In this document: positions 1 to 64,000 of the stretch, piece by piece | How positions within the stretch are numbered: position 1 is the first letter of the stretch | How the letters are laid out: every line of letters begins with the position of its first letter | Source of the DNA: Chloroflexota bacterium | GTDB taxonomy: Bacteria > Chloroflexota > UBA11872 | Assembly: GCA_022821905.1 (NCBI GenBank) | Contig: JAJECS010000020.1 | Location: 62,001-126,000, forward strand | Direction of reading: 5' to 3' | DNA: 64,000 nt | Translations under genes and position numbers: made by a program | Notes under the pieces: model-generated | What the model was told of the DNA's origin: nothing | What the model saw: the letters and a program-made list of their open reading frames with translations, nothing else | Database searches by the model: none

Positions 1-184
1 GAAAGCGCCGCAACAGCGGCGTTTGGCCGCCCTCGAAGCCCGGCGTTGGCCCCGGCCCGCTGCGCGCGCCCTGGCCGAGCATGCCGCGACCGGACGTCTT
101 GCCGCGTCCGCTGCCTTCGCCACGACCGACCCGCTGGCGACGCCGTCGCCGTTGTGACGTTCGAACGAGCTCGTGCGGTTTCAC
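1..184 (-). CDS. rplO: 50S ribosomal protein L15 (uL15), 3' end cut by window edge
   Basis: N-terminal 61 residues of L15, a late-assembling 50S protein that binds 23S rRNA. The peptide VKPHELVR followed by an Arg-rich stretch, then [15 protein letters not shown] and [13 protein letters not shown], is the conserved L15 start. The start is a GTG at 184, eight bases after the L30 stop, with a purine-rich GGAGGAG upstream. The ORF runs off the left edge, so the C-terminal globular domain is not visible. It is the last gene seen of the ribosomal superoperon. Confidence 0.9.
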
Positions 185-191
185 GATTCGA

Positions 192-386
192 CTACTCCTC
201 GGCCTCGCGGCGGCATTCGACGAGGTGCCCCACGACCACGAGCATGCCGTCGATCGCCGGCGACTGCTCGCGCTCGGCGGTCTTGCCAATTCGCCCCAGG
301 CCCAGCGCGCGCAGGGTCTCCTGCTGGCGACGCGTGGTGCCGATCGAGCTTCGCACCTGACGTAGATGCAGCTTGGCGCTAGCCAT
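192..386 (-). CDS. rpmD: 50S ribosomal protein L30 (uL30)
   Basis: A 64-residue protein with the L30 pattern: [21 protein letters not shown] (the rRNA-contact loop), then [14 protein letters not shown] and a final helix/strand ending near MLVVVGHLV. Length is normal for bacterial L30. Its ATG lies inside the end of rpsE (8-bp overlap), implying translational coupling. Position between S5 and L15 is the standard spc-operon order. Confidence 0.93.
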
Positions 387-921
387 CGCCGGGCGAATCG
401 ATCTGGGCCAGACGCAGCGCGCGCTGCTCGCTCGGGTCGCTCAGCGCCTGCAGGGCTTCAACGGTTGCCTGAACGACGTTGATGGCGTTCGACGAGCCGA
501 TGATCTTCGTGAGCACGTTTCGCACGCCGGCCAGCTCCAGCACGGCGCGCACCGCGCCGCCCGCGATCACGCCCGTCCCCGAGCCTGCGGGACGCAGGAT
601 GACCTTGGACGCGCGAAATCTGGCTTCCACGTAGTGGGGAATGGAGCCATCCTCGGTGAGCGGCACGTCGAACATGCCGCGGCGCGCCCGCTCCTGGCCC
701 TTCTGAATGGCGTCCGCCACCTCGCGGGCTCGGCCGACGCTGACGCCAACGCGACCGTTGCGATCGCCCACCACGACGATGGCGTTGAAGCCGAAGCGCC
801 GCCCACCGCGGACGACCTTCGATACACGCTTGATACGCACCACGCGATCTTCGAATCGCTGGCGCTCGCCGTCAGCGTCCAGAAAACTTGCTTGTCGTCG
901 CCCGCGACCATCGAATTGCAC
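379..921 (-). CDS. rpsE: 30S ribosomal protein S5 (uS5)
   Basis: 180 residues. The N-terminal dsRNA-binding-like domain is recognisable from the [20 protein letters not shown] stretch (residues about 28-48), and the C-terminal S5 domain from [20 protein letters not shown] and [13 protein letters not shown]5 contacts 16S rRNA helices involved in decoding fidelity. It overlaps rpmD downstream and follows rplR by two bases, in canonical order L18-S5-L30. Length matches the family (about 165-180). Confidence 0.96.
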
Positions 922-923
922 GG

Positions 924-1277
924 CTAGAACTCCAACCCATCGGCTCGCGCCGCGTCCGCCACGGCCTTCACACGTCCGGCGTAGGCAAACCCGCCACGAT
1001 CGAATACCACGCGCGACACCTTCACCGCCTTCGCCCGCTCGGCAATGGCGCGACCCACGCCGCTGGCCTGCTCACGCCTCGAGCCTTCACCCGCGCCGGA
1101 CTCGAGCGTCGAGGCGGCGGCCAGCGTGACGCCGCGGGCGTCGTCGATCACCTGGGCATAGGTGTGCTTCAAGCTGCGAAACACGGCCAGGCGCGGACGC
1201 TCCGCCGTGCCGCGAACCCGGGCCCGCAGGCGTTGATGCCGCCGCAACCGGCTGGCGCGCCGTGAGTGCGTCGCCAT
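924..1277 (-). CDS. rplR: 50S ribosomal protein L18 (uL18)
   Basis: 117 residues, a usual L18 length. The N-terminus is very basic ([19 protein letters not shown]), followed by the signature [19 protein letters not shown] and the C-terminal [23 protein letters not shown]18 brings 5S rRNA into the central protuberance. Its ATG shares one base with the L6 stop (TAATG), so it is probably translationally coupled to rplF. Confidence 0.96.
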
Positions 1278-1831
1278 TAGGCCGTCGCCAATCCGGCTGC
1301 GGTCTTGCCGGGCTTCTGCCGGACGTACTCGCCGGCATAGCGGACGCCCTTGCCCTTGTAGGGATCGGCCGGACGCACCGCGCGAATCTCGGCGGCGATC
1401 TGGCCCACGGCCTCTTTGTCGATCCCCTCGACCACGATATGCGTTGGGTCCGGCACCTGAATGTCGACGCCCTCCGGGGGCCTGATCACCTGCGGATGCG
1501 AGAACCCCAATTGCAGATCGAGGGCGCCGCCTTGCAGCGAGGCGCGGTATCCGGTTCCTTGAATTTCGAGGCGCTTCTGGAAGCCGTCCGTGACGCCCGA
1601 CACCATGTTGGCCAGCAGCTGGCGCGTCAGGCCGTGCAGCGCCCGCTGCTTGCGCTCGTCATTTGGTCGGGTCACCTGCACCATGCCGTCGGCCGCGGTG
1701 ATCGTCATCGACGCCGGCAGCGCGCGCGCCAGCGAGCCCCGCGGCCCCTTGACTTCAACCGCGTTGCCGTCGCCGACGTTCACCGTGACCCCTTCGGGGA
1801 TTGGTACTGGAAGCTGGCCGATGCGTGACAT
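1277..1831 (-). CDS. rplF: 50S ribosomal protein L6 (uL6)
   Basis: 184 residues made of two repeated L6 folds. It begins [15 protein letters not shown], has the central [19 protein letters not shown], and ends with the diagnostic [22 protein letters not shown]6 sits near the sarcin-ricin loop and the factor-binding site. It is eight bases downstream of rpsH and overlaps the start of rplR by one base. Nothing unusual was seen. Confidence 0.96.
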
Positions 1832-1839
1832 GACGTTGG

Positions 1840-2232
1840 CTACCAGACGAAGGCGAGCACTTCGCCACCGAGTCGGCGTCGTCGCGCCTCGCTGCCGGTC
1901 ATCAATCCACTGGACGTGGAGACCAGGGCCACGCCGATGCCGCCCATCACGCGCGGAATCTCGCGGGCGCGGGTGTAGACGCGGAGGCCTGGGCGGCTCA
2001 CGCGCTTCGAACCTCGCAGCAACGGCTCGTCGTTGGCGTCGTACCGCAGGTCGATTTCAATTGACGCCCGCGGCGACTCCTCAACCACGGAAAAGCCGGC
2101 GATAAAGCCTTCTTCGCGCAGCAGCTTGGCGATGCCTTCCTTGAGCCCGGAATGCGGCACCCGCACCTTCCGGTGGCGCGCCGTCACGGCGTTGCGCATC
2201 CGCGTCAGCATGTCGGCAATCGGGTCTGTCAT
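1840..2232 (-). CDS. rpsH: 30S ribosomal protein S8 (uS8)
   Basis: 130 residues, standard S8 length. It starts TDPIADMLTRMRNAVTARH and closes with the C-terminal signature STSSGLMTGSEARRRRLGGE. S8 is a primary 16S rRNA binder of the platform and, in enteric bacteria, represses spc translation; no mimic of that site was identified here. It lies between S14 and L6 as usual. Confidence 0.96.
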   Translation of the reverse strand: MTDPIADMLTRMRNAVTARHRKVRVPHSGLKEGIAKLLREEGFIAGFSVVEESPRASIEIDLRYDANDEPLLRGSKRVSRPGLRVYTRAREIPRVMGGIGVALVSTSSGLMTGSEARRRRLGGEVLAFVW

Positions 2233-2238
2233 CGCGTC

Positions 2239-2478
2239 TTACCAGCTCGACTTCGTCACGCCGGGAATCTCACCCTGCGCCGCCAGGGTGCGAAAGCAAA
2301 TGCGACAGAGATCGAAGCGCCGCATGTAGGCCCGCGGTCGGCCGCACAGGACACAGCGATTGCGGTAGCGCACCTTGTAGCGGAGCTTTCGGCCGCGCAG
2401 CGACCGCTCGTCGAAGTTCGGCGAGTTGAAGGCGTTCCGCTCCCGCTCCCATTTCACGACTTTACACTTCTTGGCCAT
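2239..2478 (-). CDS. rpsN: 30S ribosomal protein S14, zinc-binding type with N-terminal extension
   Basis: 79 residues. Cys42, Cys45, Cys58 and Cys61 form the CxxC-X12-CxxC zinc site of the short (type Z) S14, and the C-terminus [11 protein letters not shown] is the family hallmark. The usual type-Z protein is about 61 residues, so this one has roughly 18 extra N-terminal residues ([17 protein letters not shown]...). No internal Met is a better start and the preceding gene spacing fits, so the extension looks genuine. Canonical position between L5 and S8. Confidence 0.93.
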
Positions 2479-2486
2479 GTGGACTC

Positions 2487-3041
2487 CTAGTTGGCGTCTT
2501 CGCGCTCGAACGGCAGACCGATGGCCTCGAGCAACCGCCGGGCGTGCGCATCGGTTTGCGCGCTGGTGACCATGGTGACTTCCAGACCGCGAATCTGGTC
2601 GATCGAGTCGTAGTCGATTTCGGGGAAGACCAATTGCTCGGGCAGACCGATCGAGTAGTTGCCGCGTCCATCGAAGGCGCGCAGCGACAGCCCGCGAAAG
2701 TCGCGCAGCCGCGGCAGCGCCAGGTTGATCAACCGATCGACAAACTCATACATCCGCCGGCCGCGCAGCGTGGTCTTCACGCCCACGCGCTGGCCCGCGC
2801 GGAGGCGAAACGCCGCCACGCTCCGCCGCGCCCGCGTCACGATCGGCCGCTGGCCCGTGGCCGCGGCGATATCGCGCACCGTGTGGTCCACGATCGCGTC
2901 GTTGCTCAGCGCCGCGCCGATGCCAACATTCACCACGACCTTCTCCAGCCGCGGCACCTCGTGGAGATTGCCGAGCCCAAGGTCCCGTTGCAATTCGGGG
3001 CGAATCGACTCTCGATACCGATCAAGCAGGCGTGCCATCAC
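2487..3041 (-). CDS. rplE: 50S ribosomal protein L5 (uL5)
   Basis: 184 residues. Recognised by [18 protein letters not shown], then [20 protein letters not shown] and [22 protein letters not shown]5 binds 5S rRNA and forms the bridge from the central protuberance to the 30S head. Its start overlaps the stop of rplX by four bases (ATGA), implying coupled translation. Length and order are normal. Confidence 0.96.
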
Positions 3042-3370
3042 TCATCCAGTGGTTCGTTGCAGCTCTTGCAGTAGCGGATACGCGCCCCGCGACGGCCCAC
3101 ACGAATTCCAATCCGGGAACGCGCGCCGCAATGCGGGCAGACCAGCATGACGTTCGAGGCGTCAAGCGGGGCGTTGAATTCAATGATACCGGCCCGCTGC
3201 CCAATGGCACGCGGTTTGGTGTGCCGCTTGCGCACATTTATAGCTTCGACGACTAGCTGTCCGGTTTCCGGCACGACGCGTTCGATTTCGCCCTGGCGAC
3301 CTCTGTCCCGCCCGGCGAGCACCTCGACGGTGTCACCCTTGCGGAGGCGAAATCGGTGTGTGGCGGCCAT
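3038..3370 (-). CDS. rplX: 50S ribosomal protein L24 (uL24), zinc-ribbon form
   Basis: 110 residues. The KOW motif is at residues about 9-36 ([20 protein letters not shown]), followed by [10 protein letters not shown] and ASNVMLV. The C-terminal half carries Cys78, Cys81, Cys101 and Cys104, two CxxC pairs that would make a zinc ribbon. Many L24 proteins lack them, but Cys-containing versions are known. L24 nucleates 50S assembly. It abuts rplN by two bases and overlaps rplE. Confidence 0.95.
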
Positions 3371-3372
3371 GC

Positions 3373-3738
<366 letters not shown>

Positions 3739-3742
3739 GGCG

Positions 3743-4192
3743 TTAGCGGGATTCGCTTTCCGAGGCATCGGCATCTGCATCCGCCTCAAGTTCGGCCGAT
3801 GCGTCGGTGGTCGCTTCGACAACATCAGCTTCGGCGTCGGCGGCCCCCTCGGCATCGGCTTCGGGCTCAACGTCCACCACCTGCGCGGCCTCGCTGGCGG
3901 CCTCCACGGCTGCCTGCTCTTCTTCGGTCAGCGTGGCGCGATTGACGATGCGCGTGAGTCGCCAGCGTTTGCGCCGGCTATAGGGCCGCGACGACACAAT
4001 CTCCACCACGTCGCCGACATCGCAGGCGTTTTCGGCGTCGTGCGCCAGCAGCTTGCGCCGAACGCGGACCGGCTTGCGGTACAGCGGGTGCCGGCGCACG
4101 GCCTCCACCTGGACCGAGATGGTCTTGTCGGTGCGATTGCTCACCACGGTCCCGACGCGACGCTGGCGCCGCTGGTCGTCCGCAGTCATCAT
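3743..4192 (-). CDS. rpsQ: 30S ribosomal protein S17 (uS17) with long acidic C-terminal tail
   Basis: 149 residues against about 85 in the family. Residues 10-88 are a normal S17: [20 protein letters not shown], then [19 protein letters not shown] and [21 protein letters not shown]. Residues about 90-149 are an added low-complexity tail of Ala, Glu, Asp and Val with about 22 acidic residues and almost no basic ones. The tail stays in frame up to the stop, four bases before rplN, so it is not a frameshift artefact. Its role is unknown; an RNA-repelling or factor-binding function is conjecture. Confidence 0.94.
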
Positions 4193-4410
4193 GCGTCCTC
4201 TTCCACGGCGCCGGCGCCAACAAGCTCGCGCTCGCGCTGCACGGTCATGATCTGCGCGATGTCGCGCCGAAGCTCCCGCAACCGCGAGGTCGCGGTTAGC
4301 TGGAGCGTCGCATGCTGCAGGCGCAGTCGAAACAGCTCTTCCTTCGCCTCTCGGCGTCGGGTTTCCAGGGCATCGGGATCGAGCCCCCGGATCTCTGCCA
4401 GATCAGCCAA
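4189..4410 (-). CDS. rpmC: 50S ribosomal protein L29 (uL29), TTG start
   Basis: 73 residues with the two-helix L29 pattern: [20 protein letters not shown], then [16 protein letters not shown] and [19 protein letters not shown]. The most plausible start is TTG at 4410, inside the last codons of rplP (8-bp overlap). An upstream ATG would add about 30 residues that belong to the antisense of L16 and resemble no L29. L29 lies at the exit tunnel and helps recruit trigger factor and SRP. It overlaps rpsQ by four bases. Confidence 0.9.
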
Positions 4411-4828
4411 CGACCACCTCGCGATTTCGGGTGATGACGCGGGTTGCCACGGAGATCTTGTGCGACGCGAGGCGCATGGCCTCGCGGCCGAGTTCCTCAT
4501 CTATGCCCGCGATTTCAAACAGCACGCGACCGGGTTTCACGACCGCCACCCAGTGGTCCACGTTGCCCTTGCCGCTCCCCATGCGCGTCTCGGCCGGTTT
4601 GGCGCTGACCGGCTTGTCTGGAAAGAATCGAATCCACACCTGGCCACCGCGCTGGACGGCGTGAGTGATGGCGCGCCGCGCCGCCTCGATCTCCCGGCTG
4701 TCGACCCAGCCGGCACTGAGCGCCTGCAGCCCGACTTCGCCAAACTGCAGCGCGTTGCCACGCGCCGCGCGGCCGCGCCGTCGGCCCCGGTGAGCCTTGC
4801 GGAATTTGGTGCGCTTGGGCATCAACAT
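4403..4828 (-). CDS. rplP: 50S ribosomal protein L16 (uL16)
   Basis: 141 residues, family length. It starts [19 protein letters not shown]; contains [14 protein letters not shown], the [20 protein letters not shown] block and [19 protein letters not shown], then [19 protein letters not shown]16 organises the peptidyl-transferase arm and is needed for late 50S maturation. It is four bases downstream of rpsC and overlaps rpmC. Confidence 0.96.
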
Positions 4829-4832
4829 GACG

Positions 4833-5582
4833 TCAGTTCCCTCTCGGAGCGCGTCGACCGCCCATCCCCGTCCGGCCTACGCGGCCGGCCAGCATATCGG
4901 CGGTGTCGCTCAGGGTGTCGCGGCGATGGATCCACGCCTTGACGCCAATGCGCCCTTGCGCTGTGCGGGCTTCGGTGAATCCGTAGTCGATGTCGGCGTC
5001 GAGCGTCTGCAACGGCACCGTCCCGCTCAGCTCGAACTCGGTTCGCGCCATTTCCCGCCCGCCAAGGCGGCCGCTGACCATGACCTTCACGCCCATGGCC
5101 CCGGCCCGCATGCTGCGCTCGGCGGTGACTTTCATGGCCCGCCGGAACGACACTCGGCGTTCCAACTGCTCGGCCACGTTGCGCGCCACCAGAAATGCGT
5201 CCAGCTCCGGCTGACCGATTTCCTGGACGTCCACGACGGTGCGTTTCTTCGTATGGAGCTCCAGGAGACGCTGAATCTCCTCGCGGTTGCTTCCCCCGCG
5301 GCCAATCACGATGCCCGGTCGGGCCGTGTGAATGATCACGCGCAGCTGGCTGACCTGGCGTTCGATCTCGATGCGCGACACGCCGGCGCCGAATCCACGC
5401 CGCCGTCCGCCGCGACGCTGATCGCGTCGTCCGGGCGGGTTGTCGAGGAACTGCCGCACGATCTTCCGGATCTGGAAGTCCTCAGCCAGCAGCGCGGTGT
5501 AGTCGCGATCGGCGTACCACGTGCTGAGCCAGCGCTTCGTGTATCCGAGGCGATAGGCGATTGGGTGAACTTTTCGGCCCAT
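4833..5582 (-). CDS. rpsC: 30S ribosomal protein S3 (uS3)
   Basis: 249 residues. It begins [18 protein letters not shown], has the KH-domain core [20 protein letters not shown], and ends with [16 protein letters not shown]3 lines the mRNA entry pore and takes part in mRNA unwinding. A short Arg/Gly stretch (residues 52-66, [15 protein letters not shown]) lies before the KH domain and is richer in basic residues than in E. coli S3. Two bases separate it from rplV. Confidence 0.96.
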
Positions 5583-5584
5583 GC

Positions 5585-5923
5585 TTATTCGCTTTCGTCG
5601 TCCACGACGACGGTGATGTGGGCGGACCGCTTCCGATAGAACCCCGGGCGCCCGCGAGCCTTCGCACGATAGCGCTTCAGCGAGGGACCTTGATCAACGC
5701 GCACGTCGCGCACGATCAGGCTTTCCCGCTCCAGGCCATAGTTGTGTTCGGCATTCGCCAGCGCCGACTTCAGCACCTTGGCAATCTCGAACGCCGCGCG
5801 CTGCGGCAGGTGTGCCAGCGTGGCCAGGGCAACCTCCGGACGCAATCCCCGCACCTCGTTGGCCACGAGGCGCGCGCGTCGCGGCGCCATCCGAACGTAC
5901 TTGGCCGTTGCCCAAACTTGCAT
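5585..5923 (-). CDS. rplV: 50S ribosomal protein L22 (uL22)
   Basis: 112 residues from the ATG at 5923: MQVWATAKYVRMAPRRARLV, then NEVRGLRPEVALATLAHLPQ, KVLKSALANAEHNYGLE and the tunnel-loop/C-terminal KARGRPGFYRKRSAHITVVV. The β-hairpin of L22 lines the exit tunnel where macrolides bind. The open frame extends further upstream, but only this start gives an L22 N-terminus and avoids overlapping rpsS. Confidence 0.95.
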   Translation of the reverse strand: MQVWATAKYVRMAPRRARLVANEVRGLRPEVALATLAHLPQRAAFEIAKVLKSALANAEHNYGLERESLIVRDVRVDQGPSLKRYRAKARGRPGFYRKRSAHITVVVDDESE

Positions 5924-5927
5924 GCCC

Positions 5928-6227
5928 CTAGCGTGCTCCCTGTTGCTGCTGCGCCGCCACGCGCGACCCGGCCTGGCTGTGGCTGCGATAGGTGCGCGTG
6001 GGCGCGAACTCGCCGAGGCGATGGCCCACCATGTTCTCCGTGACGTACACGGGCACATGGCGGCGACCGTCGTGCACGGCGATGGTGAGCCCGACCATTT
6101 CCGGATGGATCACGCTTGCCCGGCTCCAGGTGCGAATGACCTGCTTTTGCCGGCTGCGGCTCGCCTCGGCCACGCGCTTCTCCAGCTTGGGGTCGATGTA
6201 CCAGCCTTTTTTCGAGCTTCGTGACAT
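5928..6227 (-). CDS. rpsS: 30S ribosomal protein S19 (uS19)
   Basis: 99 residues. It starts [19 protein letters not shown] and carries [20 protein letters not shown] and the conserved [21 protein letters not shown]19 is in the head of the 30S and, with S13, contacts the A-site tRNA and the 50S. It is six bases downstream of rplB. The tail QQQQGAR is a short lineage-specific extension. Confidence 0.96.
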
Positions 6228-6233
6228 GCTGCC

Positions 6234-7064
6234 CTATCTCCTGCGGCGTCGAATGATAAAGCGATCGCTGCGGCGCCGCCCGAGGCGAGTCCGTCGCCCT
6301 TGCGCCGGCTTGCCCCACGGTGTCTTCGGGCCGGGGAGTCCCACCGGCGCCTTCCCCTCGCCGCCGCCATGGGGATGATCGCGCGGCGTCATGGCCGATC
6401 CACGCACCTGCGGCCGGCGGCGTCGCCAGCGAATGCGTCCCGCCTTGCCGGCCGATTGGTTGCTGTGATCCTGATTCCCAACGCGGCCCACGGTGGCCAT
6501 TCCGGCCAGCGGGACCTGCCGCATTTCGCCCGACGGCAGCCGCAGCGTGGCCAGACCGCGGTCCTTGGCCATCAACTGCCCGCCCATGCCGGCGCTGCGA
6601 ATCAGCTTGGCGCCGCCGCCGGGCACCAGCTCGACGGCGTGCACCTCGGTTCCCGCGGGCATATCCGCCAGGCGCATGGCATTGCCCACGCGCGGTTCGG
6701 CCTTTGGCCCCGAGACGACCTCGGCGCCAACCCGCAGGCCCTGGGGCGACAGGATGTAGCGTTTCTCGCCGTCGGCATACACCAGCAGCGCGATGTGAGC
6801 CGAGCGGTTGGGGTCGTATTCGATGCTCGCAATCTTCGCGGGCACGCCCGGCTTGTCGCGGCGCCAGTCAATCACGCGGTAGCGCCGCTTGGCCCCGCCG
6901 CCCCGGTGACGCACGGTGATGCGGCCCTGGTTATTGCGTCCCGCTCGTTCGGTCAGCGGTCGCAGCAGCGGCTTGTGCGGCTTGGACTCGGTGACTTCCT
7001 CGTGATCGACCGACACATAGCCGCGGCGCCCGGGAGACGTCGGATCGTAGGTGCGAAGTCCCAT
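6234..7064 (-). CDS. rplB: 50S ribosomal protein L2 (uL2)
   Basis: 276 residues, normal length. Key blocks: [20 protein letters not shown], the OB-fold [20 protein letters not shown], and the C-terminal peptidyl-transferase-linked region with [20 protein letters not shown], including the conserved His of the HPHGGG loop. L2 is required for subunit association and tRNA binding. The C-terminus ends in a run of Arg (RFIIRRRRR). Confidence 0.97.
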
Positions 7065-7066
7065 GT

Positions 7067-7354
7067 CTAGGTTCCCGGGTAGATGTCGATGGCGTGTCCC
7101 TCGGCGAGGGTCACGATGGCCTTGCGCTTGGAGGATCGATAGCCGGCAAATCGCCCAAACCGCCGCGGCTTGCCGCGAAGATTCATCACGTTGACGTTGG
7201 TGACGTCCACGCGGAACAGGGCCTCGACGGCTTCCCGAATCATGTGCTTGGACGCCGTGGGATGCACCTCGAACACGTATTTGCGATCTTCCACGAGCGT
7301 GGTCGATTTCTCGGTCACCACCGGTCGAATCACGACATCGCCGGGATCAGGCAT
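7067..7354 (-). CDS. rplW: 50S ribosomal protein L23 (uL23)
   Basis: 95 residues from ATG 7354: [20 protein letters not shown], then [20 protein letters not shown] and [17 protein letters not shown]23 sits at the exit tunnel and docks trigger factor and SRP. The start codon lies inside the end of rplD (8-bp overlap, ATGCCTGA), as in many S10 operons. The longer upstream reading frame is antisense-like and rejected. Confidence 0.95.
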
Positions 7355-7952
7355 CGCGACCTCCCCGCAGGAGGTCGAGCGCGGCGTCGGTCGCCACGAC
7401 GTGATCGGCCGCGGCAACATCCATGAACCCCACGGCATCGGCGCGCTCCACCGTCACACCCGGAATGTTGCGTGAGGATCGCCGGAGCGCCTCGGGCGGA
7501 TCGGCATCGAGCAGCAGCAAGCGTCCGGCCAATCCGGCGTCCGCCAGCCAGGCCGCGCGTTCCTTGGTCTTGGGCGAATCTCCCCAGTCGTCAACGCGAT
7601 GCACGCGATCGGCCTGCGCCTTCTGCGCCAACAGGCTGCGCAGCGCCTCGCGCCGCTCGCGACGACTGAGCCGGCGCCGCACGGTTCGTGGACGGGGTCC
7701 AAAGGTGACGGCGCCGCCCCGCCGCTGTCCGGCGGAGGCGCTCCCGGCGCGCGCGCGCCCCACGCCCTTCTGGCGGTAGAGCTTTTGCGCGCTCGCCGTT
7801 ACTTCGCCGCGTGACTGGGTGCTGCTCGTGCTCTGCCGACGGCGCTGCGCGCCCACGACGGTCGCGCGACGAAGCAACTCATCCCGCGCCCCAGGCTCGC
7901 CGAACAAATCGGCGCCCACGGGCGTGACCGGCGCCGTTTCCTGGGCAGCCAT
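7347..7952 (-). CDS. rplD: 50S ribosomal protein L4 (uL4)
   Basis: 201 residues. The tunnel loop contains the L4 signature [20 protein letters not shown] followed by [11 protein letters not shown]; the C-terminal Rossmann-like part has [20 protein letters not shown] and [15 protein letters not shown]4 binds 23S rRNA near the tunnel constriction and in E. coli autogenously controls the S10 operon. It shares one base with the rplC stop and overlaps rplW. Confidence 0.95.
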
Positions 7953-8590
7953 CAGGCCCGGCTCCCATGACGCGATGTCGGTCGAACCACGAGGATTCCC
8001 TTGCGCGGGCCAGGCACGGCGCCTCTCAAGACGATGTAGTTCTTCTCGGCGTCCACATGCTCCACGCGCAGGCGCTTGGCGGTCACGCGGCGGCCGCCCA
8101 TGCGGCCGGCCATGCGCATCCCCTTGAACACACGGCTCGGGGTCGTCCCCGCACCCACGGATCCGGGGGCGCGAAGCCGGTCCGACTGGCCGTGCGTCCG
8201 CGGCCCGCCGCGGAAGTTGTGACGCCGCACGACACCGGCAAATCCCTTGCCCTTCGAAGTGCCAGTCACGTCCACCAGGTCGCCGGGCGCGAACATGTCG
8301 GCCCGCACTTCGGCGCCAACGTCGAGGTCAGGCGCACTGTCGAGGCGAAACTCGCGCAGCACGCGGTAGGCCGGCGCATCCTGCAGGTGTCCCCGCTCCG
8401 CGCGCGAAAGTCGTGAATCGCGGGTCTCGTCGAATCCCAGTTGCAGCGCGACATAGCCGTCCCGCTCCACCGTCCGCACGTCGGTCACGGTGCACGGTCC
8501 GGCCTCAATCAAGGTCACGCCATAGGCATGCCCGGCGTCGTCGAAGCGCTGGGTCATGCCGAGCTTGCGCCCGAGGATTCCGGTGGCCAT
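7952..8590 (-). CDS. rplC: 50S ribosomal protein L3 (uL3)
   Basis: 212 residues. It starts GILGRKLGMTQRFDDAGHAY; the central GDLVDVTGTSKGKGFAGVVR and the W-loop region HNFRGGPRTHGQSDRLRAPG with GMRMAGRMGGRRVT are diagnostic. L3 reaches into the peptidyl-transferase centre and starts 50S assembly. It is four bases downstream of rpsJ and one-base overlapped with rplD. Confidence 0.96.
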   Translation of the reverse strand: MATGILGRKLGMTQRFDDAGHAYGVTLIEAGPCTVTDVRTVERDGYVALQLGFDETRDSRLSRAERGHLQDAPAYRVLREFRLDSAPDLDVGAEVRADMFAPGDLVDVTGTSKGKGFAGVVRRHNFRGGPRTHGQSDRLRAPGSVGAGTTPSRVFKGMRMAGRMGGRRVTAKRLRVEHVDAEKNYIVLRGAVPGPRKGILVVRPTSRHGSRA

Positions 8591-8594
8591 GACG

Positions 8595-8984
8595 CTAGGA
8601 CTTCAGCTCGATGTCGACGCCGGCGGCAAGCTGCAGGCGCAGGAGCTCGTCCATCGTCTGCTGTGTCGGGTCGATCACGTCAATGAGCCGCTTATGCGTG
8701 CGCATCTCGAACTGCTCACGCGAGTCCTTGTCGATGAAGGGCGATCGGATGACCGTCCACTTCTTCTTTTGCGTTGGCAGGGGAATCGGGCCGCGCACGT
8801 CCGCCCCGGTCCGATCCGCCGCCTCGATGATGCGGCGGGCGGCATCGTCCAGCACCTTGTGGTCGTAGGCCTTGAGGCGAATGCGAATCCGCTGTCGCGG
8901 GGCCTGTCGCCGGGCGCGCCCACTGGCCGGCCGCCCGGCCGACGGTTCGGCCGGAGTGTCGGCGGGTGCGCGTGCCTCAGCCAT
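8595..8984 (-). CDS. rpsJ: 30S ribosomal protein S10 (uS10) with N-terminal extension
   Basis: 129 residues. The S10 core begins near residue 30 with [20 protein letters not shown] and includes [40 protein letters not shown] and [11 protein letters not shown]. The first 27-29 residues, rich in Ala, Pro and Arg, are extra compared with the usual 102-residue protein. The ATG at 8984 lies five bases after the tuf stop; no later Met precedes the core. S10 also binds NusB in antitermination, through the conserved core. Confidence 0.95.
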
Positions 8985-8989
8985 GACAG

Positions 8990-10192
8990 CTATTTGACGA
9001 TCTTGGTCACGACGCCGGCGCCAACCGTCACGCCGCCTTCGCGAATGGCGAAGTGCACGCCATCCTCGAGGGCCACGGGCGCACCGAGCGTCACCGACAT
9101 CTCGATGTTGTCGCCCGGCACGCACATCTCGGTGCCTTCCGGCAGGTTGACCTCACCGGTCACGTCGGTGGTGTGGATGTAGAACTGCGGGCGATACCCG
9201 TTGAAAAACGGTGTGTGGCGCCCGCCCTCGTCCTTGGTCAAGACGTAGACGTTCGCCAAGAACTCCGTGTGCGGCGTAATCGACCCGGGAGCGGCTAGAA
9301 CCATGCCGCGCTCGACCTCGTGCCGCTCAATCCCGCGGAGCAGGCAGCCGACGTTGTCGCCGGCCACACCCGAATCCAGGGTCTTGCGGAACATCTCGAC
9401 GCCGGTGCACACCCGACGGTCTACCAGGTCGCGCATGCCGACGATGTCGACTTCCTCGCCGGGCGTGATCACGCCGCGCTCGACGCGGCCCGTCACCACC
9501 GTTCCACGCCCCTTGATGCCAAAGACATCCTCGATGGGCATCAGGAACGGCTCGTCGACCGGGCGCTGGGGCTCCTCGAAGTAGGTGTCGATCGTGTCGA
9601 CCAACTCGAGAATCGGTGCGAATTCCGGCGCGTCGGGATCGGTGCTTTCGGACTCCAGCGCGTGGAGGGCGCTGCCCCGCACGATCGGCACGTCGTCGCC
9701 CGGAAACTCGTACTTGTTCAGAAGGTCTCGCAACTCGAGCTCGACGAGCTCGAGCAGCTCCTCGTCGTCCACCATGTCGACCTTATTCAGGTAGACGACG
9801 ATCGCGCCCACCTCAACCTGTCGTGCCAGCAGCACGTGCTCGAAGGTCTGCGGCATGGGACCGTCGGGGGCGCTCACCACCAGGATGGCGCCGTCCATCT
9901 GCGCCGCACCGGTGATCATGTTCTTGATGTAGTCGCGGTGACCCGGCGCGTCTATATGCGCGTAGTGCCGGCTTTCGCTTTCGTACTCGACGTGCGCGAT
10001 CGAAATCGTGATGCCACGCTCGCGCTCCTCGGGCGCCTTGTCGATGGCGTCGAACGCCTCAAACTGCGCCAAGTCCTTCAGCGACAGAACCTTGGTGATG
10101 GCTGCCGTGAGCGTGGTCTTGCCATGGTCGACATGGCCGATGGTGCCGACGTTGACGTGCGGCTTCGTGCGTTCGAACTTGACTCGTCCCAT
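8990..10192 (-). CDS. tuf: Elongation factor Tu
   Basis: 400 residues, full length. G1 P-loop GHVDHGKT is at residues 19-26, followed by the switch I region [38 protein letters not shown] (G3), LNKVDMVDD (G4), and domain II/III including [15 protein letters not shown] and [18 protein letters not shown]. It delivers aminoacyl-tRNA to the ribosome as a GTP complex. It sits between fusA and rpsJ, the typical str/S10 junction. Confidence 0.98.
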
Positions 10193-10233
10193 TCGCTGCG
10201 TGCTCCTGATGCGCCGGCCATGCGGCCCTGCGC

Positions 10234-12303
10234 CTAGACTCCAGTCAGAACTTCCTGTCCCGTCCCGGCCCCCGGCCGGACGGCGTAGTGTGAGAACTCC
10301 ATCGAAAACGTACCCCGGCCCTGAGTGGCCGAGCGTAACGCACTAGCGTACCCAAACATTGTGGCCAGCGGTACTTCGGCGCGAATGACGCTCGACCCGC
10401 CCCTCGGCTCAGTCCCCTGGACGTCGCCCCGCTTCGACAACAAGCCCGCCAGCACGTCGCCCACGTACTCATCGGGAATCACGACGTCGACGGCCATCAC
10501 AGGCTCCAGCACCGCGGTGCCCGAGCGCCGCAGGGCCTCTTCCACCGCCCACGAACCGGCGATTTCAAAGGCAAGCTCGGACGAGTCCACCTCGTGAAAC
10601 GATCCGTCCACGATGCGGATTCGGACGTCAATGACCTGGTAGCCCTGGAGCCCCCCGGTGAGTGCGCGTCGCGCCCCGCGCTCGGCGGCCGGCAAGAAGC
10701 CGAGCGGGATTGCGCCTCCGACGATGCGCGACTCGATCTCAATGCCGGCTCCCGGTTCAAGCGGCTCGAGCTCGACGACCACGTGGCCATACTGCCCGCG
10801 TCCGCCCGTCTGACGGATGAAGCGACCCGGCGCCTGGACGGCCCGCAAGGGGCGTTCGCGATAGGCCACCTGCGGGCGGCCCACGTTGGCGCCGACGCGG
10901 AACTCGCGCAACAGGCGGTCCACGATCACTTCGAGGTGCAGTTCGCCCATGCCGGCGATCAGCGTCTGGCCGGTTTCCTCGTCGCTTCGCACCTGGAAGG
11001 TTGGGTCTTCGTCGCCGAGCTTGCCCAGCGCCGTGATGATGCGGTCCTGGTCCGCTCGACTCTTGGGCTCGATGGCGATCGTCACCACGGGGTCGGGGAA
11101 CGTAATTGATTCCAGCAGCACGGGGTGCGCCGGATCGGCCAGCGTGTCGCCGGTGCTCACGTCGCGCATGCCGACGGCCGCGACGATATCGCCGGGCACG
11201 ATGGCGTCTTTGATTTCCTCGCGCTTGTCGGCGTGCATGCGCAGCACGCGACTGAGGCGCTGCCGCTTTCCGGTTCCGACGTTTAGCACCGTCGTGCCGG
11301 GCTCAACTCGTCCCGAATAGACCCGGAAATACGCCAGCTTGCCCGAATGCGGGTCCGCCACCATCTTGAACGCCAGCGCCGCGAACGGCGCCTCCACCGA
11401 CGGCAAGCGATCGAGCGTTTCGTCCGTTTTGGGATCGATGCCGGATACGGGCGGCACGTCCAGCGGCGAGGGCAAGTAGCGCGCCACGGCGTCGAGCACC
11501 GGCTCGATGCCCCGGTTGCGCAGCGCGCTGCCAAACAGGACCGGCACGAGTTGAGACTCGATGGTGCCCCGTCGGAGCGCGGCGATCATCGACTCGGCAT
11601 CGACCTCGTCGTCGTTGAGGTAAAGCGCGGCGATGTGATCGTCGAATTCACTCAGCGCTTCCAGCAATTGCAGCCGCGCGACGAACGCCACTTCGGCCAG
11701 ATCGTCCGGAATGGCCTCGACCGACGGCTGCGTTGCTGTATCGCTGGCCCACACGATGGCCTGCATCTCGATGAGATCGACCACGCCGCGAAACTCCTGC
11801 TCACGGCCAATGGGCAGTTGCACCGGAACCGGATTCGCCCCCAGCCGCTCGCGGATCGAGCGGACCGCCGCGTCGGGGTCGGCCCCAACGCGATCCATCT
11901 TGTTGATGAAGGCCACACGCGGCACGTCGTACTTGTCGGCCTGACGCCAGACGGTCTCGGACTGCGGCTCCACGCCGTGGACGGCGTCAAAGACCACCAG
12001 CCCGCCGTCGAGGACGCGCAGCGAACGCTCGACCTCTGCCGTGAAGTCCACGTGCCCGGGCGTGTCGATGATGTTGATGCGCCGGTCCTGCCAATAGCAC
12101 GTGGTGGCCGCCGCGACGATGGTGATGCCGCGCTCGCGCTCCTGCGCCATCCAGTCCATTTGGGTCGTGCCGTCGTCGATGACGCCGATGCGATGGATGC
12201 GCCCCGTGTAGAAGAGGATGCGCTCGGTCGTGGTGGTCTTACCGGCATCGATGTGGGCGATGATGCCGATGTTGCGAGTTTGCGAGATGTCAGCTTCGGA
12301 CAT
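10234..12303 (-). CDS. fusA: Elongation factor G
   Basis: 689 residues. The GTPase domain carries [20 protein letters not shown] (G1 and switch I), [34 protein letters not shown] (G3) and [17 protein letters not shown] (G4). The tail domains IV-V include [19 protein letters not shown] and the C-terminal [10 protein letters not shown]-like [13 protein letters not shown]. It drives translocation and, with RRF, ribosome recycling. It is 17 bases downstream of rpsG. It is a canonical EF-G rather than a TetM or EF-G2 type. Confidence 0.97.
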
Positions 12304-12320
12304 GGTGCGGTGAGCTCGCG

Positions 12321-12791
12321 CTAAAACGCGTAGATGGCGAAGGCGCGATTCGCCTCGGCCATGCGATGCATCTCTTCACGGCGGCGCACCGCCCCGCCCT
12401 GACCGGAAGATGCATCAAGAAGCTCGAAGGCCAGACGCTCGCGCATCGAGCGACCGGATCGCGCCCGTGCGGAGCTGATCAGCCAGCGTACGGCCAGGGA
12501 GTATCGCCGGTCACCGCGAATCTCGACCGGCACCTGGTAGGTCGCACCGCCAACCCGGCGCGGCTTGACTTCGATCTGCGGCATGACATTCCGAATGGCC
12601 TCTTCGAAGGCGTCGAGCGCCGGCGTCCCGCTCCGCTCCTCGACGAGGTCGAAGGCGCCGTAGACGATGGCCTGCGCCTTCGCCTTGTAGCCATGGCGCA
12701 TGAGCTTGTTGATAAAGCGCTCCACCGTCCGGTTGTTGTATTTCGGATCGGGTGCGGTCATTCGCCGCTCGGGGCGCTTCCGGCGAGGCAT
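12321..12791 (-). CDS. rpsG: 30S ribosomal protein S7 (uS7)
   Basis: 156 residues. It starts [10 protein letters not shown] and contains [40 protein letters not shown] and the C-terminal [21 protein letters not shown]7 organises the 30S head at the E site. Length and signature are ordinary. About 93 bases separate it from rpsL, the widest gap between genes of the str segment. Confidence 0.96.
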
Positions 12792-12884
12792 GGTGCTAAA
12801 TCTCCTGGTTAGTGGGTTCGGCCGCGGGTTTCAGCGACTCGTAGGCGATGAGGGGCCAACGATTGCTCCACGACAGAGCTACCC

Positions 12885-13298
12885 CTATGCGCCGCGCCTG
12901 GTGCCGTACTTCGACCGCCCTTGCTTTCGGTTCTCGACGCCCGTGGCATCCAGCGGTCCTCGTACGACGTGATAGCGCACGCCCGGCAGGTCCTTCACGC
13001 GTCCGCCGCGAATCAGGACTACCGAGTGCTCCTGGAGTTGGTGACCTTCACCCGGAATGTAGGCCGTGACTTCCATCCCGTTCGACAGTCGGACCCGCGC
13101 CACCTTCCGCAGCGCCGAGTTCGGCTTGCGCGGCGTGACCGTGCGCACCAGCGTGCACACGCCGCGCTTCTGGGGCGCCCCGCGCGTGCGCACCATGCGC
13201 CGCCTCAGCCCGTTATAGGCGAAATGCAGGGCAGGCGCCGTCACCTTGCGCCGCGACTTGCGACGGCCCTTGCGAACAAGCTGATTTATCGTTGGCAC
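12885..13298 (-). CDS. rpsL: 30S ribosomal protein S12 (uS12), natural Lys43-to-Arg form
   Basis: 137 residues. It starts [19 protein letters not shown], has an insertion of about 13 residues ([16 protein letters not shown]) before APQKRGVC, then [40 protein letters not shown] and [15 protein letters not shown]. Residue 57 (codon 13128-13130, CGC) is Arg where E. coli has Lys43 (Lys42 of the mature protein), a residue touching streptomycin and the decoding site. The other classic position, Lys88 in GGRVKDLPG, is retained. The protein monitors decoding accuracy. Confidence 0.96.
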
Positions 13299-13370
13299 AC
13301 GACCACCACGGTCTGTCGAATTAGGGGCACGAAAAAACAGGACGCGCTCTGGCGCCCACCCGGCACGCTA

Positions 13371-17897
<4,527 letters not shown>

Positions 17898-17911
17898 GCT
17901 CGTTTTGCCTC

Positions 17912-20900
17912 CTACAGCCGGTATTCGCGGCCTTGAATGTTGATACCGTCCAGGTCCGGCAACATGTCGTGTGAGTGCTCCACCACCAGCGGCACCTCTT
18001 CTTCGTATTCGTCGAGAATGTCCACCGCCACCCCCAGGCTCTGCAGCTCCTTGACCAGCACGCGGAAGGACTCGGGAATGCCGGGTTCCAGGATTGTCTC
18101 GCCCTTCACGATCGCCTCATAGGTCTTGACGCGACCGAGGATGTCGTCGGACTTCACGGTGAGCATTTCCTGCAACGTGTGGGCGGCGCCGTAGGCCTCG
18201 AGCGCCCACACCTCCATCTCGCCAAAGCGCTGGCCGCCCATCTGCGCCTTGCCGCCGAGCGGCTGCTGCGTGATCAGCGAGTACGGCCCCGTCGATCGGG
18301 CGTGGATCTTGTCGTCCACCATGTGTCCGAGCTTCATCATGTAGATCACGCCCACGACGACTTCCTGGTCGAACGGCTCGCCGGTGCGACCGTCGATCAG
18401 TCGCGCCTTGCCGTGCTCGGGCAGGTCGGCCTCCGCGAGCGCCGCGATGATGTCGGCCTCATCGGCACTGTCGAAGACGGGAGTGATCGCCCGGAAGTCC
18501 ATCTTGGCCGCCGCCCGACCCAGGTGGGTCTCGAGCGACTGCCCCACATTCATCCGCGAGGCCACGCCCAGCGGGTTGAGAATGAGGTCGATGGGCGTGC
18601 CGTCCTCGAGGTGGGGCATGTCTTCCTGGGGCAGGATCATGGAGACGACGCCCTTGTTGCCGTGACGCCCCGCCATCTTGTCGCCGACCATCAGCTTGCG
18701 CTTGGACGCCACGCTCACCCGCACCATCTCGGTCACGCCGGCTTGCAGATCGGCGGCATCGGCGGCGGTAAAGCGCTTCACATCGATCACCCGCCCGGAT
18801 TCCCCGGTCGGCAGGTGCTTGGAGGTGTCCTTCACTTCACGCGCGTCGCGGCCAAATATGGCGCGCAGCAGTCGATCCTCGCCGCTGAGCTCGGTCTCGC
18901 CCTTCGGGGTGATCTTGCCGACGAGAATGTCGTCCGGTCCGACCTCGGCCCCGACGTAGACCACGCCGGTGTCGTCGAGGTTGCGCAGGCCTTCCTCGCT
19001 CTGATTGGGAATGTCCCGCGTGATCTCCTCGGGTCCCAGCTTGGTATCGCGCGCTTCGACCTCGTACTGCTCGATGTGGATCGACGTGAACACGTCGTCC
19101 TTCACCAGCCGCTCGCTGACCACGATCGCGTCCTCGTAGTTCCCGCCCTCCCAGAACATGAAGGCCACCAGGATGTTCTGGCCGAGCGAGAGCATGGTGT
19201 CGCTTGTCGCCATGCTCTCGGCGATCACCTGGTCGGCCTCGACCTGATCGCCGACCCGCACCACCGGCCGCTGACTGATGCACGTGGCGGTATTCGAGCG
19301 CTCGAACTTGCGCAGCCGATACGTGTGCTCGCCCTGGTCGGGATGCTCCACCACGATCTCGCGGGCGGTGACTTCACGCACGGTGCCGTCCGCGACGGCG
19401 TTCACCATGTGCCCGGAGTCACGCGCGGCGCGCGTCTCCATGCCCGTGGCCACCAGCGGCGCTTCCGGCGTGATCAGCGGCACGGCCTGCCGCTGCATGT
19501 TGGCTCCCATCAGGGCGCGGTTGGCGTCGTCATGTTCCAGGAACGGAATCATGGCGGCGGGCACGCTCACGATCTGCTGCGGCGAGGCGTCGATGAACTC
19601 GACCTCGGCCACCGGAGACTCGTGGATCTGCGCCCCATGGCGCACGGATACGCGGTCGGCCGCAAACTCGCCGTTCGGCTTCAACGCCGCGTTCGCCTGG
19701 GCAATCGTGAACTGCTCCTCGGCGTCCGCGGTCATGTACTCGATCTCATCCGTGACCCACGGGCGCACCGCAATCTCGGCGTCGCCGTTCGCGGCGGCCA
19801 GCGTGGCCGCCGCCTCGGGCGTGATCTCCTCGCCGGCGGCCACCAGCACATCGTCACCGCCCGGTGCGTGAATCGGCCCGGTGGCAATTCGGCCGCCAAG
19901 CGCCGCCGCATCCGACGCCGGCACGCTGTGGGCCACCCGGCGGTACGGCGTTTCGATGAACCCATACGGATTCACTTTGGCGAACGTGGCCAGGGTATTG
20001 ATCAAGCCGATGCTCGGGCCCTCCGGCGTTTCGATCGGACACACGCGGCCGTAGTGGCTGTAGTGAACGTCCCGCACGTCGAATCCAGCGCGCTCGCGCG
20101 AAAGCCCGCCGGGTCCCATGGCGCTCAGGCGCCGCTTGTGCCCAAGCTCGGCCAGCGGATTGGCCTGGTCCATGAACTGGGACAGCTGACTGCCGCCGAA
20201 GAACTCCTTGATCGCGGCGGTTACGGGCCGTGTGTTGATGAGCCCCGAGGGCGTTGCCTCCGCGGCGTCCTGAATGCTCATCCGTTCCTTGATCACGCGC
20301 TCCATCCGCAGCAGCCCGATCCGGAACTGCTCCGCCAGCAACTCGCCGACCGCGCGGACGCGCCGGTTGCCGAGGTGGTCGATGTGGTCGGGCTGACCCT
20401 GCACCACGTTGAGACGGACGATCTCGCGCACGATCGCCAGCAAGTCCTCCGGCCGCAGCGTGCGCGTGTCGTCGTCGGGATCGGCGCCCAGCCGCTTGTT
20501 GAGCTTGTATCGCCCGACGGGGCCGAGGTCGTAGCGGCGAATGGTGAAGAACGTCTGCTCGATGAGCGAGCGGGCGTTGTCCACGGTCGCCGGATCGCCG
20601 GGTCGCAGTCGGTGGTAGAGCTCGATGAGGCCGTCTTCGTGACTCAAGGCGGAATCGCGCCGGGTGGTGGCGTCGCCGATGGTGGACCGAATGAACGGGT
20701 GATCCGGGTCCGTGTCGATATCGGTGAACAGGTCCAGCAGCACGTCGTCCGCGCCCCACTCGGGCGAGATTGCGCGCAGGAACGTGGTCACCGGAATGCG
20801 ACGCTTGCGGTCGATCTTCACCCCGATCAGGTTCTGGCTCGCGGTTTCGAATTCGAGCCAGGCACCCCGCTTCGGGATCAGCTTGGCGCCGAATCGACGC

Positions 20901-21370
20901 CGCCCCGTCGCCGGGTCGTCTTCCGCCGAGAAGTACACGCCGGGCGAGCGCACAAGCTGGCTCACCACCACGCGCTCGGCACCGTTGTAGATGAACGTGC
21001 CCTGGCTGGTCATGAGCGGGAAATCGCCCATGTAGACGGTCATTTCCTTGATCTCGTCGGTTTGCTTGTTGTGCAGCCGCGCCTTGACGCGCAGCGGCGC
21101 CTGGTAGGTGCGGTCGGCCTCGCGGCACTCCTCTTCGGAATAGGCGGGCGTGTCGAACGGCTCGTCCGGCACCTCGAAGTGCAGCTCGAGGTTGCGCCCG
21201 GTGAAGTCCTGAATGGGCGAAATCTCGGCGAACAGCTCCCGCAGGTATTCCTCTTTGAACCGATTGAACGACTCGACCTGCAGGTCGATGAGGTTCGGCG
21301 GATCAATCAGGCTTCGCGTCTTGCCGTAGTACCGGGCCTCTACCTGCGATGCCGCACCGTTGTTAGCCAT
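17912..21370 (-). CDS. rpoB: DNA-directed RNA polymerase subunit β
   Basis: 1152 residues, the catalytic partner of β'. Landmarks include [20 protein letters not shown], the rifampicin region at residues 391-423, [35 protein letters not shown] and the C-terminal [20 protein letters not shown]. In the rifampicin pocket the residues matching E. coli Gln513, Asp516, His526 and Ser531 are unchanged (Gln398, Asp401, His411, Ser416). Positions 518 and 522 are Ala. First gene of the superoperon; a leader of over 200 bases lies between it and an upstream terminator. Confidence 0.98.
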
Positions 21371-21589
21371 GGAGCCTCAGCTTCTCAGGTCCGGCAAACT
21401 CGCCGGACATATACCGTCGTGGATCCCACCGGCCCAGGTTCGAGACGAACAGGCGCACACCGGGCCTTGATGCGCGCTCGCGGAGCAGGGTCGCCTCCCA
21501 CGTCCCATCAGACGCAATCGTCCAGCGTGCGCTAATGGCCTCGCCTTGTCAGTCGCAAATCAAACACCCCGAATTGGGAATCTTTGAAG

Positions 21590-21631
21590 ACAGCACAAAA
21601 CACCCAGAGCGGCGTGAAAACCGCCTGGGTG
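21590..21631 (-). terminator. Rho-independent terminator ahead of rpoB
   Basis: On the minus strand a 7-bp arm CACCCAG pairs with CTGGGTG. It is extended by a 4-bp GCGG/CCGC stem after a one-base bulge, with an 8-base loop TTTTCACG. The 3' arm is followed at once by TTTTGTGCTGTCTT. It lies about 255 bases past the HIT-protein stop and 220 bases before rpoB, so it either ends the grpE-dnaJ-prmA-HIT transcript or acts as an attenuator in the rpoB leader. Confidence 0.6.
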
Positions 21632-21747
21632 AACGACCTATTCTATTCGCCCTAGCGCAAGCCGGGCGCAAAATCCCCGCACGACGCTCTCAGGCTAGCA
21701 TGCCTGCAAAGGTCGTGCGACCCCGGGTGGTGGGCCACTTCGAGTCC

Positions 21748-21775
21748 GTCACTCCCGCGGAGGCGGGAATCCACC
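21748..21775. repeat. Dispersed palindromic repeat unit
   Basis: Contains an inverted repeat TCCCGC / GCGGGA around GGAG (21753-21768), followed by AATCCACC. This resembles the widely distributed 'GTCATTCCCGCG...GCGGGAATCCA' intergenic repeat, whose minus-strand translation reads WIPASAG-VTD and often yields false ORFs. A second partial copy starts at 21851. Confidence 0.6.
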
Positions 21776-21850
21776 CCTCATTGAACCTGGGGGCGGCTAG
21801 AGTCCGCCCGCTCATCCTCAAGCTTGGCCGGGTCTTGCATGGGTCTCCGA

Positions 21851-21865
21851 AGGCGGGAATCCACC
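21851..21865. repeat. Partial second copy of the palindromic repeat
   Basis: Fifteen bases AGGCGGGAATCCACC identical to 21761-21775 of the full unit, lacking the left arm of the palindrome. It lies 22 bases beyond the HIT-protein stop. Confidence 0.5.
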
Positions 21866-21886
21866 ACCGCAAGTCACAATGCCCGC

Positions 21887-22261
21887 CTACCCAAGCTCCC
21901 CCTCAAGCTGCCGGCCACCCAGCACGTGCAGGTGGACGTGGCCCACGCTCTGCGCCCCGTGACGTCCGTGATTCACTGCCACCCGATACCCGGACCTATG
22001 CACGCCCTCCGCCCGCGCCACGTGCGCGGCGGCGGTGAGCAGGCGTCCCGCCAGGTCGGGATCGTCCCGCAAGCCGTCAAGACTCGACACGTGCCGGCGC
22101 GGCACGACCAGGACATGCACCGGGGCCTGGGGCGCGATGTCTCGAAACGCAACCACCGCATCGTCTTCATAGACCTGGTCCGAAGGGATGTCGCCCGCCA
22201 CGATCTTGCAAAACAAGCAGTCGGCAACCGCGTCTTCCAAGCCTCTTGCATTTGCCGTCAT
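21887..22261 (-). CDS. HIT family nucleotide hydrolase
   Basis: 124 residues, one HIT domain. It has the N-terminal CLFCKIVAGDIPSDQVYEDD block and the histidine triad HVHLHV at residues 108-113 (His108, His110, His112), preceded by NHGRHGAQSVGH. The family (Hint/HinT branch) hydrolyses nucleoside phosphoramidates and related AMP conjugates through the middle His of the triad. Its ATG overlaps the stop of prmA by four bases, so it is the last gene of the grpE-dnaJ-prmA operon. The specific substrate is unknown. Confidence 0.9.
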   Translation of the reverse strand: MTANARGLEDAVADCLFCKIVAGDIPSDQVYEDDAVVAFRDIAPQAPVHVLVVPRRHVSSLDGLRDDPDLAGRLLTAAAHVARAEGVHRSGYRVAVNHGRHGAQSVGHVHLHVLGGRQLEGELG

Positions 22262-23157
22262 GCTGCTGGTTCTCCGGGCGGCGGCACGCTGAGGTTAAGG
22301 CATTCCCATCCATCCCGGCGCAAGACGCTCTCGATTCCCAATCCATGCTCGGCCACCGCCGCCCGCATCTCGGCGCTCCTGGTCTCCGTGACGCCGCCCA
22401 GGATCACGCGACCCCCGGGGCGCACGGCGGCGTGGTAGTGGTCGAGGCTGCGCAGATGCGTATCCGCCACGATATTGGCCACCAGAACGTCGGCTGCATC
22501 GGAGCCGCACAGCGGCAGCCGGCCCTCCATCACGGACACGCGGTCGTCACAGGCGTTCTGCGCCACGTTCGCCCGTGCCGTCCGCACGGCATCCGCATCG
22601 GTGTCGACGGCGCGCACGCGTCGAGCGCCGCGCAATGCCGCGACGATGGCCAGGACTCCCGAGCCCGTGCCTACGTCGATCACGTCGTGCCCGGGGCCAA
22701 CCGCTCCTTCGAGGATCTCCACGGCGAGTTGCGTGGTCGGATGCAGCCCGGTGCCGAACGCCATGCCGGGATCAAGCCGTATCACGCGGCGGTCGCCGTC
22801 CGGCGCGTCCATCCACGAGGGCACGATCACGAAGCCGCGGCCGATGGGAAATGGACGGTAGAACGCTCGCCATTCATTCAAGTATTCCTCGGGCTTCACC
22901 CACCGGATTTGCGGCGTTCGCAGCGTCGAGGCGCCGGTGGCGCCGAGGTGCCACAGCGCGCGCTCAATCGCCGCACGCGTCGACTGGCACGCCGGGCCGT
23001 CGGGGATGTACGCCCGCAAGGCCACCTGCACCTGCGCATCGTCGGGCGACTGCTCGACCGCCAACGCCGATCCGACCCACCGGGAAAGCTCCATCCGCAC
23101 GTCGTCGGCGTCCGAGGGATCGGTATGAACCGTGATCTCGAGCCAGCGCCGGCTCAC
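22258..23157 (-). CDS. prmA: Ribosomal protein L11 methyltransferase
   Basis: 299 residues. The N-terminal α/β substrate-recognition part starts MSRRWLEITVHTDPSDADDV. The SAM domain carries DPGMAFGTGLHPTTQLAVEI (residues 129-148), typical of PrmA, the nucleotide motif VIDVGTGSGVLAI (159-171) and VLVANIVADTHL, the counterpart of the usual NILA motif. PrmA trimethylates L11 on lysines and the N-terminus. dnaJ-prmA adjacency is a common bacterial arrangement. It overlaps dnaJ by four bases at its start and the HIT gene at its end. Confidence 0.92.
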   Translation of the reverse strand: MSRRWLEITVHTDPSDADDVRMELSRWVGSALAVEQSPDDAQVQVALRAYIPDGPACQSTRAAIERALWHLGATGASTLRTPQIRWVKPEEYLNEWRAFYRPFPIGRGFVIVPSWMDAPDGDRRVIRLDPGMAFGTGLHPTTQLAVEILEGAVGPGHDVIDVGTGSGVLAIVAALRGARRVRAVDTDADAVRTARANVAQNACDDRVSVMEGRLPLCGSDAADVLVANIVADTHLRSLDHYHAAVRPGGRVILGGVTETRSAEMRAAVAEHGLGIESVLRRDGWECLNLSVPPPGEPAA

Positions 23158-24260
23158 CGAAATGCGGCGCGCGCCTTCTCGACGAAGCTTCGGCCGTCGG
23201 CATCGCGACCGGCGGGCAGCGAATCCCGCAGCCGTTCCAGCATCTCCCGCTGGTCCGACGACACCTTCTTGGGAACGACCACCTTGACCGTGATTCGCTG
23301 ATCGCCCCGTCCCGATCCGCGATACCGCGGCACGCCGCGGCCGCGCAACTTGAGCACCGTGCCGGGCTGTGTGCCGGCGGGCACCGTCACCGATTCCTCA
23401 CCGTCGACCGTCGGAACCTCCAGGGTGGTCCCAAGGGCGGCTTCGGCGATGTTAAGCGCGAGATCGCTCACGATGTCGTCACCCTCGCGCTCGAGCTGCG
23501 GATGGGGTTCCACCTCGATTGCCACATAGAGATCTCCCGGCGTGCCGCGGTTTCGCCCGTGATCGCCGGCGCCCGAGAGACGCAATTCGGTGCCGGGCGC
23601 CAATCCGGCGGGAATCTCGATTTCTCGACTCATGGCACGGCGTTCCAGTCCCTGGCCACGGCAGCGGGAGCACGGGTCCGTGATCTCGCGTCCCTCACCG
23701 TGGCAGCGCGGACACGTCGCAACATTCACGAACTGTCCGAAGAGCGATTGCTGGGTCCGTTGCACCTGGCCGGCGCCGCGGCACATCCGGCAGGTTGACG
23801 CCTTGGTGCCCGGCTCGGCGCCATCGCCCCCGCAGGTGCCGCACGGCTCGTGACGCTCGTATTCGACCACCTTCGTCGCGCCAAACACCGACTCGATGAA
23901 GTCCATCGTCACAACCACGCGGAGATCGGCTCCACGCTGCTCCGTTCGTCGGGCGCGCGAAGTGCCGCGCCCGAAGAACGCGTCGAAGATATCGCCCACC
24001 CCGGCGAAATCATCGACGCCGGCCCCGAATCCGCCCCGCGCGTCGGCGTGACCGAAGCGGTCATACATCTGTCGCTTCTCCGCGTCGCGCAACACCTCGT
24101 AGGCCTCGTTGATCTGCTTGAATCTGGCGTCGGCGTCAGGCGCTTTGCTGACGTCCGGATGGTATTCCCGCGCAAGCTTGCGGAAGGCACGGCGAATCTC
24201 ATCGTTGGAGGCGTTTCGAGCGACCCCAAGCACGTCGTAGTAATCGGGCTTGCTGCTCAC
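23154..24260 (-). CDS. dnaJ: Chaperone protein DnaJ (type I Hsp40)
   Basis: 368 residues from a GTG at 24260. The J domain is at residues 5-70 with the His34-Pro35-Asp36 loop. A Gly/Phe linker follows (FGHADARGGFGAGVDDFAG). The zinc domain has four CxxCxGxG repeats (CGTCGGDG, CRMCRGAG, CPRCHGEG, CSRCRGQG), then two substrate-binding β domains with LRLSGAGDHGRNRGTPGDLY. The open frame upstream of the GTG looks like antisense and was rejected. It stimulates DnaK ATPase; dnaK itself is not in the window. It lies 20 bases after grpE. Confidence 0.95.
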   Translation of the reverse strand: MSSKPDYYDVLGVARNASNDEIRRAFRKLAREYHPDVSKAPDADARFKQINEAYEVLRDAEKRQMYDRFGHADARGGFGAGVDDFAGVGDIFDAFFGRGTSRARRTEQRGADLRVVVTMDFIESVFGATKVVEYERHEPCGTCGGDGAEPGTKASTCRMCRGAGQVQRTQQSLFGQFVNVATCPRCHGEGREITDPCSRCRGQGLERRAMSREIEIPAGLAPGTELRLSGAGDHGRNRGTPGDLYVAIEVEPHPQLEREGDDIVSDLALNIAEAALGTTLEVPTVDGEESVTVPAGTQPGTVLKLRGRGVPRYRGSGRGDQRITVKVVVPKKVSSDQREMLERLRDSLPAGRDADGRSFVEKARAAFR

Positions 24261-24280
24261 TGGCGCGCCACCGTTCGCCC

Positions 24281-24955
24281 TTAGCCCGCGCCGTCGCCGG
24301 CCGGCTGCGCGTCGTCCGAAGCCGCCGTTTCCGACTCCGATGCCAGGCTCGCCGCCGGCGCGGCCTTGACCAGGGTCGGACGCAGCACCCGGTCCTGCAT
24401 GCGGTAGCCGCGCTGCAGCTGCTCGGCCACCGCCATCGGACCGTCGCCGTCGTCCGACATCACCACCTCGTGAATCGCGGTGTCGATGGAGTCGCCGCGT
24501 TTGCACTCAATGGGCGTGACGCCGTGTGCCTCGAGCACGCCCAGCAACTGAGCCTGGGTCAGCGCAATCCCGTCCACCCAGCTCAGCAATCGCAGCTCGC
24601 CGGGCAGCGTCTGGAAGGCGCGTTCGAAGCCATCGATCACTCGCAAGATGTCAAACGCGATCGCCATGTTGGCGAATAGGGTGCGCTCCTTCGCGTCGGC
24701 CTCGGTGCGTCGCCGGTAGTTGGCGAAGTCGGCCTGAACCCGCGTGAGTCGATTGAGCACATCCCGATGCCTTCGCTCGAGATCGGGCGCATCGCCGGTC
24801 GTCGACTCGGACGATCCGGCCTCGGTCGGTGGCTGATTCTCGATGCCCGACGCCGCACGGCGATCAGTGACGCGAATGGTCGGGCGATCGTTGTCGTCGA
24901 CCCGCGGCGCCTGGTCCTCCGGCGCCTCCGGTTCACGAGGTTCGGCGTCGGCCAT
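24281..24955 (-). CDS. grpE: Nucleotide exchange factor GrpE
   Basis: 224 residues from ATG 24955. The first about 70 residues are acidic and disordered. A coiled coil starts near DLERRHRDVLNRLTRVQADF with the typical NYRRRTEADAKE, and the C-terminal β-wing region has GVTPIECKRGDSIDTAIHEV and LQRGYRMQDRVLRPTLVKAA. GrpE releases ADP from DnaK. It is first in the grpE-dnaJ-prmA-HIT operon. Neither hrcA nor a CIRCE inverted repeat was found in the 151 bases upstream, so heat control must differ or lie elsewhere. Confidence 0.94.
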   Translation of the reverse strand: MADAEPREPEAPEDQAPRVDDNDRPTIRVTDRRAASGIENQPPTEAGSSESTTGDAPDLERRHRDVLNRLTRVQADFANYRRRTEADAKERTLFANMAIAFDILRVIDGFERAFQTLPGELRLLSWVDGIALTQAQLLGVLEAHGVTPIECKRGDSIDTAIHEVVMSDDGDGPMAVAEQLQRGYRMQDRVLRPTLVKAAPAASLASESETAASDDAQPAGDGAG

Positions 24956-25106
24956 GCCTATCGGTTCTCCCCAGTGCTTCCGTGAGCAGCGGCCCTCGGG
25001 CCTCGTACCTTCAGCCCAGGCATTATCCATGCCCGTGCGCAGCGGAGTCTTGAATCAGAGATCGGCAGTGGAGCCGCAAGAATTCGCCGGCCGGCGCCGC
25101 CGACCG

Positions 25107-27899
25107 CTATTGGCCGTCTCGTGGAATTCTGACTTCGCCCGGCACGACGACAAAATCCGCGCGGCTCACGGCCTGGTCACCGACGAGAACCTCAACGCTC
25201 CATTGCCCCGCGGCGGCGGTTGGCGGAAGGAAGAACCAAAAGCCGTACGTCGCCCGCGGCGAGGCTTCCACCGGATCCGTGAGGAAGCGGCCGATCTCGC
25301 GACCTCCCGCATTCCAGCGAATCCCGAGGCGCGTCCCCCCCACGATGTCGGTGAATTCGATGGAAATACTCACCCGCTCGCCGGGGTGGAATTGCAGCGT
25401 GGGCTCCACCGGTCGTTGGGCCGCGTCGAGATCGAGCGCCAGCGTCACGGATTCGATGGCGGCCGACTCGTTCGTGGCCGCCTCGATGGTCGGCGTCGGC
25501 GTCGGCGTCGCCTCCTCGTCAGCCTCCGGTGTTGCTTCCGCCTCACCGGTCGGCGTTGGCGCGGGCTCCGTGGGCAGCGGCTGACCGGGCGGGGCAATGC
25601 GCCACACGATGCCTCGTCCCTCGAGCAAGTAGATGCTTCCGTCGTGGGCGATCGCGATGTCGATGGCGGTGAACAGTGGAATCTCGGCGGCCGGTCCGCC
25701 CGGCTGTCCCGAGCCCGTCGGGTCGCCGGCGATGACACGTGCGGTGCCACCGTCAACGGCCGTCACCGTCCCCGCCCCGCTTTCGACCACGTAGAAGCCA
25801 CCGGCGGCGTCAGCCGCAATCCCAATAGGAGCCTCGATGCGGACCGACCCCGCCGGTCCCGCGTCGGGCGCGGTGGTGTTTGACGAGCCCGCGGCAAGGT
25901 CGATGCTCCCATCGCGGCGCAATCGGCGCACGACGCCGGCTTGCAGCTGCGAGATCAGCACGTCGCCGGCTGCGTCCACCACGACGCGCTGCGGAAAGCC
26001 GACCGCTGCCGCCGTGCCCGGTCCGCCGTCGCCGCCCGAGCCAAAGTTTCCGGTGCCGGCGATCGTGACGATGGTTCCGTCGCGTTCCACGCGGCGCACC
26101 CGATGATCCGGCGCGTCGACCACGTATAGCCGTCCCGACAGATCCAGCGCCACGCCAACCGGCTCGGTGAGCGAGGCGAAGGCTGCCGGGCCGCCGTCGC
26201 CGCCTGAGCCCGGAGCGCTGACGCCGACCATCGTGCCGATCACGCCTTCGGGCGTAACCCGCCGCACGCGGAAGTTGCCGGCGTCGGCGATGTAGAGCGC
26301 GCCTTGCGCGTCGACGGCGACGTGGTGCGGGCGGTTCAGCTGCGCCGCCGTCGCCAGGCCGCCGTCGCCCAAGAATCCCGGACTGCCGTTCCCGGCCACG
26401 GTCCACACCGAGCCGTCGAGCTCAATGCGCCGGATCCGGTGGTTGCCGGTGTCAGCGACGAGCACGCGCCCAGCACTGTCCACGGCGATGCCGCGCGGCG
26501 TGGTGAATTGGGCGTCCGCCCGCGCGCCGCCTTCGCCGTCATAGCCCGGTTCGCCGTGGCCCGCGAACACCTCGGCAATCAGCTCCGCCGCGACCGGCGG
26601 CGGCAGCGCCTGGGACGGAGCCGGCGGCTGATACGGCGGAGCCGCCGGCGCTTCGGGCTCGGCGGGAATCTGTGCAATGGGCACCAGCGCCCGCAGCCGG
26701 CGCGTGCCCTGTTCGACCACGAGCAATTCACCACGCGTGGTCACCGTCACGTCGGCCGGCAGCTCCAACCTGGTGTCAACGGCCAGGCGTCCGGATGCCG
26801 ACGGCTGTTCCACGTCACCGGCGATCGTGCTGATGCCGCCGCTGGAGTCGATGCGACGGACGCGCCGATTGTTCCAATCCGCGACAAACACGTTGCCATC
26901 GGTATCCACGGCCACGGCCTGCGGCCCGTGAAGCTGGGCGCTGACCGCCGAGCCGCCGTCGCCCCCCATCCCGGGCTCTCCGGTCCCGGCGAGCGTGTGG
27001 ATGGCTGCCACGCTGCTTTGACCGGATACACGACGAATCCGGTTCCCGCCAAGCTCGGCAATGAGGATGTTGGCAAAGGCGTCGACTTCCACGTCGACCG
27101 GCTGATTCAATTGCGCGTTCGCGGCGGCGCCACCGTCGCCCGCGCTGCCGGGGATGCCGGTGCCGGCCATGGTGGTCACCACGCCGTCAGGCCCGATGCG
27201 GCGCACGCGGTGCGCCGCGCGTTCGGCGATGAACAGCGTCCCCTCCCCGTCCAGCGCCATGCCGGCGTTGCCCGCCAGGCGGCCCAGGCTCGCCGGCCCC
27301 CCGTCGCCCTCGAGTCCCGGCTGCCCATCGCCAATGACCGTGGTAATCGTGCCGTCCAGCGCCACCCGTCGAACTCGATGCAGCTCCGCGATGAGCAGGA
27401 CACCGGCGCCGTCAACCAGCAGACGGGTCGGCTCGGTGAGCTCGGCCTGCGTCGCGGGTCCGCCGTCGCCCGCGGACCCCCGTATGCCTGTGCCCGCCAC
27501 GGTCTGAATCACACCGTCGGCGCCGATTCGCCGCACGCGATTCGCCTGAGGGTCCGAGATGTAGACCCGACCCTGCGGATCCACCGCCACACCGCCGATG
27601 CTTCGGAACTGCGCCAGCGCGGCCGGCTGCCCGTCGCCGGCATCGCCGAATTCGCCGCTGCCGGCGAGATCAATGACGACGAGCGGGAGTTGCACGGTCG
27701 GCGGCAAGCTCGACACGGCGAGCGGGAGATAGGGCCTCGCGACCGGCGGGTCGGTCCGCGCAGGCTCCGCGGTCTGCACCGGATCTTGGCCGTCGCCAAA
27801 CCCGGCGAAGTCGCATCCCGTGGCCGCAAGGGCCGCCGTGGCGCCCACGAGCATCTGCCGCCGCGTCAAGCGACGCCTTCGCCGGGTTCTACGCCACAT
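25107..27899 (-). CDS. Double NHL-repeat β-propeller lipoprotein
   Basis: 930 residues. The N-terminus has a twin-Arg-rich signal ending in ALAATGC, a plausible lipobox. Two arrays of NHL repeats follow, each repeat reading roughly AVDxxGxVxVADxxNxRVRRI then xxTVAGTGxxGxxGDGGPA. They are split by a Pro-rich linker (PAPSQALPPPVAAE) near the middle, so two propellers of about five to six blades are likely. A Thr/Pro linker (ATPTPTPTIE) then leads to a C-terminal β-sandwich of about 120 residues. It overlaps the sugar transferase gene by 11 bases and closes the polysaccharide operon. Ligand unknown; glycan or protein binding at the cell surface is inferred. Confidence 0.85.
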   Translation of the reverse strand: MWRRTRRRRRLTRRQMLVGATAALAATGCDFAGFGDGQDPVQTAEPARTDPPVARPYLPLAVSSLPPTVQLPLVVIDLAGSGEFGDAGDGQPAALAQFRSIGGVAVDPQGRVYISDPQANRVRRIGADGVIQTVAGTGIRGSAGDGGPATQAELTEPTRLLVDGAGVLLIAELHRVRRVALDGTITTVIGDGQPGLEGDGGPASLGRLAGNAGMALDGEGTLFIAERAAHRVRRIGPDGVVTTMAGTGIPGSAGDGGAAANAQLNQPVDVEVDAFANILIAELGGNRIRRVSGQSSVAAIHTLAGTGEPGMGGDGGSAVSAQLHGPQAVAVDTDGNVFVADWNNRRVRRIDSSGGISTIAGDVEQPSASGRLAVDTRLELPADVTVTTRGELLVVEQGTRRLRALVPIAQIPAEPEAPAAPPYQPPAPSQALPPPVAAELIAEVFAGHGEPGYDGEGGARADAQFTTPRGIAVDSAGRVLVADTGNHRIRRIELDGSVWTVAGNGSPGFLGDGGLATAAQLNRPHHVAVDAQGALYIADAGNFRVRRVTPEGVIGTMVGVSAPGSGGDGGPAAFASLTEPVGVALDLSGRLYVVDAPDHRVRRVERDGTIVTIAGTGNFGSGGDGGPGTAAAVGFPQRVVVDAAGDVLISQLQAGVVRRLRRDGSIDLAAGSSNTTAPDAGPAGSVRIEAPIGIAADAAGGFYVVESGAGTVTAVDGGTARVIAGDPTGSGQPGGPAAEIPLFTAIDIAIAHDGSIYLLEGRGIVWRIAPPGQPLPTEPAPTPTGEAEATPEADEEATPTPTPTIEAATNESAAIESVTLALDLDAAQRPVEPTLQFHPGERVSISIEFTDIVGGTRLGIRWNAGGREIGRFLTDPVEASPRATYGFWFFLPPTAAAGQWSVEVLVGDQAVSRADFVVVPGEVRIPRDGQ

Positions 27900-29298
27900 C
27901 GCCCCGCATCACAATTCGCAGTGTGCGCATCAGAATTCGGAGATCGAACAGCAAGGACCAGTTTTCCACGTAATACAGGTCATAGCGCGTGCGCTCGTCG
28001 ATCGACGAATTGCCGCGCAACCCATTGACCTGCGCCCAGCCGGTCATCCCGGCGCGCTCACGGTGACGGACCATATAGCGAGAATACTCGCGCTCGAACT
28101 GGCGCACGTAGGAAGTTCGCTCCGGCCGTGGGCCCACAAGGCTCATGTCCCCGCGAATGACATTGATCAGCTGTGGCAATTCATCGATCCAGTAACGCCG
28201 GAGCACGCGGCCTACGCGAGTGATCCTTGGATCGTTCGCAACGGTCCAGGTCTGGCCCCTGAGCTCCGCGTCGCGGTGCATCGTCCGAAACTTGATGATC
28301 GGAAATCGTCGCTGATCGCGGCCCACGCGCTGCTGGACATAGAACACGGGACCGGCCGAGTCCAAGCGGATGGCCAGCGCAACCAGCATCATCGGAATCG
28401 ACAGCATGACCATTCCGAACATAGCGCCCGCGAGGTCCAGCGAGCGCTTGGTCAAGCGGCTCAGCCCCTGGAGCCGAACCTCGTTGACGGCCATCAGCGG
28501 CAACCCGCGAATCCCGCCCGTGGTCACCGGCGACACCATCAGCTGAAACAGGTCCGGCAGCAACCATACGTCGGTAAACGACGCCTCGGTCTGTTCGAGA
28601 ATGCCAAGCAGCGCGTCGTGCGAGAGCGAGGGGATCGCCACCACCACCTTGTCGACCTGGTGCTCGCTCAGGACGCCGGCCAGCGAGTCCACGCGACCGA
28701 GCACCGGCACTCGATGGCCGCGCGCGGTCACCGACGTGGCGAAGTCGTCCACCAAGCCGACCACTTGGAATCGCCGCGTGCGCTCGTCGAACAGCCGCGC
28801 CAGCACCTCGGTCCCCTCGGTTCCAGCGCCCACGACGATGACGCGCGTGACCCCGATGCCGAAACGATTGAGCGCCTGCCGCACCCCGATGAGCAGCGAT
28901 CGTCCGACAACCACCAGCACAATGCCGCTCAGCCACATGTACGCCACCAGCAGGCGCACGAATTCGAGCCGATCCTGAATCACGAAGAACGTGGCGGCCA
29001 CCGTGAGCAGCGCGCCGACGGTGACAGCCCCGGCCGCTCGCACAACCCGATCCAGCGGACCTGCCGTGCGATGCCGCGTGTAGAGGCCGAGGGCGAGCCC
29101 GGCCAGGACGCTCGCAACCGTGAATGTGAGGTTGACCGGCACGAAGAAGAGAAACCGGTTCGACGCCAATTCGGGTCCCCACCCCAACCGGAATCGCACG
29201 ACGTAGGCAATGGCGGTCGCCGCGAGCAATGCCGCAATGTCCAAGGCCACCGTTCCCGTGGCCTCGAGTCCCTCCCAGTTGCGTCGAAACCAGGTCAA
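27889..29298 (-). CDS. Polyprenyl-phosphate sugar-1-phosphate transferase (WbaP/EPS type)
   Basis: 469 residues. Four to five N-terminal membrane helices (for example ALDIAALLAATAIAYVV) are followed by a Rossmann-like segment VIVVGAGTEGTEVLARL (near residue 155). The C-terminal catalytic bacterial sugar transferase domain starts at KRSLDLAGAMFGMVM and has FPIIKFRTM, INVIRGDMSLVGPRP and RAGMTGWAQVNG. Such enzymes load the first sugar-1-phosphate onto undecaprenyl phosphate. It overlaps the GT2 gene upstream by four bases. The sugar cannot be told from sequence. Confidence 0.92.
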   Translation of the reverse strand: MTWFRRNWEGLEATGTVALDIAALLAATAIAYVVRFRLGWGPELASNRFLFFVPVNLTFTVASVLAGLALGLYTRHRTAGPLDRVVRAAGAVTVGALLTVAATFFVIQDRLEFVRLLVAYMWLSGIVLVVVGRSLLIGVRQALNRFGIGVTRVIVVGAGTEGTEVLARLFDERTRRFQVVGLVDDFATSVTARGHRVPVLGRVDSLAGVLSEHQVDKVVVAIPSLSHDALLGILEQTEASFTDVWLLPDLFQLMVSPVTTGGIRGLPLMAVNEVRLQGLSRLTKRSLDLAGAMFGMVMLSIPMMLVALAIRLDSAGPVFYVQQRVGRDQRRFPIIKFRTMHRDAELRGQTWTVANDPRITRVGRVLRRYWIDELPQLINVIRGDMSLVGPRPERTSYVRQFEREYSRYMVRHRERAGMTGWAQVNGLRGNSSIDERTRYDLYYVENWSLLFDLRILMRTLRIVMRGDVA

Positions 29299-30185
29299 CT
29301 CACGGCCCCCTTGCGACGACCCCGCGCCAACAGTTGACGTACCACTTGGCGGGCAACCGCGCCAAGTGCCAGGGTGAAAATCGCGGCCGTGACGACCGCC
29401 CGCAGCCAGAGGCCGTCACGTTGCCGGTGCTTTCGATAGTAAAGCCAAATGGCTCGATAGAATTCCACCCGCGCCCGGACGGCGCGCTGCCGCGTCGACT
29501 GCCGCTTGAGGTGCCGCACCACGACCGACGGCACAAAGAGGGTCGGCCAGCCCGCCTGTCGAATGCGAAATCCCAGGTCCAGGTCTTCGCCGTAGGTAAA
29601 GAACTGCGGATCGAAGCCGCCGACCCGGCGAAAGGCCTCGGCGCGCACCAGCATGCACGCGCCGGAAATCGCGTCCACCGTCGCCTCGCTTCTCGACGAC
29701 GGTGCGACGTTATAGGGCCGCACGCCGCGCGGCGGCAGGCTGCGCGGCCAACGGAGCAAGCGCAATGCCGCGGAGGCAGGCGTCGGAAATGTGCGACACG
29801 CCGCCGGATCCAACGATCCATCGGCCAACTCGAGCCGCGGACCCAGGATGCCCACTGCGGGATCGGCATCGCCGCGCTCCACCAGGCGCCCTACCGCGAG
29901 CGGCGTGAGCTCCGTATCGGGATTGAGGAACAGCAACCAGCGTCCCTGAGCCCGCGAGGCGGCGAGATTGTTGCCCCGGCCGAACCCCAACTCGCGGCTG
30001 CCCCGAATCGCCTGCACGTCGGCCCGCGACACGATGCTGTCCCAGGTGCCGTCGCCGGCGCCGTTGTCCACCACGAAGACCTCAGCCGACAGTCCATCGG
30101 TCGATTCCGGAATGGTCGCCAGGCATCGCCGCAGGAGGTCGGGCACGTTGTAGGTGACGATGATGATCGAGACGTCCACGGTCAT
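29295..30185 (-). CDS. Family 2 glycosyltransferase (rhamnosyltransferase-like)
   Basis: 296 residues. GT-A fold: VSIIIVTYNVPDLL at the N-terminus, VVDNGAGDGTWDS, the DxD-equivalent LNPDTEL (residues 87-93) and the acceptor motif FTYGEDLDLGFRIRQAGW near residue 205. A C-terminal hydrophobic stretch (AVVTAAIFTLALGAVARQVV) probably anchors it in the membrane. It adds a sugar to the lipid-linked glycan (inferred). Four-base overlaps on the downstream side tie it into the operon. Confidence 0.88.
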   Translation of the reverse strand: MTVDVSIIIVTYNVPDLLRRCLATIPESTDGLSAEVFVVDNGAGDGTWDSIVSRADVQAIRGSRELGFGRGNNLAASRAQGRWLLFLNPDTELTPLAVGRLVERGDADPAVGILGPRLELADGSLDPAACRTFPTPASAALRLLRWPRSLPPRGVRPYNVAPSSRSEATVDAISGACMLVRAEAFRRVGGFDPQFFTYGEDLDLGFRIRQAGWPTLFVPSVVVRHLKRQSTRQRAVRARVEFYRAIWLYYRKHRQRDGLWLRAVVTAAIFTLALGAVARQVVRQLLARGRRKGAVS

Positions 30186-30189
30186 CGTC

Positions 30190-31116
30190 CTAGCCTCTCA
30201 GCCGACGCCAACAGCCCGCCGCATAGCCCGACATCTTGGCCGCGTCGCCGACGAGCCGCACGAGCGGGACGAGGGCGGGCGCGGCCCCTCCGCCTCCGGG
30301 CATCCCCCGCGCCCGAGCGATCGGGCGGCGCAGATATCGATAGCCCAGAAATGCGAGCAGCGCGGTGCGGACCCAGGTTGGCCGGCGCGCAAGCGACAAC
30401 CCCACGGCGTAGGCCGCGAAGCGCGCGGCGTGGCGCTTTCCGAGCATGCCGGCCCGGCCATCGCCCCATGCGTAGTGAAAATACTGGCGGAAGAAGGCTG
30501 GCAGGCTCGACCGCGGTCGATTCCACACGTCGGCGCCCGGAGCGTGGACGAACCAGCCGCCCTCGGCCCAGATCCTCCGATCGAGCCACAGGTCTTCGCC
30601 ATAGTCGAGCCATTCGGGATAGCCGCCGACTTGATCGAACCACTGCCGCCGCAGCAGCACCGAGCCGCCGCTCGGAGGATAGTGCGCCGGATCGATCTCC
30701 CGCGCGATTGGAAGGCCCACGGCGCCAATGGCCGTTTCGACCGTGTTGCCGGACGCGGCCAGGATGTAGCCAAATGTCCCGGCGGCGAGCGGCTCCCGCT
30801 CCGCGGCCTCCACCAGCGAATCGAGCCAGCTCGCCGACCGGCTGATCCCCGCATCGGTGAACGCGATCAGGTCGGACGTCACCGAGCGCGCCGCCAGGTT
30901 GCGACCGGCGGAAATGTTGCTGCCGTGCGCGTCGATGACCTGGACGCCGTCCATGCCGGCCAGGGCCTCCCGCAGGATCTCGGCCGTCCCGTCGCTCGAT
31001 CCGCCGTCGACGATCACCAGTTCATCCGGCGCCCGCCGCTGCGACCGAAGACTCTCGGCCAACGCTTGGGCGTCGCGGGCCTCATTGAGGACCGTCGCGC
31101 AGACGGCCACCGTCAT
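30190..31116 (-). CDS. Family 2 glycosyltransferase
   Basis: 308 residues from the ATG at 31116. GT-A features: VAVCATVLNEARDAQALAES, IVDGGSSDGTAEIL, LIAFTDAGISRSASWLDSL (FTDAG in the DxD position) and YGEDLWLDRRIWAEGG. The C-terminus has a positively charged segment and a weak hydrophobic helix. The open frame continues for 160 codons upstream without GT similarity and overlaps the next gene, so this start was preferred; it overlaps the upstream GT4 stop by four bases. Confidence 0.86.
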   Translation of the reverse strand: MTVAVCATVLNEARDAQALAESLRSQRRAPDELVIVDGGSSDGTAEILREALAGMDGVQVIDAHGSNISAGRNLAARSVTSDLIAFTDAGISRSASWLDSLVEAAEREPLAAGTFGYILAASGNTVETAIGAVGLPIAREIDPAHYPPSGGSVLLRRQWFDQVGGYPEWLDYGEDLWLDRRIWAEGGWFVHAPGADVWNRPRSSLPAFFRQYFHYAWGDGRAGMLGKRHAARFAAYAVGLSLARRPTWVRTALLAFLGYRYLRRPIARARGMPGGGGAAPALVPLVRLVGDAAKMSGYAAGCWRRLRG

Positions 31117-32321
31117 TCCCGGCCTCCTGCCCGCCCCGAATCTCGCAGGCCGCCGTGCACGTCCAGCAGCGCCTTGCCCACGACCGCCGGCGCATGGTGC
31201 TCGGCGACGTAGGCGTGACCGCTTCGCCCCATCTCGTGCCGCCGCGCATCGTCCTGCAGCAGATTGGCGATGGCGTCGGCAAACTCCGAGGCCGAGTCCG
31301 CCGCGGCAATGCCCGCGAGCGACCGCGCCAGCCCGGCAAGCCCGGAGGCTTTGACCACCACGGGGCGCGCCTGGGCAAGGGATTGCAGCACTTTGAGCGG
31401 CGCCCCCGACCCCACCGGCGCGGGCGAGGTGCTCAGCCAGGCCTTCCGCTGCTCCGTCTCGAATTCTTCGACCAGACCGCCAACGCTGCACCGCGCCGGA
31501 GCAATCGCGCGCAGGCCCAGCGACCCCGGACCCACCACTCGAAGCTCGGCCTCCGGCACGCGTCGCAGCACGGCGGGCCACACGGCGCCGAACAGCCATT
31601 CAGCCCCCAGGATGTTGGGACGGTAGGCGAAATTGGCGGCCAGCAGCACGCGCGGCCGGTCGGATTCGTGGGCGGCGCCGGGCGGGTCCGCCGGCACCGG
31701 AACCGGATGCGGGATCGCCGCCACCGAGCGATTGCCGAGCGTCGCCAGGGATGCAGCGTCGGCCGCCGACGAGGCGGCCACGGCATCGGCCGCACCCACG
31801 ACCCACCGCTCGACGTCGTGCAGCAGCGCCGCCTGCCGCCGCGAGTGCCAGGCGCGTGCGCCCCGCGCGAGATTGGCGAGCTGGCTCTGTAGACGCCACT
31901 CCACATTGTGTGCGTCATAGACCACGGGCGGTCGTCGCCGCTCGCCTTCGGTGCAGGCGGCCACGTCGTGCACGATATGCGCCAGCTGCAAGCCCTCCAC
32001 CTGCACCGCCTCGACTCCGCCGGCGCTGAGACGCTGCTGCACCGCGACCCGAAGCTCCGGCGTGCGGTGGCGAAACACAAGATCGGGCGCAGGCCCAACC
32101 GCGGCGTTGGCCAGGCGTCGCCACAGCGGCGCCCGCCGCAGGCGGACGACGGTTGTACTGCGCGCATCGGGGTGCGGGCGCACGCGCTCCCGCGCGCCGG
32201 CAAGGGTCACCACGTCAACCTCGTGCTGCTCGGCAAGCGCCGTGACGAACGCGCTGTTGCGCACCGCCGCGCCGTGCGTCGGCGGCCAGGGGGCCGATGG
32301 CGTGACGACGAGGACGCTCAC
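31113..32321 (-). CDS. Family 4 glycosyltransferase, GT-B fold
   Basis: 402 residues. It starts MSVLVVTPSAPWPPTHGAAV, the Gly-rich acceptor loop, and carries VVYDAHNVEWRLQ near residue 140 and VLLAANFAYRPNILGAEWL. The donor side reads GSGAPLKVLQSLAQARPVVV, where most relatives have K-x-LE-x-MA; the conserved Glu is replaced by Gln here, so activity may be altered. Similar proteins occur in exopolysaccharide clusters. It overlaps both neighbours by four bases. Confidence 0.83.
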   Translation of the reverse strand: MSVLVVTPSAPWPPTHGAAVRNSAFVTALAEQHEVDVVTLAGARERVRPHPDARSTTVVRLRRAPLWRRLANAAVGPAPDLVFRHRTPELRVAVQQRLSAGGVEAVQVEGLQLAHIVHDVAACTEGERRRPPVVYDAHNVEWRLQSQLANLARGARAWHSRRQAALLHDVERWVVGAADAVAASSAADAASLATLGNRSVAAIPHPVPVPADPPGAAHESDRPRVLLAANFAYRPNILGAEWLFGAVWPAVLRRVPEAELRVVGPGSLGLRAIAPARCSVGGLVEEFETEQRKAWLSTSPAPVGSGAPLKVLQSLAQARPVVVKASGLAGLARSLAGIAAADSASEFADAIANLLQDDARRHEMGRSGHAYVAEHHAPAVVGKALLDVHGGLRDSGRAGGRE

Positions 32322-33379
32322 GTGAGGCGGTCGTAGACCGAGAAGGTGGCCGTGGCGGCCCGCGCCCAGGAGAACTCCGCGGCTCGCTCGCGTCCGGCTG
32401 AGCGCAGTCTCTCGCTCAGCGACGGATCGCCAACGACCGTATCGATCGCGTCCGTCAGCGCCTCGGGATCCTGCGGATCGACGTACTGCGCCGCGTTGGC
32501 CGCTACCTCCCGCAGCGCGCCAATGTCGGAAACGACGCAGGGCGCCCCGGCCCGCATAGCCTCCAGCACCGGCAACCCAAACCCTTCGTCAAGCGACGGC
32601 TGCAGCAACAGGCTCGCATGCCGATACAGCCGTCCCAGCATCGCGTCCGACACCGAGCCGATGAACCGCACTCGCGCCCGGGGATCCAGCGACCTCACGG
32701 TTCGCACGATATCTACGCCCTGATAGCCAAGGGCGCCGGCAACCAGCAGCGGCATGGCGCGCGCGGCCTTCGAGCGCACCCACGCCCGCGCGGCATGCAC
32801 GTGATTCTTGCGGGGTTGCAGCGTTCCCACCATCAGGGCATAGCCGTTTCGGGGCGACGTGGAATCGGCAGCCGCATCCAGCGCCGTCGTGGGGGCTTCG
32901 TGAATCACGCTGATCCGGTCGCCGGGAACCAGTCCCCGCTCGACGAGCTGGTCCCGGACGTGCGCGGACACGGTGATGACTTGTGACGCCCGCGAAAGCC
33001 GCCGGCTGGCGGCGCGGTAGAAGTCGAGGCTCCGCGGCTCGTAGGACGCCGGATGCGTCAGGAACGACACGTCGTGCACCGTCACCACACTCGGCTTCCG
33101 CACGCCCGGAGGCAAGGCATGGTCGGGAAAGTGGGCCGCCCCGAAGGTCCGCAGCCCCCAGGCCAACGTCGTCCGTTCCAGGCGATGCCGCGCCGGGGCC
33201 GGCGCGGATCGGACGGGGAGCGCCGCGCCACGGTGTTGGCGGTCGCGCGGATCGAGCAGGAGCGTGACCTCGTGTCTCGGGTCGTTGAGGTCGGCCATCG
33301 CCTGCTGGAGTTCCCAGATATAGCGGCCGATCCCCGCGCGATCGCGATGCAGCATCCGGCCGTCGAGAGCAACGCGCAC
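32318..33379 (-). CDS. Family 4 glycosyltransferase, GT-B fold
   Basis: 353 residues from a GTG at 33379, which directly follows the stop of the upstream gene. N-terminus VRVALDGRMLHRDRAGIGRY matches the mannosyltransferase-like GT4 start. PSVVTVHDVSFLTHP and GYALMVGTLQPRKN follow, and the retaining EX7E motif is intact in LDEGFGLPVLEAMRAG. It probably transfers a hexose from a nucleotide sugar to the growing repeat unit. The frame is open further upstream but overlaps the membrane protein gene. Confidence 0.87.
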   Translation of the reverse strand: MRVALDGRMLHRDRAGIGRYIWELQQAMADLNDPRHEVTLLLDPRDRQHRGAALPVRSAPAPARHRLERTTLAWGLRTFGAAHFPDHALPPGVRKPSVVTVHDVSFLTHPASYEPRSLDFYRAASRRLSRASQVITVSAHVRDQLVERGLVPGDRISVIHEAPTTALDAAADSTSPRNGYALMVGTLQPRKNHVHAARAWVRSKAARAMPLLVAGALGYQGVDIVRTVRSLDPRARVRFIGSVSDAMLGRLYRHASLLLQPSLDEGFGLPVLEAMRAGAPCVVSDIGALREVAANAAQYVDPQDPEALTDAIDTVVGDPSLSERLRSAGRERAAEFSWARAATATFSVYDRLT

Positions 33380-33380
33380 G

Positions 33381-34697
33381 TCAGGGGCTGCGGCGAACGA
33401 CCGCCAGCGTGGCGCCCACAAGAGCGCCGCCCAGCACGGCCAGGTGCTGGAAGCTCGCCAGGTGGTGGTCGACCATCGAGGCGGCGAGCAATGCCGCCAG
33501 CCCCGCCGCGCACGCACGCGCCATGGGGTCGCGACGCACGAAACGGACGGTGCGAGCCAGCGTGGCAACAACCACGCCCAATGCCGTCGCCGCCGCGAGC
33601 ACTCCGGCGCGCTCCGCGATCCACAGCCAGGTATTCGATACACCGACAAACACGTCCACGTCGGGCGAAGCGCCGTAGCCCACGCCGAACCAGGGATACC
33701 GACCGATCACGCGGGCCGCCTCCTGAAGCTCGCCCAGCCGCAGGGCGTCGGAAAGGTCGCGCTGCACCACCGCCGCACGAATCGCCTCCCCCAGCCCCCC
33801 CGGCCACGGCACGATCAGCCCAAGCGCACCGGCCAGTGCGAGCCCGGCGCCCAGTCTCGGGCGTGTGCTCGCGATGACGACGAGTCCCGCCACCGCGGCG
33901 CCCACCCAGGCGCCCCGCGACAGCGTGAGCATGAGCGCCGCCGCGATCAGACCAATGGCCGTCGCCTGGAGCGCAAACCGACGCGCGGACCCGGTGCAAC
34001 CAACCATCGCGAACGGCAGCGCCATGGCCAGCGTGACGCCCAGCACGTTCGGATCGACGAGCAGCCCCGTGGCGCGCGGCGTGATCTCGTCGGGCAAGAA
34101 CCGCTGAATGTCCGAAGCTGGATAGCCCGCCGGCGACAGCGCCGCCAGAAACCGGATGCCGGCGTCGCCGGCCAGGTGCACCGCCACGGCCAGCGCCGCC
34201 TGGACTGCCGCGGCGCCGACGATCACCAGTTGCCCGTGGCGGGCGATTGACGACCGAGGCAGCCACATCACCACCAGCAGCGGGACCGTCGCGGCCATCG
34301 CCAGCTTGAGGCCCGTCTGCAGCGCCTCGAAATCCCGGTTGATGGGCAAGGCGATCCCCGTGGACAGGAGAATGAGCAGCAGATAGAGACCCTGGACGAT
34401 CAGGATTCGGTCTCGGGAAAGCGATCGGCTTCCTCGGACAACGGCCAGCGCCGAGGCGCCGATCAGGAGGGTCAGCAACACGGCCACGACGGGCGGCTGG
34501 GCGCCCACGCGCACCGGCACGATCACGAATGGCGCCAGGATCGCCAGGGCAATCAGTCCGCCCAGCCCGAGGGCGGGCCGCCGCACGGCCGCGATGGCGC
34601 CGACGACCAGGACGCCGCCGGAAATCGCGGCGGCTGGTTGCAGGCGCGCGGCCATCCACCCCGCCAGTCCGGCGGTGAGCGCCACTGCCGTCGCCAT
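33381..34697 (-). CDS. O-antigen ligase/polymerase-like membrane protein (Wzy_C type)
   Basis: 438 residues from ATG 34697; a GTG near 34742 is an alternative. About ten to eleven membrane helices are visible, for example LGGLIALAILAPFVIV and LALAGALGLIVPWPGG. The signature cytoplasm-distal loop contains RYPWFGVGYGASPDVD followed by SNTWLWIAERAGVL, the pattern of WaaL/Wzy-family proteins. ATGLLVDPNVLGV and LTLSRGAWVG are further family hallmarks. It would polymerise or ligate lipid-linked glycan units outside the membrane. No Wzx flippase gene was found beside it. Confidence 0.82.
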   Translation of the reverse strand: MATAVALTAGLAGWMAARLQPAAAISGGVLVVGAIAAVRRPALGLGGLIALAILAPFVIVPVRVGAQPPVVAVLLTLLIGASALAVVRGSRSLSRDRILIVQGLYLLLILLSTGIALPINRDFEALQTGLKLAMAATVPLLVVMWLPRSSIARHGQLVIVGAAAVQAALAVAVHLAGDAGIRFLAALSPAGYPASDIQRFLPDEITPRATGLLVDPNVLGVTLAMALPFAMVGCTGSARRFALQATAIGLIAAALMLTLSRGAWVGAAVAGLVVIASTRPRLGAGLALAGALGLIVPWPGGLGEAIRAAVVQRDLSDALRLGELQEAARVIGRYPWFGVGYGASPDVDVFVGVSNTWLWIAERAGVLAAATALGVVVATLARTVRFVRRDPMARACAAGLAALLAASMVDHHLASFQHLAVLGGALVGATLAVVRRSP

Positions 34698-34726
34698 CAC
34701 CCACGGCGCTCGTCGGGCAGCTGCTC

Positions 34727-35674
34727 CTAGTCCAGCAGCGACCACACGTATGCCTCGCTGACCGTACGGGCTCGCTGGCGACGTCGACGCTTGCGCAGGG
34801 CGCGGCCCAGCTGCGGGATCGCCGCCAGCTGACCGTTCAGGGTTGCCCGCGCCGCGCGACCCTGGAAGTTGCGCAGCGCGTCGAGCGCGATTTGCCCCTG
34901 GGCTCGCAGCATGGACCACCACCGGCGGCGCATCACGAATCCCGGAACATTCATCACCGTGACCAGCGGTCGGTTGCGTCCAACCAGAAAGCTCTCGAAC
35001 TCGCTCGTGGCGCTCGCGCCGCGGCGGTGCCGCACGCGCGCCGTCGGGACGTAGCGACAGCGGTGGCCGGCAAGCTGCGCCCGCCAGCTCAAGTCCACGT
35101 CCTCGCAGTACATCATGAGGTCTTCATCCAGCCCGCCCACCGCGTCGAACAGCGATCTGCGGTAGGCCGCGGCGGCGGCGCACGCGCCGAACACTTCGCG
35201 CGGCTCGTCAAAGTCCGCGCCGTCCCGCTGCCACACGCCACGATTGCCCGGCAGCCCGCTAGCCGTGAAGAAATCTCCGGCGGCGTGCAACCGGTCCGGC
35301 GTCGCGTAGAGCAGAATCCGCGAGGCCAACATGCTGGCGTCCGGATGCTCGTCGAAGGTTCGATCCAGCTCGCCCAGCCACTCAGCCTCGGGCACCGCGT
35401 CGTTGTTGAGGAACGCGATGCGCTCAGCGCGCGCAATGGCCAATCCTTGATTGATCGCGTGCGCCAGGCCGCGTCGATGGGCAAGCTCGACGGAGACTAC
35501 GTCAGGTCGGTGCTCCCGCAGCCAGTGGCACGTGTCGTCGTCGGACGCGTCGTCGACCACGATGGTCTCGAATTCCCGCAGCGTTTGCCGGCTCAGCCCG
35601 TCCAGCGCCTCGGCCAGGAGGTGGCGGCCGTTCCACGTCGGGATCACGACGCTCCAGCGCGGCGCGTCAGCCAC
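34727..35674 (-). CDS. Family 2 glycosyltransferase (rhamnosyltransferase-like)
   Basis: 315 residues from a GTG at 35674 that overlaps the rfbD stop by eight bases. GT-A motifs: WSVVIPTWNGRHLLAEALDG, IVVDDASDDDTCHWL, IAFLNNDAVPEAEWLGEL and YCEDVDLSWRAQLAGHRCRY. The frame is open further upstream, but those residues are antisense to rfbD and lack similarity. A basic C-terminus (LRKRRRRQRAR) suggests peripheral membrane contact. With RmlD next to it, an L-rhamnose-type donor is possible but unproven. Confidence 0.86.
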   Translation of the reverse strand: MADAPRWSVVIPTWNGRHLLAEALDGLSRQTLREFETIVVDDASDDDTCHWLREHRPDVVSVELAHRRGLAHAINQGLAIARAERIAFLNNDAVPEAEWLGELDRTFDEHPDASMLASRILLYATPDRLHAAGDFFTASGLPGNRGVWQRDGADFDEPREVFGACAAAAAYRRSLFDAVGGLDEDLMMYCEDVDLSWRAQLAGHRCRYVPTARVRHRRGASATSEFESFLVGRNRPLVTVMNVPGFVMRRRWWSMLRAQGQIALDALRNFQGRAARATLNGQLAAIPQLGRALRKRRRRQRARTVSEAYVWSLLD

Positions 35675-36530
35675 GATCAGCCACCCACTGCCGCACGAAC
35701 TCGTCGAGCGCGTCGTGCCAGGGCCGCAGCGTGATGCCCACCGCTCGCGCCATCTCGTTCGCCAGCTCGCTATTCGCCGGAACGCGCGCCTCGCGCGGGT
35801 ATTCCTCGGCCGAGATTTCTTCGAGCGGCACGTCCTCGCGCCCGGCGGCGCGCAGCACGGCGGTCGCCCAGCCATACCAGCTGGTCGCCCCCTCATTGAC
35901 GAGGTGGTGCACCCCGTACGCCTGGGTATCGATGAGTCGCAGAATCGCCGCCGCCAGGTCGCCCGCAAACGTCGGGTTGGCCACCTGGTCGCCCACGTAA
36001 CGCACGTCGGACGCGGCGTCGGTCAACTCCAGCAACCGGGCCACGAAGCCCCGGTTCCACCGGCTGTACACCCAGCTCGAGCGCACGACGTAGAGCCGGT
36101 CCAAGGCCTGGCGGGCGGCGCGTTCGCCGCCGAGCTTGCTCACACCGTAGGCGTTGATCGGGCCGGGCTCGTCGTATTCCCGGTACGGCCCCAGCTTGTC
36201 GCCCGCGAACACGTAGCTGGTGCTCAGATGCACCATCGCCGCACCGGCGCGTGCGACGGCGCGTGCGACGTTCCAGGCGCCCACGACATTCACCCGTTGC
36301 GCGGCGCCCCGATCGCGCTCACAAGCCTCGGGATTGGTCATCGCCGCGGCATGAATCACCACGTCGGGCTGAATTTCGTCCAGCGCGCGGTCCATCGCCG
36401 CGCCGCTCGTCACATCCAGGGCGCTGCGTCCCAGCGCCCAGACGCTTGATTCATCAAGTCGCCGCGCAAGCTCGATGCCAATCTGGCCGCCGCCGCCGGT
36501 GATGAGGATGCGCGGCGGACGGCTAGCCAT
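35667..36530 (-). CDS. rfbD: dTDP-4-dehydrorhamnose reductase-like (RmlD) SDR
   Basis: 287 residues from ATG 36530. N-terminal NADP motif ILITGGGGQIGIELARRL, then PDVVIHAAAMTNPEACERD, LSTSYVFAGDKLGPYREYD and the catalytic YGVSKLGGE with Tyr and Lys; PTFAGDLAAAI and VHHLVNEGATSWY also match RmlD. The enzyme makes the last step to dTDP-L-rhamnose in a typical pathway. RmlA, RmlB and RmlC are absent here, so they must be elsewhere or the product is another deoxysugar. Confidence 0.85.
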   Translation of the reverse strand: MASRPPRILITGGGGQIGIELARRLDESSVWALGRSALDVTSGAAMDRALDEIQPDVVIHAAAMTNPEACERDRGAAQRVNVVGAWNVARAVARAGAAMVHLSTSYVFAGDKLGPYREYDEPGPINAYGVSKLGGERAARQALDRLYVVRSSWVYSRWNRGFVARLLELTDAASDVRYVGDQVANPTFAGDLAAAILRLIDTQAYGVHHLVNEGATSWYGWATAVLRAAGREDVPLEEISAEEYPREARVPANSELANEMARAVGITLRPWHDALDEFVRQWVADRG

Positions 36531-36735
36531 CGAACTCGGGATCGTCACTCCGGCTGAATGTGAGCGCCACGCTGAGTCCCGCAATGGCAATCGCCACGGC
36601 GCTCAACCCGAGGTATTGCCAGACGTCAAGCTCGCGACCCAGGGACACGACAAGAACCAATGCAACGAAGACGGCGGACATTGCGGCCCAGGCCACAAGG
36701 CGCGGATGCCGCGACACCTGGCGAAGAAGCTTCAT
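36523..36735 (-). CDS. Small two-helix membrane protein heading the polysaccharide operon
   Basis: 70 residues: MKLLRQVSRHPRLVAW, then a hydrophobic helix WAAMSAVFVALVLVVSL, a short polar loop RELDVWQ, a second helix YLGLSAVAIAIAGLSVALTF and an acidic C-terminus SRSDDPEFDG. The stop overlaps the rfbD start by eight bases (ATGGCTAG), the same coupling used along the operon, which supports a real gene. No family recognised. Its upstream 102 bases also carry the divergent miaB start. Confidence 0.65.
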   Translation of the reverse strand: MKLLRQVSRHPRLVAWAAMSAVFVALVLVVSLGRELDVWQYLGLSAVAIAIAGLSVALTFSRSDDPEFDG

Positions 36736-36779
36736 GGGCAGACCTCGGGAATCATCGCCGGCCAACGACGTTGCCAGCG

Positions 36780-36785
36780 TATGAT
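36780..36785 (+). promoter_or_regulatory. Possible -10 element for miaB
   Basis: TATGAT, one base from the consensus TATAAT, lies 52 bases before the miaB start in a 102-base divergent spacer. No clear -35 box stands 16-18 bases upstream, so this is a weak call. Confidence 0.25.
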
Positions 36786-36837
36786 GCAGGGAGGGTTGCG
36801 GCGACGGTGCGTCGCGACATTCTCCCCCAGGTCGGAT

Positions 36838-38172
36838 ATGCCTGCCACCAATTCCGGACATCGGTTCTTCATTTGGACGATCGGTTGCCAAATGAACAAG
36901 GCCGACGGCGAGCGAATCTCGCGTGACCTGATGAGCGCCGGTCACGCGCCCGCCCAGAGCCTTGCGGACGCAACCGCCGTCGTGGTGAACGGCTGTGCGG
37001 TGCGCGAAAACGCGGACCGCAAGGTCTGGGGCATGCTCGGCCTGCTGCAGGGCGCCAAGCGGAAGCGGCCCGAGCTGCTGGTCGGGCTCACCGGCTGCAC
37101 CGTTCACGCCGACCGCACCGAGCTCGAGCCGCATCTTCGGCCCGTCGACGTGCTCTTCGATTCGCTCAACATCGAGCCGATGCTCGCCCGCATGTCGCGG
37201 CAGATTCCCGGCACCGAAGCGTATGAAGACGTCGAGGCCGCGCCGCCGCCCGGTGTTGGCGCAATTTCGCGTTATGTCAACATCATCTACGGCTGCGACA
37301 AGCGCTGCACCTACTGCATCGTGCCGTTTCGGCGCGGCGCCCAGCGCAGCCGTCCGCTCGACGAGATCGTCACCGAGGCGCGGCAATGGGTCGACGAGGG
37401 CGCACGCGAAATCGTCCTGGTCGGCCAAATCGTCAACGCTTACGGATTCGACCTCAACGGCCACCGGCTGCCCGACGCCCTGGCGGCCGTGGACGCGCTT
37501 CCGGGCGTGGATCGGGTGCGGTTCGTCACCGCCCATCCCCAGTTCATGACCGAGCCGCTGGCCCTGGCGATGCGCGACCTGCCGCGCGTCTGCGAGGAAA
37601 TCAATCTGCCGGTGCAGTCCGGCGACGACTCCGTGCTCCGTCGCATGGCGCGCGGCTACAGCGTGGCGCATTACCGCGAGACCATCGGCATGTTGCGGTC
37701 GATCGTGCCCGGAGTCGCCGTCACCACCGACGTCATCGTGGGATTTTGCGGCGAATCCGAGGCGCAGTTCGAGAACTCGCGCGACCTCATCGCCGATCTG
37801 CGATTCGACCAGGTCCACGTCGCCGCCTTCAGCCCGCGGCACGGCACCGCGGCCGACCAATGGGCCGACGACGTTCCCCAGGACGAAAAGCTGCGGCGGC
37901 TGCACGAGATCGAACGCGTGCAGACGCCCATCGCGCGGCAGATCAACGGCGCCTTGGTTGGCTCGGTCGAGGACGTGCTGCTGGAATCGCTGGAAAGCGG
38001 CAAGGCGCCGGGGCGCCCACCCACCTGGCGCGGTCGAACCCGCACGAACAAGCTGGTGTTCAGCGCCGACGAGGCCGGGTTGACGGCCGGCGACACCGTG
38101 CCCATCGAGCTTACGGACGCGACCCCGTGGTCGCTCCGCGGGGCCGTGCAGCCGGCGGCGGTGCCCGTCTAG
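36838..38172 (+). CDS. miaB: tRNA-2-methylthio-N6-isopentenyladenosine methylthiotransferase MiaB
   Basis: 444 residues from ATG 36838. The N-terminal UPF0004 domain has cluster cysteines Cys17 (TIGCQMN), Cys53 (NGCAVRENAD) and Cys87 (TGCTVHAD). The radical-SAM motif C-X3-C-X2-C is Cys153, Cys157, Cys160 in YGCDKRCTYCIVPFRRG. LPVQSGDDSVLRRMARGY is the MiaB-type core, and a C-terminal TRAM domain ends the protein. It thiomethylates A37 of tRNAs reading UNN codons. The second cluster motif reads NGC where MiaB usually has NTC. The gene five bases downstream is probably co-transcribed. Confidence 0.9.
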   Translation: MPATNSGHRFFIWTIGCQMNKADGERISRDLMSAGHAPAQSLADATAVVVNGCAVRENADRKVWGMLGLLQGAKRKRPELLVGLTGCTVHADRTELEPHLRPVDVLFDSLNIEPMLARMSRQIPGTEAYEDVEAAPPPGVGAISRYVNIIYGCDKRCTYCIVPFRRGAQRSRPLDEIVTEARQWVDEGAREIVLVGQIVNAYGFDLNGHRLPDALAAVDALPGVDRVRFVTAHPQFMTEPLALAMRDLPRVCEEINLPVQSGDDSVLRRMARGYSVAHYRETIGMLRSIVPGVAVTTDVIVGFCGESEAQFENSRDLIADLRFDQVHVAAFSPRHGTAADQWADDVPQDEKLRRLHEIERVQTPIARQINGALVGSVEDVLLESLESGKAPGRPPTWRGRTRTNKLVFSADEAGLTAGDTVPIELTDATPWSLRGAVQPAAVPV

Positions 38173-38177
38173 CGGTT

Positions 38178-39980
38178 ATGGAGACCACCGCTGGCCGGCG
38201 CGTGCTGACGCGGCGGAAGGCTCTGGCGGCCATCATGATTGGCGGTGGCGCCGTCGCCTGCGGTGAGGCGCAGCCCCGACCGCTCGCCGTGCGATTGCGA
38301 CCCTACTGGGAACCGGCCCTCGAGGTCGCGACGGGATCGCTCGATGTGCTGCGGGCGCTGGCGATCAATTCCAACGCATTCGCCCGCGGGTCCCTGTCGA
38401 CCGGCCAGTATCTGTTGAGCATCGAGGCGCAATTGCCGTCGATTTCCGCGCTCTCCCAACAGGTCATCCCGCTGGGTCCGGCGCCGGACGACCAGGCCAC
38501 CCATACGTCCCTGGTAACCATGGTGGACGCCCTGGTCGAAATCGGCCCGACCGTCCGCGGCTACCGCGAAACGGAGCAGCCCGAGCGGCTGATGCACCTG
38601 GTGACACTGCAGCAGCGGGTGCGCGAGCGACTTGGCGCGTTCATCGAGGGCATCGGGCCGGGACTGGCTCAGGACGGACTGCGAGCACGGCTGGACGCCA
38701 TCGGCGAGTCGACCATCGAGGCGTGGCGCGTGCGCAAGCGCGCCGTGCTGGTCGGCCCCTACCAGGACGAGGCCGCCGCGCGCGCCTCGCTGGCCCACAT
38801 CGTCGACGACCTGCGCCTCTCGCACACCAACCCCGGGTGGGTCGAGGTTGGCCGCTTCGCCGACGCAGCCGCCGCCGACGCCGCCGCGGCCGAGTGGCTG
38901 GCTCGCGGCGTGCAGGTCCGCGTCGAGGACGTCGTCGACCTCACCTTCAACGTGACCACGCTGCGCGCGCCCGAGCGACAATCCTGGCGCGAGCTGCTGT
39001 GGCTGGAACGGCTGGATTTCGATCCGACCGACCTGGCCGCCTCGGAGCTCGGGCAGCAGGTCGTCGCCGTGGCTCGCGCGGGCAAGGTGGCGTCATTCGG
39101 CGCGGACGGCGGCCTGCGCTGGACACGCGACATGCGCATGCCCCTGGCGCGAGTGTCGATGCAACGGCACGGCGATCTCCTTGCCGTTCACGGGTTTGAC
39201 GTGCAGTTGCTGAGCCTCGAGGGCAACCAGGTTTGGCCATCCCCGTTTCGGCCAGACAACCAGCTCCTGGAGCAGGCCCTGTTCGATGACGAGGGCGCCC
39301 GGCTCGTCGTTCGCAGCACGAACGCCAGCGGCGTCGGACGTGTGTTTGCCTTCAATCGGCAGGGCCAGGTGTGGGGTCCGACCAAGAGCTACATCTCGGC
39401 CGCGTCGGTGGACCTCGACAAGCGCAGCGGCACCGTGGCCGTGGGTTCGTCCAATCGCGGCGAGAACCAGGTCGTGCTGATCCGTCCCGACGGCAATCTC
39501 GAGCAGCGCTTCGGCGTCGATGGCGACATCCTGCAAGTCATCTTCACGCAGGAAGGGGACCAGGTCATCACCCTCACTAGCACCGGACTGCAAGTGTTCG
39601 AGGCCGAGAGCGCCAATCTCCGGTCGCAACTGCGGTTTCCGGCCACCGCCGCCGCTCGGGCCCCGCACGACGACATCCTCATTCTCGCCGGCGAGGCCGG
39701 CGTCGGCTCGTTCACGCTCGACGGCACCGAAGTCTGGTTTGCACCGCGCGTGCGCGCCCGTGCCGTCTATCCAATGGACGACTACGTGGCGGCGCTGGTG
39801 GATGACATGACCATCACCGTCATCCGCTCCGATGGCGCGGTGCTCGGCGACGCCACCACGCTCGCCGCCATTCGCGGCGTCGCGGTCGCGCCCGGGCTCA
39901 ACCGGCTATTTGCCGTCAGCGCCGAGCGCCAACTCCAGGCCTGGCAGCTGCCGCCGGTCGCGACCCCGCCCCAGGGCTAG
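38178..39980 (+). CDS. Lipoprotein with SPOR-like segment and C-terminal β-propeller
   Basis: 600 residues. The N-terminus has TRRKALAAIMIGGGAVAC, a Tat-like signal with a lipobox at Cys28. Residues about 30-185 are mostly helical. Around 186-250 the text AVLVGPYQDEAAARASLAHI and VEVGRFADAAAADAAAAEWL reads like two SPOR-type halves (V-x-VGxF/Y, then Ala-rich helix). From about 290 to the end come repeated strands of the PQQ/WD sort (VAVARAGKVASFGADGGLRW, GRVFAFNRQGQVWGP, LIRPDGNLEQRFGVDGDI), a seven- or eight-bladed propeller. No known function; surface scaffold or ligand binder is inferred. It lies five bases after miaB. Confidence 0.75.
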   Translation: METTAGRRVLTRRKALAAIMIGGGAVACGEAQPRPLAVRLRPYWEPALEVATGSLDVLRALAINSNAFARGSLSTGQYLLSIEAQLPSISALSQQVIPLGPAPDDQATHTSLVTMVDALVEIGPTVRGYRETEQPERLMHLVTLQQRVRERLGAFIEGIGPGLAQDGLRARLDAIGESTIEAWRVRKRAVLVGPYQDEAAARASLAHIVDDLRLSHTNPGWVEVGRFADAAAADAAAAEWLARGVQVRVEDVVDLTFNVTTLRAPERQSWRELLWLERLDFDPTDLAASELGQQVVAVARAGKVASFGADGGLRWTRDMRMPLARVSMQRHGDLLAVHGFDVQLLSLEGNQVWPSPFRPDNQLLEQALFDDEGARLVVRSTNASGVGRVFAFNRQGQVWGPTKSYISAASVDLDKRSGTVAVGSSNRGENQVVLIRPDGNLEQRFGVDGDILQVIFTQEGDQVITLTSTGLQVFEAESANLRSQLRFPATAAARAPHDDILILAGEAGVGSFTLDGTEVWFAPRVRARAVYPMDDYVAALVDDMTITVIRSDGAVLGDATTLAAIRGVAVAPGLNRLFAVSAERQLQAWQLPPVATPPQG

Positions 39981-39997
39981 GCCGCAAACCTCCGCCA

Positions 39998-40038
39998 GCC
40001 GCGAGCCCGCCGCAACATTTGCTCGGGCTCGGCGCGGC
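39998..40038. terminator. Hairpin between convergent genes (possible bidirectional terminator)
   Basis: Arms GAGCCCG (40003-40009) and CGGGCTC (40024-40030) pair perfectly around a 14-base loop, with outer GCCGC/GCGGC pairing after a 3-base bulge. It sits in the 57-base gap between the convergent propeller lipoprotein and SPFH genes. No T-run follows on either strand, so termination would be Rho-assisted or weak. Confidence 0.35.
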
Positions 40039-40886
40039 TAGCCGTCGGAATCACCGGACCCCTTGCCCCCAATGGCGCCGAGCAGCCGGGTGAATTCCAG
40101 CGGGAAGATGAATTTCGACGACGGACTCTCGCCCAGCGACTTGAGCGTGTCCAGGTACTGCAGGCTCATGGTGTTCGAGTCCACGCGCTGCGCCACGCTG
40201 AATATGCGCTCGAGCGCATCGCTGAAGCCTTGCGCACGAAGCACGGCCGCCTGCTGATCGCCCTCGGCAGAGAGAATCTCGGCCTGCCGAGCGCCCTCGG
40301 CTTTCAGAATCGCGGCCTGCTTTTCACCTTCGGCGACCGTGATATTCGACTGCCGCGTGCCGTCCGCTTCAAGGATCACGGCGCGCCGCACCCGCTCCGC
40401 CGACATTTGCCGATTCATGGCTTCCTGAATCTCTCGCGGCGGGTCGATCTCGCGAATCTCGACATTGGTGACCTTGATGCCCCAGCGTGAGGTCTCAGCG
40501 TCGAGCTTCACCCGGATCGATTCGTTGATGCGCTCTCGCTGCGACAGCACATCGTCAAGATCAATGTCGCCAACCACCGCCCGCAGCGTCGTCGTGGCCA
40601 GGCCAACGACCGCCGACCGGTAGTCCTCGACCTCCAGAACAGCCCGCTCCGCCTGGTTGATGTCCACGCGCATGTAGACGAGGAAGTCGATATCGATCGA
40701 GGCGTTGTCCTTGGTGATGTTGGTTTGCCGCGGGATGTCCAGCACTTCGGTGCGCGTCTCGACGCGGCGAATCTGATGCAGGATCGGGATCGCGAAGACG
40801 ATGCCGGGCCCCAACATGCCCTCGAACCGCCCGAAGCGAAACCGAGCGACTCGCTGGTAGTCACGCACGAAATTGATGATGGCCAT
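40038..40886 (-). CDS. SPFH/band 7 (slipin-like) protein
   Basis: 282 residues. The SPFH domain covers about residues 10-170 with LGPGIVFAIPILHQIRRVET, ASIDIDFLVYMRVDI, and the helical RLKLDAETSRWGIKV-like KLDAETSRWGIKVTNVEIRE. A coiled stretch follows with repeated AEGEKQAAILKAEGARQAEI and a C-terminal oligomerisation part. No N-terminal transmembrane helix is present, unlike most stomatins and paraslipins, so membrane contact must be by the hydrophobic hairpin near residue 25 or through NfeD. It is 13 bases downstream of nfeD, the usual SPFH-NfeD pairing. Confidence 0.9.
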   Translation of the reverse strand: MAIINFVRDYQRVARFRFGRFEGMLGPGIVFAIPILHQIRRVETRTEVLDIPRQTNITKDNASIDIDFLVYMRVDINQAERAVLEVEDYRSAVVGLATTTLRAVVGDIDLDDVLSQRERINESIRVKLDAETSRWGIKVTNVEIREIDPPREIQEAMNRQMSAERVRRAVILEADGTRQSNITVAEGEKQAAILKAEGARQAEILSAEGDQQAAVLRAQGFSDALERIFSVAQRVDSNTMSLQYLDTLKSLGESPSSKFIFPLEFTRLLGAIGGKGSGDSDG

Positions 40887-40899
40887 GGTGAAGCCTCCT

Positions 40900-42300
40900 T
40901 CAGCTCGTCACCGTCGGCGCCTCTGACGCTGACTCCTGCACGATATCGACCCTCAGTCGCAAGCCTTCAACATCCCGCACCATAACGCGCGAGCCCACCT
41001 CCGCGTGGCCTCCGGGTGGCAACTCGGCTTCCCAACGCTCGCCGGCGAGCCGCACTTCGCCGCGCGGATCGAGCGTGTGCGTCACCTCCGCCAGCCGGCC
41101 GACGAGCGCGGCTGTGGCCGTGGGGCTGACGTATGACGACGCGGCTCGCACGCGATCGGATCGAAGCGCCCAGGCAATGACCGCGATGACCGCCGCGAAC
41201 ACACCGCCGAGCACCCCGATCAACCACGGACTCACGGAAATATCAATCTCGGGGATATCAATCTCCGGCACCCGAAACGCATCGCCGACCAGCAGAAACG
41301 CCCCCGCAATGAACGCCGCGACCGCGGCCGCGCCAAATAGGCCGAAGCCGGCAGCCTGGAACTCCAGCACCGCCAGCCCCAAGGCCCCGAGGATCAGCAG
41401 CACCCCCAGCCAGTTCACCGGAAGCTGCCCCAGCCCGGTGAATGCCAGGGCAAAGGCCACCACGCCCACGATCCCCGGTACGCCGAGCCCAGGCGCCGAG
41501 AATTCCACCAGCAGACCGAATCCTCCGACGACCAGGAGAACCAACGCCAAGGCTGGATTCGCCAGCAGGCCCAGGAATCGCTCGACGCCCGACGGATCGA
41601 GCGGGCGCACCTGGAGTCCGGCCACGTTGACCTGTTGCGCGCCCCTCGCCGTTACGACCTCCGCGCCGTCGACCTGTCGCAAGAGGTCGTCGAGGTCTTC
41701 AGCTAGGAAGTCGACGATATTTGCGTCTTCGGCCTCGCCCGCGGTGTAGGAGCGCGCCTGCGTCACCGTGGCTTCCAACGCCGCCGCGTCGCGACCACGC
41801 TGCTCCGCGATGCTGCGAATGAAGGCTCGCGTGTCCTCGCTGATCTTGTCGGCAAGCGTGGCCGGCACGTCTTCCCCGCTGGCCGTGACCGGCGACGCGG
41901 CGCCAATGTTGGTGCCGGGCGCCATCACCGCAAAGTGGGCGGCCGCGGTGACGAATGTGCCGGCGGACGCGGCCTGCGAACCGGCGGGCGACACGTAGAC
42001 CGCCACCGGCACGCGCGACTCGAGAATGAGCCCCACCATGTCCCGCGTGCTGTCGGCCAGCCCGCCCGGCGTGTTGAGGCGTACCACCAGCAACGCGGCG
42101 TCCGTGTCCCACGCCTCGTCAATCACTCGCGTCAGGTACCGCGTGGCGACGATGTCGATCGGCCCGTCGATGGTCGCAACCGCGACGTACGGCGACTGTC
42201 CGCCCGCCGTTGGATAGATGCTCGCCAGCGCCAGCCACGCGACGCCGAGCGCAAACAAGATGCCGATGCACCAGCGTCTCAGCGGTCGCTGCCGAGCCAT
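40900..42300 (-). CDS. NfeD-family membrane serine protease (NfeD1b)
   Basis: 466 residues. A signal/anchor helix (residues 10-28) precedes a ClpP-like domain. That domain has LVVRLNTPGGLADSTRDMV, the catalytic Ser112 in ASAGTF and Lys152 in LADKISEDTRAF, the Ser-Lys dyad of NfeD proteases. Four to five membrane helices follow (for example FLGLLANPALALVLLVVGGF and GVPGIVGVVAFALAFTGLG). The protein ends in an OB-fold domain, EVRLAGERWEAELPPGGHAE. NfeD proteases cleave hydrophobic partners such as stomatins. Operon with the SPFH gene downstream. Confidence 0.92.
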   Translation of the reverse strand: MARQRPLRRWCIGILFALGVAWLALASIYPTAGGQSPYVAVATIDGPIDIVATRYLTRVIDEAWDTDAALLVVRLNTPGGLADSTRDMVGLILESRVPVAVYVSPAGSQAASAGTFVTAAAHFAVMAPGTNIGAASPVTASGEDVPATLADKISEDTRAFIRSIAEQRGRDAAALEATVTQARSYTAGEAEDANIVDFLAEDLDDLLRQVDGAEVVTARGAQQVNVAGLQVRPLDPSGVERFLGLLANPALALVLLVVGGFGLLVEFSAPGLGVPGIVGVVAFALAFTGLGQLPVNWLGVLLILGALGLAVLEFQAAGFGLFGAAAVAAFIAGAFLLVGDAFRVPEIDIPEIDISVSPWLIGVLGGVFAAVIAVIAWALRSDRVRAASSYVSPTATAALVGRLAEVTHTLDPRGEVRLAGERWEAELPPGGHAEVGSRVMVRDVEGLRLRVDIVQESASEAPTVTS

Positions 42301-42393
42301 CGGGCACCCTCCGCGCGGCCGAAGCTATCCCCGGCCGCACCCTACTCGCCGTCGCTCAAGTATGCGCTATCGGCCCACGGCTCTCTGGTCGAA

Positions 42394-42912
42394 TCACTCC
42401 GGTCCAGGCGCCGTTCGCCCGCTCGGGCCGTAGACGCGAAACGTGTCGGGTCCGTAGGGGGACGGCGCGAATTCGTCGTTCCGCGCCAGCCGTGTGTACG
42501 TCCCGTCGAGCACCGGGAGCGCGATCTCGGGCACCAGCGAGACGAATCGGTCGGGCGTGCGTCGCAAGTCGGCGGCGCTGAACACCTCCACCTTATCGGC
42601 CTCCGGCGAGACCACGCGAGGCTGACCACTGAGGTGACGCATTTCAAAGATCACAAAGGTGTTCAGCTCGCCGGGATCGACGCGATGGCGCACGGCCACG
42701 ATGCCCTCCGGCTCAGCCTCGATCCCGGCTTCTTCACGCACTTCCCGCACCAGCGCCGCCTCGAGCGATTCACCGGGATCGACCTTGCCGCCCGGGAACA
42801 TGAACTTGCCGCGGTGCCGGCTGTAGGTCAGTCGCACCAGCACGATGCCGTCGCCAGATCGCACCACGCCCCCGACGGCGATGACGGTGCGATGGCCGGA
42901 GGGTCGAGACAT
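42394..42912 (-). CDS. NUDIX hydrolase
   Basis: 172 residues. A complete Nudix box at residues 41-63 has the GX5EX7REUXEEXGU spacing (GGKVDPGESLEAA then LVREVREEAG). It is preceded by VIAVGGVVRSGDGIVLVRLT and followed by VRHRVDPGELNTFVIFEMRH. It hydrolyses a nucleoside diphosphate linked to another moiety; the substrate cannot be inferred. The last 30 residues are Pro/Gly-rich and outside the fold. It is divergent from the CocE-type gene across a 129-base spacer with no promoter I can support. Confidence 0.9.
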   Translation of the reverse strand: MSRPSGHRTVIAVGGVVRSGDGIVLVRLTYSRHRGKFMFPGGKVDPGESLEAALVREVREEAGIEAEPEGIVAVRHRVDPGELNTFVIFEMRHLSGQPRVVSPEADKVEVFSAADLRRTPDRFVSLVPEIALPVLDGTYTRLARNDEFAPSPYGPDTFRVYGPSGRTAPGPE

Positions 42913-43041
42913 GGCCCCAAGCCTAGCGAGCCGTCAAGAGTCGGCCGCGCCGAAATGCCGCATGGCAATCCATGACAGGCGTTGTTGGGCAAGCCTCCCG
43001 TGGGCAACAATCGGCCGGGTCGCCGACCTCGGTATCCGCTC

Positions 43042-44937
43042 ATGCCAGACGCACCGCCGCCGTTCCAAGGCTCGCACCGCGCCTATGACTCCATTGTTCG
43101 TCCGAACGTGCGCATTCCCGCCCGCGACGGCGTGCTGCTGGCCGCCGACATCTATCTGCCCGCCCGCAACGGCGAGGTGGTGGCTGGGGCGTTCCCGGCC
43201 ATCGTCGAGCGCACGCCCTATCTCAAGGACGGCACCAACTACGCCCGGCGCGGTCATTGGTACGCCCGGCGCGGCTACGCCACGGTCATCAACGACGTCC
43301 GCGGACGCGGGCAATCGTCCGGCGAGTGGTATCCCTTTGCGCTCGAGGCGCCCGACGGCTACGACGTCGTCGAGTGGGTGGCCGCGCAACCGTGGTGCAA
43401 CGGGCGCGTGGGCACCATGGGCGCCAGCTACGCCGGGTCGGACCAAAGCGCCCTGGCCACGCTCAACCCGCCGCACCTCGCCTGCCAGGTCGTCGGGCAG
43501 GGCACCAGCAACTATCACGTGTCGTCGCTGCGGCAGGGCGGCGCGCTGGAGCAGCGGTTCATTCGCTATGCGTTCCGCATGGCGCGCACCAGCCGCGAGG
43601 CCTTGGCCGATCCCGACCTGAAGCGCACGTTCGACGCCGCCGATCTCCAGATCCCCGAGCTGTTCGGTCCACCGCTGCGATTCCGCCCCGGACGCACCGC
43701 CCTGCGCTTGCTGCCCACATACGAGCAATGGGCCTGGGACATCCTGACGCGCGGCGTCTACGACGAGTACTGGATGCAGCGCGGCTACACCATCGACCGC
43801 TATTGGGACGAGCACTCGGATGTGCCGGTGCTATTCCAGAGCGGCTGGTACGACACCTATCCGCGCGGCGCGATTGCCAATTATCTCGCCCTCAGCGAGC
43901 GCAAATCGAGCCCCATGCGGCTGGTGATGGGTCACTGGCGACATGGCGAAGGCACGGTCGAAGAAAGCACGGCCGGCGATGTGGAGCTGGGCATCGACGC
44001 CGCGGCGCCCGCCTACGACGACATGCGGCTGCGCTTCTTCGATGAGCACCTGAAGGGGCTTGACACGGGCTTACGCGGCGCGCCGCCCGTGCGTTACTTC
44101 GTCATGGGCGGCCGCGCGGGGCGCCCGCCGGCGGACCTCGACGCCTCCCTCTGGCACGGCGGTCGCTGGGAAAGCGCGACCACGTGGCCGCCGCCCGAAT
44201 ACCAGGAGCGGTCGCTCTACTTTCATCCCGACGGTTCGCTCCAGCCGCAGGCGCCGGCCGACCGGCATGAGCCGACCCGTTACACCTACGACCCACGTGA
44301 TCCGGTGCCCACCGCCGGCGGGTCGATCAGCGCCTCGGAGGACCTGCTGCCTTCAGGCGGGTTCGACCAGCGTGGGCAGCCGGGCCGCTTCTTCGGACAT
44401 CACGACACGCTGCCGCTAGCCTCGCGCCCCGACGTGCTGTCATTCCAGACGCCGCCGCTGGAGACCGACGTGGAGATCGCCGGCCCCGTGGAAGTGCGGC
44501 TGTTCGCGGCCAGCACGGCGGTGGACACCGACTTCACCGCCAAGCTGCTCGACGTGTATCCCCACGACCGCGACGCGCCCGGAAGCACGCCCGGGGGCTA
44601 CGAGTTGAATCTTTGCGACAGCATCATCCGCGCGCGCTTTCGCAACGGCTTCGAGGCGGAGGAGCTGATGACGCCCGGTGAGATCTGCGAGTTCCGCATC
44701 ATCCTGTATCCCACGGCCAATCGCTTCGCCCGCGGGCATCGGATTCGGGTCGACATCTCATCGAGCAACTACCCGCGTTTTGACGCCAATCCCAACACCG
44801 GTGAGCCGCTGGGACACGCCAGGCGCGTCAAGTCGGCCGACCAGTCAATCTTTCACGACGTCAACTGGCCGAGCCGGCTTCTCGTCCACGCCCGCACCGA
44901 TTCGGACGGCGCGCCGACGGGCCAGCCAGGAGCCTGA
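43042..44937 (+). CDS. CocE/NonD family serine hydrolase (X-Pro dipeptidyl-peptidase-like)
   Basis: 631 residues from ATG 43042. The α/β-hydrolase core has VRIPARDGVLLAADIYLPA, TPYLKDGTNYARRGHWYARR and VINDVRGRGQSSGEWYPFAL, the nucleophile Ser129 in MGASYAGSDQ, QSGWYDTYPRGAI for the acid and MGHWRHGEG for the His. A C-terminal jelly-roll domain (GPVEVRLFAASTAVDTDFTA, RGHRIRVDISSSNYPRFDAN) is typical. Such enzymes cleave acyl bonds of peptides, esters or amides. No signal peptide. Three bases separate it from the macrodomain gene. Confidence 0.92.
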   Translation: MPDAPPPFQGSHRAYDSIVRPNVRIPARDGVLLAADIYLPARNGEVVAGAFPAIVERTPYLKDGTNYARRGHWYARRGYATVINDVRGRGQSSGEWYPFALEAPDGYDVVEWVAAQPWCNGRVGTMGASYAGSDQSALATLNPPHLACQVVGQGTSNYHVSSLRQGGALEQRFIRYAFRMARTSREALADPDLKRTFDAADLQIPELFGPPLRFRPGRTALRLLPTYEQWAWDILTRGVYDEYWMQRGYTIDRYWDEHSDVPVLFQSGWYDTYPRGAIANYLALSERKSSPMRLVMGHWRHGEGTVEESTAGDVELGIDAAAPAYDDMRLRFFDEHLKGLDTGLRGAPPVRYFVMGGRAGRPPADLDASLWHGGRWESATTWPPPEYQERSLYFHPDGSLQPQAPADRHEPTRYTYDPRDPVPTAGGSISASEDLLPSGGFDQRGQPGRFFGHHDTLPLASRPDVLSFQTPPLETDVEIAGPVEVRLFAASTAVDTDFTAKLLDVYPHDRDAPGSTPGGYELNLCDSIIRARFRNGFEAEELMTPGEICEFRIILYPTANRFARGHRIRVDISSSNYPRFDANPNTGEPLGHARRVKSADQSIFHDVNWPSRLLVHARTDSDGAPTGQPGA

Positions 44938-44940
44938 GGC

Positions 44941-45489
44941 GTGAACCGCACCTTCGGCGGCGCGACCATTGCGTGCGTCCGCGGCGATATCACGGAGCAA
45001 CAGGTCGACGCGATCGTCAACGCGGCCAACGCGCAGCTCGCCGGCGGCGGGGGTGTCGACGGTGCCATCCATCGGGCCGGAGGCCCCTCGATCATGGCCG
45101 AGTGCCGCACCATTGGCGGCTGCCTGACAGGCCAGGCCGTGCGCACCGGGGCCGGCGACCTGCCAGCCGAGCACGTCATCCACGCGGTGGGTCCCATCTG
45201 GCGCGGCGGCGAGCACGATGAGGCCGATCTGCTTGCATCCGCCTACGAATCCAGCCTGAAAGTCGCAGCGGAGAGCGGCGCGCGCACGATCGCCTTTCCC
45301 TCGATCAGCACCGGCGCCTACGGCTATCCCAAAGCAAACGCCGCGGCCATCGCCATGGGCACCGTCGCCTCGCACGCGCCGGAGTTGGGCTTCCGCGAGG
45401 TCCGGTTCGTGCTCTTCAGCGACGCCGACTTGAAGGTCTACCTGCAGGCGCTGGCGGACGTCGCCCCGTCCGAAGCGAGTGGCCGCTAG
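44941..45489 (+). CDS. Macrodomain (ADP-ribose/O-acetyl-ADP-ribose) protein
   Basis: 182 residues from a GTG. A single macro domain: RGDITEQQVDAIVNAANAQL, then AGGGGVDGAIHRAGG (the diphosphate-binding Gly-rich loop), GQAVRTGAGDLPAEHVIHAV and the second loop SISTGAYGYPKANAAAIA. This is the MacroD/YmdB pattern, proteins that deacetylate O-acetyl-ADP-ribose or reverse mono-ADP-ribosylation. No ADP-ribosyltransferase gene is adjacent, so a toxin-antitoxin role is not supported. Its stop overlaps that of the convergent PhyH gene by four bases. Confidence 0.93.
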   Translation: MNRTFGGATIACVRGDITEQQVDAIVNAANAQLAGGGGVDGAIHRAGGPSIMAECRTIGGCLTGQAVRTGAGDLPAEHVIHAVGPIWRGGEHDEADLLASAYESSLKVAAESGARTIAFPSISTGAYGYPKANAAAIAMGTVASHAPELGFREVRFVLFSDADLKVYLQALADVAPSEASGR

Positions 45490-46241
45490 GACAGCGTCGG
45501 CGGCCCCATGCGTCGCGGATCTCGTGTTGGCGGTTGCAGGATCCGGTCTTGGGCTTCCGTGAGCCCCTCGATGCCAGCGCCGTCTGGATAGGGCATCCAC
45601 CAGGCAAGCGGTCGCGGGCTGTACTTGTAGAAGATCGTGCGGCGTTCGGCCGTGCCGTGCCACGGCAACGGTCCGTGCGTCAGCGCCTCGGTGAAGAGCA
45701 CCGCCGTCCCCGCGGGTCCGATCACGCGCTCGACGAATGGCTGCGCCTCCTCGAGGTCCTTCCAGTCGCTGGGAAATGGCAGGTTGCTCTTGTGACTGCC
45801 CGGCACGCAGGCAAAGCCGCCGTCCCCCGGATTGACGTCCATGAGGTTGATGGCCACCACGCATAGGCCGTTGTAGAAGCGGTCGTCGGCGAACTCGAAG
45901 TATTGCGCCGAGTCAAAAGGCACGCGCCCGCCGTGCAGCGTGGCGCCGATGGGGCTGAGCCCTCCGCGAATTATGTCAAGGTAGGTGTGATCCAGGCGCA
46001 CGTGGTCGCCCACCATGTCAACGACATACGGCAGCAGCTTGGGATGGTCGATGAGGTCGCGGTAGGCCGCGCCCCACGTCAGCAATTCCAGGAAGCGGTG
46101 CGAGGACCAGTCCTGGTCCGGCAAGCCCGCAATCTGCTCATCGAGCGCGTCGTTGAGCGCCGCCACCTCGGCGGCGTTCAGCGCGTCCCGCACCACCAGG
46201 AATCCCTGCAGGTCGAAGAGATACCGCTCGTGCTCAGTCAT
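45486..46241 (-). CDS. PhyH-family Fe(II)/2-oxoglutarate-like dioxygenase, HGG variant
   Basis: 251 residues from ATG 46241. Phytanoyl-CoA dioxygenase fold: LFDLQGFLVVRDALNAAEVA at the start, LDHTYLDIIRGG, VAINLMDVNPGDGGFACVPG and SHKSNLPFP, then LTHGPLPWHGTAERRTIFYK near the end. His189 and Arg200/201 fit the distal metal His and 2-oxoglutarate Arg. The usual proximal HxD pair is replaced by His103-Gly-Gly, so the facial triad is incomplete. Family members oxidise varied small molecules; substrate unknown. It lies 102 bases behind the dppB-type gene of transporter cluster A and may be co-transcribed. Confidence 0.85.
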   Translation of the reverse strand: MTEHERYLFDLQGFLVVRDALNAAEVAALNDALDEQIAGLPDQDWSSHRFLELLTWGAAYRDLIDHPKLLPYVVDMVGDHVRLDHTYLDIIRGGLSPIGATLHGGRVPFDSAQYFEFADDRFYNGLCVVAINLMDVNPGDGGFACVPGSHKSNLPFPSDWKDLEEAQPFVERVIGPAGTAVLFTEALTHGPLPWHGTAERRTIFYKYSPRPLAWWMPYPDGAGIEGLTEAQDRILQPPTRDPRRMGPPTLS

Positions 46242-46343
46242 GGGACCATCCACCCGGCATCTGCCGCGGCCCATGCTGGCACATCCGGCCACCGAGGGGA
46301 CAGATTGCGACCGCCGGATTCCCGACAGACCGGGCGTGGGGCG

Positions 46344-47336
46344 CTAGGACCCCGTCGTTTCGAGACGCACTCGCGGGTCGATATACGTATAGAGCACATC
46401 GACGAGCAGGTTCGCCACGGCGTAAATCACGGCGGATAGCAGGACCAGACCCTGCACCACCGGATAGTCGCGGTCGATGATGGCGTCGATCAGCCGCAGT
46501 CCCAGTCCCTGGCGGTGGAACACGGCCTCGATGATCACGGCGCCGGCCAGCAAGCCGCCAAACTCGAGGCCGATCACGGTAACCACTGGAATCAGGGCGT
46601 TGCGCAGGGCGTGCCCCATCACCACCACGCGCTCGCGCAGTCCTTTCGACCGCGCCGTGCGCACGTAGTCGCGCGAGAGCACGTCGAGCATCGATGAGCG
46701 GGTCAGCCGCGCCAGGATGGCGGATGCGGCCGTGCCCAGGGTGAGCGCCGGCAGGATCAATTCCTTGCCGTAGCCGTTGGAAACGGCGGGCAGCATGCCC
46801 ACGCCGTCGTCCGTCTGCCATTTGATGGCGAAGACCAGAATCAGGAGCAGGCCAACGAAGAATGGTGGGAACGAGATGCCCAGGATGGCGAACATCTGCG
46901 CGCCGTAGTCGACGAACGTGTGGCGCTTGATTGCCGATACCACGCCCGCTCCAACGCCGATGGTGATGGCCACGGCCATGCTCGCCATCGTCAGCGCAAA
47001 CGTCGCCGGCCAGTGACTCGCAATCATGTCCACGACCGGTCGCCGATAGGCAATCGACGTCCCAAGGTCCCCGCGCACGACGTCCCAGACGTAGAGGACG
47101 AATTGGTGCGGCGGCGATTTATCGAGGTTGTAGCTCTCGCGCAGCGTCTCGATAGCCTTGCGGCTGACTTCGCCGCCCTCCCGGCTGGTGGCGCCTGAGC
47201 CGCCGATTTCGCCCGACTGGTAGAAAATCTCGATCGGGTCGCCCGGAATCAGCCGCATGAGCACGAAGACCACGATCAGCACGCCGAAGAGCACGGGGAT
47301 CATGTAGAGGACGCGACGGATGATGTATCCAGCCAT
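46344..47336 (-). CDS. ABC transporter permease, DppB type (cluster A)
   Basis: 330 residues. It starts MAGYIIRRVLYMIPVLFGVL, then LRLIPGDPIEIFYQ; six membrane helices are predicted. The cytoplasmic EAA-like loop reads ARSKGLRERVVVMGHALRNA, followed by LIPVVTVIGLEFGGLLAGAV and DYPVVQGLVLLSAVIYAV. This is the peptide/nickel/oligosaccharide (PepT) permease family, partner of the DppC-type gene 49526-50446. It follows the binding-protein gene by 85 bases that contain a very stable hairpin. No ATPase gene is nearby. Confidence 0.93.
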   Translation of the reverse strand: MAGYIIRRVLYMIPVLFGVLIVVFVLMRLIPGDPIEIFYQSGEIGGSGATSREGGEVSRKAIETLRESYNLDKSPPHQFVLYVWDVVRGDLGTSIAYRRPVVDMIASHWPATFALTMASMAVAITIGVGAGVVSAIKRHTFVDYGAQMFAILGISFPPFFVGLLLILVFAIKWQTDDGVGMLPAVSNGYGKELILPALTLGTAASAILARLTRSSMLDVLSRDYVRTARSKGLRERVVVMGHALRNALIPVVTVIGLEFGGLLAGAVIIEAVFHRQGLGLRLIDAIIDRDYPVVQGLVLLSAVIYAVANLLVDVLYTYIDPRVRLETTGS

Positions 47337-47367
47337 GACTACGTCATTCTAGTGGTGAAATCGGACG

Positions 47368-47405
47368 GCAGGCGCCCGACCGCCTCGTGACGGTCGGGCG
47401 CCTGC
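47368..47405 (-). promoter_or_regulatory. 15-bp perfect hairpin between binding protein and permease genes (cluster A)
   Basis: Arms 47368-47382 (GCAGGCGCCCGACCG) and 47391-47405 (CGGTCGGGCGCCTGC) are exact reverse complements around an 8-base loop. In mRNA it sits just after the SBP stop and 31 bases before the permease start. There is no U-tract, so it more likely protects the SBP mRNA 3' end or partly attenuates transcription than terminates it. Confidence 0.75.
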
Positions 47406-47421
47406 GGCATTCCGAGGGTCG

Positions 47422-49413
47422 CTACTCCTGGGTGCTGTAGAACTGCCCGTAGCTGGGCAGGTAGTCAATACCCAAGTGCAGCACGCCGCCGATGCGGTCC
47501 GGGTTGGACAGCCACGGCAGGTAGTCGTGGACCAACGGGATCGCGACCGCGTTCTCCATGAGGTAGAGCTCGGCTTCCTCCCAAAGAGCACGCTGCTCGT
47601 CGGGATCGAAGCTGGCCCGCGCGGAGTCCAGCAGACCGTCGATCTTCGCGCCTTCCGTCGCGGTGGCCGGAACGCCGTCCCACTCGAAGAACGAGTAGGC
47701 GCGGCCCGGTCGACCGTAGAAGGACGTGTGGAAGCGGTCGTACAGCACGTCGCCGTTCGGACCCGCCACGCCGATCCACGTGGTGTGGAAGGCGCCGTCC
47801 TGCGCCTGCTCGCGGTGGGTGGCCTCGTCCATCTTCGGGATGTTCACCTGGATGCCCAGGCTCCGCTCGACGTCAAGCTTGAACAGCTCGACCACGGGGT
47901 CGCCGCGGTCGGGATAGCTGATCTCGAGCTTGCGGCCGTCCGGCGCGTAGCGGAAGCCGTCTTCGCCCAAGGCGTAGCCGGCCTCGTCAAGCAGCGCGCT
48001 GCCCTTGGCGGGGTCGTAGGTGTAAAGCTGGCCGGCGGCGTCGCTGCGGCCCACGGTACCCGGCACCAGCAGGTTGCTGATGTTGGTGGGGGCCGTGCCG
48101 CCGTTGGCGCGCACCGTCACGGTTCGCCGGTCGACGCCAAACAGCAGCGCCTTGCGCACCGCCAGGTCGTCCAGCGGCCAGAGCTGCGTGTGCAGAGGCA
48201 TGTACTGCCCCATGCCCGGCGCCGCGAAGCCGATGACGTGGTACTTCGGGTTCTCGGACACGCGCTTGTAGTCGGCGAATGACCAGTTCAACAGGATGTC
48301 GACCTCGCCCGCCTCGAAGGCCTGGGCGTTGTCGGTCATGTTGAAGCCGAAGATCTGCGACCGCATGCGGTCGGGGTAGGCCGGACCCTGGTTCGGCAGG
48401 TACGACGGGCCCCAGGCCCAGTGGTCGAACCGCTCGCCGACGATCTTCACGTCGTCTTCCCACTCCAGCATCTTGAAGGGGCCGGTGCCGACCGGGTGGC
48501 GGTCGAGCTCCGCGCCCATCTCCGTGATGGCCTTCGGCGAGGCGAACACCACGTGCTGGTGAGCGATGAACTTCAGGAAGAACGCCTGCGGCTGGTCGGT
48601 GTGGAACCGGACCGTGAAGTCGTTGACCTTCTCGACACTGGAAATGCCGGCGATGTCGCGAACGACGTGGCCGCGCGGCAGCTCTTCGTCGAGGAATCGA
48701 TCGAAGTTGAAGATCATGGCGTCCGCGTCGAACGGCGTCTCGTCGTGGAAGACCACGTCGTTGCGCAGCGGGACCGTCCAACTCAGCTTGTCATCCGAAA
48801 CCTCGGGCAGGTCGGAGGCCAGCGTCGGCAGGATCGCGTTGCCGGGACCGTAGTTGTAGAGCAGCTCGTAGAACATGTTCGCCGGCTCGGCGGTGCGTCC
48901 GCCCCATGTCGCCGGGTCGAAGTTCGTCGGGTTGCCGAAGGTCATGTAGCTGACCTCGCCGCCAACCTTCGGGTCCCAAGGCTTCAGGCCGATGTTTACG
49001 GCCGAGTCGAGGTTGTGGATGTCGATGCCCGGCGCGCGCTCGGCGGCCTGCTCGACGATCTTCTCGACGACCCGCTCGACCACCTTCTGGACTTCAACCT
49101 CGCGGATGACTTCCTGGGTGACGACCTTCTCGACCTGGACCTCTTTGATGGTCTCGACCGGGACTTCCTTGATCACCTCTTTGGTGACGACCGTCTCGAC
49201 CGGGACTTCCTTCACCACTTCCTTGGTGACGACCGTCTCGACCGGAACTTCCTTCACCACCTCTTTGACTTCAGTGACCGTGACCGTGACCGTCTTCTCG
49301 ACGACCTCGGCCTCGCCGCACGCGGCCAGAGCGGCTACTCCAACACCGCCCGCCAGCGCCGCCGCCCCACCACGGAGCAGCTTGCGACGACTCAATGACT
49401 TACTCGGACCCAT
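47422..49413 (-). CDS. ABC transporter substrate-binding lipoprotein, SBP_bac_5 family (cluster A)
   Basis: 663 residues. The signal has a Tat-like SRRKLLRGGAAALAGGV and a lipobox ALAAC. A stalk of about 65 residues follows, made of TVTVTEVKEVVKEVPVE and near-identical repeats, a predicted extended coiled coil. The SBP_bac_5 domain has VGGEVSYMTFGNPTNFDPAT, WTVPLRNDVVFHDETPFDAD, HPVGTGPFKMLEWEDDVKIV, VRKALLFGVDRRTVTVRANG and the C-terminal domain to EEAELYLMENAVAIPLVH. A strong AGGAGGG lies seven bases before the ATG. Cargo unknown; oligosaccharides or peptides. Confidence 0.93.
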   Translation of the reverse strand: MGPSKSLSRRKLLRGGAAALAGGVGVAALAACGEAEVVEKTVTVTVTEVKEVVKEVPVETVVTKEVVKEVPVETVVTKEVIKEVPVETIKEVQVEKVVTQEVIREVEVQKVVERVVEKIVEQAAERAPGIDIHNLDSAVNIGLKPWDPKVGGEVSYMTFGNPTNFDPATWGGRTAEPANMFYELLYNYGPGNAILPTLASDLPEVSDDKLSWTVPLRNDVVFHDETPFDADAMIFNFDRFLDEELPRGHVVRDIAGISSVEKVNDFTVRFHTDQPQAFFLKFIAHQHVVFASPKAITEMGAELDRHPVGTGPFKMLEWEDDVKIVGERFDHWAWGPSYLPNQGPAYPDRMRSQIFGFNMTDNAQAFEAGEVDILLNWSFADYKRVSENPKYHVIGFAAPGMGQYMPLHTQLWPLDDLAVRKALLFGVDRRTVTVRANGGTAPTNISNLLVPGTVGRSDAAGQLYTYDPAKGSALLDEAGYALGEDGFRYAPDGRKLEISYPDRGDPVVELFKLDVERSLGIQVNIPKMDEATHREQAQDGAFHTTWIGVAGPNGDVLYDRFHTSFYGRPGRAYSFFEWDGVPATATEGAKIDGLLDSARASFDPDEQRALWEEAELYLMENAVAIPLVHDYLPWLSNPDRIGGVLHLGIDYLPSYGQFYSTQE
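49160..49270 (-). repeat. 42-bp tandem repeat encoding the SBP stalk
   Basis: Two full copies and partial flanking copies of a 42-base unit encode the 14-residue repeat EVVKEVPVETVVTK. Copies differ at few bases. They form the membrane-proximal stalk of the cluster A binding protein; the cluster B protein has a diverged version near 52020-52230. Confidence 0.7.
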
Positions 49414-49525
49414 AGACTTCCCCTCCTATATGGGGTGAGATCGTGCTTGCACGCGGCGCGCATCCTACACGACTCTTGTAAATCGGGCACACGTTTTCCT
49501 GTTTATCGGTGCGACTTCGGCGCGC

Positions 49526-50446
49526 TCAGTGGGACCACGCCCCCGCTTGCGGATCGAGCGCCTCGCGCAGACCGTCGCCTAGCAGATTGATCGACAGCAC
49601 CGTGATGGCGATGGCCAGGCCGTTGAACGTCGAGATCCACCATGACGATCGCAGCAGGTGCCGGCTCGACGACAGCTCAAGGCCCCACTCAGGCGACGGG
49701 CGCTCGGCGCCCAGGCCGAGGAAGCTCAAGCCCGCGGCGGCCAGGATGGCCCCGCCCAGACCCAGCGTGGCCATGATCAGGATCGGGCTGACGATGTTCG
49801 GCAGGATGTGGCGCAGCATGATTCGGGCGTCGGACATGCCTACGGCGCGCGCCGCCCGCACGTAGACCAGCTCGCGCGCGGCGAGCGTCGTCGAACGCAC
49901 CACGCGCGCATAGAACGGAATGCCGGCCACTCCCAGCGCGATCATGGCGTTGTTGAGGCCCGATCCCAGAGCGGCGACGACTGTCATCGCCAGCAGCAAG
50001 CCCGGGAACGCCAGCATCACGTCAATGATCCGGCTGATGACCATGTCCACCCAGCGCCCGAAATAGCCCGCCGACAATCCAATGAGCGTGCCGACGATGG
50101 CCGAAATCGTCACCGCGGAGAATCCGACGCGAAGCGAAATCCGAGAGCCGCGCACGATGCGGCTGAAGACGTCTCGCCCGATGTCGTCGGTGCCAAGCGG
50201 GTGGCCCTCCGAACCCGGAGGCAGTTCGGCCGCCATGATGTCGAAGTGGTTCTCCGGTTCGGTCGCAATCACATCGGCGAATATCGCCGCCAGCGAGATG
50301 ATGATCAGAATGCCGAGCCCCGCCAGGGCCGCCTTGTTCCGTCGCAGTCGGCGCCACGCCATGGTCCACTCGCTGCGCGGCTTGGGCGCAGCGGCAGCCT
50401 CGAGCCCGGTCTCGCCCTGAACAATCGTGTCGCCGGCCAACGTCAC
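49526..50446 (-). CDS. ABC transporter permease, DppC type (cluster A)
   Basis: 306 residues counted from GTG 50446. The AAGGAG just upstream sits too close to that GTG and is better spaced for a TTG at 50440, so the true start may be two codons in. The N-terminal oligopeptide permease tail SEWTMAWRRLRRNKAALAGL, LGTDDIGRDVFSRIVRGSRI, SAGYFGRWVDMVISRIIDVM and the EAA-type loop VRAARAVGMSDARIMLRHIL are diagnostic. Six helices. First gene of cluster A; strongly similar to the cluster B permease 50861-51796, its head-to-head neighbour. Confidence 0.92.
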   Translation of the reverse strand: MTLAGDTIVQGETGLEAAAAPKPRSEWTMAWRRLRRNKAALAGLGILIIISLAAIFADVIATEPENHFDIMAAELPPGSEGHPLGTDDIGRDVFSRIVRGSRISLRVGFSAVTISAIVGTLIGLSAGYFGRWVDMVISRIIDVMLAFPGLLLAMTVVAALGSGLNNAMIALGVAGIPFYARVVRSTTLAARELVYVRAARAVGMSDARIMLRHILPNIVSPILIMATLGLGGAILAAAGLSFLGLGAERPSPEWGLELSSSRHLLRSSWWISTFNGLAIAITVLSINLLGDGLREALDPQAGAWSH

Positions 50447-50550
50447 TCCTTCGCGTGAGTTTCCAACCAGTCCACAGCAGTCGCCACGGCCGCGCCCAGC
50501 GGTCGCGCGCCTACGCTACCACTTCAGTCATGTCAGGCATGTAGGGCCGA

Positions 50551-50573
50551 CCACGAATGCGGTCCATTCGTGG
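50551..50573. promoter_or_regulatory. Perfect 23-bp inverted repeat, candidate operator
   Basis: Arms CCACGAATG (50551-50559) and CATTCGTGG (50565-50573) are exact reverse complements around CGGTC. Position in a divergent spacer, 104 bases from the cluster A start, fits a dimeric repressor or activator site (LacI- or GntR-like). An RNA hairpin is the alternative. No regulator gene lies next to it. Confidence 0.6.
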
Positions 50574-50680
50574 CGCCGGCGCCGGCCATCCGAACAGCCG
50601 GCCACGTGGGCCGCGAAACGCGCAAACCGGCGCAGAGTCTCAAATCGCGCGCCCACCGCGCAAGCCCGCCGTCCCCCAGA

Positions 50681-50710
50681 TTGACACGGCGGCGCGCCAC
50701 GGCATACGTT
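50681..50710 (+). promoter_or_regulatory. Candidate σ70-type promoter for cluster B
   Basis: A consensus TTGACA at 50681-50686 and TACGTT at 50705-50710 with an 18-base spacer (17 if read ATACGT). It is about 150 bases before the GTG at 50861. The -35 match is perfect, unusual in this GC-rich sequence; the -10 keeps the TA...T pattern. Confidence 0.5.
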
Positions 50711-50724
50711 CCACCTTGAGATGA

Positions 50725-50745
50725 CGGCTCGCTCCCGGCGAGCCG
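50725..50745 (+). promoter_or_regulatory. Perfect 8-bp hairpin in the cluster B leader
   Basis: Arms CGGCTCGC (50725-50732) and GCGAGCCG (50738-50745) around a 5-base loop, 14 bases after the proposed -10 box. It is either an operator overlapping the transcription start or a leader hairpin. Confidence 0.45.
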
Positions 50746-50860
50746 AGTGGGTGGCCTTCGCTGATCGCGGCACCCCTGGCAATGTCCGGCCTGAGCCACC
50801 TGAACCGTTGACGGCAACCGGAGCAGGCCACATCTCGCGTAGATCGGCGGGGGAGCCGGT

Positions 50861-51796
50861 GTGTCGACAGACGCCCTAAGAGAGCCGACCAGCGCAACAG
50901 CGCAGGACCCCCTCGAACTGCGGCCGCCGCGCAGCGAGTGGCAAATGTCCTATCGCCGCTTTTGGCGCCACAAAGCGGCCGTCCTCGGCCTCTCCATCCT
51001 CATCATCATCAGCATCGGCGCGATTTTCGCGGATGTCATCGCCATCGAGCCCGAAGAGACGTTCTACAGCTTCGATGAGCTCCAGACCAAGAAATGGCTG
51101 CCTCCGCTGACTGACGGCCACCTGATGGGCACCGACGACATCGGGCGTGACGTGTTCAGCCGCGTCGTCCGCGGCTCACGCGTGTCGCTGCGAGTGGGCT
51201 TCTTCGCCGTCGGCATCGCCAGCATCGCCGGCACACTCTTCGGCCTCGCCGCCGGCTACTTCGGCGGGTGGGTCGACCAGGTGGTCAGCCGGGCCATCGA
51301 CGTGATGCTGGCCTTCCCGGACTTGCTGCTGGCGATTGCAATCTTGGCGGCGCTTGGCCCCAGCCTCGTAAACGCCATGGTGGCCCTGGGGCTGGCGGGG
51401 ATTCCCGGCTATGCGCGCGTTGTGCGCGGCGCCACGCTGGCGGCACGCGAGCTGGTCTACGTGCACGCCGCGCGCGCCGTGGGCATGTCCGACACGCGCA
51501 TCATGCTCCGCCACATCCTGCCGAACGTGCTCAGTCCGATCCTGATCATGATGACCCTGGGCCTCGGCGGCGCGATCCTCGCCGCCTCCGCGCTCGGCTT
51601 TCTCGGCCTGGCCGCCGACCCGCCGACGCCGGAGTGGGGCAGCGAGCTCAACCTCTCGCGCGCCTACCTGCGGACGGCCTGGTGGGTGTCCACGTTCAAC
51701 GGGGCGGCCATCGCCGTTACCGTCCTTTCGGTCAACATGGTCGGTGACGGCCTGCGCGAGGCGCTCGACCCGCAGGCGAGCTCGTGGGCACGCTAA
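50861..51796 (+). CDS. ABC transporter permease, DppC type (cluster B)
   Basis: 311 residues from GTG 50861, preceded by GGGGGAG. SEWQMSYRRFWRHKAAVLGL starts the fold; MGTDDIGRDVFSRVVRGSRV, AAGYFGGWVDQVVSRAIDVM and the loop VHAARAVGMSDTRIMLRHIL match the family, and the end reads NMVGDGLREALDPQASSW. It aligns with the cluster A permease over nearly its full length at roughly two-thirds identity or more by eye, so the two clusters arose by duplication. First gene of cluster B, 81 bases before the binding-protein gene. Confidence 0.93.
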   Translation: MSTDALREPTSATAQDPLELRPPRSEWQMSYRRFWRHKAAVLGLSILIIISIGAIFADVIAIEPEETFYSFDELQTKKWLPPLTDGHLMGTDDIGRDVFSRVVRGSRVSLRVGFFAVGIASIAGTLFGLAAGYFGGWVDQVVSRAIDVMLAFPDLLLAIAILAALGPSLVNAMVALGLAGIPGYARVVRGATLAARELVYVHAARAVGMSDTRIMLRHILPNVLSPILIMMTLGLGGAILAASALGFLGLAADPPTPEWGSELNLSRAYLRTAWWVSTFNGAAIAVTVLSVNMVGDGLREALDPQASSWAR

Positions 51797-51877
51797 AATG
51801 CCGCCACCGAAAAGGTTTTAGGCCTGAATCACGATTTCAGCCGGTGATCGACGTGTCGTTCGAGGGGGAGGTGTTGG

Positions 51878-53857
51878 ATGAGCAGTAGAGGACTAGTAAC
51901 CCGGCGCAAGGTCATGCGCGGGGGGTTGGCCGCCCTGGCCGGCGGAGTCGGCGCGGCCGCACTTGCCGCGTGCGGCGAAGCCGAGGTCGTCGAGAAGACG
52001 GTCACGGTCACGGTCACCGAAGTCAAAGAGGTGATCAAGGAAGTCCCGGTCGAAGTCCCGGTCACCAAGGAGGTCGAGGTCGAGCGGGTCGTCGTCAAGG
52101 AAGTCCCGGTCGAAACCATCAAGGAAGTGCCGGTCGAGACGATCAAAGAGGTCGAGGTCGAAAAGGTCGTCGAGAAGGAAGTCATCAAAGAGGTCTTCGT
52201 CGAGAAAGTCGTCGTCGAGGAGAAGTTGATCGAGCGCGCCAAGGAGCTCGTGCCCGGCATCAACATCTTCAGCTACCCCGAAGTCATTCCGCTGGGGCCC
52301 TACAACCCAACCGTCGGCGGCGAGGTGAGCTACCCGACGTTCGGCAACGCGAACAGCTATCACCCGCTGCGCGCGGCCAGCCGAGCATCGGTTGAGATCG
52401 GCAACATGATCCACGAGCCGCTCTACGTGCTCGGCGCGGGCAATGACTTTGCCCCGCTCCTGGCCGCGGGCTCCGAGGTTCAGGACGACCGCACGCAATG
52501 GCGCATTCGTCTGCGCAACGACGTGGTCTTCCACAACGACGAGCCGTTCAACGCGGACACGGTGATCTCAAATTTCGAAGAGATCTTCGACGAGAGCATC
52601 GTGCGGGGAGGCATCGTCGGCTTTGCCAACGAGCTGAATAAGGTCGAGAAGGTCGACGACTTCACGGTCGACTTCTTCACCAAGATCCCAAACGCGCTCT
52701 TCCACAAGCCGCTCACCCGCGGCTATCGACCGTGGCCGCTGGTGGCCAAGGAAATGGGCGAAGACTTCGACTTCAACCCGATCGGGACCGGTCCCTTCAA
52801 GTTCGAAAGCTGGACCGACAACGTCGAGCTCGTCGGTTCGCGATTCGATAAGTACGCCTGGGCGCCGTGGTACTCCGCAAACCAGGGTCCGGCATACGCG
52901 GACCGGGCCGTCGGCAAGGTGCTGTCCAACGACAGCACGGCGCGGATCAACGCGATGGAGGCGGGCGAGGTCAGCTTCCTGCTCCACTTCGTGTTCCCGC
53001 ACGTGCAGCGCATCTCGACCAACCCGAGCTTCCGGGTTCTGGGGATCCTGAACGAGGGCATGCCGCAGTACATGCCGATCAACACGCAGCTCTTCCCGAC
53101 GGATGACGTCGAGGTTCGCCGCGCGATGATCGAGGGCATCGACCGCCGCACGGTCACCGTGCGCGCCAACGGCGGCGTGCCGCCGGTGGTCGTCAGCAAC
53201 TGCCTCACGTCGGAAGCGGTCAAGGGCTACAACCCGGAGGTCAACAACCTCTACACCTTCGACGTGCAGAAGGCGCAGGCGCGGCTTGACGCCGCCGGCT
53301 GGACGCTCGGCGACGACGGCTTCCGTTACAACTCGGACGGCGAGCTGCTCGAGATCGTGTTCCCGGACACCGGCTTCCCGGTGCGCGAGCTGTTCAAGCT
53401 CGACGTCGAGAAGTCGCTCGGCATCTCGGTGCAGATTCCGAAGATGGAAGGCAGCACGTTCAACGAGCAGATGCAGAACGGCGCCTTCCACGCGGCGTAC
53501 GTGGGTGTCGGCGGACCGGACGGCGACGTGCTGTGGGACCGCTTCCACACCTCCGTCTACGGGCTGCCGGGCCGCGCCTACTCGCGCTGGATGTACACGG
53601 ACCCGCCCGGAGAGGCCACGCCTGGCGTGGAGCTCGACGCGCTGCTCGACGGCGCTCGAGTCGAGTTCGACGAGTCCAAGCGGATCGATCTGTGGCAGCG
53701 CGCGTCCCACATCATCATGGACAACGCCTTGATGATTCCGTTCGTCACCGAGTTCCTCAGCTGGATCGCCAACACCGACATCGTCGGCGGGAACCTCTAC
53801 GTCGGTAACTTCGCGCTACCGATCTGGAGCGACTGGTACGACAAGCGGGTCGGCTAG
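51878..53857 (+). CDS. ABC transporter substrate-binding lipoprotein, SBP_bac_5 family (cluster B)
   Basis: 659 residues. Signal TRRKVMRGGLAALAGGVGAA with lipobox ALAAC, then a stalk opening VVEKTVTVTVTEVKEVIKEV and rich in VPVE/IKEV units to about residue 120. The SBP domain has VGGEVSYPTFGNANSYHPLR, RIRLRNDVVFHNDEPFNADT, FNPIGTGPFKFESWTDNVEL, VRRAMIEGIDRRTVTVRANG and RELFKLDVEKSLGISVQIPK. GGGGGAGG lies just before the ATG. It is clearly related to the cluster A protein but more diverged than the permeases, pointing to a different ligand. Confidence 0.93.
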   Translation: MSSRGLVTRRKVMRGGLAALAGGVGAAALAACGEAEVVEKTVTVTVTEVKEVIKEVPVEVPVTKEVEVERVVVKEVPVETIKEVPVETIKEVEVEKVVEKEVIKEVFVEKVVVEEKLIERAKELVPGINIFSYPEVIPLGPYNPTVGGEVSYPTFGNANSYHPLRAASRASVEIGNMIHEPLYVLGAGNDFAPLLAAGSEVQDDRTQWRIRLRNDVVFHNDEPFNADTVISNFEEIFDESIVRGGIVGFANELNKVEKVDDFTVDFFTKIPNALFHKPLTRGYRPWPLVAKEMGEDFDFNPIGTGPFKFESWTDNVELVGSRFDKYAWAPWYSANQGPAYADRAVGKVLSNDSTARINAMEAGEVSFLLHFVFPHVQRISTNPSFRVLGILNEGMPQYMPINTQLFPTDDVEVRRAMIEGIDRRTVTVRANGGVPPVVVSNCLTSEAVKGYNPEVNNLYTFDVQKAQARLDAAGWTLGDDGFRYNSDGELLEIVFPDTGFPVRELFKLDVEKSLGISVQIPKMEGSTFNEQMQNGAFHAAYVGVGGPDGDVLWDRFHTSVYGLPGRAYSRWMYTDPPGEATPGVELDALLDGARVEFDESKRIDLWQRASHIIMDNALMIPFVTEFLSWIANTDIVGGNLYVGNFALPIWSDWYDKRVG

Positions 53858-53909
53858 CCGAAAGGACTTGGCGCACGCAACTGGGTAGCTAAAGGGATCA
53901 GGCGTAGGC

Positions 53910-54881
53910 ATGGGTGGTTACATCGTCCGGCGTCTCCTCTACACGATTCCGGTCGTGTTGGGAGTGTTGGTCACGACGTTCATCCTCCTGCGCCTGATCC
54001 CGGGCGACCCGGTTGATCTCTTCTATCTCGGTGGCCAGGATCCGTCCGGCACGGTGTCATTCGTCGTCACGCCTTCGCAGCAGAGCGCCTACGACGCCCT
54101 GCGCAGGGAATTCAATCTCGACAAGCACATCGTCCACCAGTTCTTCATCTACCTCTGGGACTTCATCCGCTTCGACTTCGGCAAGTCGATTCGGTCCCAG
54201 CGTCCGATCAACGAGATCATCGGGGATCACTGGCCGGCCACGATTCAGTTGACCCTGGCCGGGATGGGCCTTGCGCTGTTCATTGGCATTGGCGCCGGCG
54301 TCATCTCCGCGATACGCCACCACACCTGGGTGGACTACGCGTCGCAGAGCTTCGCCGTCTTCGGCGTGTCCATCCCGAGCTTTTTCCTCGGCGTAATCCT
54401 GGTCATGATCTTCAGCGTCGGACTCGGGTGGCTGCCGGCGATCTCCAACGGTCACGGCAAGGAGCTCATCTTGCCGGGGATCACGCTGGGCACGGCGGCG
54501 TCGGCGATTCTGGCCCGGCTGATGCGTTCCTCCATGTTGGACGTGCTGTCCCGCGACTACATTCGCACCGCGCGCGCCAAAGGCCTGCGCGAGCGCGCCG
54601 TGATTTGGCTGCATGCGCTGCGCAACGCCCTGATCCCCGTGGTCACGGTCGCCGGGCTGGCCTTCGGCGGCCTGCTCACCGGCACCGTCATCATCGAGTC
54701 AGTCTTTACCCGCCAGGGTCTTGGGCTCCAGCTCATCTCCGCCATCACCCAGCGCGACTATCCGGTCGTTCAGGGACTGGTGATGCTCGCGGCGCTGCTA
54801 TACGCCGGCATGAACCTCGTCGTCGACATCCTCTACACGTACATCGACCCGCGCGTCCGCCTGGTCCGCGCGTCCGTCTAA
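53910..54881 (+). CDS. ABC transporter permease, DppB type (cluster B)
   Basis: 323 residues: MGGYIVRRLLYTIPVVLGVL, LRLIPGDPVDLFYLGG, GDHWPATIQLTLAGMGLALF, SNGHGKELILPGITLGTAAS, the loop TARAKGLRERAVIWLHALRN and DYPVVQGLVMLAALLYAG. Six membrane helices. It is 52 bases after the binding-protein gene, a gap without the strong hairpin seen at the same place in clusters A and C. It is convergent with the enolase-superfamily gene 28 bases on. Confidence 0.94.
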   Translation: MGGYIVRRLLYTIPVVLGVLVTTFILLRLIPGDPVDLFYLGGQDPSGTVSFVVTPSQQSAYDALRREFNLDKHIVHQFFIYLWDFIRFDFGKSIRSQRPINEIIGDHWPATIQLTLAGMGLALFIGIGAGVISAIRHHTWVDYASQSFAVFGVSIPSFFLGVILVMIFSVGLGWLPAISNGHGKELILPGITLGTAASAILARLMRSSMLDVLSRDYIRTARAKGLRERAVIWLHALRNALIPVVTVAGLAFGGLLTGTVIIESVFTRQGLGLQLISAITQRDYPVVQGLVMLAALLYAGMNLVVDILYTYIDPRVRLVRASV

Positions 54882-54909
54882 CGCGCGAACACCCTAAGCG
54901 CCCGCCAGG

Positions 54910-56091
54910 CTAGAAGTTCGTATACGACCCGTCGCGGCGGTGGAGCAGCGTCGAATTCCAGGGGCGGAGCTCTTGGCTCGCCGCGATGTCCTCATTGACC
55001 TCGATGCCCAAGCCAGGCTCGGTTGGCAGCGGATACCAGGTCCCGTCGAGCTCGACTTGCTTGGGATAGATCGCACGCCGCTCGGCCCTCGTGTCGGAAT
55101 TGTCGTCGCCTCCGGCCCGGCGCGGCGGTGTGCGCACCTCCAGCCAGGCGCAATTGGGAATGGCCGCCAGGAAGTGCACCGACGCCGCCGTGCACAGCGG
55201 GCCGACCGGGTTGTGCGGCATCAGGTCGATGTAGTGCGCCTCGCACCAGGCCGCGACCTTCATCGCTTCCGTGAATCCGCCGACGTTGCAGATGTCAATG
55301 CGCATGAAGCTCGCCAGCCCGCGCTCGATATAGGGCAGGGCCTGCCACTTGCTCTCGAACTCCTCGCCGATGGCGAAAGGCACCTCGGTCATCGAGCGCA
55401 GCGTTTCGTAGGCCTCGGGCGTCTGGTCGCGGATCGGCTCCTCCAGAAAGTCGAGCGCGGCGCGGGGCAGCCGCTGGCAGAACGACGCCGCTTCGGCCAC
55501 CGTCAGGCGGTGGTGGTAGTCGATGCCCAGCACCGGCGCCTGGCCGAGGGCTTCGCGCACGCGAATCACCCACTCCGCGGTCAAGGCGATTGACTCGCGC
55601 GGCTCGAAGAGCCGCCCGTCCTCACCGGCATCGGCGGTGCCCAGGCCCAGCCGGATTGCCGGCCAACCCTCCGCATGCAGGTGCAGCACGTCCTCCACCA
55701 GCTCGGGGCCATACGGCGCGGAAGCGGTGGCGAATCCGGGAACGAAATCGCGATGCTTGCCGCCCAGGAGCTCATAGACCGGCACGCCCAGCGCCTTGCC
55801 CTTGAGGTCGTACAGCGCGATGTCGATCGCCGAGATCGCAGCGGTCAGGACGCGCCCGCCCTCGAAATACTGGCTGCGATAGAGCTCCTGCCACAGGGCG
55901 CCGATCTGCATCGGGTCGCGCCCGACCAGAAAGTCGCGGTAGTGCCGCACGGCGCCCGCGACCGCCCACTCGCGCGCCGACATGCCGGAGCAACCCCAGC
56001 CCACGAGACCCGCATCGGTCTCGATCTTGACGATGGTCTCCGCCCGCGGCCCGCCCCACGGGAGATACGTCTTGACGTCGGTGATGGTCAT
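54910..56091 (-). CDS. Enolase-superfamily sugar-acid dehydratase (mandelate racemase/galactonate dehydratase-like)
   Basis: 393 residues. An N-terminal capping domain is followed by a TIM barrel. Likely metal or acid/base residues are Asp191 and His193 in GIDYHHRLTVAEA, Glu217/218 in FLEEPIRDQ, Glu243/244 in AIGEEFES, His293 in MPHNPVGP and Glu318 in LEVRTPP. The D-x-H pattern plus the late His resembles D-galactonate/gluconate dehydratases (β-elimination of water from acid sugars). The barrel position that often has KxK reads RLGLG. It is 15 bases after the membrane-protein gene 56107-56712, likely one operon with the propeller glycosidase gene. Confidence 0.86.
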   Translation of the reverse strand: MTITDVKTYLPWGGPRAETIVKIETDAGLVGWGCSGMSAREWAVAGAVRHYRDFLVGRDPMQIGALWQELYRSQYFEGGRVLTAAISAIDIALYDLKGKALGVPVYELLGGKHRDFVPGFATASAPYGPELVEDVLHLHAEGWPAIRLGLGTADAGEDGRLFEPRESIALTAEWVIRVREALGQAPVLGIDYHHRLTVAEAASFCQRLPRAALDFLEEPIRDQTPEAYETLRSMTEVPFAIGEEFESKWQALPYIERGLASFMRIDICNVGGFTEAMKVAAWCEAHYIDLMPHNPVGPLCTAASVHFLAAIPNCAWLEVRTPPRRAGGDDNSDTRAERRAIYPKQVELDGTWYPLPTEPGLGIEVNEDIAASQELRPWNSTLLHRRDGSYTNF

Positions 56092-56106
56092 AGCGGACTC
56101 GCTTTC

Positions 56107-56712
56107 CTAGGGCCCGGCGGCAATGCCCTGGCGCCAGCAGTCGGGAAGGGAATCGCCGACACTGATGCTGTCGAATGTGCTTCGTCTCCTCACGACCGAC
56201 CCAAGATAGACGCCACGCGACCAGCCATGGCACGAGAGGAAGTCCGTGGGGATCGGCTGGTTGTCGGCGTATCCCGCCAGGTCTTCTTGCAGACGGAAAC
56301 AGGTCTCCGATTCCTCGTCGGGGGAGATGCGGTAGCTCACGCACCCCAGATCCTCGTCGGGATGGATGCGCTTGGCCGTCACAACGTATTCGGACCGCGA
56401 CCCGAAGATGTTCTGATACCAGCCGCGACCCCAGATGGTGCGCTCCGGGTGGTCGGTGTCGATGGTCACGAAAAAGGCCAGCGGCAACGCCAGACCCAGC
56501 GCAGCGCCCAAGAATCCCGTCACCACGTGGAGCGGCCAGGACGCTCGCAGACGCCTCGCTACACCGACGGCCAGGATCATCCCCACCAGCCCAGTCACGA
56601 TCAGGAAGATCGGCACCACCCAGCCGGCCGACCGCACGCCGAACGTCAGCAGCACCGCGATCGCCGCCGCCACCACCCCCCAGGCGATCCAGACGAACCG
56701 TTCGCTGGTCAC
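56107..56712 (-). CDS. Membrane protein of unknown function with Cys-containing extracytoplasmic domain
   Basis: 201 residues. Three hydrophobic helices lie in the first half: WIAWGVVAAAIAVLLTFGV, WVVPIFLIVTGLVGMILAVG and FLGAALGLALPLAFFVTI. The second half is polar with four Cys (CVSYRISPDEESETC, LSCHGW, DCWRQG) that could form disulfides outside the membrane. No family recognised. Tight spacing to both neighbours suggests co-transcription with the glycosidase-like gene before it and the dehydratase after it. Confidence 0.7.
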   Translation of the reverse strand: MTSERFVWIAWGVVAAAIAVLLTFGVRSAGWVVPIFLIVTGLVGMILAVGVARRLRASWPLHVVTGFLGAALGLALPLAFFVTIDTDHPERTIWGRGWYQNIFGSRSEYVVTAKRIHPDEDLGCVSYRISPDEESETCFRLQEDLAGYADNQPIPTDFLSCHGWSRGVYLGSVVRRRSTFDSISVGDSLPDCWRQGIAAGP

Positions 56713-56736
56713 GGGCTCGTCACTGACGGACGAGAC

Positions 56737-58302
56737 TCAGCCGTCCGCGCTGGTGATTTGAAACGAGTAGAGCTGCGCGTCGTGCATGTAAAACCGCAGG
56801 CGGCGGTGCGGGATGAAGGTCGAATACACCGTTCCCGAGTCGGTCCCCTCCGGCAGGTGCAGGGTCGCGTCGCCGCCCCAGGTCACGACGTGGGAAATCG
56901 AGTCTCCCGTGAACACGTCGCAGTCGTCCGCGGACCGACCGTCCATCACCCGGTAGGTCACGTCCGACGCCTCCACCTTGATATAGCCCTCCGGCCCGCA
57001 GGACGCATTGATCACCAGCCGGTCGCCCGGCGCGATGAATGCCTCCGTTAGCAGCATGCCCACGTGCTTGTCGTTCGTCCCGACCGACACGAAGCCATGC
57101 CGCCGCAGCTTGCCCAGACCTAGCCCATAGGGTTGGCGCTGCTTCGCGGAGACGGCGCCGGCGCCTCCGTAGTAGAACCACGACTCATCGCCCACGTCCA
57201 CCATGTGCGGCGCCGCCACGACCAGCTCGTCATACGAGCCGGGGCCTCCGCCGGGGATCCAGGTGTGGGTCGGACGCAGGCGGTCCCAGTTGCGCGCGTC
57301 CCGGCTGAAGGCCAACTGCGGATGCAGCTTGTACTCCGTCATGGCGAGCACGCCCAGGAACGCCACCCAGTGGCTCCCCAGGCGGTAGGGCCGCATGCTG
57401 TAGAACGAGTCGTCCAGGTTGTCCAGCTCCGGGTCCGGCGCCAGCGCCAGCCGCGGCTCGCTCCAGTGGTGGAAGTCCCGGCTCTGCGACTGGAAGATGC
57501 GCCGCATCCCGCGCCGGTTCGACAGGCCATGCGCCGGGTCCGTGGTCGAGCCGCCGGCGATGGCCTTCTCCACCAGTCCGACCCGCGGCCGCGGCGCCAT
57601 CTCCATCCACGGGTGCCGCGTCAGGATGTTGTACGTGCGCGTCTCGGGGTCGAAGAAGGGATAGATGCTGTCGCCTTGCTTCGCGCCCAGGCCCTCGAAC
57701 ATCGGCGGCTCGTCGTAGGTCGTCCAGTGAATGCTGTCGGCCGAATAGGCCCGCCGCACGTTCGCCCCAGGCAGCTCGTCGGCCACCCGAAAGCCCGGCG
57801 GCCCGATTTCGTAGATCGCCTTGTACCGGCGCGCCGGATCCGTCTCCAGCGGGTCGTCCAGCGGCGCCAGTCCCCACACGTTGCCGTGCGTGCGGTCGCC
57901 CAGCACGATGTTGGTGTCGTGCCCGTCCTCGTGCACGATCCCCATCGGCGGCTTCACCCAGGTATAGCCGTCCTCCGAGCGCGCGTAGCAGACGCGAAAG
58001 CGGGAGATGTCGTAGTCGATCAGGGTGCCGCCGGTGCGGGCGGCCTTCTCCTGGTCGATGTCAAAGTCGGAGTAGAGGAGGTGAAAGACGCCGTCGTCGT
58101 CACGCCAGACCTTGTAGTCGTCGGCGTGCATGTTGACGTGGTGCTCCCACGGTTTGTCCTGGACCAGGATCGGGTTGCCCTCGTACATCTCCGGCGTATG
58201 CACCGTCCGGGAGATGTTCTGAATCTCCTCGATCATCCCGGTGTCGAAGAAGTACTGCGGCGTGTCGCGGATGTGCAGTTCGGTCGAGTCGAGGTCAGCC
58301 AT
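56737..58302 (-). CDS. Five-bladed β-propeller glycosidase-like protein, paralogue A
   Basis: 521 residues from ATG 58302. The blade-like repeats are typical of the GH32/43/68/130 superfamily: YKVWRDDDGVFHLLYSDF, VCYARSEDGYTWVKPPMG, RRAYSADSIHWTTYDEPPMF, SQSRDFHHWSEPRLALAPDP and LAFSRDARNWDRLRPTH. A C-terminal β-sandwich (LLTEAFIAPGDRLVINASCG, YSTFIPHRRLRFYMHDAQLY) resembles GH32C-type domains. No signal peptide; no CAZy family can be assigned. The gene 60174-61739 encodes a protein of the same length and about 90% identity. Likely first gene of an operon with 56107-56712 and the dehydratase. Confidence 0.82.
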   Translation of the reverse strand: MADLDSTELHIRDTPQYFFDTGMIEEIQNISRTVHTPEMYEGNPILVQDKPWEHHVNMHADDYKVWRDDDGVFHLLYSDFDIDQEKAARTGGTLIDYDISRFRVCYARSEDGYTWVKPPMGIVHEDGHDTNIVLGDRTHGNVWGLAPLDDPLETDPARRYKAIYEIGPPGFRVADELPGANVRRAYSADSIHWTTYDEPPMFEGLGAKQGDSIYPFFDPETRTYNILTRHPWMEMAPRPRVGLVEKAIAGGSTTDPAHGLSNRRGMRRIFQSQSRDFHHWSEPRLALAPDPELDNLDDSFYSMRPYRLGSHWVAFLGVLAMTEYKLHPQLAFSRDARNWDRLRPTHTWIPGGGPGSYDELVVAAPHMVDVGDESWFYYGGAGAVSAKQRQPYGLGLGKLRRHGFVSVGTNDKHVGMLLTEAFIAPGDRLVINASCGPEGYIKVEASDVTYRVMDGRSADDCDVFTGDSISHVVTWGGDATLHLPEGTDSGTVYSTFIPHRRLRFYMHDAQLYSFQITSADG

Positions 58303-58337
58303 GGGTGTGCTCCCGTGACTCAGACCTAGCGACCGTA

Positions 58338-58363
58338 GCACCTTGACGGGCAACTCAAGGTGC
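58338..58363. promoter_or_regulatory. Perfect 9-bp inverted repeat in divergent glycosidase spacer, candidate operator
   Basis: Arms GCACCTTGA (58338-58346) and TCAAGGTGC (58355-58363) are exact complements around an 8-base CGGGCAAC. It lies 35 bases upstream of paralogue A and 139 bases before the GH32-like start. Its position fits an operator controlling the leftward operon. No similar palindrome precedes paralogue B. Confidence 0.6.
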
Positions 58364-58441
58364 AGAGCGACATGAGGCGCCACCGCCGGGCGCGCGCCAC
58401 AACCGGCGTCGCAGGCGGTCCCTGCGAATTGCGCGCCGATC

Positions 58442-58447
58442 TATAGT
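58442..58447 (+). promoter_or_regulatory. Candidate -10 element for the GH32-like gene
   Basis: TATAGT, a close match to TATAAT, 54 bases before the ATG at 58502 in a GC-rich background. There is no good -35 at 17 bases, so an activator-dependent promoter is possible. Confidence 0.35.
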
Positions 58448-58501
58448 GGCCGTCAGGTGCCGGGTCCGGCTGGCGCCAAGAGAACGGCACGCGAGAAACC
58501 A

Positions 58502-60049
58502 ATGCCCGATTACCGATCACGCGTACCCAGCTATACGTTCCCAACCGCGCTCAACGCCCAGGAAGCGGCGCTCGCCACAAATCCGCTCATGCACCGGTTG
58601 CAGGCGTCGCGGGCGGCGCTCGCGGACGACCCGTACCGCCCGATCTATCATTATGTCAACCCGGAGTCCACGCTCAACGATCCCAACGGCCTCTGCTTCT
58701 GGCGGGGCAACTGGCACCTCTTCTATCAGGCCTATCCGCCGGAAGATCCGCGTCAACATTGGGGCCACGCCGTGTCAACGGACCTCGTGCATTGGCGCGA
58801 CCTCCCCTACTGCATCTACCCCGACCCGGAAGAGAAGTGCTTCTCCGGCTCGACCCTTGTCGAGGACGACCGGGTCATCGCCATGTACTTCGGCACGCTG
58901 GTCGGCAACATGGTCGCCACGTCGAGCGATCCGCTGCTGCTCAACTGGACGAAAACTACCAACCGGGCGGTGATTCCGATTGCCGCGCCCGACGGCTCGC
59001 CGCTGCCATACACCGTCTACGACCCGTGCATCTGGAAGAAGGACGGCGTCTACTACTCCCTCTCCGGTTGGGCCAGACCCGGCGGCCCCGCGGGCAAGCC
59101 GATCCGCGCGAACTTCCTGTTTCGCTCCACCGACTTGGAGCATTGGGAATACCTGCACCCGTTCGTCGAGGACGACCGCTACACGTTGGTCGGCGACGAC
59201 GGCTCGGTGCCCTATTTCTGGCCGATCGGCGACCGGCACATCCTGCTCTTCGCCAGCCACATGACCGGCGCTCAATATTTGCTGGGGGACTACGACACGG
59301 CGCGGGACAAGTTCGTGGCCACGCACGGTGGACGATTCAACTTCGGCGCCATGCGGCCCGCCGGCATCCACGCGCCCTCCGCCACGCCGGACGGCCGCGG
59401 CGGTGTCATCGCCATCTTCAACATGAACGAGGGCAAGCCAACCGAGGGTTGGAACCAAATCATGTCGCTGCCGCGGCGCCTGACGGTCGACGGTGACGAC
59501 CTATTCATGGAACCGGTGCCGGCGCTCGCGGCGCTGCGGGACGCTCATGCCCGCGTGGATACGACCCGGCTGCCCGCCAACACGGAGCACGTGATCGAGT
59601 CGGTGCACGGCCGGGCGCTCGAGCTCGTGGCCGTGCTCGATTCCCAGGACGCACCCATGGTCGAGCTAAACGTCCTGCGCTCGCCGGGCAAGGAAGAGTT
59701 CACGCGCATCGCCTTCTTCAAGAATCGCGGTCATTTCGAACGCGTCTTGGGCACCGGGCGGCACTTGAGCCTGGTCACCATCGACACGTCGTACGCGTCG
59801 GAGGCGGCGGATGTCCTGTCACGCGCTCCGGAAGCGGCCCCGGTCAATGTCGAGCCGGACGAGCCCGTCGAGCTGCGAGTCTTCATTGACCACAGCGTCG
59901 TCGAGGTGTTCGTGAACTCCAGGCAATGCGCGGCGGTTCGCGTCTATCCGGAGCGGGCCGACAGCGTTGGGGTATCGCTGCGAGCGCAAGGGGCCGACGC
60001 CCTGCTCAAATCGCTCGACGCGTGGACCATGCGCTCGATCTGGCATTGA
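58502..60049 (+). CDS. GH32-family-like protein (fructanase/invertase fold) lacking the EC acid/base motif
   Basis: 515 residues. The propeller carries the nucleophile motif LNDPNG with Asp60, HWGHAVSTDLVHW, FSGSTLVEDD, the stabiliser motif as VYDPCIW with Asp174 (usually RDP), and later GMRPAGIHAPS-like MRPAGIHAPSATPDGRGG and WNQIMSLPRRLTVDG. Where GH32 enzymes read ECPD before F-PLGDK, this protein has SVPYFWPIGDR, so Ser235 replaces the acid/base Glu. The C-terminal GH32C sandwich is intact (LRVFIDHSVVEVFVNSR). No signal peptide. It is divergent from paralogue A and convergent with paralogue B. Confidence 0.88.
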   Translation: MPDYRSRVPSYTFPTALNAQEAALATNPLMHRLQASRAALADDPYRPIYHYVNPESTLNDPNGLCFWRGNWHLFYQAYPPEDPRQHWGHAVSTDLVHWRDLPYCIYPDPEEKCFSGSTLVEDDRVIAMYFGTLVGNMVATSSDPLLLNWTKTTNRAVIPIAAPDGSPLPYTVYDPCIWKKDGVYYSLSGWARPGGPAGKPIRANFLFRSTDLEHWEYLHPFVEDDRYTLVGDDGSVPYFWPIGDRHILLFASHMTGAQYLLGDYDTARDKFVATHGGRFNFGAMRPAGIHAPSATPDGRGGVIAIFNMNEGKPTEGWNQIMSLPRRLTVDGDDLFMEPVPALAALRDAHARVDTTRLPANTEHVIESVHGRALELVAVLDSQDAPMVELNVLRSPGKEEFTRIAFFKNRGHFERVLGTGRHLSLVTIDTSYASEAADVLSRAPEAAPVNVEPDEPVELRVFIDHSVVEVFVNSRQCAAVRVYPERADSVGVSLRAQGADALLKSLDAWTMRSIWH

Positions 60050-60173
60050 CGCCGATTGAACCGGCCCGACCCGGTCGTTGCCTCACAGCCACCAGGGCGC
60101 CGAGATGCGTCGGCACCCTTCGAGTGGCTTCGTTGCCGTTGGCCGAGCCATCCTGGCCGTTCCCCCAGCCTGG

Positions 60174-61739
60174 TCAGCCGTCCGAGCTGGTGATCTGAAA
60201 CGAGTAGAGCTGCGCGTCGTGCATGTAGAACCGCAGGTGGCGGTGCGGGATGAAGGTCGAATACACCGTCCCCGAGTCGATTCCCTCCGGCAGCGGCAGC
60301 GTCGCGTCGCCGCCCCAGGTCACGACGTGGGAAATCGAGTCGCCCGTAAACACGTCGCAGTCATCCGCGGATCGACCCTCCATCATCCGGTAGGTCACGT
60401 CCGACGCCTCCACCTTGATATGGCCCTGCGGCCCGCAGGACGCGTTGATCACCAGCCGGTCGCCCGGCGCGATGAAGGCCTCCGTCAGCAGCATGCCCAC
60501 GTGCTTGTCGTTCGTCCCGACCGACACGAAGCCATGCCGCCGCAGTTTGCCCAGTCCTAACGCGTAGGGGCTGCGATCCCGCGCGGATAGGGCGCCGGCG
60601 CCCCCGAAGTAGAACCACGACTCATCGCCCACGTCCACCATGTGCGGCGCCGCCACGATGAACTCGCCGAACGAGCCCTTCCCCCCGCTCTCAATCCAGG
60701 CGTGCGTCGGCCGCAGGCGGTCCCATTGGCGCGCGTCCCGGCTGTAGGCCAGCTGCGGGAACATCGTGCGCGTGGTCATGTTGAGCACGCCCAGAAACCC
60801 GACCCAATGGCTGCCCAGCCGGTAGGGCCGCATGCAGTAGAACGAGTCGTCCAGGTTGTCCAGCTCCGGGTCCGGCGCCAGCGCCAGCCGCGGCTCGCTC
60901 CAGTGGTGGAAGTCCCGGCTCTGGGCAAAGAAGATGCGCCGCATCCCCCGCCGGTTCGACAGCCCGTGCGCCGGGTCGGTGGTCGAGCCGCCGGCGATGG
61001 CCTGCTCCACCAGTCCCGCCCGCGGCCGCGGCGCCAGCTCCATCCACGGATGGCGCGTGAGGATGCAGTAGGTGCGAGTCTCGGGGTCGAAGAAGGGAAA
61101 AATGCCGTCGCCCTGCTTGGCGCCCAGGCCCTCGAACATGGGCGGCTCGTCATAGGTCGTCCAGTGGATGCTGTCGGCTGAATACGCGCGTCGCACGTTC
61201 GCCCCGGGAAGCTCGTCCGCCACCCGAAAGCCCGGCGGTCCGATCTCATAAAACGCCTTGTACCGGCGCGCCGGGTCCGTCTCCAGCGGATCGTCCAGCG
61301 GCGCCAGGCCCCACACGTTGCCGTGCGTGCGGTCGCCCATCACGATGTTGGTGTCGTGGCCATCCTCGTGCGTGATCCCCATCGGCGGCTTTTCCCAGGT
61401 GACGCCGTCCTCCGAGCGCGCGAAGCAGACGCGAAACCGGGAAATGTCGTAGTCGATCAAGGTGCCGCCCGTGCGGCGCGACTTCTCGTGGTCGATGTCG
61501 AAGTCGTTATAGAGGAGGTGGAAGACGCCGTCGTCGTCACGCCAGACCTTGTAGTCGTCGGCGTGAAGGTTGACGTGGTGCTCCCACGGCTTGTCCTGGA
61601 CCAGGATCGGGTTGCCCTCGAACATCTCCGGGCTGTGCACGGTGCGGGAGATGTTCTGGATCTCCTCGATCATCCCGGTGTCGAAGAAGTACTGCGGCGT
61701 GTCGCGGATGTGCAGCTCGGTCGAGTCGAGATCAGCCAT
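60174..61739 (-). CDS. Five-bladed β-propeller glycosidase-like protein, paralogue B
   Basis: 521 residues, same length as paralogue A with no gaps and about 53 differences by hand count (about 90% identical). Differences cluster at residues 325-332 (TTRTMF against TEYKLH), at 350-362 (ESGGKGSFGEF against PGGGPGSYDEL) and in a loop at ARDRSPYALG. The rest, including YYEIGPP-like FYEIGPPGFRVADELPGANV, is nearly invariant. It starts 83 bases after the DppB-type gene of cluster C, so it is probably co-transcribed with that transporter, which ties the protein to an imported substrate. Confidence 0.82.
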   Translation of the reverse strand: MADLDSTELHIRDTPQYFFDTGMIEEIQNISRTVHSPEMFEGNPILVQDKPWEHHVNLHADDYKVWRDDDGVFHLLYNDFDIDHEKSRRTGGTLIDYDISRFRVCFARSEDGVTWEKPPMGITHEDGHDTNIVMGDRTHGNVWGLAPLDDPLETDPARRYKAFYEIGPPGFRVADELPGANVRRAYSADSIHWTTYDEPPMFEGLGAKQGDGIFPFFDPETRTYCILTRHPWMELAPRPRAGLVEQAIAGGSTTDPAHGLSNRRGMRRIFFAQSRDFHHWSEPRLALAPDPELDNLDDSFYCMRPYRLGSHWVGFLGVLNMTTRTMFPQLAYSRDARQWDRLRPTHAWIESGGKGSFGEFIVAAPHMVDVGDESWFYFGGAGALSARDRSPYALGLGKLRRHGFVSVGTNDKHVGMLLTEAFIAPGDRLVINASCGPQGHIKVEASDVTYRMMEGRSADDCDVFTGDSISHVVTWGGDATLPLPEGIDSGTVYSTFIPHRHLRFYMHDAQLYSFQITSSDG

Positions 61740-61822
61740 GGTTCGGCCCCCGCAGCCGTGATGGGGTCACGGTAGCACCGGGGCATCCGCACGAGTCTCC
61801 CGTTGCGTCGCCCAGTCGCGCG

Positions 61823-62797
61823 CTAAGTGGCCGTCGATCCTTCCAGCCGCACGCGCGGATCGATGTAGGTGTACAGCACGTCGACCACGAGGTTCATAAA
61901 CGCGTAGATCACCGCCGCCAAGACCACGAGACCCTGGACGATGGGGTAGTCGCGCTGGGTGATGGCGTTGATGAGCTGGAATCCCAGGCCCTGGCGCGTG
62001 AACACCGCTTCGATCACCACGGCCCCGCCCAAGAGCCCGCCGAACTCGAGGCCGATCACCGTCACCACGGGGATCAGCGCATTGCGCAGCGCGTGGAGCC
62101 AGATCACGGCTCGCTCGCGCAGGCCCTTGGCGCGTGCCGTGCGGATGTAGTCCCGCGACATCACGTCCAGCATCGACGACCGGGTCAGCCGCGCCAGGAT
62201 GGCGGAAGCCGCCAGGCCCAGGGTGATCGACGGCAGGATCAGCTCCTTGCCGTGACCATTGGAAATCGCCGGCAGCCAGTCGAGCGTAATGGCAAATATG
62301 AAAATCAAGACCAGCCCAACCAGGAACTGTGGCACCGACACGCCGATAATGGCGAACATTTGGGCCGCGTAGTCGATGATGGTGTGGTGCTTGATCGCGG
62401 ATAGGATTCCGGCGGTCAACCCCACGACAATCGCGACCGACATGCCCACCAGCGTGATCTGCATGGTGGCGGGCCAATGGTCGCCAATGATGTGCAGGAC
62501 CGGTCGCTTCTTGCGGATCGAGATTCCCAGGTCGCCGCGCAGCAGGTCCGCGACGTAGAGCACGTACTGGTGGGGCATCGACTTGTCCAGGTTGTAGGCC
62601 TCGCGCAGCCGCTCGAGCGTGGACTCCGATTCCAAGCCGGCGGCCGACGCGCTGGCTTGCCCCGGCTGATCCTGGCCGAAGTAGTAGAGGGTGATTGGGT
62701 CTCCAGGAACCAGGCGCAACAGCACGAAAGCCACCGTGACCACGCCCAGGGTGACGGGAATGATGTAGAGCAGCCGTCGCAGAATGTAGGCGCCCAT
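61823..62797 (-). CDS. ABC transporter permease, DppB type (cluster C)
   Basis: 324 residues: MGAYILRRLLYIIPVTLGVV, LRLVPGDPITLYYFGQD, GDHWPATMQITLVGMSVAIV, SNGHGKELILPSITLGLAAS, the loop TARAKGLRERAVIWLHALRN and DYPIVQGLVVLAAVIYAF. It is closer to the cluster B permease than to the cluster A one in the loop sequence. It lies between the binding-protein gene 62919 onward and paralogue B. The DppC partner, if present, is beyond the right edge. Confidence 0.93.
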   Translation of the reverse strand: MGAYILRRLLYIIPVTLGVVTVAFVLLRLVPGDPITLYYFGQDQPGQASASAAGLESESTLERLREAYNLDKSMPHQYVLYVADLLRGDLGISIRKKRPVLHIIGDHWPATMQITLVGMSVAIVVGLTAGILSAIKHHTIIDYAAQMFAIIGVSVPQFLVGLVLIFIFAITLDWLPAISNGHGKELILPSITLGLAASAILARLTRSSMLDVMSRDYIRTARAKGLRERAVIWLHALRNALIPVVTVIGLEFGGLLGGAVVIEAVFTRQGLGFQLINAITQRDYPIVQGLVVLAAVIYAFMNLVVDVLYTYIDPRVRLEGSTAT

Positions 62798-62810
62798 GGC
62801 TATGCCGAGC

Positions 62811-62838
62811 GGGCGCGGCGCCTGTAGGCGCCGCGCCC
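62811..62838 (-). promoter_or_regulatory. 12-bp perfect hairpin between binding protein and permease genes (cluster C)
   Basis: Arms 62811-62822 (GGGCGCGGCGCC) and 62827-62838 (GGCGCCGCGCCC) pair perfectly around a 4-base TGTA loop. It occupies the same place as the 47368-47405 hairpin of cluster A, 80 bases after the SBP stop and 13 bases before the permease ATG. Its sequence differs from the cluster A hairpin. It could reduce permease translation or stabilise the SBP mRNA. Confidence 0.72.
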
Positions 62839-62918
62839 AGCTTCAACTCGACCGATGCCGCCGGCCGACAAGCCGGCTGCCGCGGCCTTCCTCGTCGACA
62901 ACGATGTTGCGGGCGTTC

Positions 62919-64000
62919 CTAATCCTTGCTGTAGAGGTCCCCGAAGTACGGGTGCGACGCGCCGCTGCCGATGAACATGCGTCCGCCGACCGTTTGCGGA
63001 TTCGTGAGCCACGCCAGTAGCGACTGCACCAGCGGGACGCCCACCGCGTTCTGCATCAGGAGGTACTCAGCGTCCTTCCACATTTGCACTCGCTTCTCGG
63101 CGTCGAACTCGGTGCGCGCACCGTCCAAGAGCGGGTCAATGCGCGAGTCGGGATTGGGGACGCCCGGCTCACCGGAGTACTCGAAGAACGTCCACGCTCG
63201 TCCGGGCTTGCCAAGCAGCGAGGTGTGGAATCTCGTGTACAGCGCGTCGCCGTTGCGACCGCCGACGCCGTTCCACGCGTGGTGGTAGAGCCCCTGGCTC
63301 ATCCCCTCGGCAAAGGTGGGGAAGTCGATGTTCGGCACGTCCACGAAGATCCCGACGTTGGACTCGATGTCCAGCTTGAACAGCTCGCAAATCGGATTCG
63401 GGGTGTTCGGGAAGATCACCTCGAGCCGCTTGCCCTCCGAGTCGTAGCGGAAGCCATCCTCGCCTCGCGGGTAGCCCGCCGCGTCCAGAATCTCGTTCGC
63501 CTTGGGCACGTTCCAGTCGTAGAGCTTGGACGCCTCTTCGCTGAAGCCGATGGTGCCCGGAGCCAGCAGATTGCTCACCAGGGTCGGCGCGAGTCCACCG
63601 TTCTGCCGCACCGTCGCGGTCCGCCGGTCCAGCGCGTGAATCAGCGCCTTCCGCACCTCGATGTCGGTCAAGGGCCACTTGATCGTGTTCATCGGCACGT
63701 ACTGAATGTCGTTGAATAGCAGCCCGATGACGTGGAACGCGGGGTTCTCGGAAACTCGCTGCACGTCCGGGAACGTGAACTGCAGCGAGATGTCGATCTC
63801 GCCGGCCTCGAACGCCTGCGCGCGGGCGGCGAAGTCCATCGACAGCTGGAGAATCCTGGCCGTGTCGGCCAATCCGGGTCCCTTGTTCGTGGCGAATGGC
63901 GGGCCCCACGTGTAGTCGTCGAATCTCTCGTACAAGAGGTCGACATCGTCGGTCCAGCTCACGAACTTGTAGGGACCGGTCCCGACCGGACTGCGCTCGA
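62919..64000 (-). CDS. ABC transporter substrate-binding protein, SBP_bac_5 family (cluster C), 5' end cut by window edge
   Basis: C-terminal 360 residues of a binding protein; the open frame continues past 64000 with PVGTGPYKFVSWTDDVDLLY. It includes VRKALIHALDRRTATVRQNG, CELFKLDIESNVGIFVDVPN, YTRFHTSLLGKPGRAWTFFE and DAEYLLMQNAVGVPLVQSLL, each aligned with clusters A and B. The signal and stalk are not visible. The ligand-facing C-terminal half differs clearly from the other two, suggesting another substrate. Confidence 0.92.
   Translation of the reverse strand, partial: ERSPVGTGPYKFVSWTDDVDLLYERFDDYTWGPPFATNKGPGLADTARILQLSMDFAARAQAFEAGEIDISLQFTFPDVQRVSENPAFHVIGLLFNDIQYVPMNTIKWPLTDIEVRKALIHALDRRTATVRQNGGLAPTLVSNLLAPGTIGFSEEASKLYDWNVPKANEILDAAGYPRGEDGFRYDSEGKRLEVIFPNTPNPICELFKLDIESNVGIFVDVPNIDFPTFAEGMSQGLYHHAWNGVGGRNGDALYTRFHTSLLGKPGRAWTFFEYSGEPGVPNPDSRIDPLLDGARTEFDAEKRVQMWKDAEYLLMQNAVGVPLVQSLLAWLTNPQTVGGRMFIGSGASHPYFGDLYSKD

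Follow-up and report, generated by a model that had tools for sequence, protein, structure and literature searches.

We read the ten-gene run described here, with moderate confidence, as a six-gene Wzx/Wzy-type glycan core, class-wide and vertically inherited, that carries at its 3′ end an order-specific, later-added surface lipoprotein not needed for glycan synthesis. The run lies in the window, i.e., the whole 64,000-nucleotide stretch of Chloroflexota DNA that was analysed (contig JAJECS010000020.1, positions 62,001 to 126,000).

Gene content and layout of the cluster

The minus-strand run from 36735 to 25107 holds ten genes, all of which were confirmed (Table 1). The original prediction had described an operon-like surface-glycan gene set with a propeller lipoprotein as its last gene, and the overlaps and synteny bear this out. 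Profile scans with Pfam and NCBIfam likewise agreed with the families it had named for nine of the ten genes. Its statement that nearly every junction overlaps by 4–11 bases is correct for six of the nine junctions (8, 8, 4, 4, 4 and 11 bases, the 11-base overlap in the window being that of wbaP and the propeller gene). It fails at two, namely wzy/GT4d and GTb/GTa, which have gaps of 1 and 4 bases, respectively; the GTe/wzy junction is ambiguous, with either a 19-base overlap (GTG start at 34745) or a 29-base gap (ATG start at 34697).

Table 1. Features of the glycan cluster and of its boundary with grpE; positions refer to the window.
Feature	Positions	Strand	Basis
smTM, first gene, 70-aa small membrane protein	36523..36735	-	no Pfam family
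rmlD, dTDP-4-dehydrorhamnose reductase	35667..36530	-	TIGR01214, 270 bits, above cut-off
GTe, family-2 glycosyltransferase, lineage-variable member	34727..35674	-	PF00535
wzy, Wzy_C polymerase/ligase-like membrane protein, start uncertain	33381..34745	-	PF04932
GT4d, family-4 glycosyltransferase	32318..33379	-	PF00534
GT4c, family-4 glycosyltransferase	31113..32321	-	PF13692
GTb, family-2 glycosyltransferase	30190..31116	-	PF00535
GTa, family-2 glycosyltransferase	29295..30185	-	PF00535
wbaP, polyprenyl-phosphate hexose-1-phosphate transferase, WcaJ type	27889..29298	-	PF02397, PF13727, TIGR03023
Double NHL propeller lipoprotein, 930 aa, last gene	25107..27899	-	PF25021, PF01436
First six-bladed propeller, residues 73-407	26679..27683	-	AlphaFold2 model, PDB matches
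Second six-bladed propeller, residues 442-768	25596..26576	-	AlphaFold2 model, PDB matches
C-terminal beta-sandwich, residues 831-924	25128..25409	-	AlphaFold2 model
grpE leader, conserved inverted repeat at 25019-25033	24956..25106	-	genus alignment, motif scan
grpE, first gene of neighbouring chaperone operon	24281..24955	-	PF01025

All six genomes of the window's genus share one gene order, which is largely kept outside the genus as well, and purifying selection acts on the ten genes (dN/dS 0.07–0.24 against four of five genus relatives). Thus, the cluster is not a chance assembly. Neither tRNA nor other non-coding RNA was found within the window.

By Pfam, the five glycosyltransferases comprise three GT2 and two GT4 members. 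WbaP matches TIGR03023 (undecaprenyl-phosphate glucose phosphotransferase) at 417 bits (cut-off 410.75), and the GTa-wbaP pair is also present in other records labelled Chloroflexota. The absence of Wzx, Wzz and RmlABC from the ten genes, as originally stated, was confirmed; for Wzz/PCP, a GNVR match of 21 bits, under the cut-off of 27.7, lies beside a second wbaP at G000:C4. No Pfam family was matched at a usable score by smTM, by cysS or by the small beta-sandwich lipoprotein L002. A PEP-CTERM/exosortase EPS locus was rejected on matches to stp1, stp2, stp3 and EpsB_2 that all fell under the curated NCBIfam cut-offs, and a role in anti-phage defence was rejected on a PADLOC search that gave no match for the propeller protein, smTM or cysS.

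Wzy matches PF04932 at 42.4 bits (cut-off 31.7), a superfamily-level assignment that does not tell apart the enzyme types within Wzy_C, i.e., O-antigen ligases, Wzy polymerases and protein O-oligosaccharyltransferases. That the range extends to the last of these favours a reading in which the Wzy_C protein acts as an oligosaccharyltransferase and the product is an O-linked protein glycan, with surface lipoproteins, perhaps the propeller lipoprotein itself, as acceptors. Some O-glycosylated proteins carry Pro/Thr-rich linkers, and the propeller lipoprotein has one that resembles them at residues about 770–820, between its second propeller and its beta-sandwich. We nevertheless consider this reading unlikely: the conserved Wzy-family columns did not separate the enzyme types, a sequence-profile search gave no solved relative of the Wzy_C protein (best E 0.11), and its fold model was unusable (mean pLDDT 43.3).

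The core glycan genes are inherited vertically across the class

Six genes, namely wzy, GT4d, GT4c, GTb, GTa and wbaP, form the class-wide core. They were read in 30 of 33 loci and stand in the same order across families f1–f5 of the class; the other three loci are two at contig edges (L121, L158) and that of genome G019, described below. Wzy was found in 38 of the 41 class genomes, with one Wzy per genome; one of the genomes that gave no Wzy match, G007, has a contig that begins inside wbaP. The remaining three glycan-cluster genes are lineage-variable. Matches to smTM were obtained within the genus and at some loci of the family, order and class, and matches to rmlD at the locus only within the window's order, where it is missing in G020. 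GTe is present at the locus in f1 and in G029, G030, G038 and G040, and absent from the three f2 clusters and from six of the nine f3/f5 loci where the contig extends that far. Since GTe, rmlD and also cysS, which is missing from the window's genus, are not constant, the families may differ in their sugar chain.

The core glycan genes are inherited vertically across the class. Their tree shares 18 of 21 splits with the housekeeping tree (25 of the 33 loci were included, and some nodes have low support), and their distances track those of dnaJ as well as the distances of grpE and prmA do. This comparison used the best match per locus, leaving out L121, L127, L129 and L130; the GTe rows (31 loci) may include a glycosyltransferase from outside the cluster, and the GTe distance value was not used.

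These results bear on whether the cluster is simply a capsule or EPS locus of the ordinary strain-variable type, adjoining grpE by chance. Its genes are of the kinds found in a normal Wzx/Wzy EPS locus, and the variation of GTe and rmlD between lineages fits as well. Strain-variable loci, however, would show swapped wzx/wzy and glycosyltransferase genes. The single Wzy per genome and the housekeeping-like distances speak against such a locus, and the constant core order and congruent tree largely refute it; we regard it as very improbable.

A flippase gene and rmlB lie elsewhere in the genome

The flippase and dTDP-rhamnose genes, which the original prediction had proposed to seek outside the cluster, were located in part. 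In G000, a Wzx flippase matches PF01943/PF13440 at G000:C5:203069-204685, and RmlB scores 368.9 bits (cut-off 365.1) at G000:C4:87077-88006. The RmlC-family match in the same genome is weak (34 bits, cut-off 27), with no neighbouring Rml genes by eye, and RmlC is missing in 3 of 18 genomes.

Wzx, present in 40 of the 41 class genomes and absent only in G019, belongs to a second conserved locus. It is on a different contig from Wzy in 37 of the 38 genomes that have both, and in the single-contig genome G006 the two are 0.94 Mb apart. We assign this Wzx to the pathway of the cluster on the basis of their class-wide co-occurrence and joint absence in G019. At the second locus of two f4 genomes and one f5 genome, Wzx was matched and the second glycosyltransferase set was not.

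Architecture and predicted fold of the propeller lipoprotein

The last gene of the run encodes NHL/TEN_NHL repeats (PF01436, 124.5 bits; PF25021, 177.4 bits). In the Pfam scan (E 0.01), the protein matched NHL-type and other propeller families, with a few unrelated weak matches and no YD/RHS repeat, kinase or ligase domain. The propeller blades of the AlphaFold2 model have pLDDT values of mostly 70–90. The C-terminal beta-sandwich was not matched in the propeller proteins of the sister family f2, where the four matches stop at residues 720–780.

The signal sequence in the window is TRRQMLVGATAALAATGC, with an RR motif and a lipobox at residues 12–29. Both the Tat-type RR and the Cys occur in the 17 f1 propeller proteins inspected; in G019, G020 and G022, the Cys comes with a signal that is Sec-like. 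These motifs were judged by eye together with a regular expression, which overlooked the Cys of L125 and the RR of three proteins. The lipid would probably hold the protein at the outer face of the membrane.

The best match, by both sequence (E 9e-77) and structure, is the bacterial teneurin-like NHL propeller 9ifo, to which the first propeller aligns with a Z of 39.5 and 45% identity over 326 residues. In PMC13018210, teneurin-like proteins are given as predicted surface proteins and, in some phyla, lipoproteins. Identity as a teneurin-like protein was rejected, as the Pfam scan gave no YD-repeat, FN-plug or toxin domain, and the protein has only the propellers and the small beta-sandwich. 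The second propeller matches NHL six-bladed structures at a VIA Z of 31–32. In blade count and fold, the protein resembles the NHL propellers of the PknD sensor domain (1rwi), the TRIM proteins and the Pizza designs; it differs from them in having two tandem propellers on a Tat-type lipoprotein, with no kinase or ligase domain by Pfam. ScyD, ScyE and ScyF of the scytonemin clusters also share NHL repeats, with NCBIfam matches under cut-off; scytonemin belongs to an unrelated pathway. NHL propellers bind many unrelated ligands, and the role that we consider most likely for those described here is that of a binding platform.

The propeller gene is specific to one order and adjoins grpE

The synteny of propeller and transferase genes that the original prediction had proposed to look for is present: of the 21 relatives within the order, 20 have the propeller gene next to wbaP. 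A propeller match at E 1e-30 or better was obtained in 22 of the 24 order genomes, including all 18 with a completeness of at least 90% and a contamination of at most 5%. Of the two genomes below this threshold, G016 is 76% complete and also gave no grpE, and G023 has a propeller fragment at a contig edge beside grpE. In 10 of 11 genomes of the two sister families f3 and f5, the core glycan genes lie upstream of hrcA-grpE with no intervening propeller gene, and in the f4 genome G029 (L168) the core is present without the propeller and away from grpE.

Downstream of the propeller gene, on the same strand, are grpE, dnaJ and then genes taken as prmA and HIT; the labels prmA, HIT, miaB, hrcA, dnaK, nusG and rpl were assigned by eye. 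The distance from the propeller gene to grpE is 76 or 151 bases, depending on the grpE start. The start at 24955 is likelier than that at 25030, because indels fall between the two within the genus. The grpE leader is a probable operon boundary.

Wherever the contig allows, the propeller gene is directly upstream of grpE (hrcA in G006 and G020). This holds even in G019, where the glycan genes are gone, which favours the possibility that the propeller belongs functionally with the grpE-dnaJ chaperones or an envelope stress response, and not with the glycan. We regard this as quite improbable, however. The leader carries a conserved inverted repeat (in g1) or a -10-like box (in g2) that hints at a promoter of grpE's own, and the propeller protein is exported whereas the chaperones are cytosolic. 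Moreover, no CIRCE element (up to 4 mismatches to the consensus) was found in the window or in loci L115–L135, and heat-shock control was therefore rejected as a simple explanation of the propeller.

A propeller gene retained without the glycan genes

At its locus, G019 no longer has wzy, the transferases or wbaP, yet its propeller gene is intact: a 730-residue ORF with a 4-base overlap with cysS, on a contig that is unbroken. In the G019 genome, GTb, Wzy and Wzx gave no match, WbaP is represented only by a distant paralogue, and the best RmlB match reaches 138.8 bits, versus 336–392 bits in the other 12 of 13 genomes. G019, the one MAG in which the propeller is kept and the glycan lost, groups with f2 in the trees, on a long branch.

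The original prediction had suggested that the propeller lipoprotein could handle the glycan outside the cell, and one reading that follows is that it is the outside arm of the pathway, which in this order would bind the finished glycan at the surface, guide it or anchor it there. Its position at the end of the operon and beside wbaP argues for this role, as does strong purifying selection (dN/dS 0.10–0.13, similar to the 0.10–0.12 of dnaJ). In 12 of the 13 f1 genomes examined, another NHL propeller gene lies close to Wzx, which adds a weak association with a glycan role. Against it, the f3/f5 genomes have the core without the propeller, and G019 has the propeller without the glycan genes; these distributions do not support the propeller as a working part of the pathway. 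The breadth of ligands bound by NHL propellers also weakens the case, and no sugar-active site was identified in the protein. An outside arm is, in our view, unlikely. The best reading of the two dissociations is that the propeller is dispensable for making the glycan and keeps a role where the glycan is lost, so that the two need not work together.

Proposed pathway and significance

In the pathway that we propose for the core and its neighbours, the nine genes from smTM to wbaP would be the main locus of an old Wzx/Wzy-type envelope-glycan pathway. WbaP would load a hexose-1-phosphate onto polyprenyl phosphate, and the glycosyltransferases would lengthen the unit with a dTDP-6-deoxysugar, probably L-rhamnose, with RmlD encoded in the cluster and RmlB elsewhere. 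The Wzx of the second locus would then flip the glycan unit, the Wzy_C protein would polymerise or transfer it outside, and an LCP protein encoded near Wzx may attach the glycan to the wall. The gene for the propeller lipoprotein, which sits between wbaP and the hrcA/grpE operon in one order only, probably shares a transcript with the glycan genes; at its 11-base overlap with wbaP in the window, no promoter of its own was seen.

This pathway shares with that of colanic acid and WcaJ EPS a WcaJ-type transferase, glycosyltransferases, a Wzy_C protein and, elsewhere in the genome, a Wzx-type flippase. It differs in that its Wzx is unlinked to Wzy, its core order is class-wide and vertical, and its cluster has no Wzz. 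As a tentative possibility, the product could be a class-defining envelope glycopolymer, corresponding to wall teichoic acid or arabinogalactan, in bacteria whose envelope is described as monoderm or atypical; it would be encoded at two unlinked loci with housekeeping-like inheritance, where NHL-propeller surface proteins joined both loci in one family and replaced the glycan in one lineage.

In the open-licence literature, no paper was found that describes this cluster, a comparable cluster with an NHL lipoprotein, or EPS genes linked to grpE in Chloroflexota, a weak absence. The flippase of the glycan core could be recognised by shared presence together with shared absence. G019 is a natural deletion of the glycan genes but not of the propeller, and both are thus testable apart. 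In the passages of PMC13319060 that bear on the envelope, Chloroflexota are described as lacking an outer membrane as well as LPS and outer-membrane genes, and polysaccharide or protein is the presumed material of their envelope layers. The syntenic, class-wide and vertically inherited glycan core is a concrete candidate for one such layer.

Gene content and conservation of the cluster

The original prediction of a ten-gene run at this site was confirmed, and Pfam and NCBIfam families were assigned to its members (see the table). With the best starts, six junctions are overlaps of 8, 8, 4, 4, 4 and 11 bases, two are gaps of 1 and 4 bases, and one is ambiguous. Downstream on the same strand lie grpE and dnaJ, followed by genes labeled by eye as prmA and HIT. 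The window is part of a 2.95-Mb genome (G000:C15:62001-126000).

Positions of the features described (GT, glycosyltransferase; L numbers, loci read in the genomes)
Feature	Position	Strand	Description
Ten-gene run	window 36735-25107	minus	Pfam and NCBIfam families
smTM	first gene	minus	70-aa small membrane protein, without Pfam family
rmlD	second gene	minus	RmlD, TIGR01214
GTe	third gene	minus	GT2
wzy	fourth gene	minus	Wzy_C membrane protein
GT4d, GT4c	fifth and sixth genes	minus	both GT4
GTb, GTa	seventh and eighth genes	minus	both GT2
wbaP	ninth gene	minus	initiating transferase; TIGR03023 (WcaJ-type undecaprenyl-phosphate glucose phosphotransferase), barely above cut-off
propeller	tenth gene	minus	930-aa NHL/TEN_NHL protein
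grpE leader	window 24956-25106
Inverted repeat	window 25019-25033		GGCATTATCCATGCC
Lipoprotein-like frame	window 38175-39980	plus	601 aa, TRRKALAAIMIGGGAVAC; downstream of miaB
Second NHL protein	L172 10977-14470 (G000:C5)		567 aa, Tat-like signal, C-terminal part without Pfam family; beside LCP-family gene and Wzx
Sandwich-like protein	L002 1465-2280 (G000:C5:301162)		~270 aa, lipoprotein-like
cysS (two examples)	L133:4399-4731, L154:5647-6021		110-130 aa
Adjacent GTa-wbaP	L038-L051, L054, L056, L057, L060, L061, L074, L080, L086

In the order of the window, comprising its own family (f1) and a second one (f2), propeller was detected at E 1e-30 or better in 22 of 24 genomes, and in all 18 that are well completed. 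The two misses are G016, which is 76% complete and in which grpE was likewise not found, and G023, which has a propeller fragment next to grpE at the edge of a contig. The synteny of propeller with the transferase, suggested as a check on the original prediction, holds in relatives: wbaP adjoins propeller in 20 of the 21 with a long locus, the exception being G019. The complete order from smTM to propeller is common to the six genomes of the window's genus (g1), none of which has a match to cysS, a small-protein gene found upstream of wzy in another genus (g2) and in f2 wherever the contig extends that far. GTe was not found at the locus in three f2 clusters, and the G020 locus lacks rmlD as well as GTe. 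Near the cluster, the 601-aa frame beside miaB has no Pfam match; most of the order's loci, that of G019 among them, have a match to it at the same place.

In 10 of the 11 genomes of two further families of the class (f3 and f5), hrcA-grpE-dnaJ is preceded by the core wzy-GT4d-GT4c-GTb-GTa-wbaP, with cysS ahead of the core; this count includes G024, though its contig begins within GT4c. In the remaining one, G036, the sole grpE found is on a 9.6-kb contig without wbaP, and wzy is on a different contig. Neither propeller nor rmlD was matched at these ten loci; GTe and smTM are present at three (G030, G038, G040), and GTe was not found at six others with a long enough contig. A possible short opposite-strand ORF separates wbaP from hrcA in f5. 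The one cluster read in family f4 (G029, L168) is intact and distant from grpE. Overall, 30 of 33 loci yielded the six-gene core, the rest being two contig edges (L121, L158) and G019. Of the 41 class genomes, 38 have wzy, which is split across two contigs in G013; it was missed in G016, G007 (contig begins within wbaP) and G019. Since the core and wzy are class-wide and the f3/f5 cores are without propeller or rmlD, we conclude that these two genes are order-level additions to an older locus. The cysS protein, of unknown family, is encoded in most class loci read, with a CxxC motif in f3, f4 and f5 that is absent from the order's proteins read. GTa and wbaP stand side by side in 22 of the 35 named loci that were scanned, mostly records labeled Chloroflexota, which suggests that the pair predates the class.

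Inheritance of the glycan core

For 24 taxa, the tree of the six core genes and that of dnaJ-grpE-prmA have 18 of 21 splits in common. Spearman correlations with dnaJ distances are 0.74-0.86 for the core genes, compared with 0.75 for grpE and 0.68 for prmA. Measured against four of the five relatives in the genus, dN/dS is 0.10-0.13 (propeller), 0.10-0.12 (dnaJ), 0.07-0.09 (wbaP) and 0.14-0.24 (GT4d, GT4c, GTb, GTa). By these measures the glycan core behaves as housekeeping genes do, whereas O-antigen or capsule loci are usually swapped.

A second locus with the flippase

The flippase, expected elsewhere in the genome, was indeed found at a second locus, where in G000 nusG-rplK-rplA-rplJ-rplL (labels by eye) are followed by three GT2 genes, one GT4, a PMT-family gene and Wzx. 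This arrangement recurs in 15 of 17 order genomes examined, G000 included; G020 and G023 have the locus without its four GT genes. The GT2-GT2-GT2-GT4-Wzx stretch is also present in the f3 genomes G040 and G038, with part of it in G026. Wzx alone was matched in two f4 genomes and one f5 genome. Beyond Wzx, a second NHL gene and an LCP gene occur in 12 of 13 f1 genomes examined (exception, G016), in g1 immediately adjacent and in g2 at a distance of ~4 kb. None of the three f2 genomes G020-G022 has them there.

Loss of the glycan genes in G019

G019 is 96% complete, and the tree places it with f2, sister to G020-G022. Its locus, on a contig with no N, has none of the six core genes; it retains cysS, a propeller ORF of 730 aa that shares four bases (TTGA) with cysS, and then grpE. 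Neither GTb nor wzy has a match in this genome, and its sole WbaP relative is a distant paralogue. Wzx has an ortholog in 40 of 41 class genomes, being absent only from G019. In 37 of the 38 genomes that have both genes, Wzx and wzy are on separate contigs, and in G006 they are 0.94 Mb apart. Of 13 genomes tested for RmlB, 12 score 336-392 bits and G019 just 138.8 bits; no RmlC-family match was found in G019, G018 or G020. Because Wzx and RmlB are missing together with the core while propeller is kept, this dissociation, seen in one long-branch lineage, ties both genes to the cluster and detaches propeller from it.

The propeller protein

By eye and regular expression, the N-terminus in the window carries an RR motif and lipobox (TRRQMLVGATAALAATGC), as do all 17 f1 propellers inspected; in the f2 proteins of G019, G020 and G022 the lipobox follows a Sec-like signal. 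An AlphaFold2 model built on four sequences, one truncated (mean pLDDT 65.5, pTM 0.42, blades mostly 70-90), has two closed six-bladed propellers, at residues 73-407 and 442-768, and a beta-sandwich at 831-924 preceded by a disordered linker. Because four f2 matches stop at residues 720-780, the beta-sandwich looks like a later f1 addition. A similar domain (35% identity) occurs in the separate protein of L002, and L002-like sites exist in other genomes of the order.

The closest solved structure, by sequence (E 9e-77) and by fold (Z 39.5, rmsd 2.5, 326 aligned), is 9ifo, the NHL domain of a bacterial teneurin-like protein, followed by teneurins, NHLRC2, TRIM, PknD and designed Pizza propellers in a fold search that effectively tested only the propellers of the model. 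The fold common to these proteins assigns no function. The propeller query gave NHL-type matches at three G000 sites, namely the window, the Wzx locus and, weakly, contig C7. That two of these sit at both loci of one pathway is a hint, suggestive only, of a link between NHL proteins and the glycan.

A probable boundary before grpE

In the grpE leader, five of the six g1 genomes share the inverted repeat GGCAT-N5-ATGCC, one arm of which is altered in G003; it is the sole match to this pattern within the window, and possibly a new operator or promoter element. The ten g2 leaders inspected have a TAGAAT/TAAAAT box. Because such short elements are conserved in the leader, a putative operon boundary before grpE is supported. 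In 9 of 10 f3/f5 loci (among L152-L162), the consensus of CIRCE, the HrcA operator, was found with no more than two mismatches, either in the interval from wbaP to hrcA or where the hrcA frame begins. None of the 22 loci of the order (the window and L115-L135) gave a match. The only hrcA matches in L115-L135 were those of G006 and G020. The chaperone genes seem to have come under different control.

Interpretation

One report (PMC13319060) describes Chloroflexota as without LPS and outer-membrane genes, so an O-antigen reading of the cluster is unlikely. The original prediction stands as to a glycan locus whose missing flippase lies elsewhere; its proposal that the propeller handles the glycan is mildly favored by the second NHL gene near Wzx, but contradicted by the loss in G019 and by the outgroups. 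We conclude that these genes form the principal locus of a glycan pathway of the Wzx/Wzy type, whose core is class-wide and whose flippase is at a second locus, and that propeller is a conserved, order-specific lipoprotein at the cluster end.

Follow-up and report, generated by a model that had tools for sequence, protein, structure and literature searches.

Here we describe a GH32-like protein, P0001, encoded in a window of 64,000 nucleotides, which is the whole stretch of DNA that was analysed (Table 1). The open reading frame is intact from its ATG, and both GH32 domains exceed the curated cut-offs of Pfam, which found GH32 domains only and no GH117 membership by sequence. An AlphaFold2 model built from an input of 22 sequences (mean pLDDT 88) has the five-bladed propeller and beta-sandwich of the GH32 fold, and all 50 PDB matches that Foldseek listed for this model are GH32 enzymes, with best TM-scores of 0.76 and 0.79. 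Against the NCBIfam model for sucrose-6-phosphate hydrolase, TIGR01322, the protein scored 151.5 bits, under the cut-off of 356.4. No signal peptide is evident, so P0001 is probably intracellular.

The gene is transcribed alone. Both flanking genes, P0002 and P0003, gave no Pfam match; they belong to a family with 7-8 copies per genome in the host's own genus and mostly 12-40 copies in the sister genus. A weak GH32-profile match of this family hints at a propeller, and the predicted structure of P0003 had a model confidence of 42, too low to use. ABC transporter genes (oligopeptide/nickel type) also lie near P0001, as does a gene of the enolase superfamily; the latter is close to the galactonate dehydratases but falls under the cut-off.

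Table 1. Features of P0001, its neighbours and the remnants of its orthologue in congeneric genomes
Feature	Location	Strand	Basis or remark
P0001, GH32-like, 515 aa, five-bladed beta-propeller and C-terminal beta-sandwich	58502..60049	+	ORF, AlphaFold2, Foldseek
PF00251 domain, residues 50-338	58649..59515	+	Pfam, E 2e-39
PF08244 domain, residues 344-508	59531..60025	+	Pfam, E 7e-19
Asp60, nucleophile position (NDPNG)	58679..58681	+	alignment; 84/84 variants
Tyr173, replacing Arg of the RDP motif	59018..59020	+	Arg in 93/93 canonical, 0/84 variants
Asp174, transition-state stabiliser position	59021..59023	+	alignment; 81/84 variants
Asp233, second residue upstream of the lost Glu; candidate for the acid or for a partner to His253	59198..59200	+	84/84 variants, 1% of canonical
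Ser235, in place of the acid/base Glu	59204..59206	+	alignments
His253, after strand 245-252; candidate catalytic acid	59258..59260	+	84/84 variants, 5% of canonical
His290, replacing Tyr (YASK/YAPQ)	59369..59371	+	canonical: Tyr in 50/58; core subfamily: His in 50/50
P0002, unclassified neighbour	56737..58302	-	divergent from P0001
P0003, 90% identical to P0002	60174..61739	-	convergent with P0001
P0001-orthologue remnant	G002:C10:117356-117974		congeneric genome
P0001-orthologue remnant	G003:C41:287244-287408		congeneric genome; between P0002- and P0003-like genes

Two of the catalytic motifs that define GH32 enzymes are altered in P0001. The nucleophile Asp of NDPNG is present as Asp60. The RDP motif, which supplies the stabiliser Asp and the Arg before it, reads VYDP, so that Asp174 is kept and the Arg has become Tyr. 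At the place of the acid/base Glu of EC(P) stands Ser235: when the protein is aligned to solved structures by phmmer, S235-V236-P237-Y238 is paired with E-C-P-D in both Thermotoga maritima BfrA (where the Glu is Glu190) and the sucrose-6-phosphate hydrolase 7vco, and the neighbouring P.F.P.GD motif stays in register. The original prediction, that a Ser (SVPY for ECPD) has taken the place of the acid/base Glu in a protein that retains its nucleophile Asp60 and stabiliser Asp174, is borne out by these alignments, in which both Asp residues also line up with their GH32 counterparts. Alignment with GH32 homologues, the check proposed at that time, left Ser235 in the same register in pairwise, multiple and hold-out alignments; a misalignment of the acid/base motif was rejected, since the flanking conserved residues fix the register. 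A one-off pseudogene or sequencing error was likewise rejected, as congeners at 92-94% identity carry the same Ser and the dN/dS is 0.15. Our analysis adds to that first description the loss of the RDP Arg and of a neighbouring Tyr, a newly invariant His253, and the finding that a whole clade is affected. Because two of the defining catalytic features fail, P0001 is GH32-like by fold and domains, yet it is not an ordinary member of GH32.

The spread of these changes was surveyed by PF00251 searches of Chloroflexota, Planctomycetota and Verrucomicrobiota, together with the genomes holding orthologues, from which 134 distinct proteins were aligned. In this first set, 58 proteins had both the Glu and the RDP Arg and the others neither, and every readable Glu-less protein had an Asp two residues earlier, with the exception of L162. 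A hold-out set from two further groups, added after the rule had been formulated, contained 35 canonical and 10 variant proteins, all of which obeyed the Glu/Arg rule. The totals are thus 93 proteins with both residues and 84 with neither (n = 177), outside of which stand L162, with the Arg and an Asp for the Glu, and two proteins unreadable at the motif columns. All 84 variants have Ala, Ser, Gly or Met in place of the Glu, mostly Ala, and in place of the Arg mostly an aromatic residue or His. Their pairwise identity has a median of 39% and a minimum of 22%. Nevertheless, the nucleophile Asp is kept in all 84 and the stabiliser Asp in 81, and the -1 pocket (N59, Q76, S115, W317 (core)) is mostly kept across phyla.

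When all alignment columns were filtered for residues found in at least 97% of the variants and in less than 20% of the canonical proteins, only Asp233 (84/84 against 1%) and His253 (84/84 against 5%) passed. Tyr185, uniform in the first 74 variants, was dropped as a third invariant on account of the hold-out set. The Tyr of YASK falls at position 290 by our own mapping. In this column 50 of 58 canonical proteins have Tyr, whereas the P0001 subfamily has His in all of its 50 members and the other variants mostly have Cys, Phe or Gly. Gln293 is replaced as well. As read from the alignments, then, the acid/base environment (Glu, Arg, Tyr) has changed together while both Asp residues stayed. No other Glu near the acid/base site is universally conserved among the aligned members of the variant clade. 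The substitute acid had been suggested to be Asp232 or Asp233; the latter is invariant and remains a candidate, but position 232 may be Asp, Glu or Ser, and both Asp232 and Glu223 were rejected as a clade-wide replacement because neither is invariant.

In a maximum-likelihood tree of 62 variant and canonical proteins, built without the motif columns, the variants make up one side of a single branch (ultrafast bootstrap 100, SH-aLRT 99), and they again form a single clade in a second tree made from another sample of 84 proteins. The variant clade is monophyletic and spread over several phyla. The co-occurring changes therefore represent one evolutionary event, and so their co-occurrence by itself cannot prove that they are functionally coupled. 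What the clade does document is that the combined loss of Glu and Arg has been kept through a radiation reaching down to 22% identity. Furthermore, no clade member was recognisable among the solved structures searched, no NCBIfam model reached its cut-off on members of three variant subclades, and we found no report of the clade in the open-licence literature, which is weak evidence of absence.

Among closer relatives, the Glu is replaced by Ala, Ser or Gly in all 45 aligned orthologues (at least 54% identity), and the motif around it reads GDD[GA][ASG][CV]PYF. Ala is the usual residue, with Ser found in the host's own genus and in L045. Orthologues at 54-94% identity were found, among relatives and in a species-level genome collection, in records of Chloroflexota, Armatimonadota, Verrucomicrobiota/Lentisphaerae and Planctomycetota, and also of Spirochaetales, Gemmatimonadota, Latescibacterota and SAR324. 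The nearest named records with orthologues are Chloroflexota bins of the sponge-metagenome style (L036, L037), and for this reason we call the host sponge-associated. Within the genus, P0001 is under purifying selection (dN/dS about 0.15 from three congeners). In two of six congeneric genomes, the orthologue has been reduced to remnants, and the gene is therefore dispensable there, though constrained where it is kept.

In the AlphaFold2 model, strands 61-67 and 175-180 begin immediately after Asp60 and Asp174, respectively. Strand 235-242 starts with Ser235, and its hairpin partner, strand 245-252, is followed at once by His253. The hairpin register sets His253 opposite residue 234, between 233 and 235; in a regular hairpin, its side chain would face the side of residue 234 and not that of 235. 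From these strand positions, we infer that Asp233 and His253 lie at the rim of the blade where the Glu used to be. The clade would thus carry an invariant His and Asp at the acid site, as in a GH117-type dyad, with their location taken from strand positions only.

The acid/base Glu has been described as part of the catalytic triad of clan GH-J. In canonical enzymes it is contacted by the RDP Arg and the YASK Tyr, and the Arg, described as completely conserved in the clan, has been proposed to modulate the pKa of the Glu (PMC3360783). Because the Arg and the Tyr both contact the Glu, a joint loss of all three would be explained. We favour, with a probability of roughly 55%, the view that P0001 is an active glycosidase with a relocated proton donor (Asp233 and/or His253) and a substrate that is not standard sucrose or fructan. 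In this scheme the Glu and its surroundings, namely the RDP Arg and the YAPQ Tyr, would have been replaced as a unit, with Asp60 retained as the nucleophile and Asp174 as the stabiliser, and proton donation would have passed to Asp233, to His253 or to both. The protein would be an exo-type glycosidase, probably intracellular, and its substrate, a furanoside or a sugar like it, would not be standard sucrose or fructan. The loss of an Arg that is constant across clan GH-J makes ordinary sucrose or fructan seem less likely as a substrate. For GH117, QM/MM supports a His/Asp dyad in the role of general acid, and a His that shares its proton with an Asp has also been proposed as the general acid of GH3 NagZ and of GH156 (PMC11574756). 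Against this view speak the additional loss of the stabiliser Asp in L096, L112 and L123, the side to which His253 would point in a regular hairpin, and the dispensability of the gene in two congeneric genomes.

Of the three options offered at the outset (another acid, a binding protein, an activated substrate), our comparisons favour the first and disfavour the other two. The strongest alternative is a pseudoenzyme, a sugar sensor or binding protein that has kept the propeller and the sugar pocket and lost catalysis. That all 84 members have a residue unable to donate a proton in place of the Glu, that the partner Arg of RDP has gone and that one subclade has also lost the stabiliser Asp would all fit such a protein. 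However, a binding protein has no evident need for a nucleophile Asp kept in 84 of 84 members, beside a stabiliser kept in 81, nor for the Asp and the His that have newly become invariant at the site of the lost Glu. Across phyla, the fold has been maintained, as has the larger part of the -1 pocket; we consider this alternative unlikely. The enzyme might instead dispense with a classical acid altogether, using a substrate with a good leaving group or an external base in the manner of myrosinases. The empty Glu position is consistent with this idea, and the sulfatase neighbours of some orthologues and the sugar-acid dehydratase-like gene near P0001 suggest unusual substrates. Yet it leaves the invariance of Asp233 and His253 unexplained, and the varied hosts and gene contexts do not indicate a single activated substrate, which makes it rather improbable.

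A change of reaction, to that of a lyase, phosphorylase or transferase working through Asp60/Asp174 and the His, would account for the replacement of the whole acid/base environment, including an Arg constant in GH-J, and some propeller lyases do use His-based chemistry; however, the two catalytic Asp residues are conserved where GH32 has them, which favours a glycosidase scheme, and we regard this change as improbable. Finally, P0001 matches GH32 in overall homology and in fold, as would be expected of an ordinary invertase or fructanase in which another Glu serves as acid/base and the alignment is locally wrong. This is hardly credible given the uninterrupted [CV]P.F.P.G motif that fixes the register and the want of any universally conserved alternative Glu near the site, and the alignments contradict it.

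Compared with the GH32 beta-fructofuranosidases and sucrose-6-phosphate hydrolases T. maritima BfrA (1uyp), the Frischella enzyme (7vco) and A. thaliana cwINV1 (2ac1), P0001 shares the two-domain architecture with its propeller, the nucleophile and stabiliser Asp motifs and several residues of the -1 subsite. It differs from them in having Asp233 and His253 and in lacking the acid/base Glu, the RDP Arg and the YASK/YAPQ Tyr. The GH43 and GH62 propeller glycosidases carry their three catalytic residues (two Asp and one Glu) at equivalent blades, but they keep the acid Glu, which the P0001 clade has lost, and have another domain architecture. The fold of GH117, too, is the general propeller seen in P0001. 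With the GH117 3,6-anhydro-L-galactosidases (His302/Asp320 as acid dyad, Asp90 as base), P0001 may share a His and Asp acid mechanism; GH117 enzymes are inverting, no family-level sequence relationship to P0001 was found, and the two His/Asp pairs are likened by mechanism, not by position. Myrosinases, plant members of GH1, are a natural case of acid/base Glu loss in an otherwise intact retaining glycosidase. They differ from the P0001 clade in fold, in having Gln as the replacement and in their use of external ascorbate, whereas the clade has a new invariant Asp and His.

The variants account for nearly half of the GH32-like proteins sampled and, without Glu and Arg, are yet strongly conserved. 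If they are active, the clade would illustrate how a retaining glycosidase may come to exchange its general acid in the course of evolution. It may even constitute a separate GH family within clan GH-J, widespread in bacteria, with an Asp/His acid and a non-fructan glycan as substrate, whose members have been misannotated as fructan hydrolases; we put this forward tentatively, at somewhat less than even odds. The annotation of the clade as fructan-digesting enzymes is probably wrong, and PF00251-based assignment as sucrose or fructan hydrolase is unsafe for its members. In the host genome, the three two-domain GH32-like proteins (L001, L002, L003) are all variants, which leaves the idea of the host as a fructan user unfounded; the two other GH32 matches in this genome are weak, and these proteins, of 310 and 352 aa, are propeller-like with a single domain.

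The gene neighbourhoods of orthologues elsewhere suggest glycan breakdown, possibly of sulfated glycans. They include homologous sulfatases (L038, L044), a polysaccharide lyase of the chondroitin-lyase type (L048), GH5 and GDSL proteins (L040) and a TonB receptor (L047), and the comparison of gene contexts revealed no single partner gene common to all orthologues. Additionally, distant relatives of P0002 and P0003 adjoin GH32 variants in L050 and L039.

The survey also brought to light several proteins with other departures from the GH32 motifs. L096, L112 and L123 form a variant subclade that reads AGAP or GGAP for RDP, without the stabiliser Asp, and retains the nucleophile Asp, Asp233 and His253. 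In two canonical-type proteins from one genome of the Planctomycetota search, L144 and L147, the nucleophile Asp is replaced by Glu (NEPHG), with RDP and the acid/base Glu kept. No surveyed protein other than L162 combines the RDP Arg with an Asp for the acid/base Glu (YDCPD); L162 is a natural counterpart of the E190D change in the 1w2t sequence. At L035 (G099:C201:6357-9353), a variant adjoins a canonical GH32 protein in one genome, which suggests that the two types have different roles.
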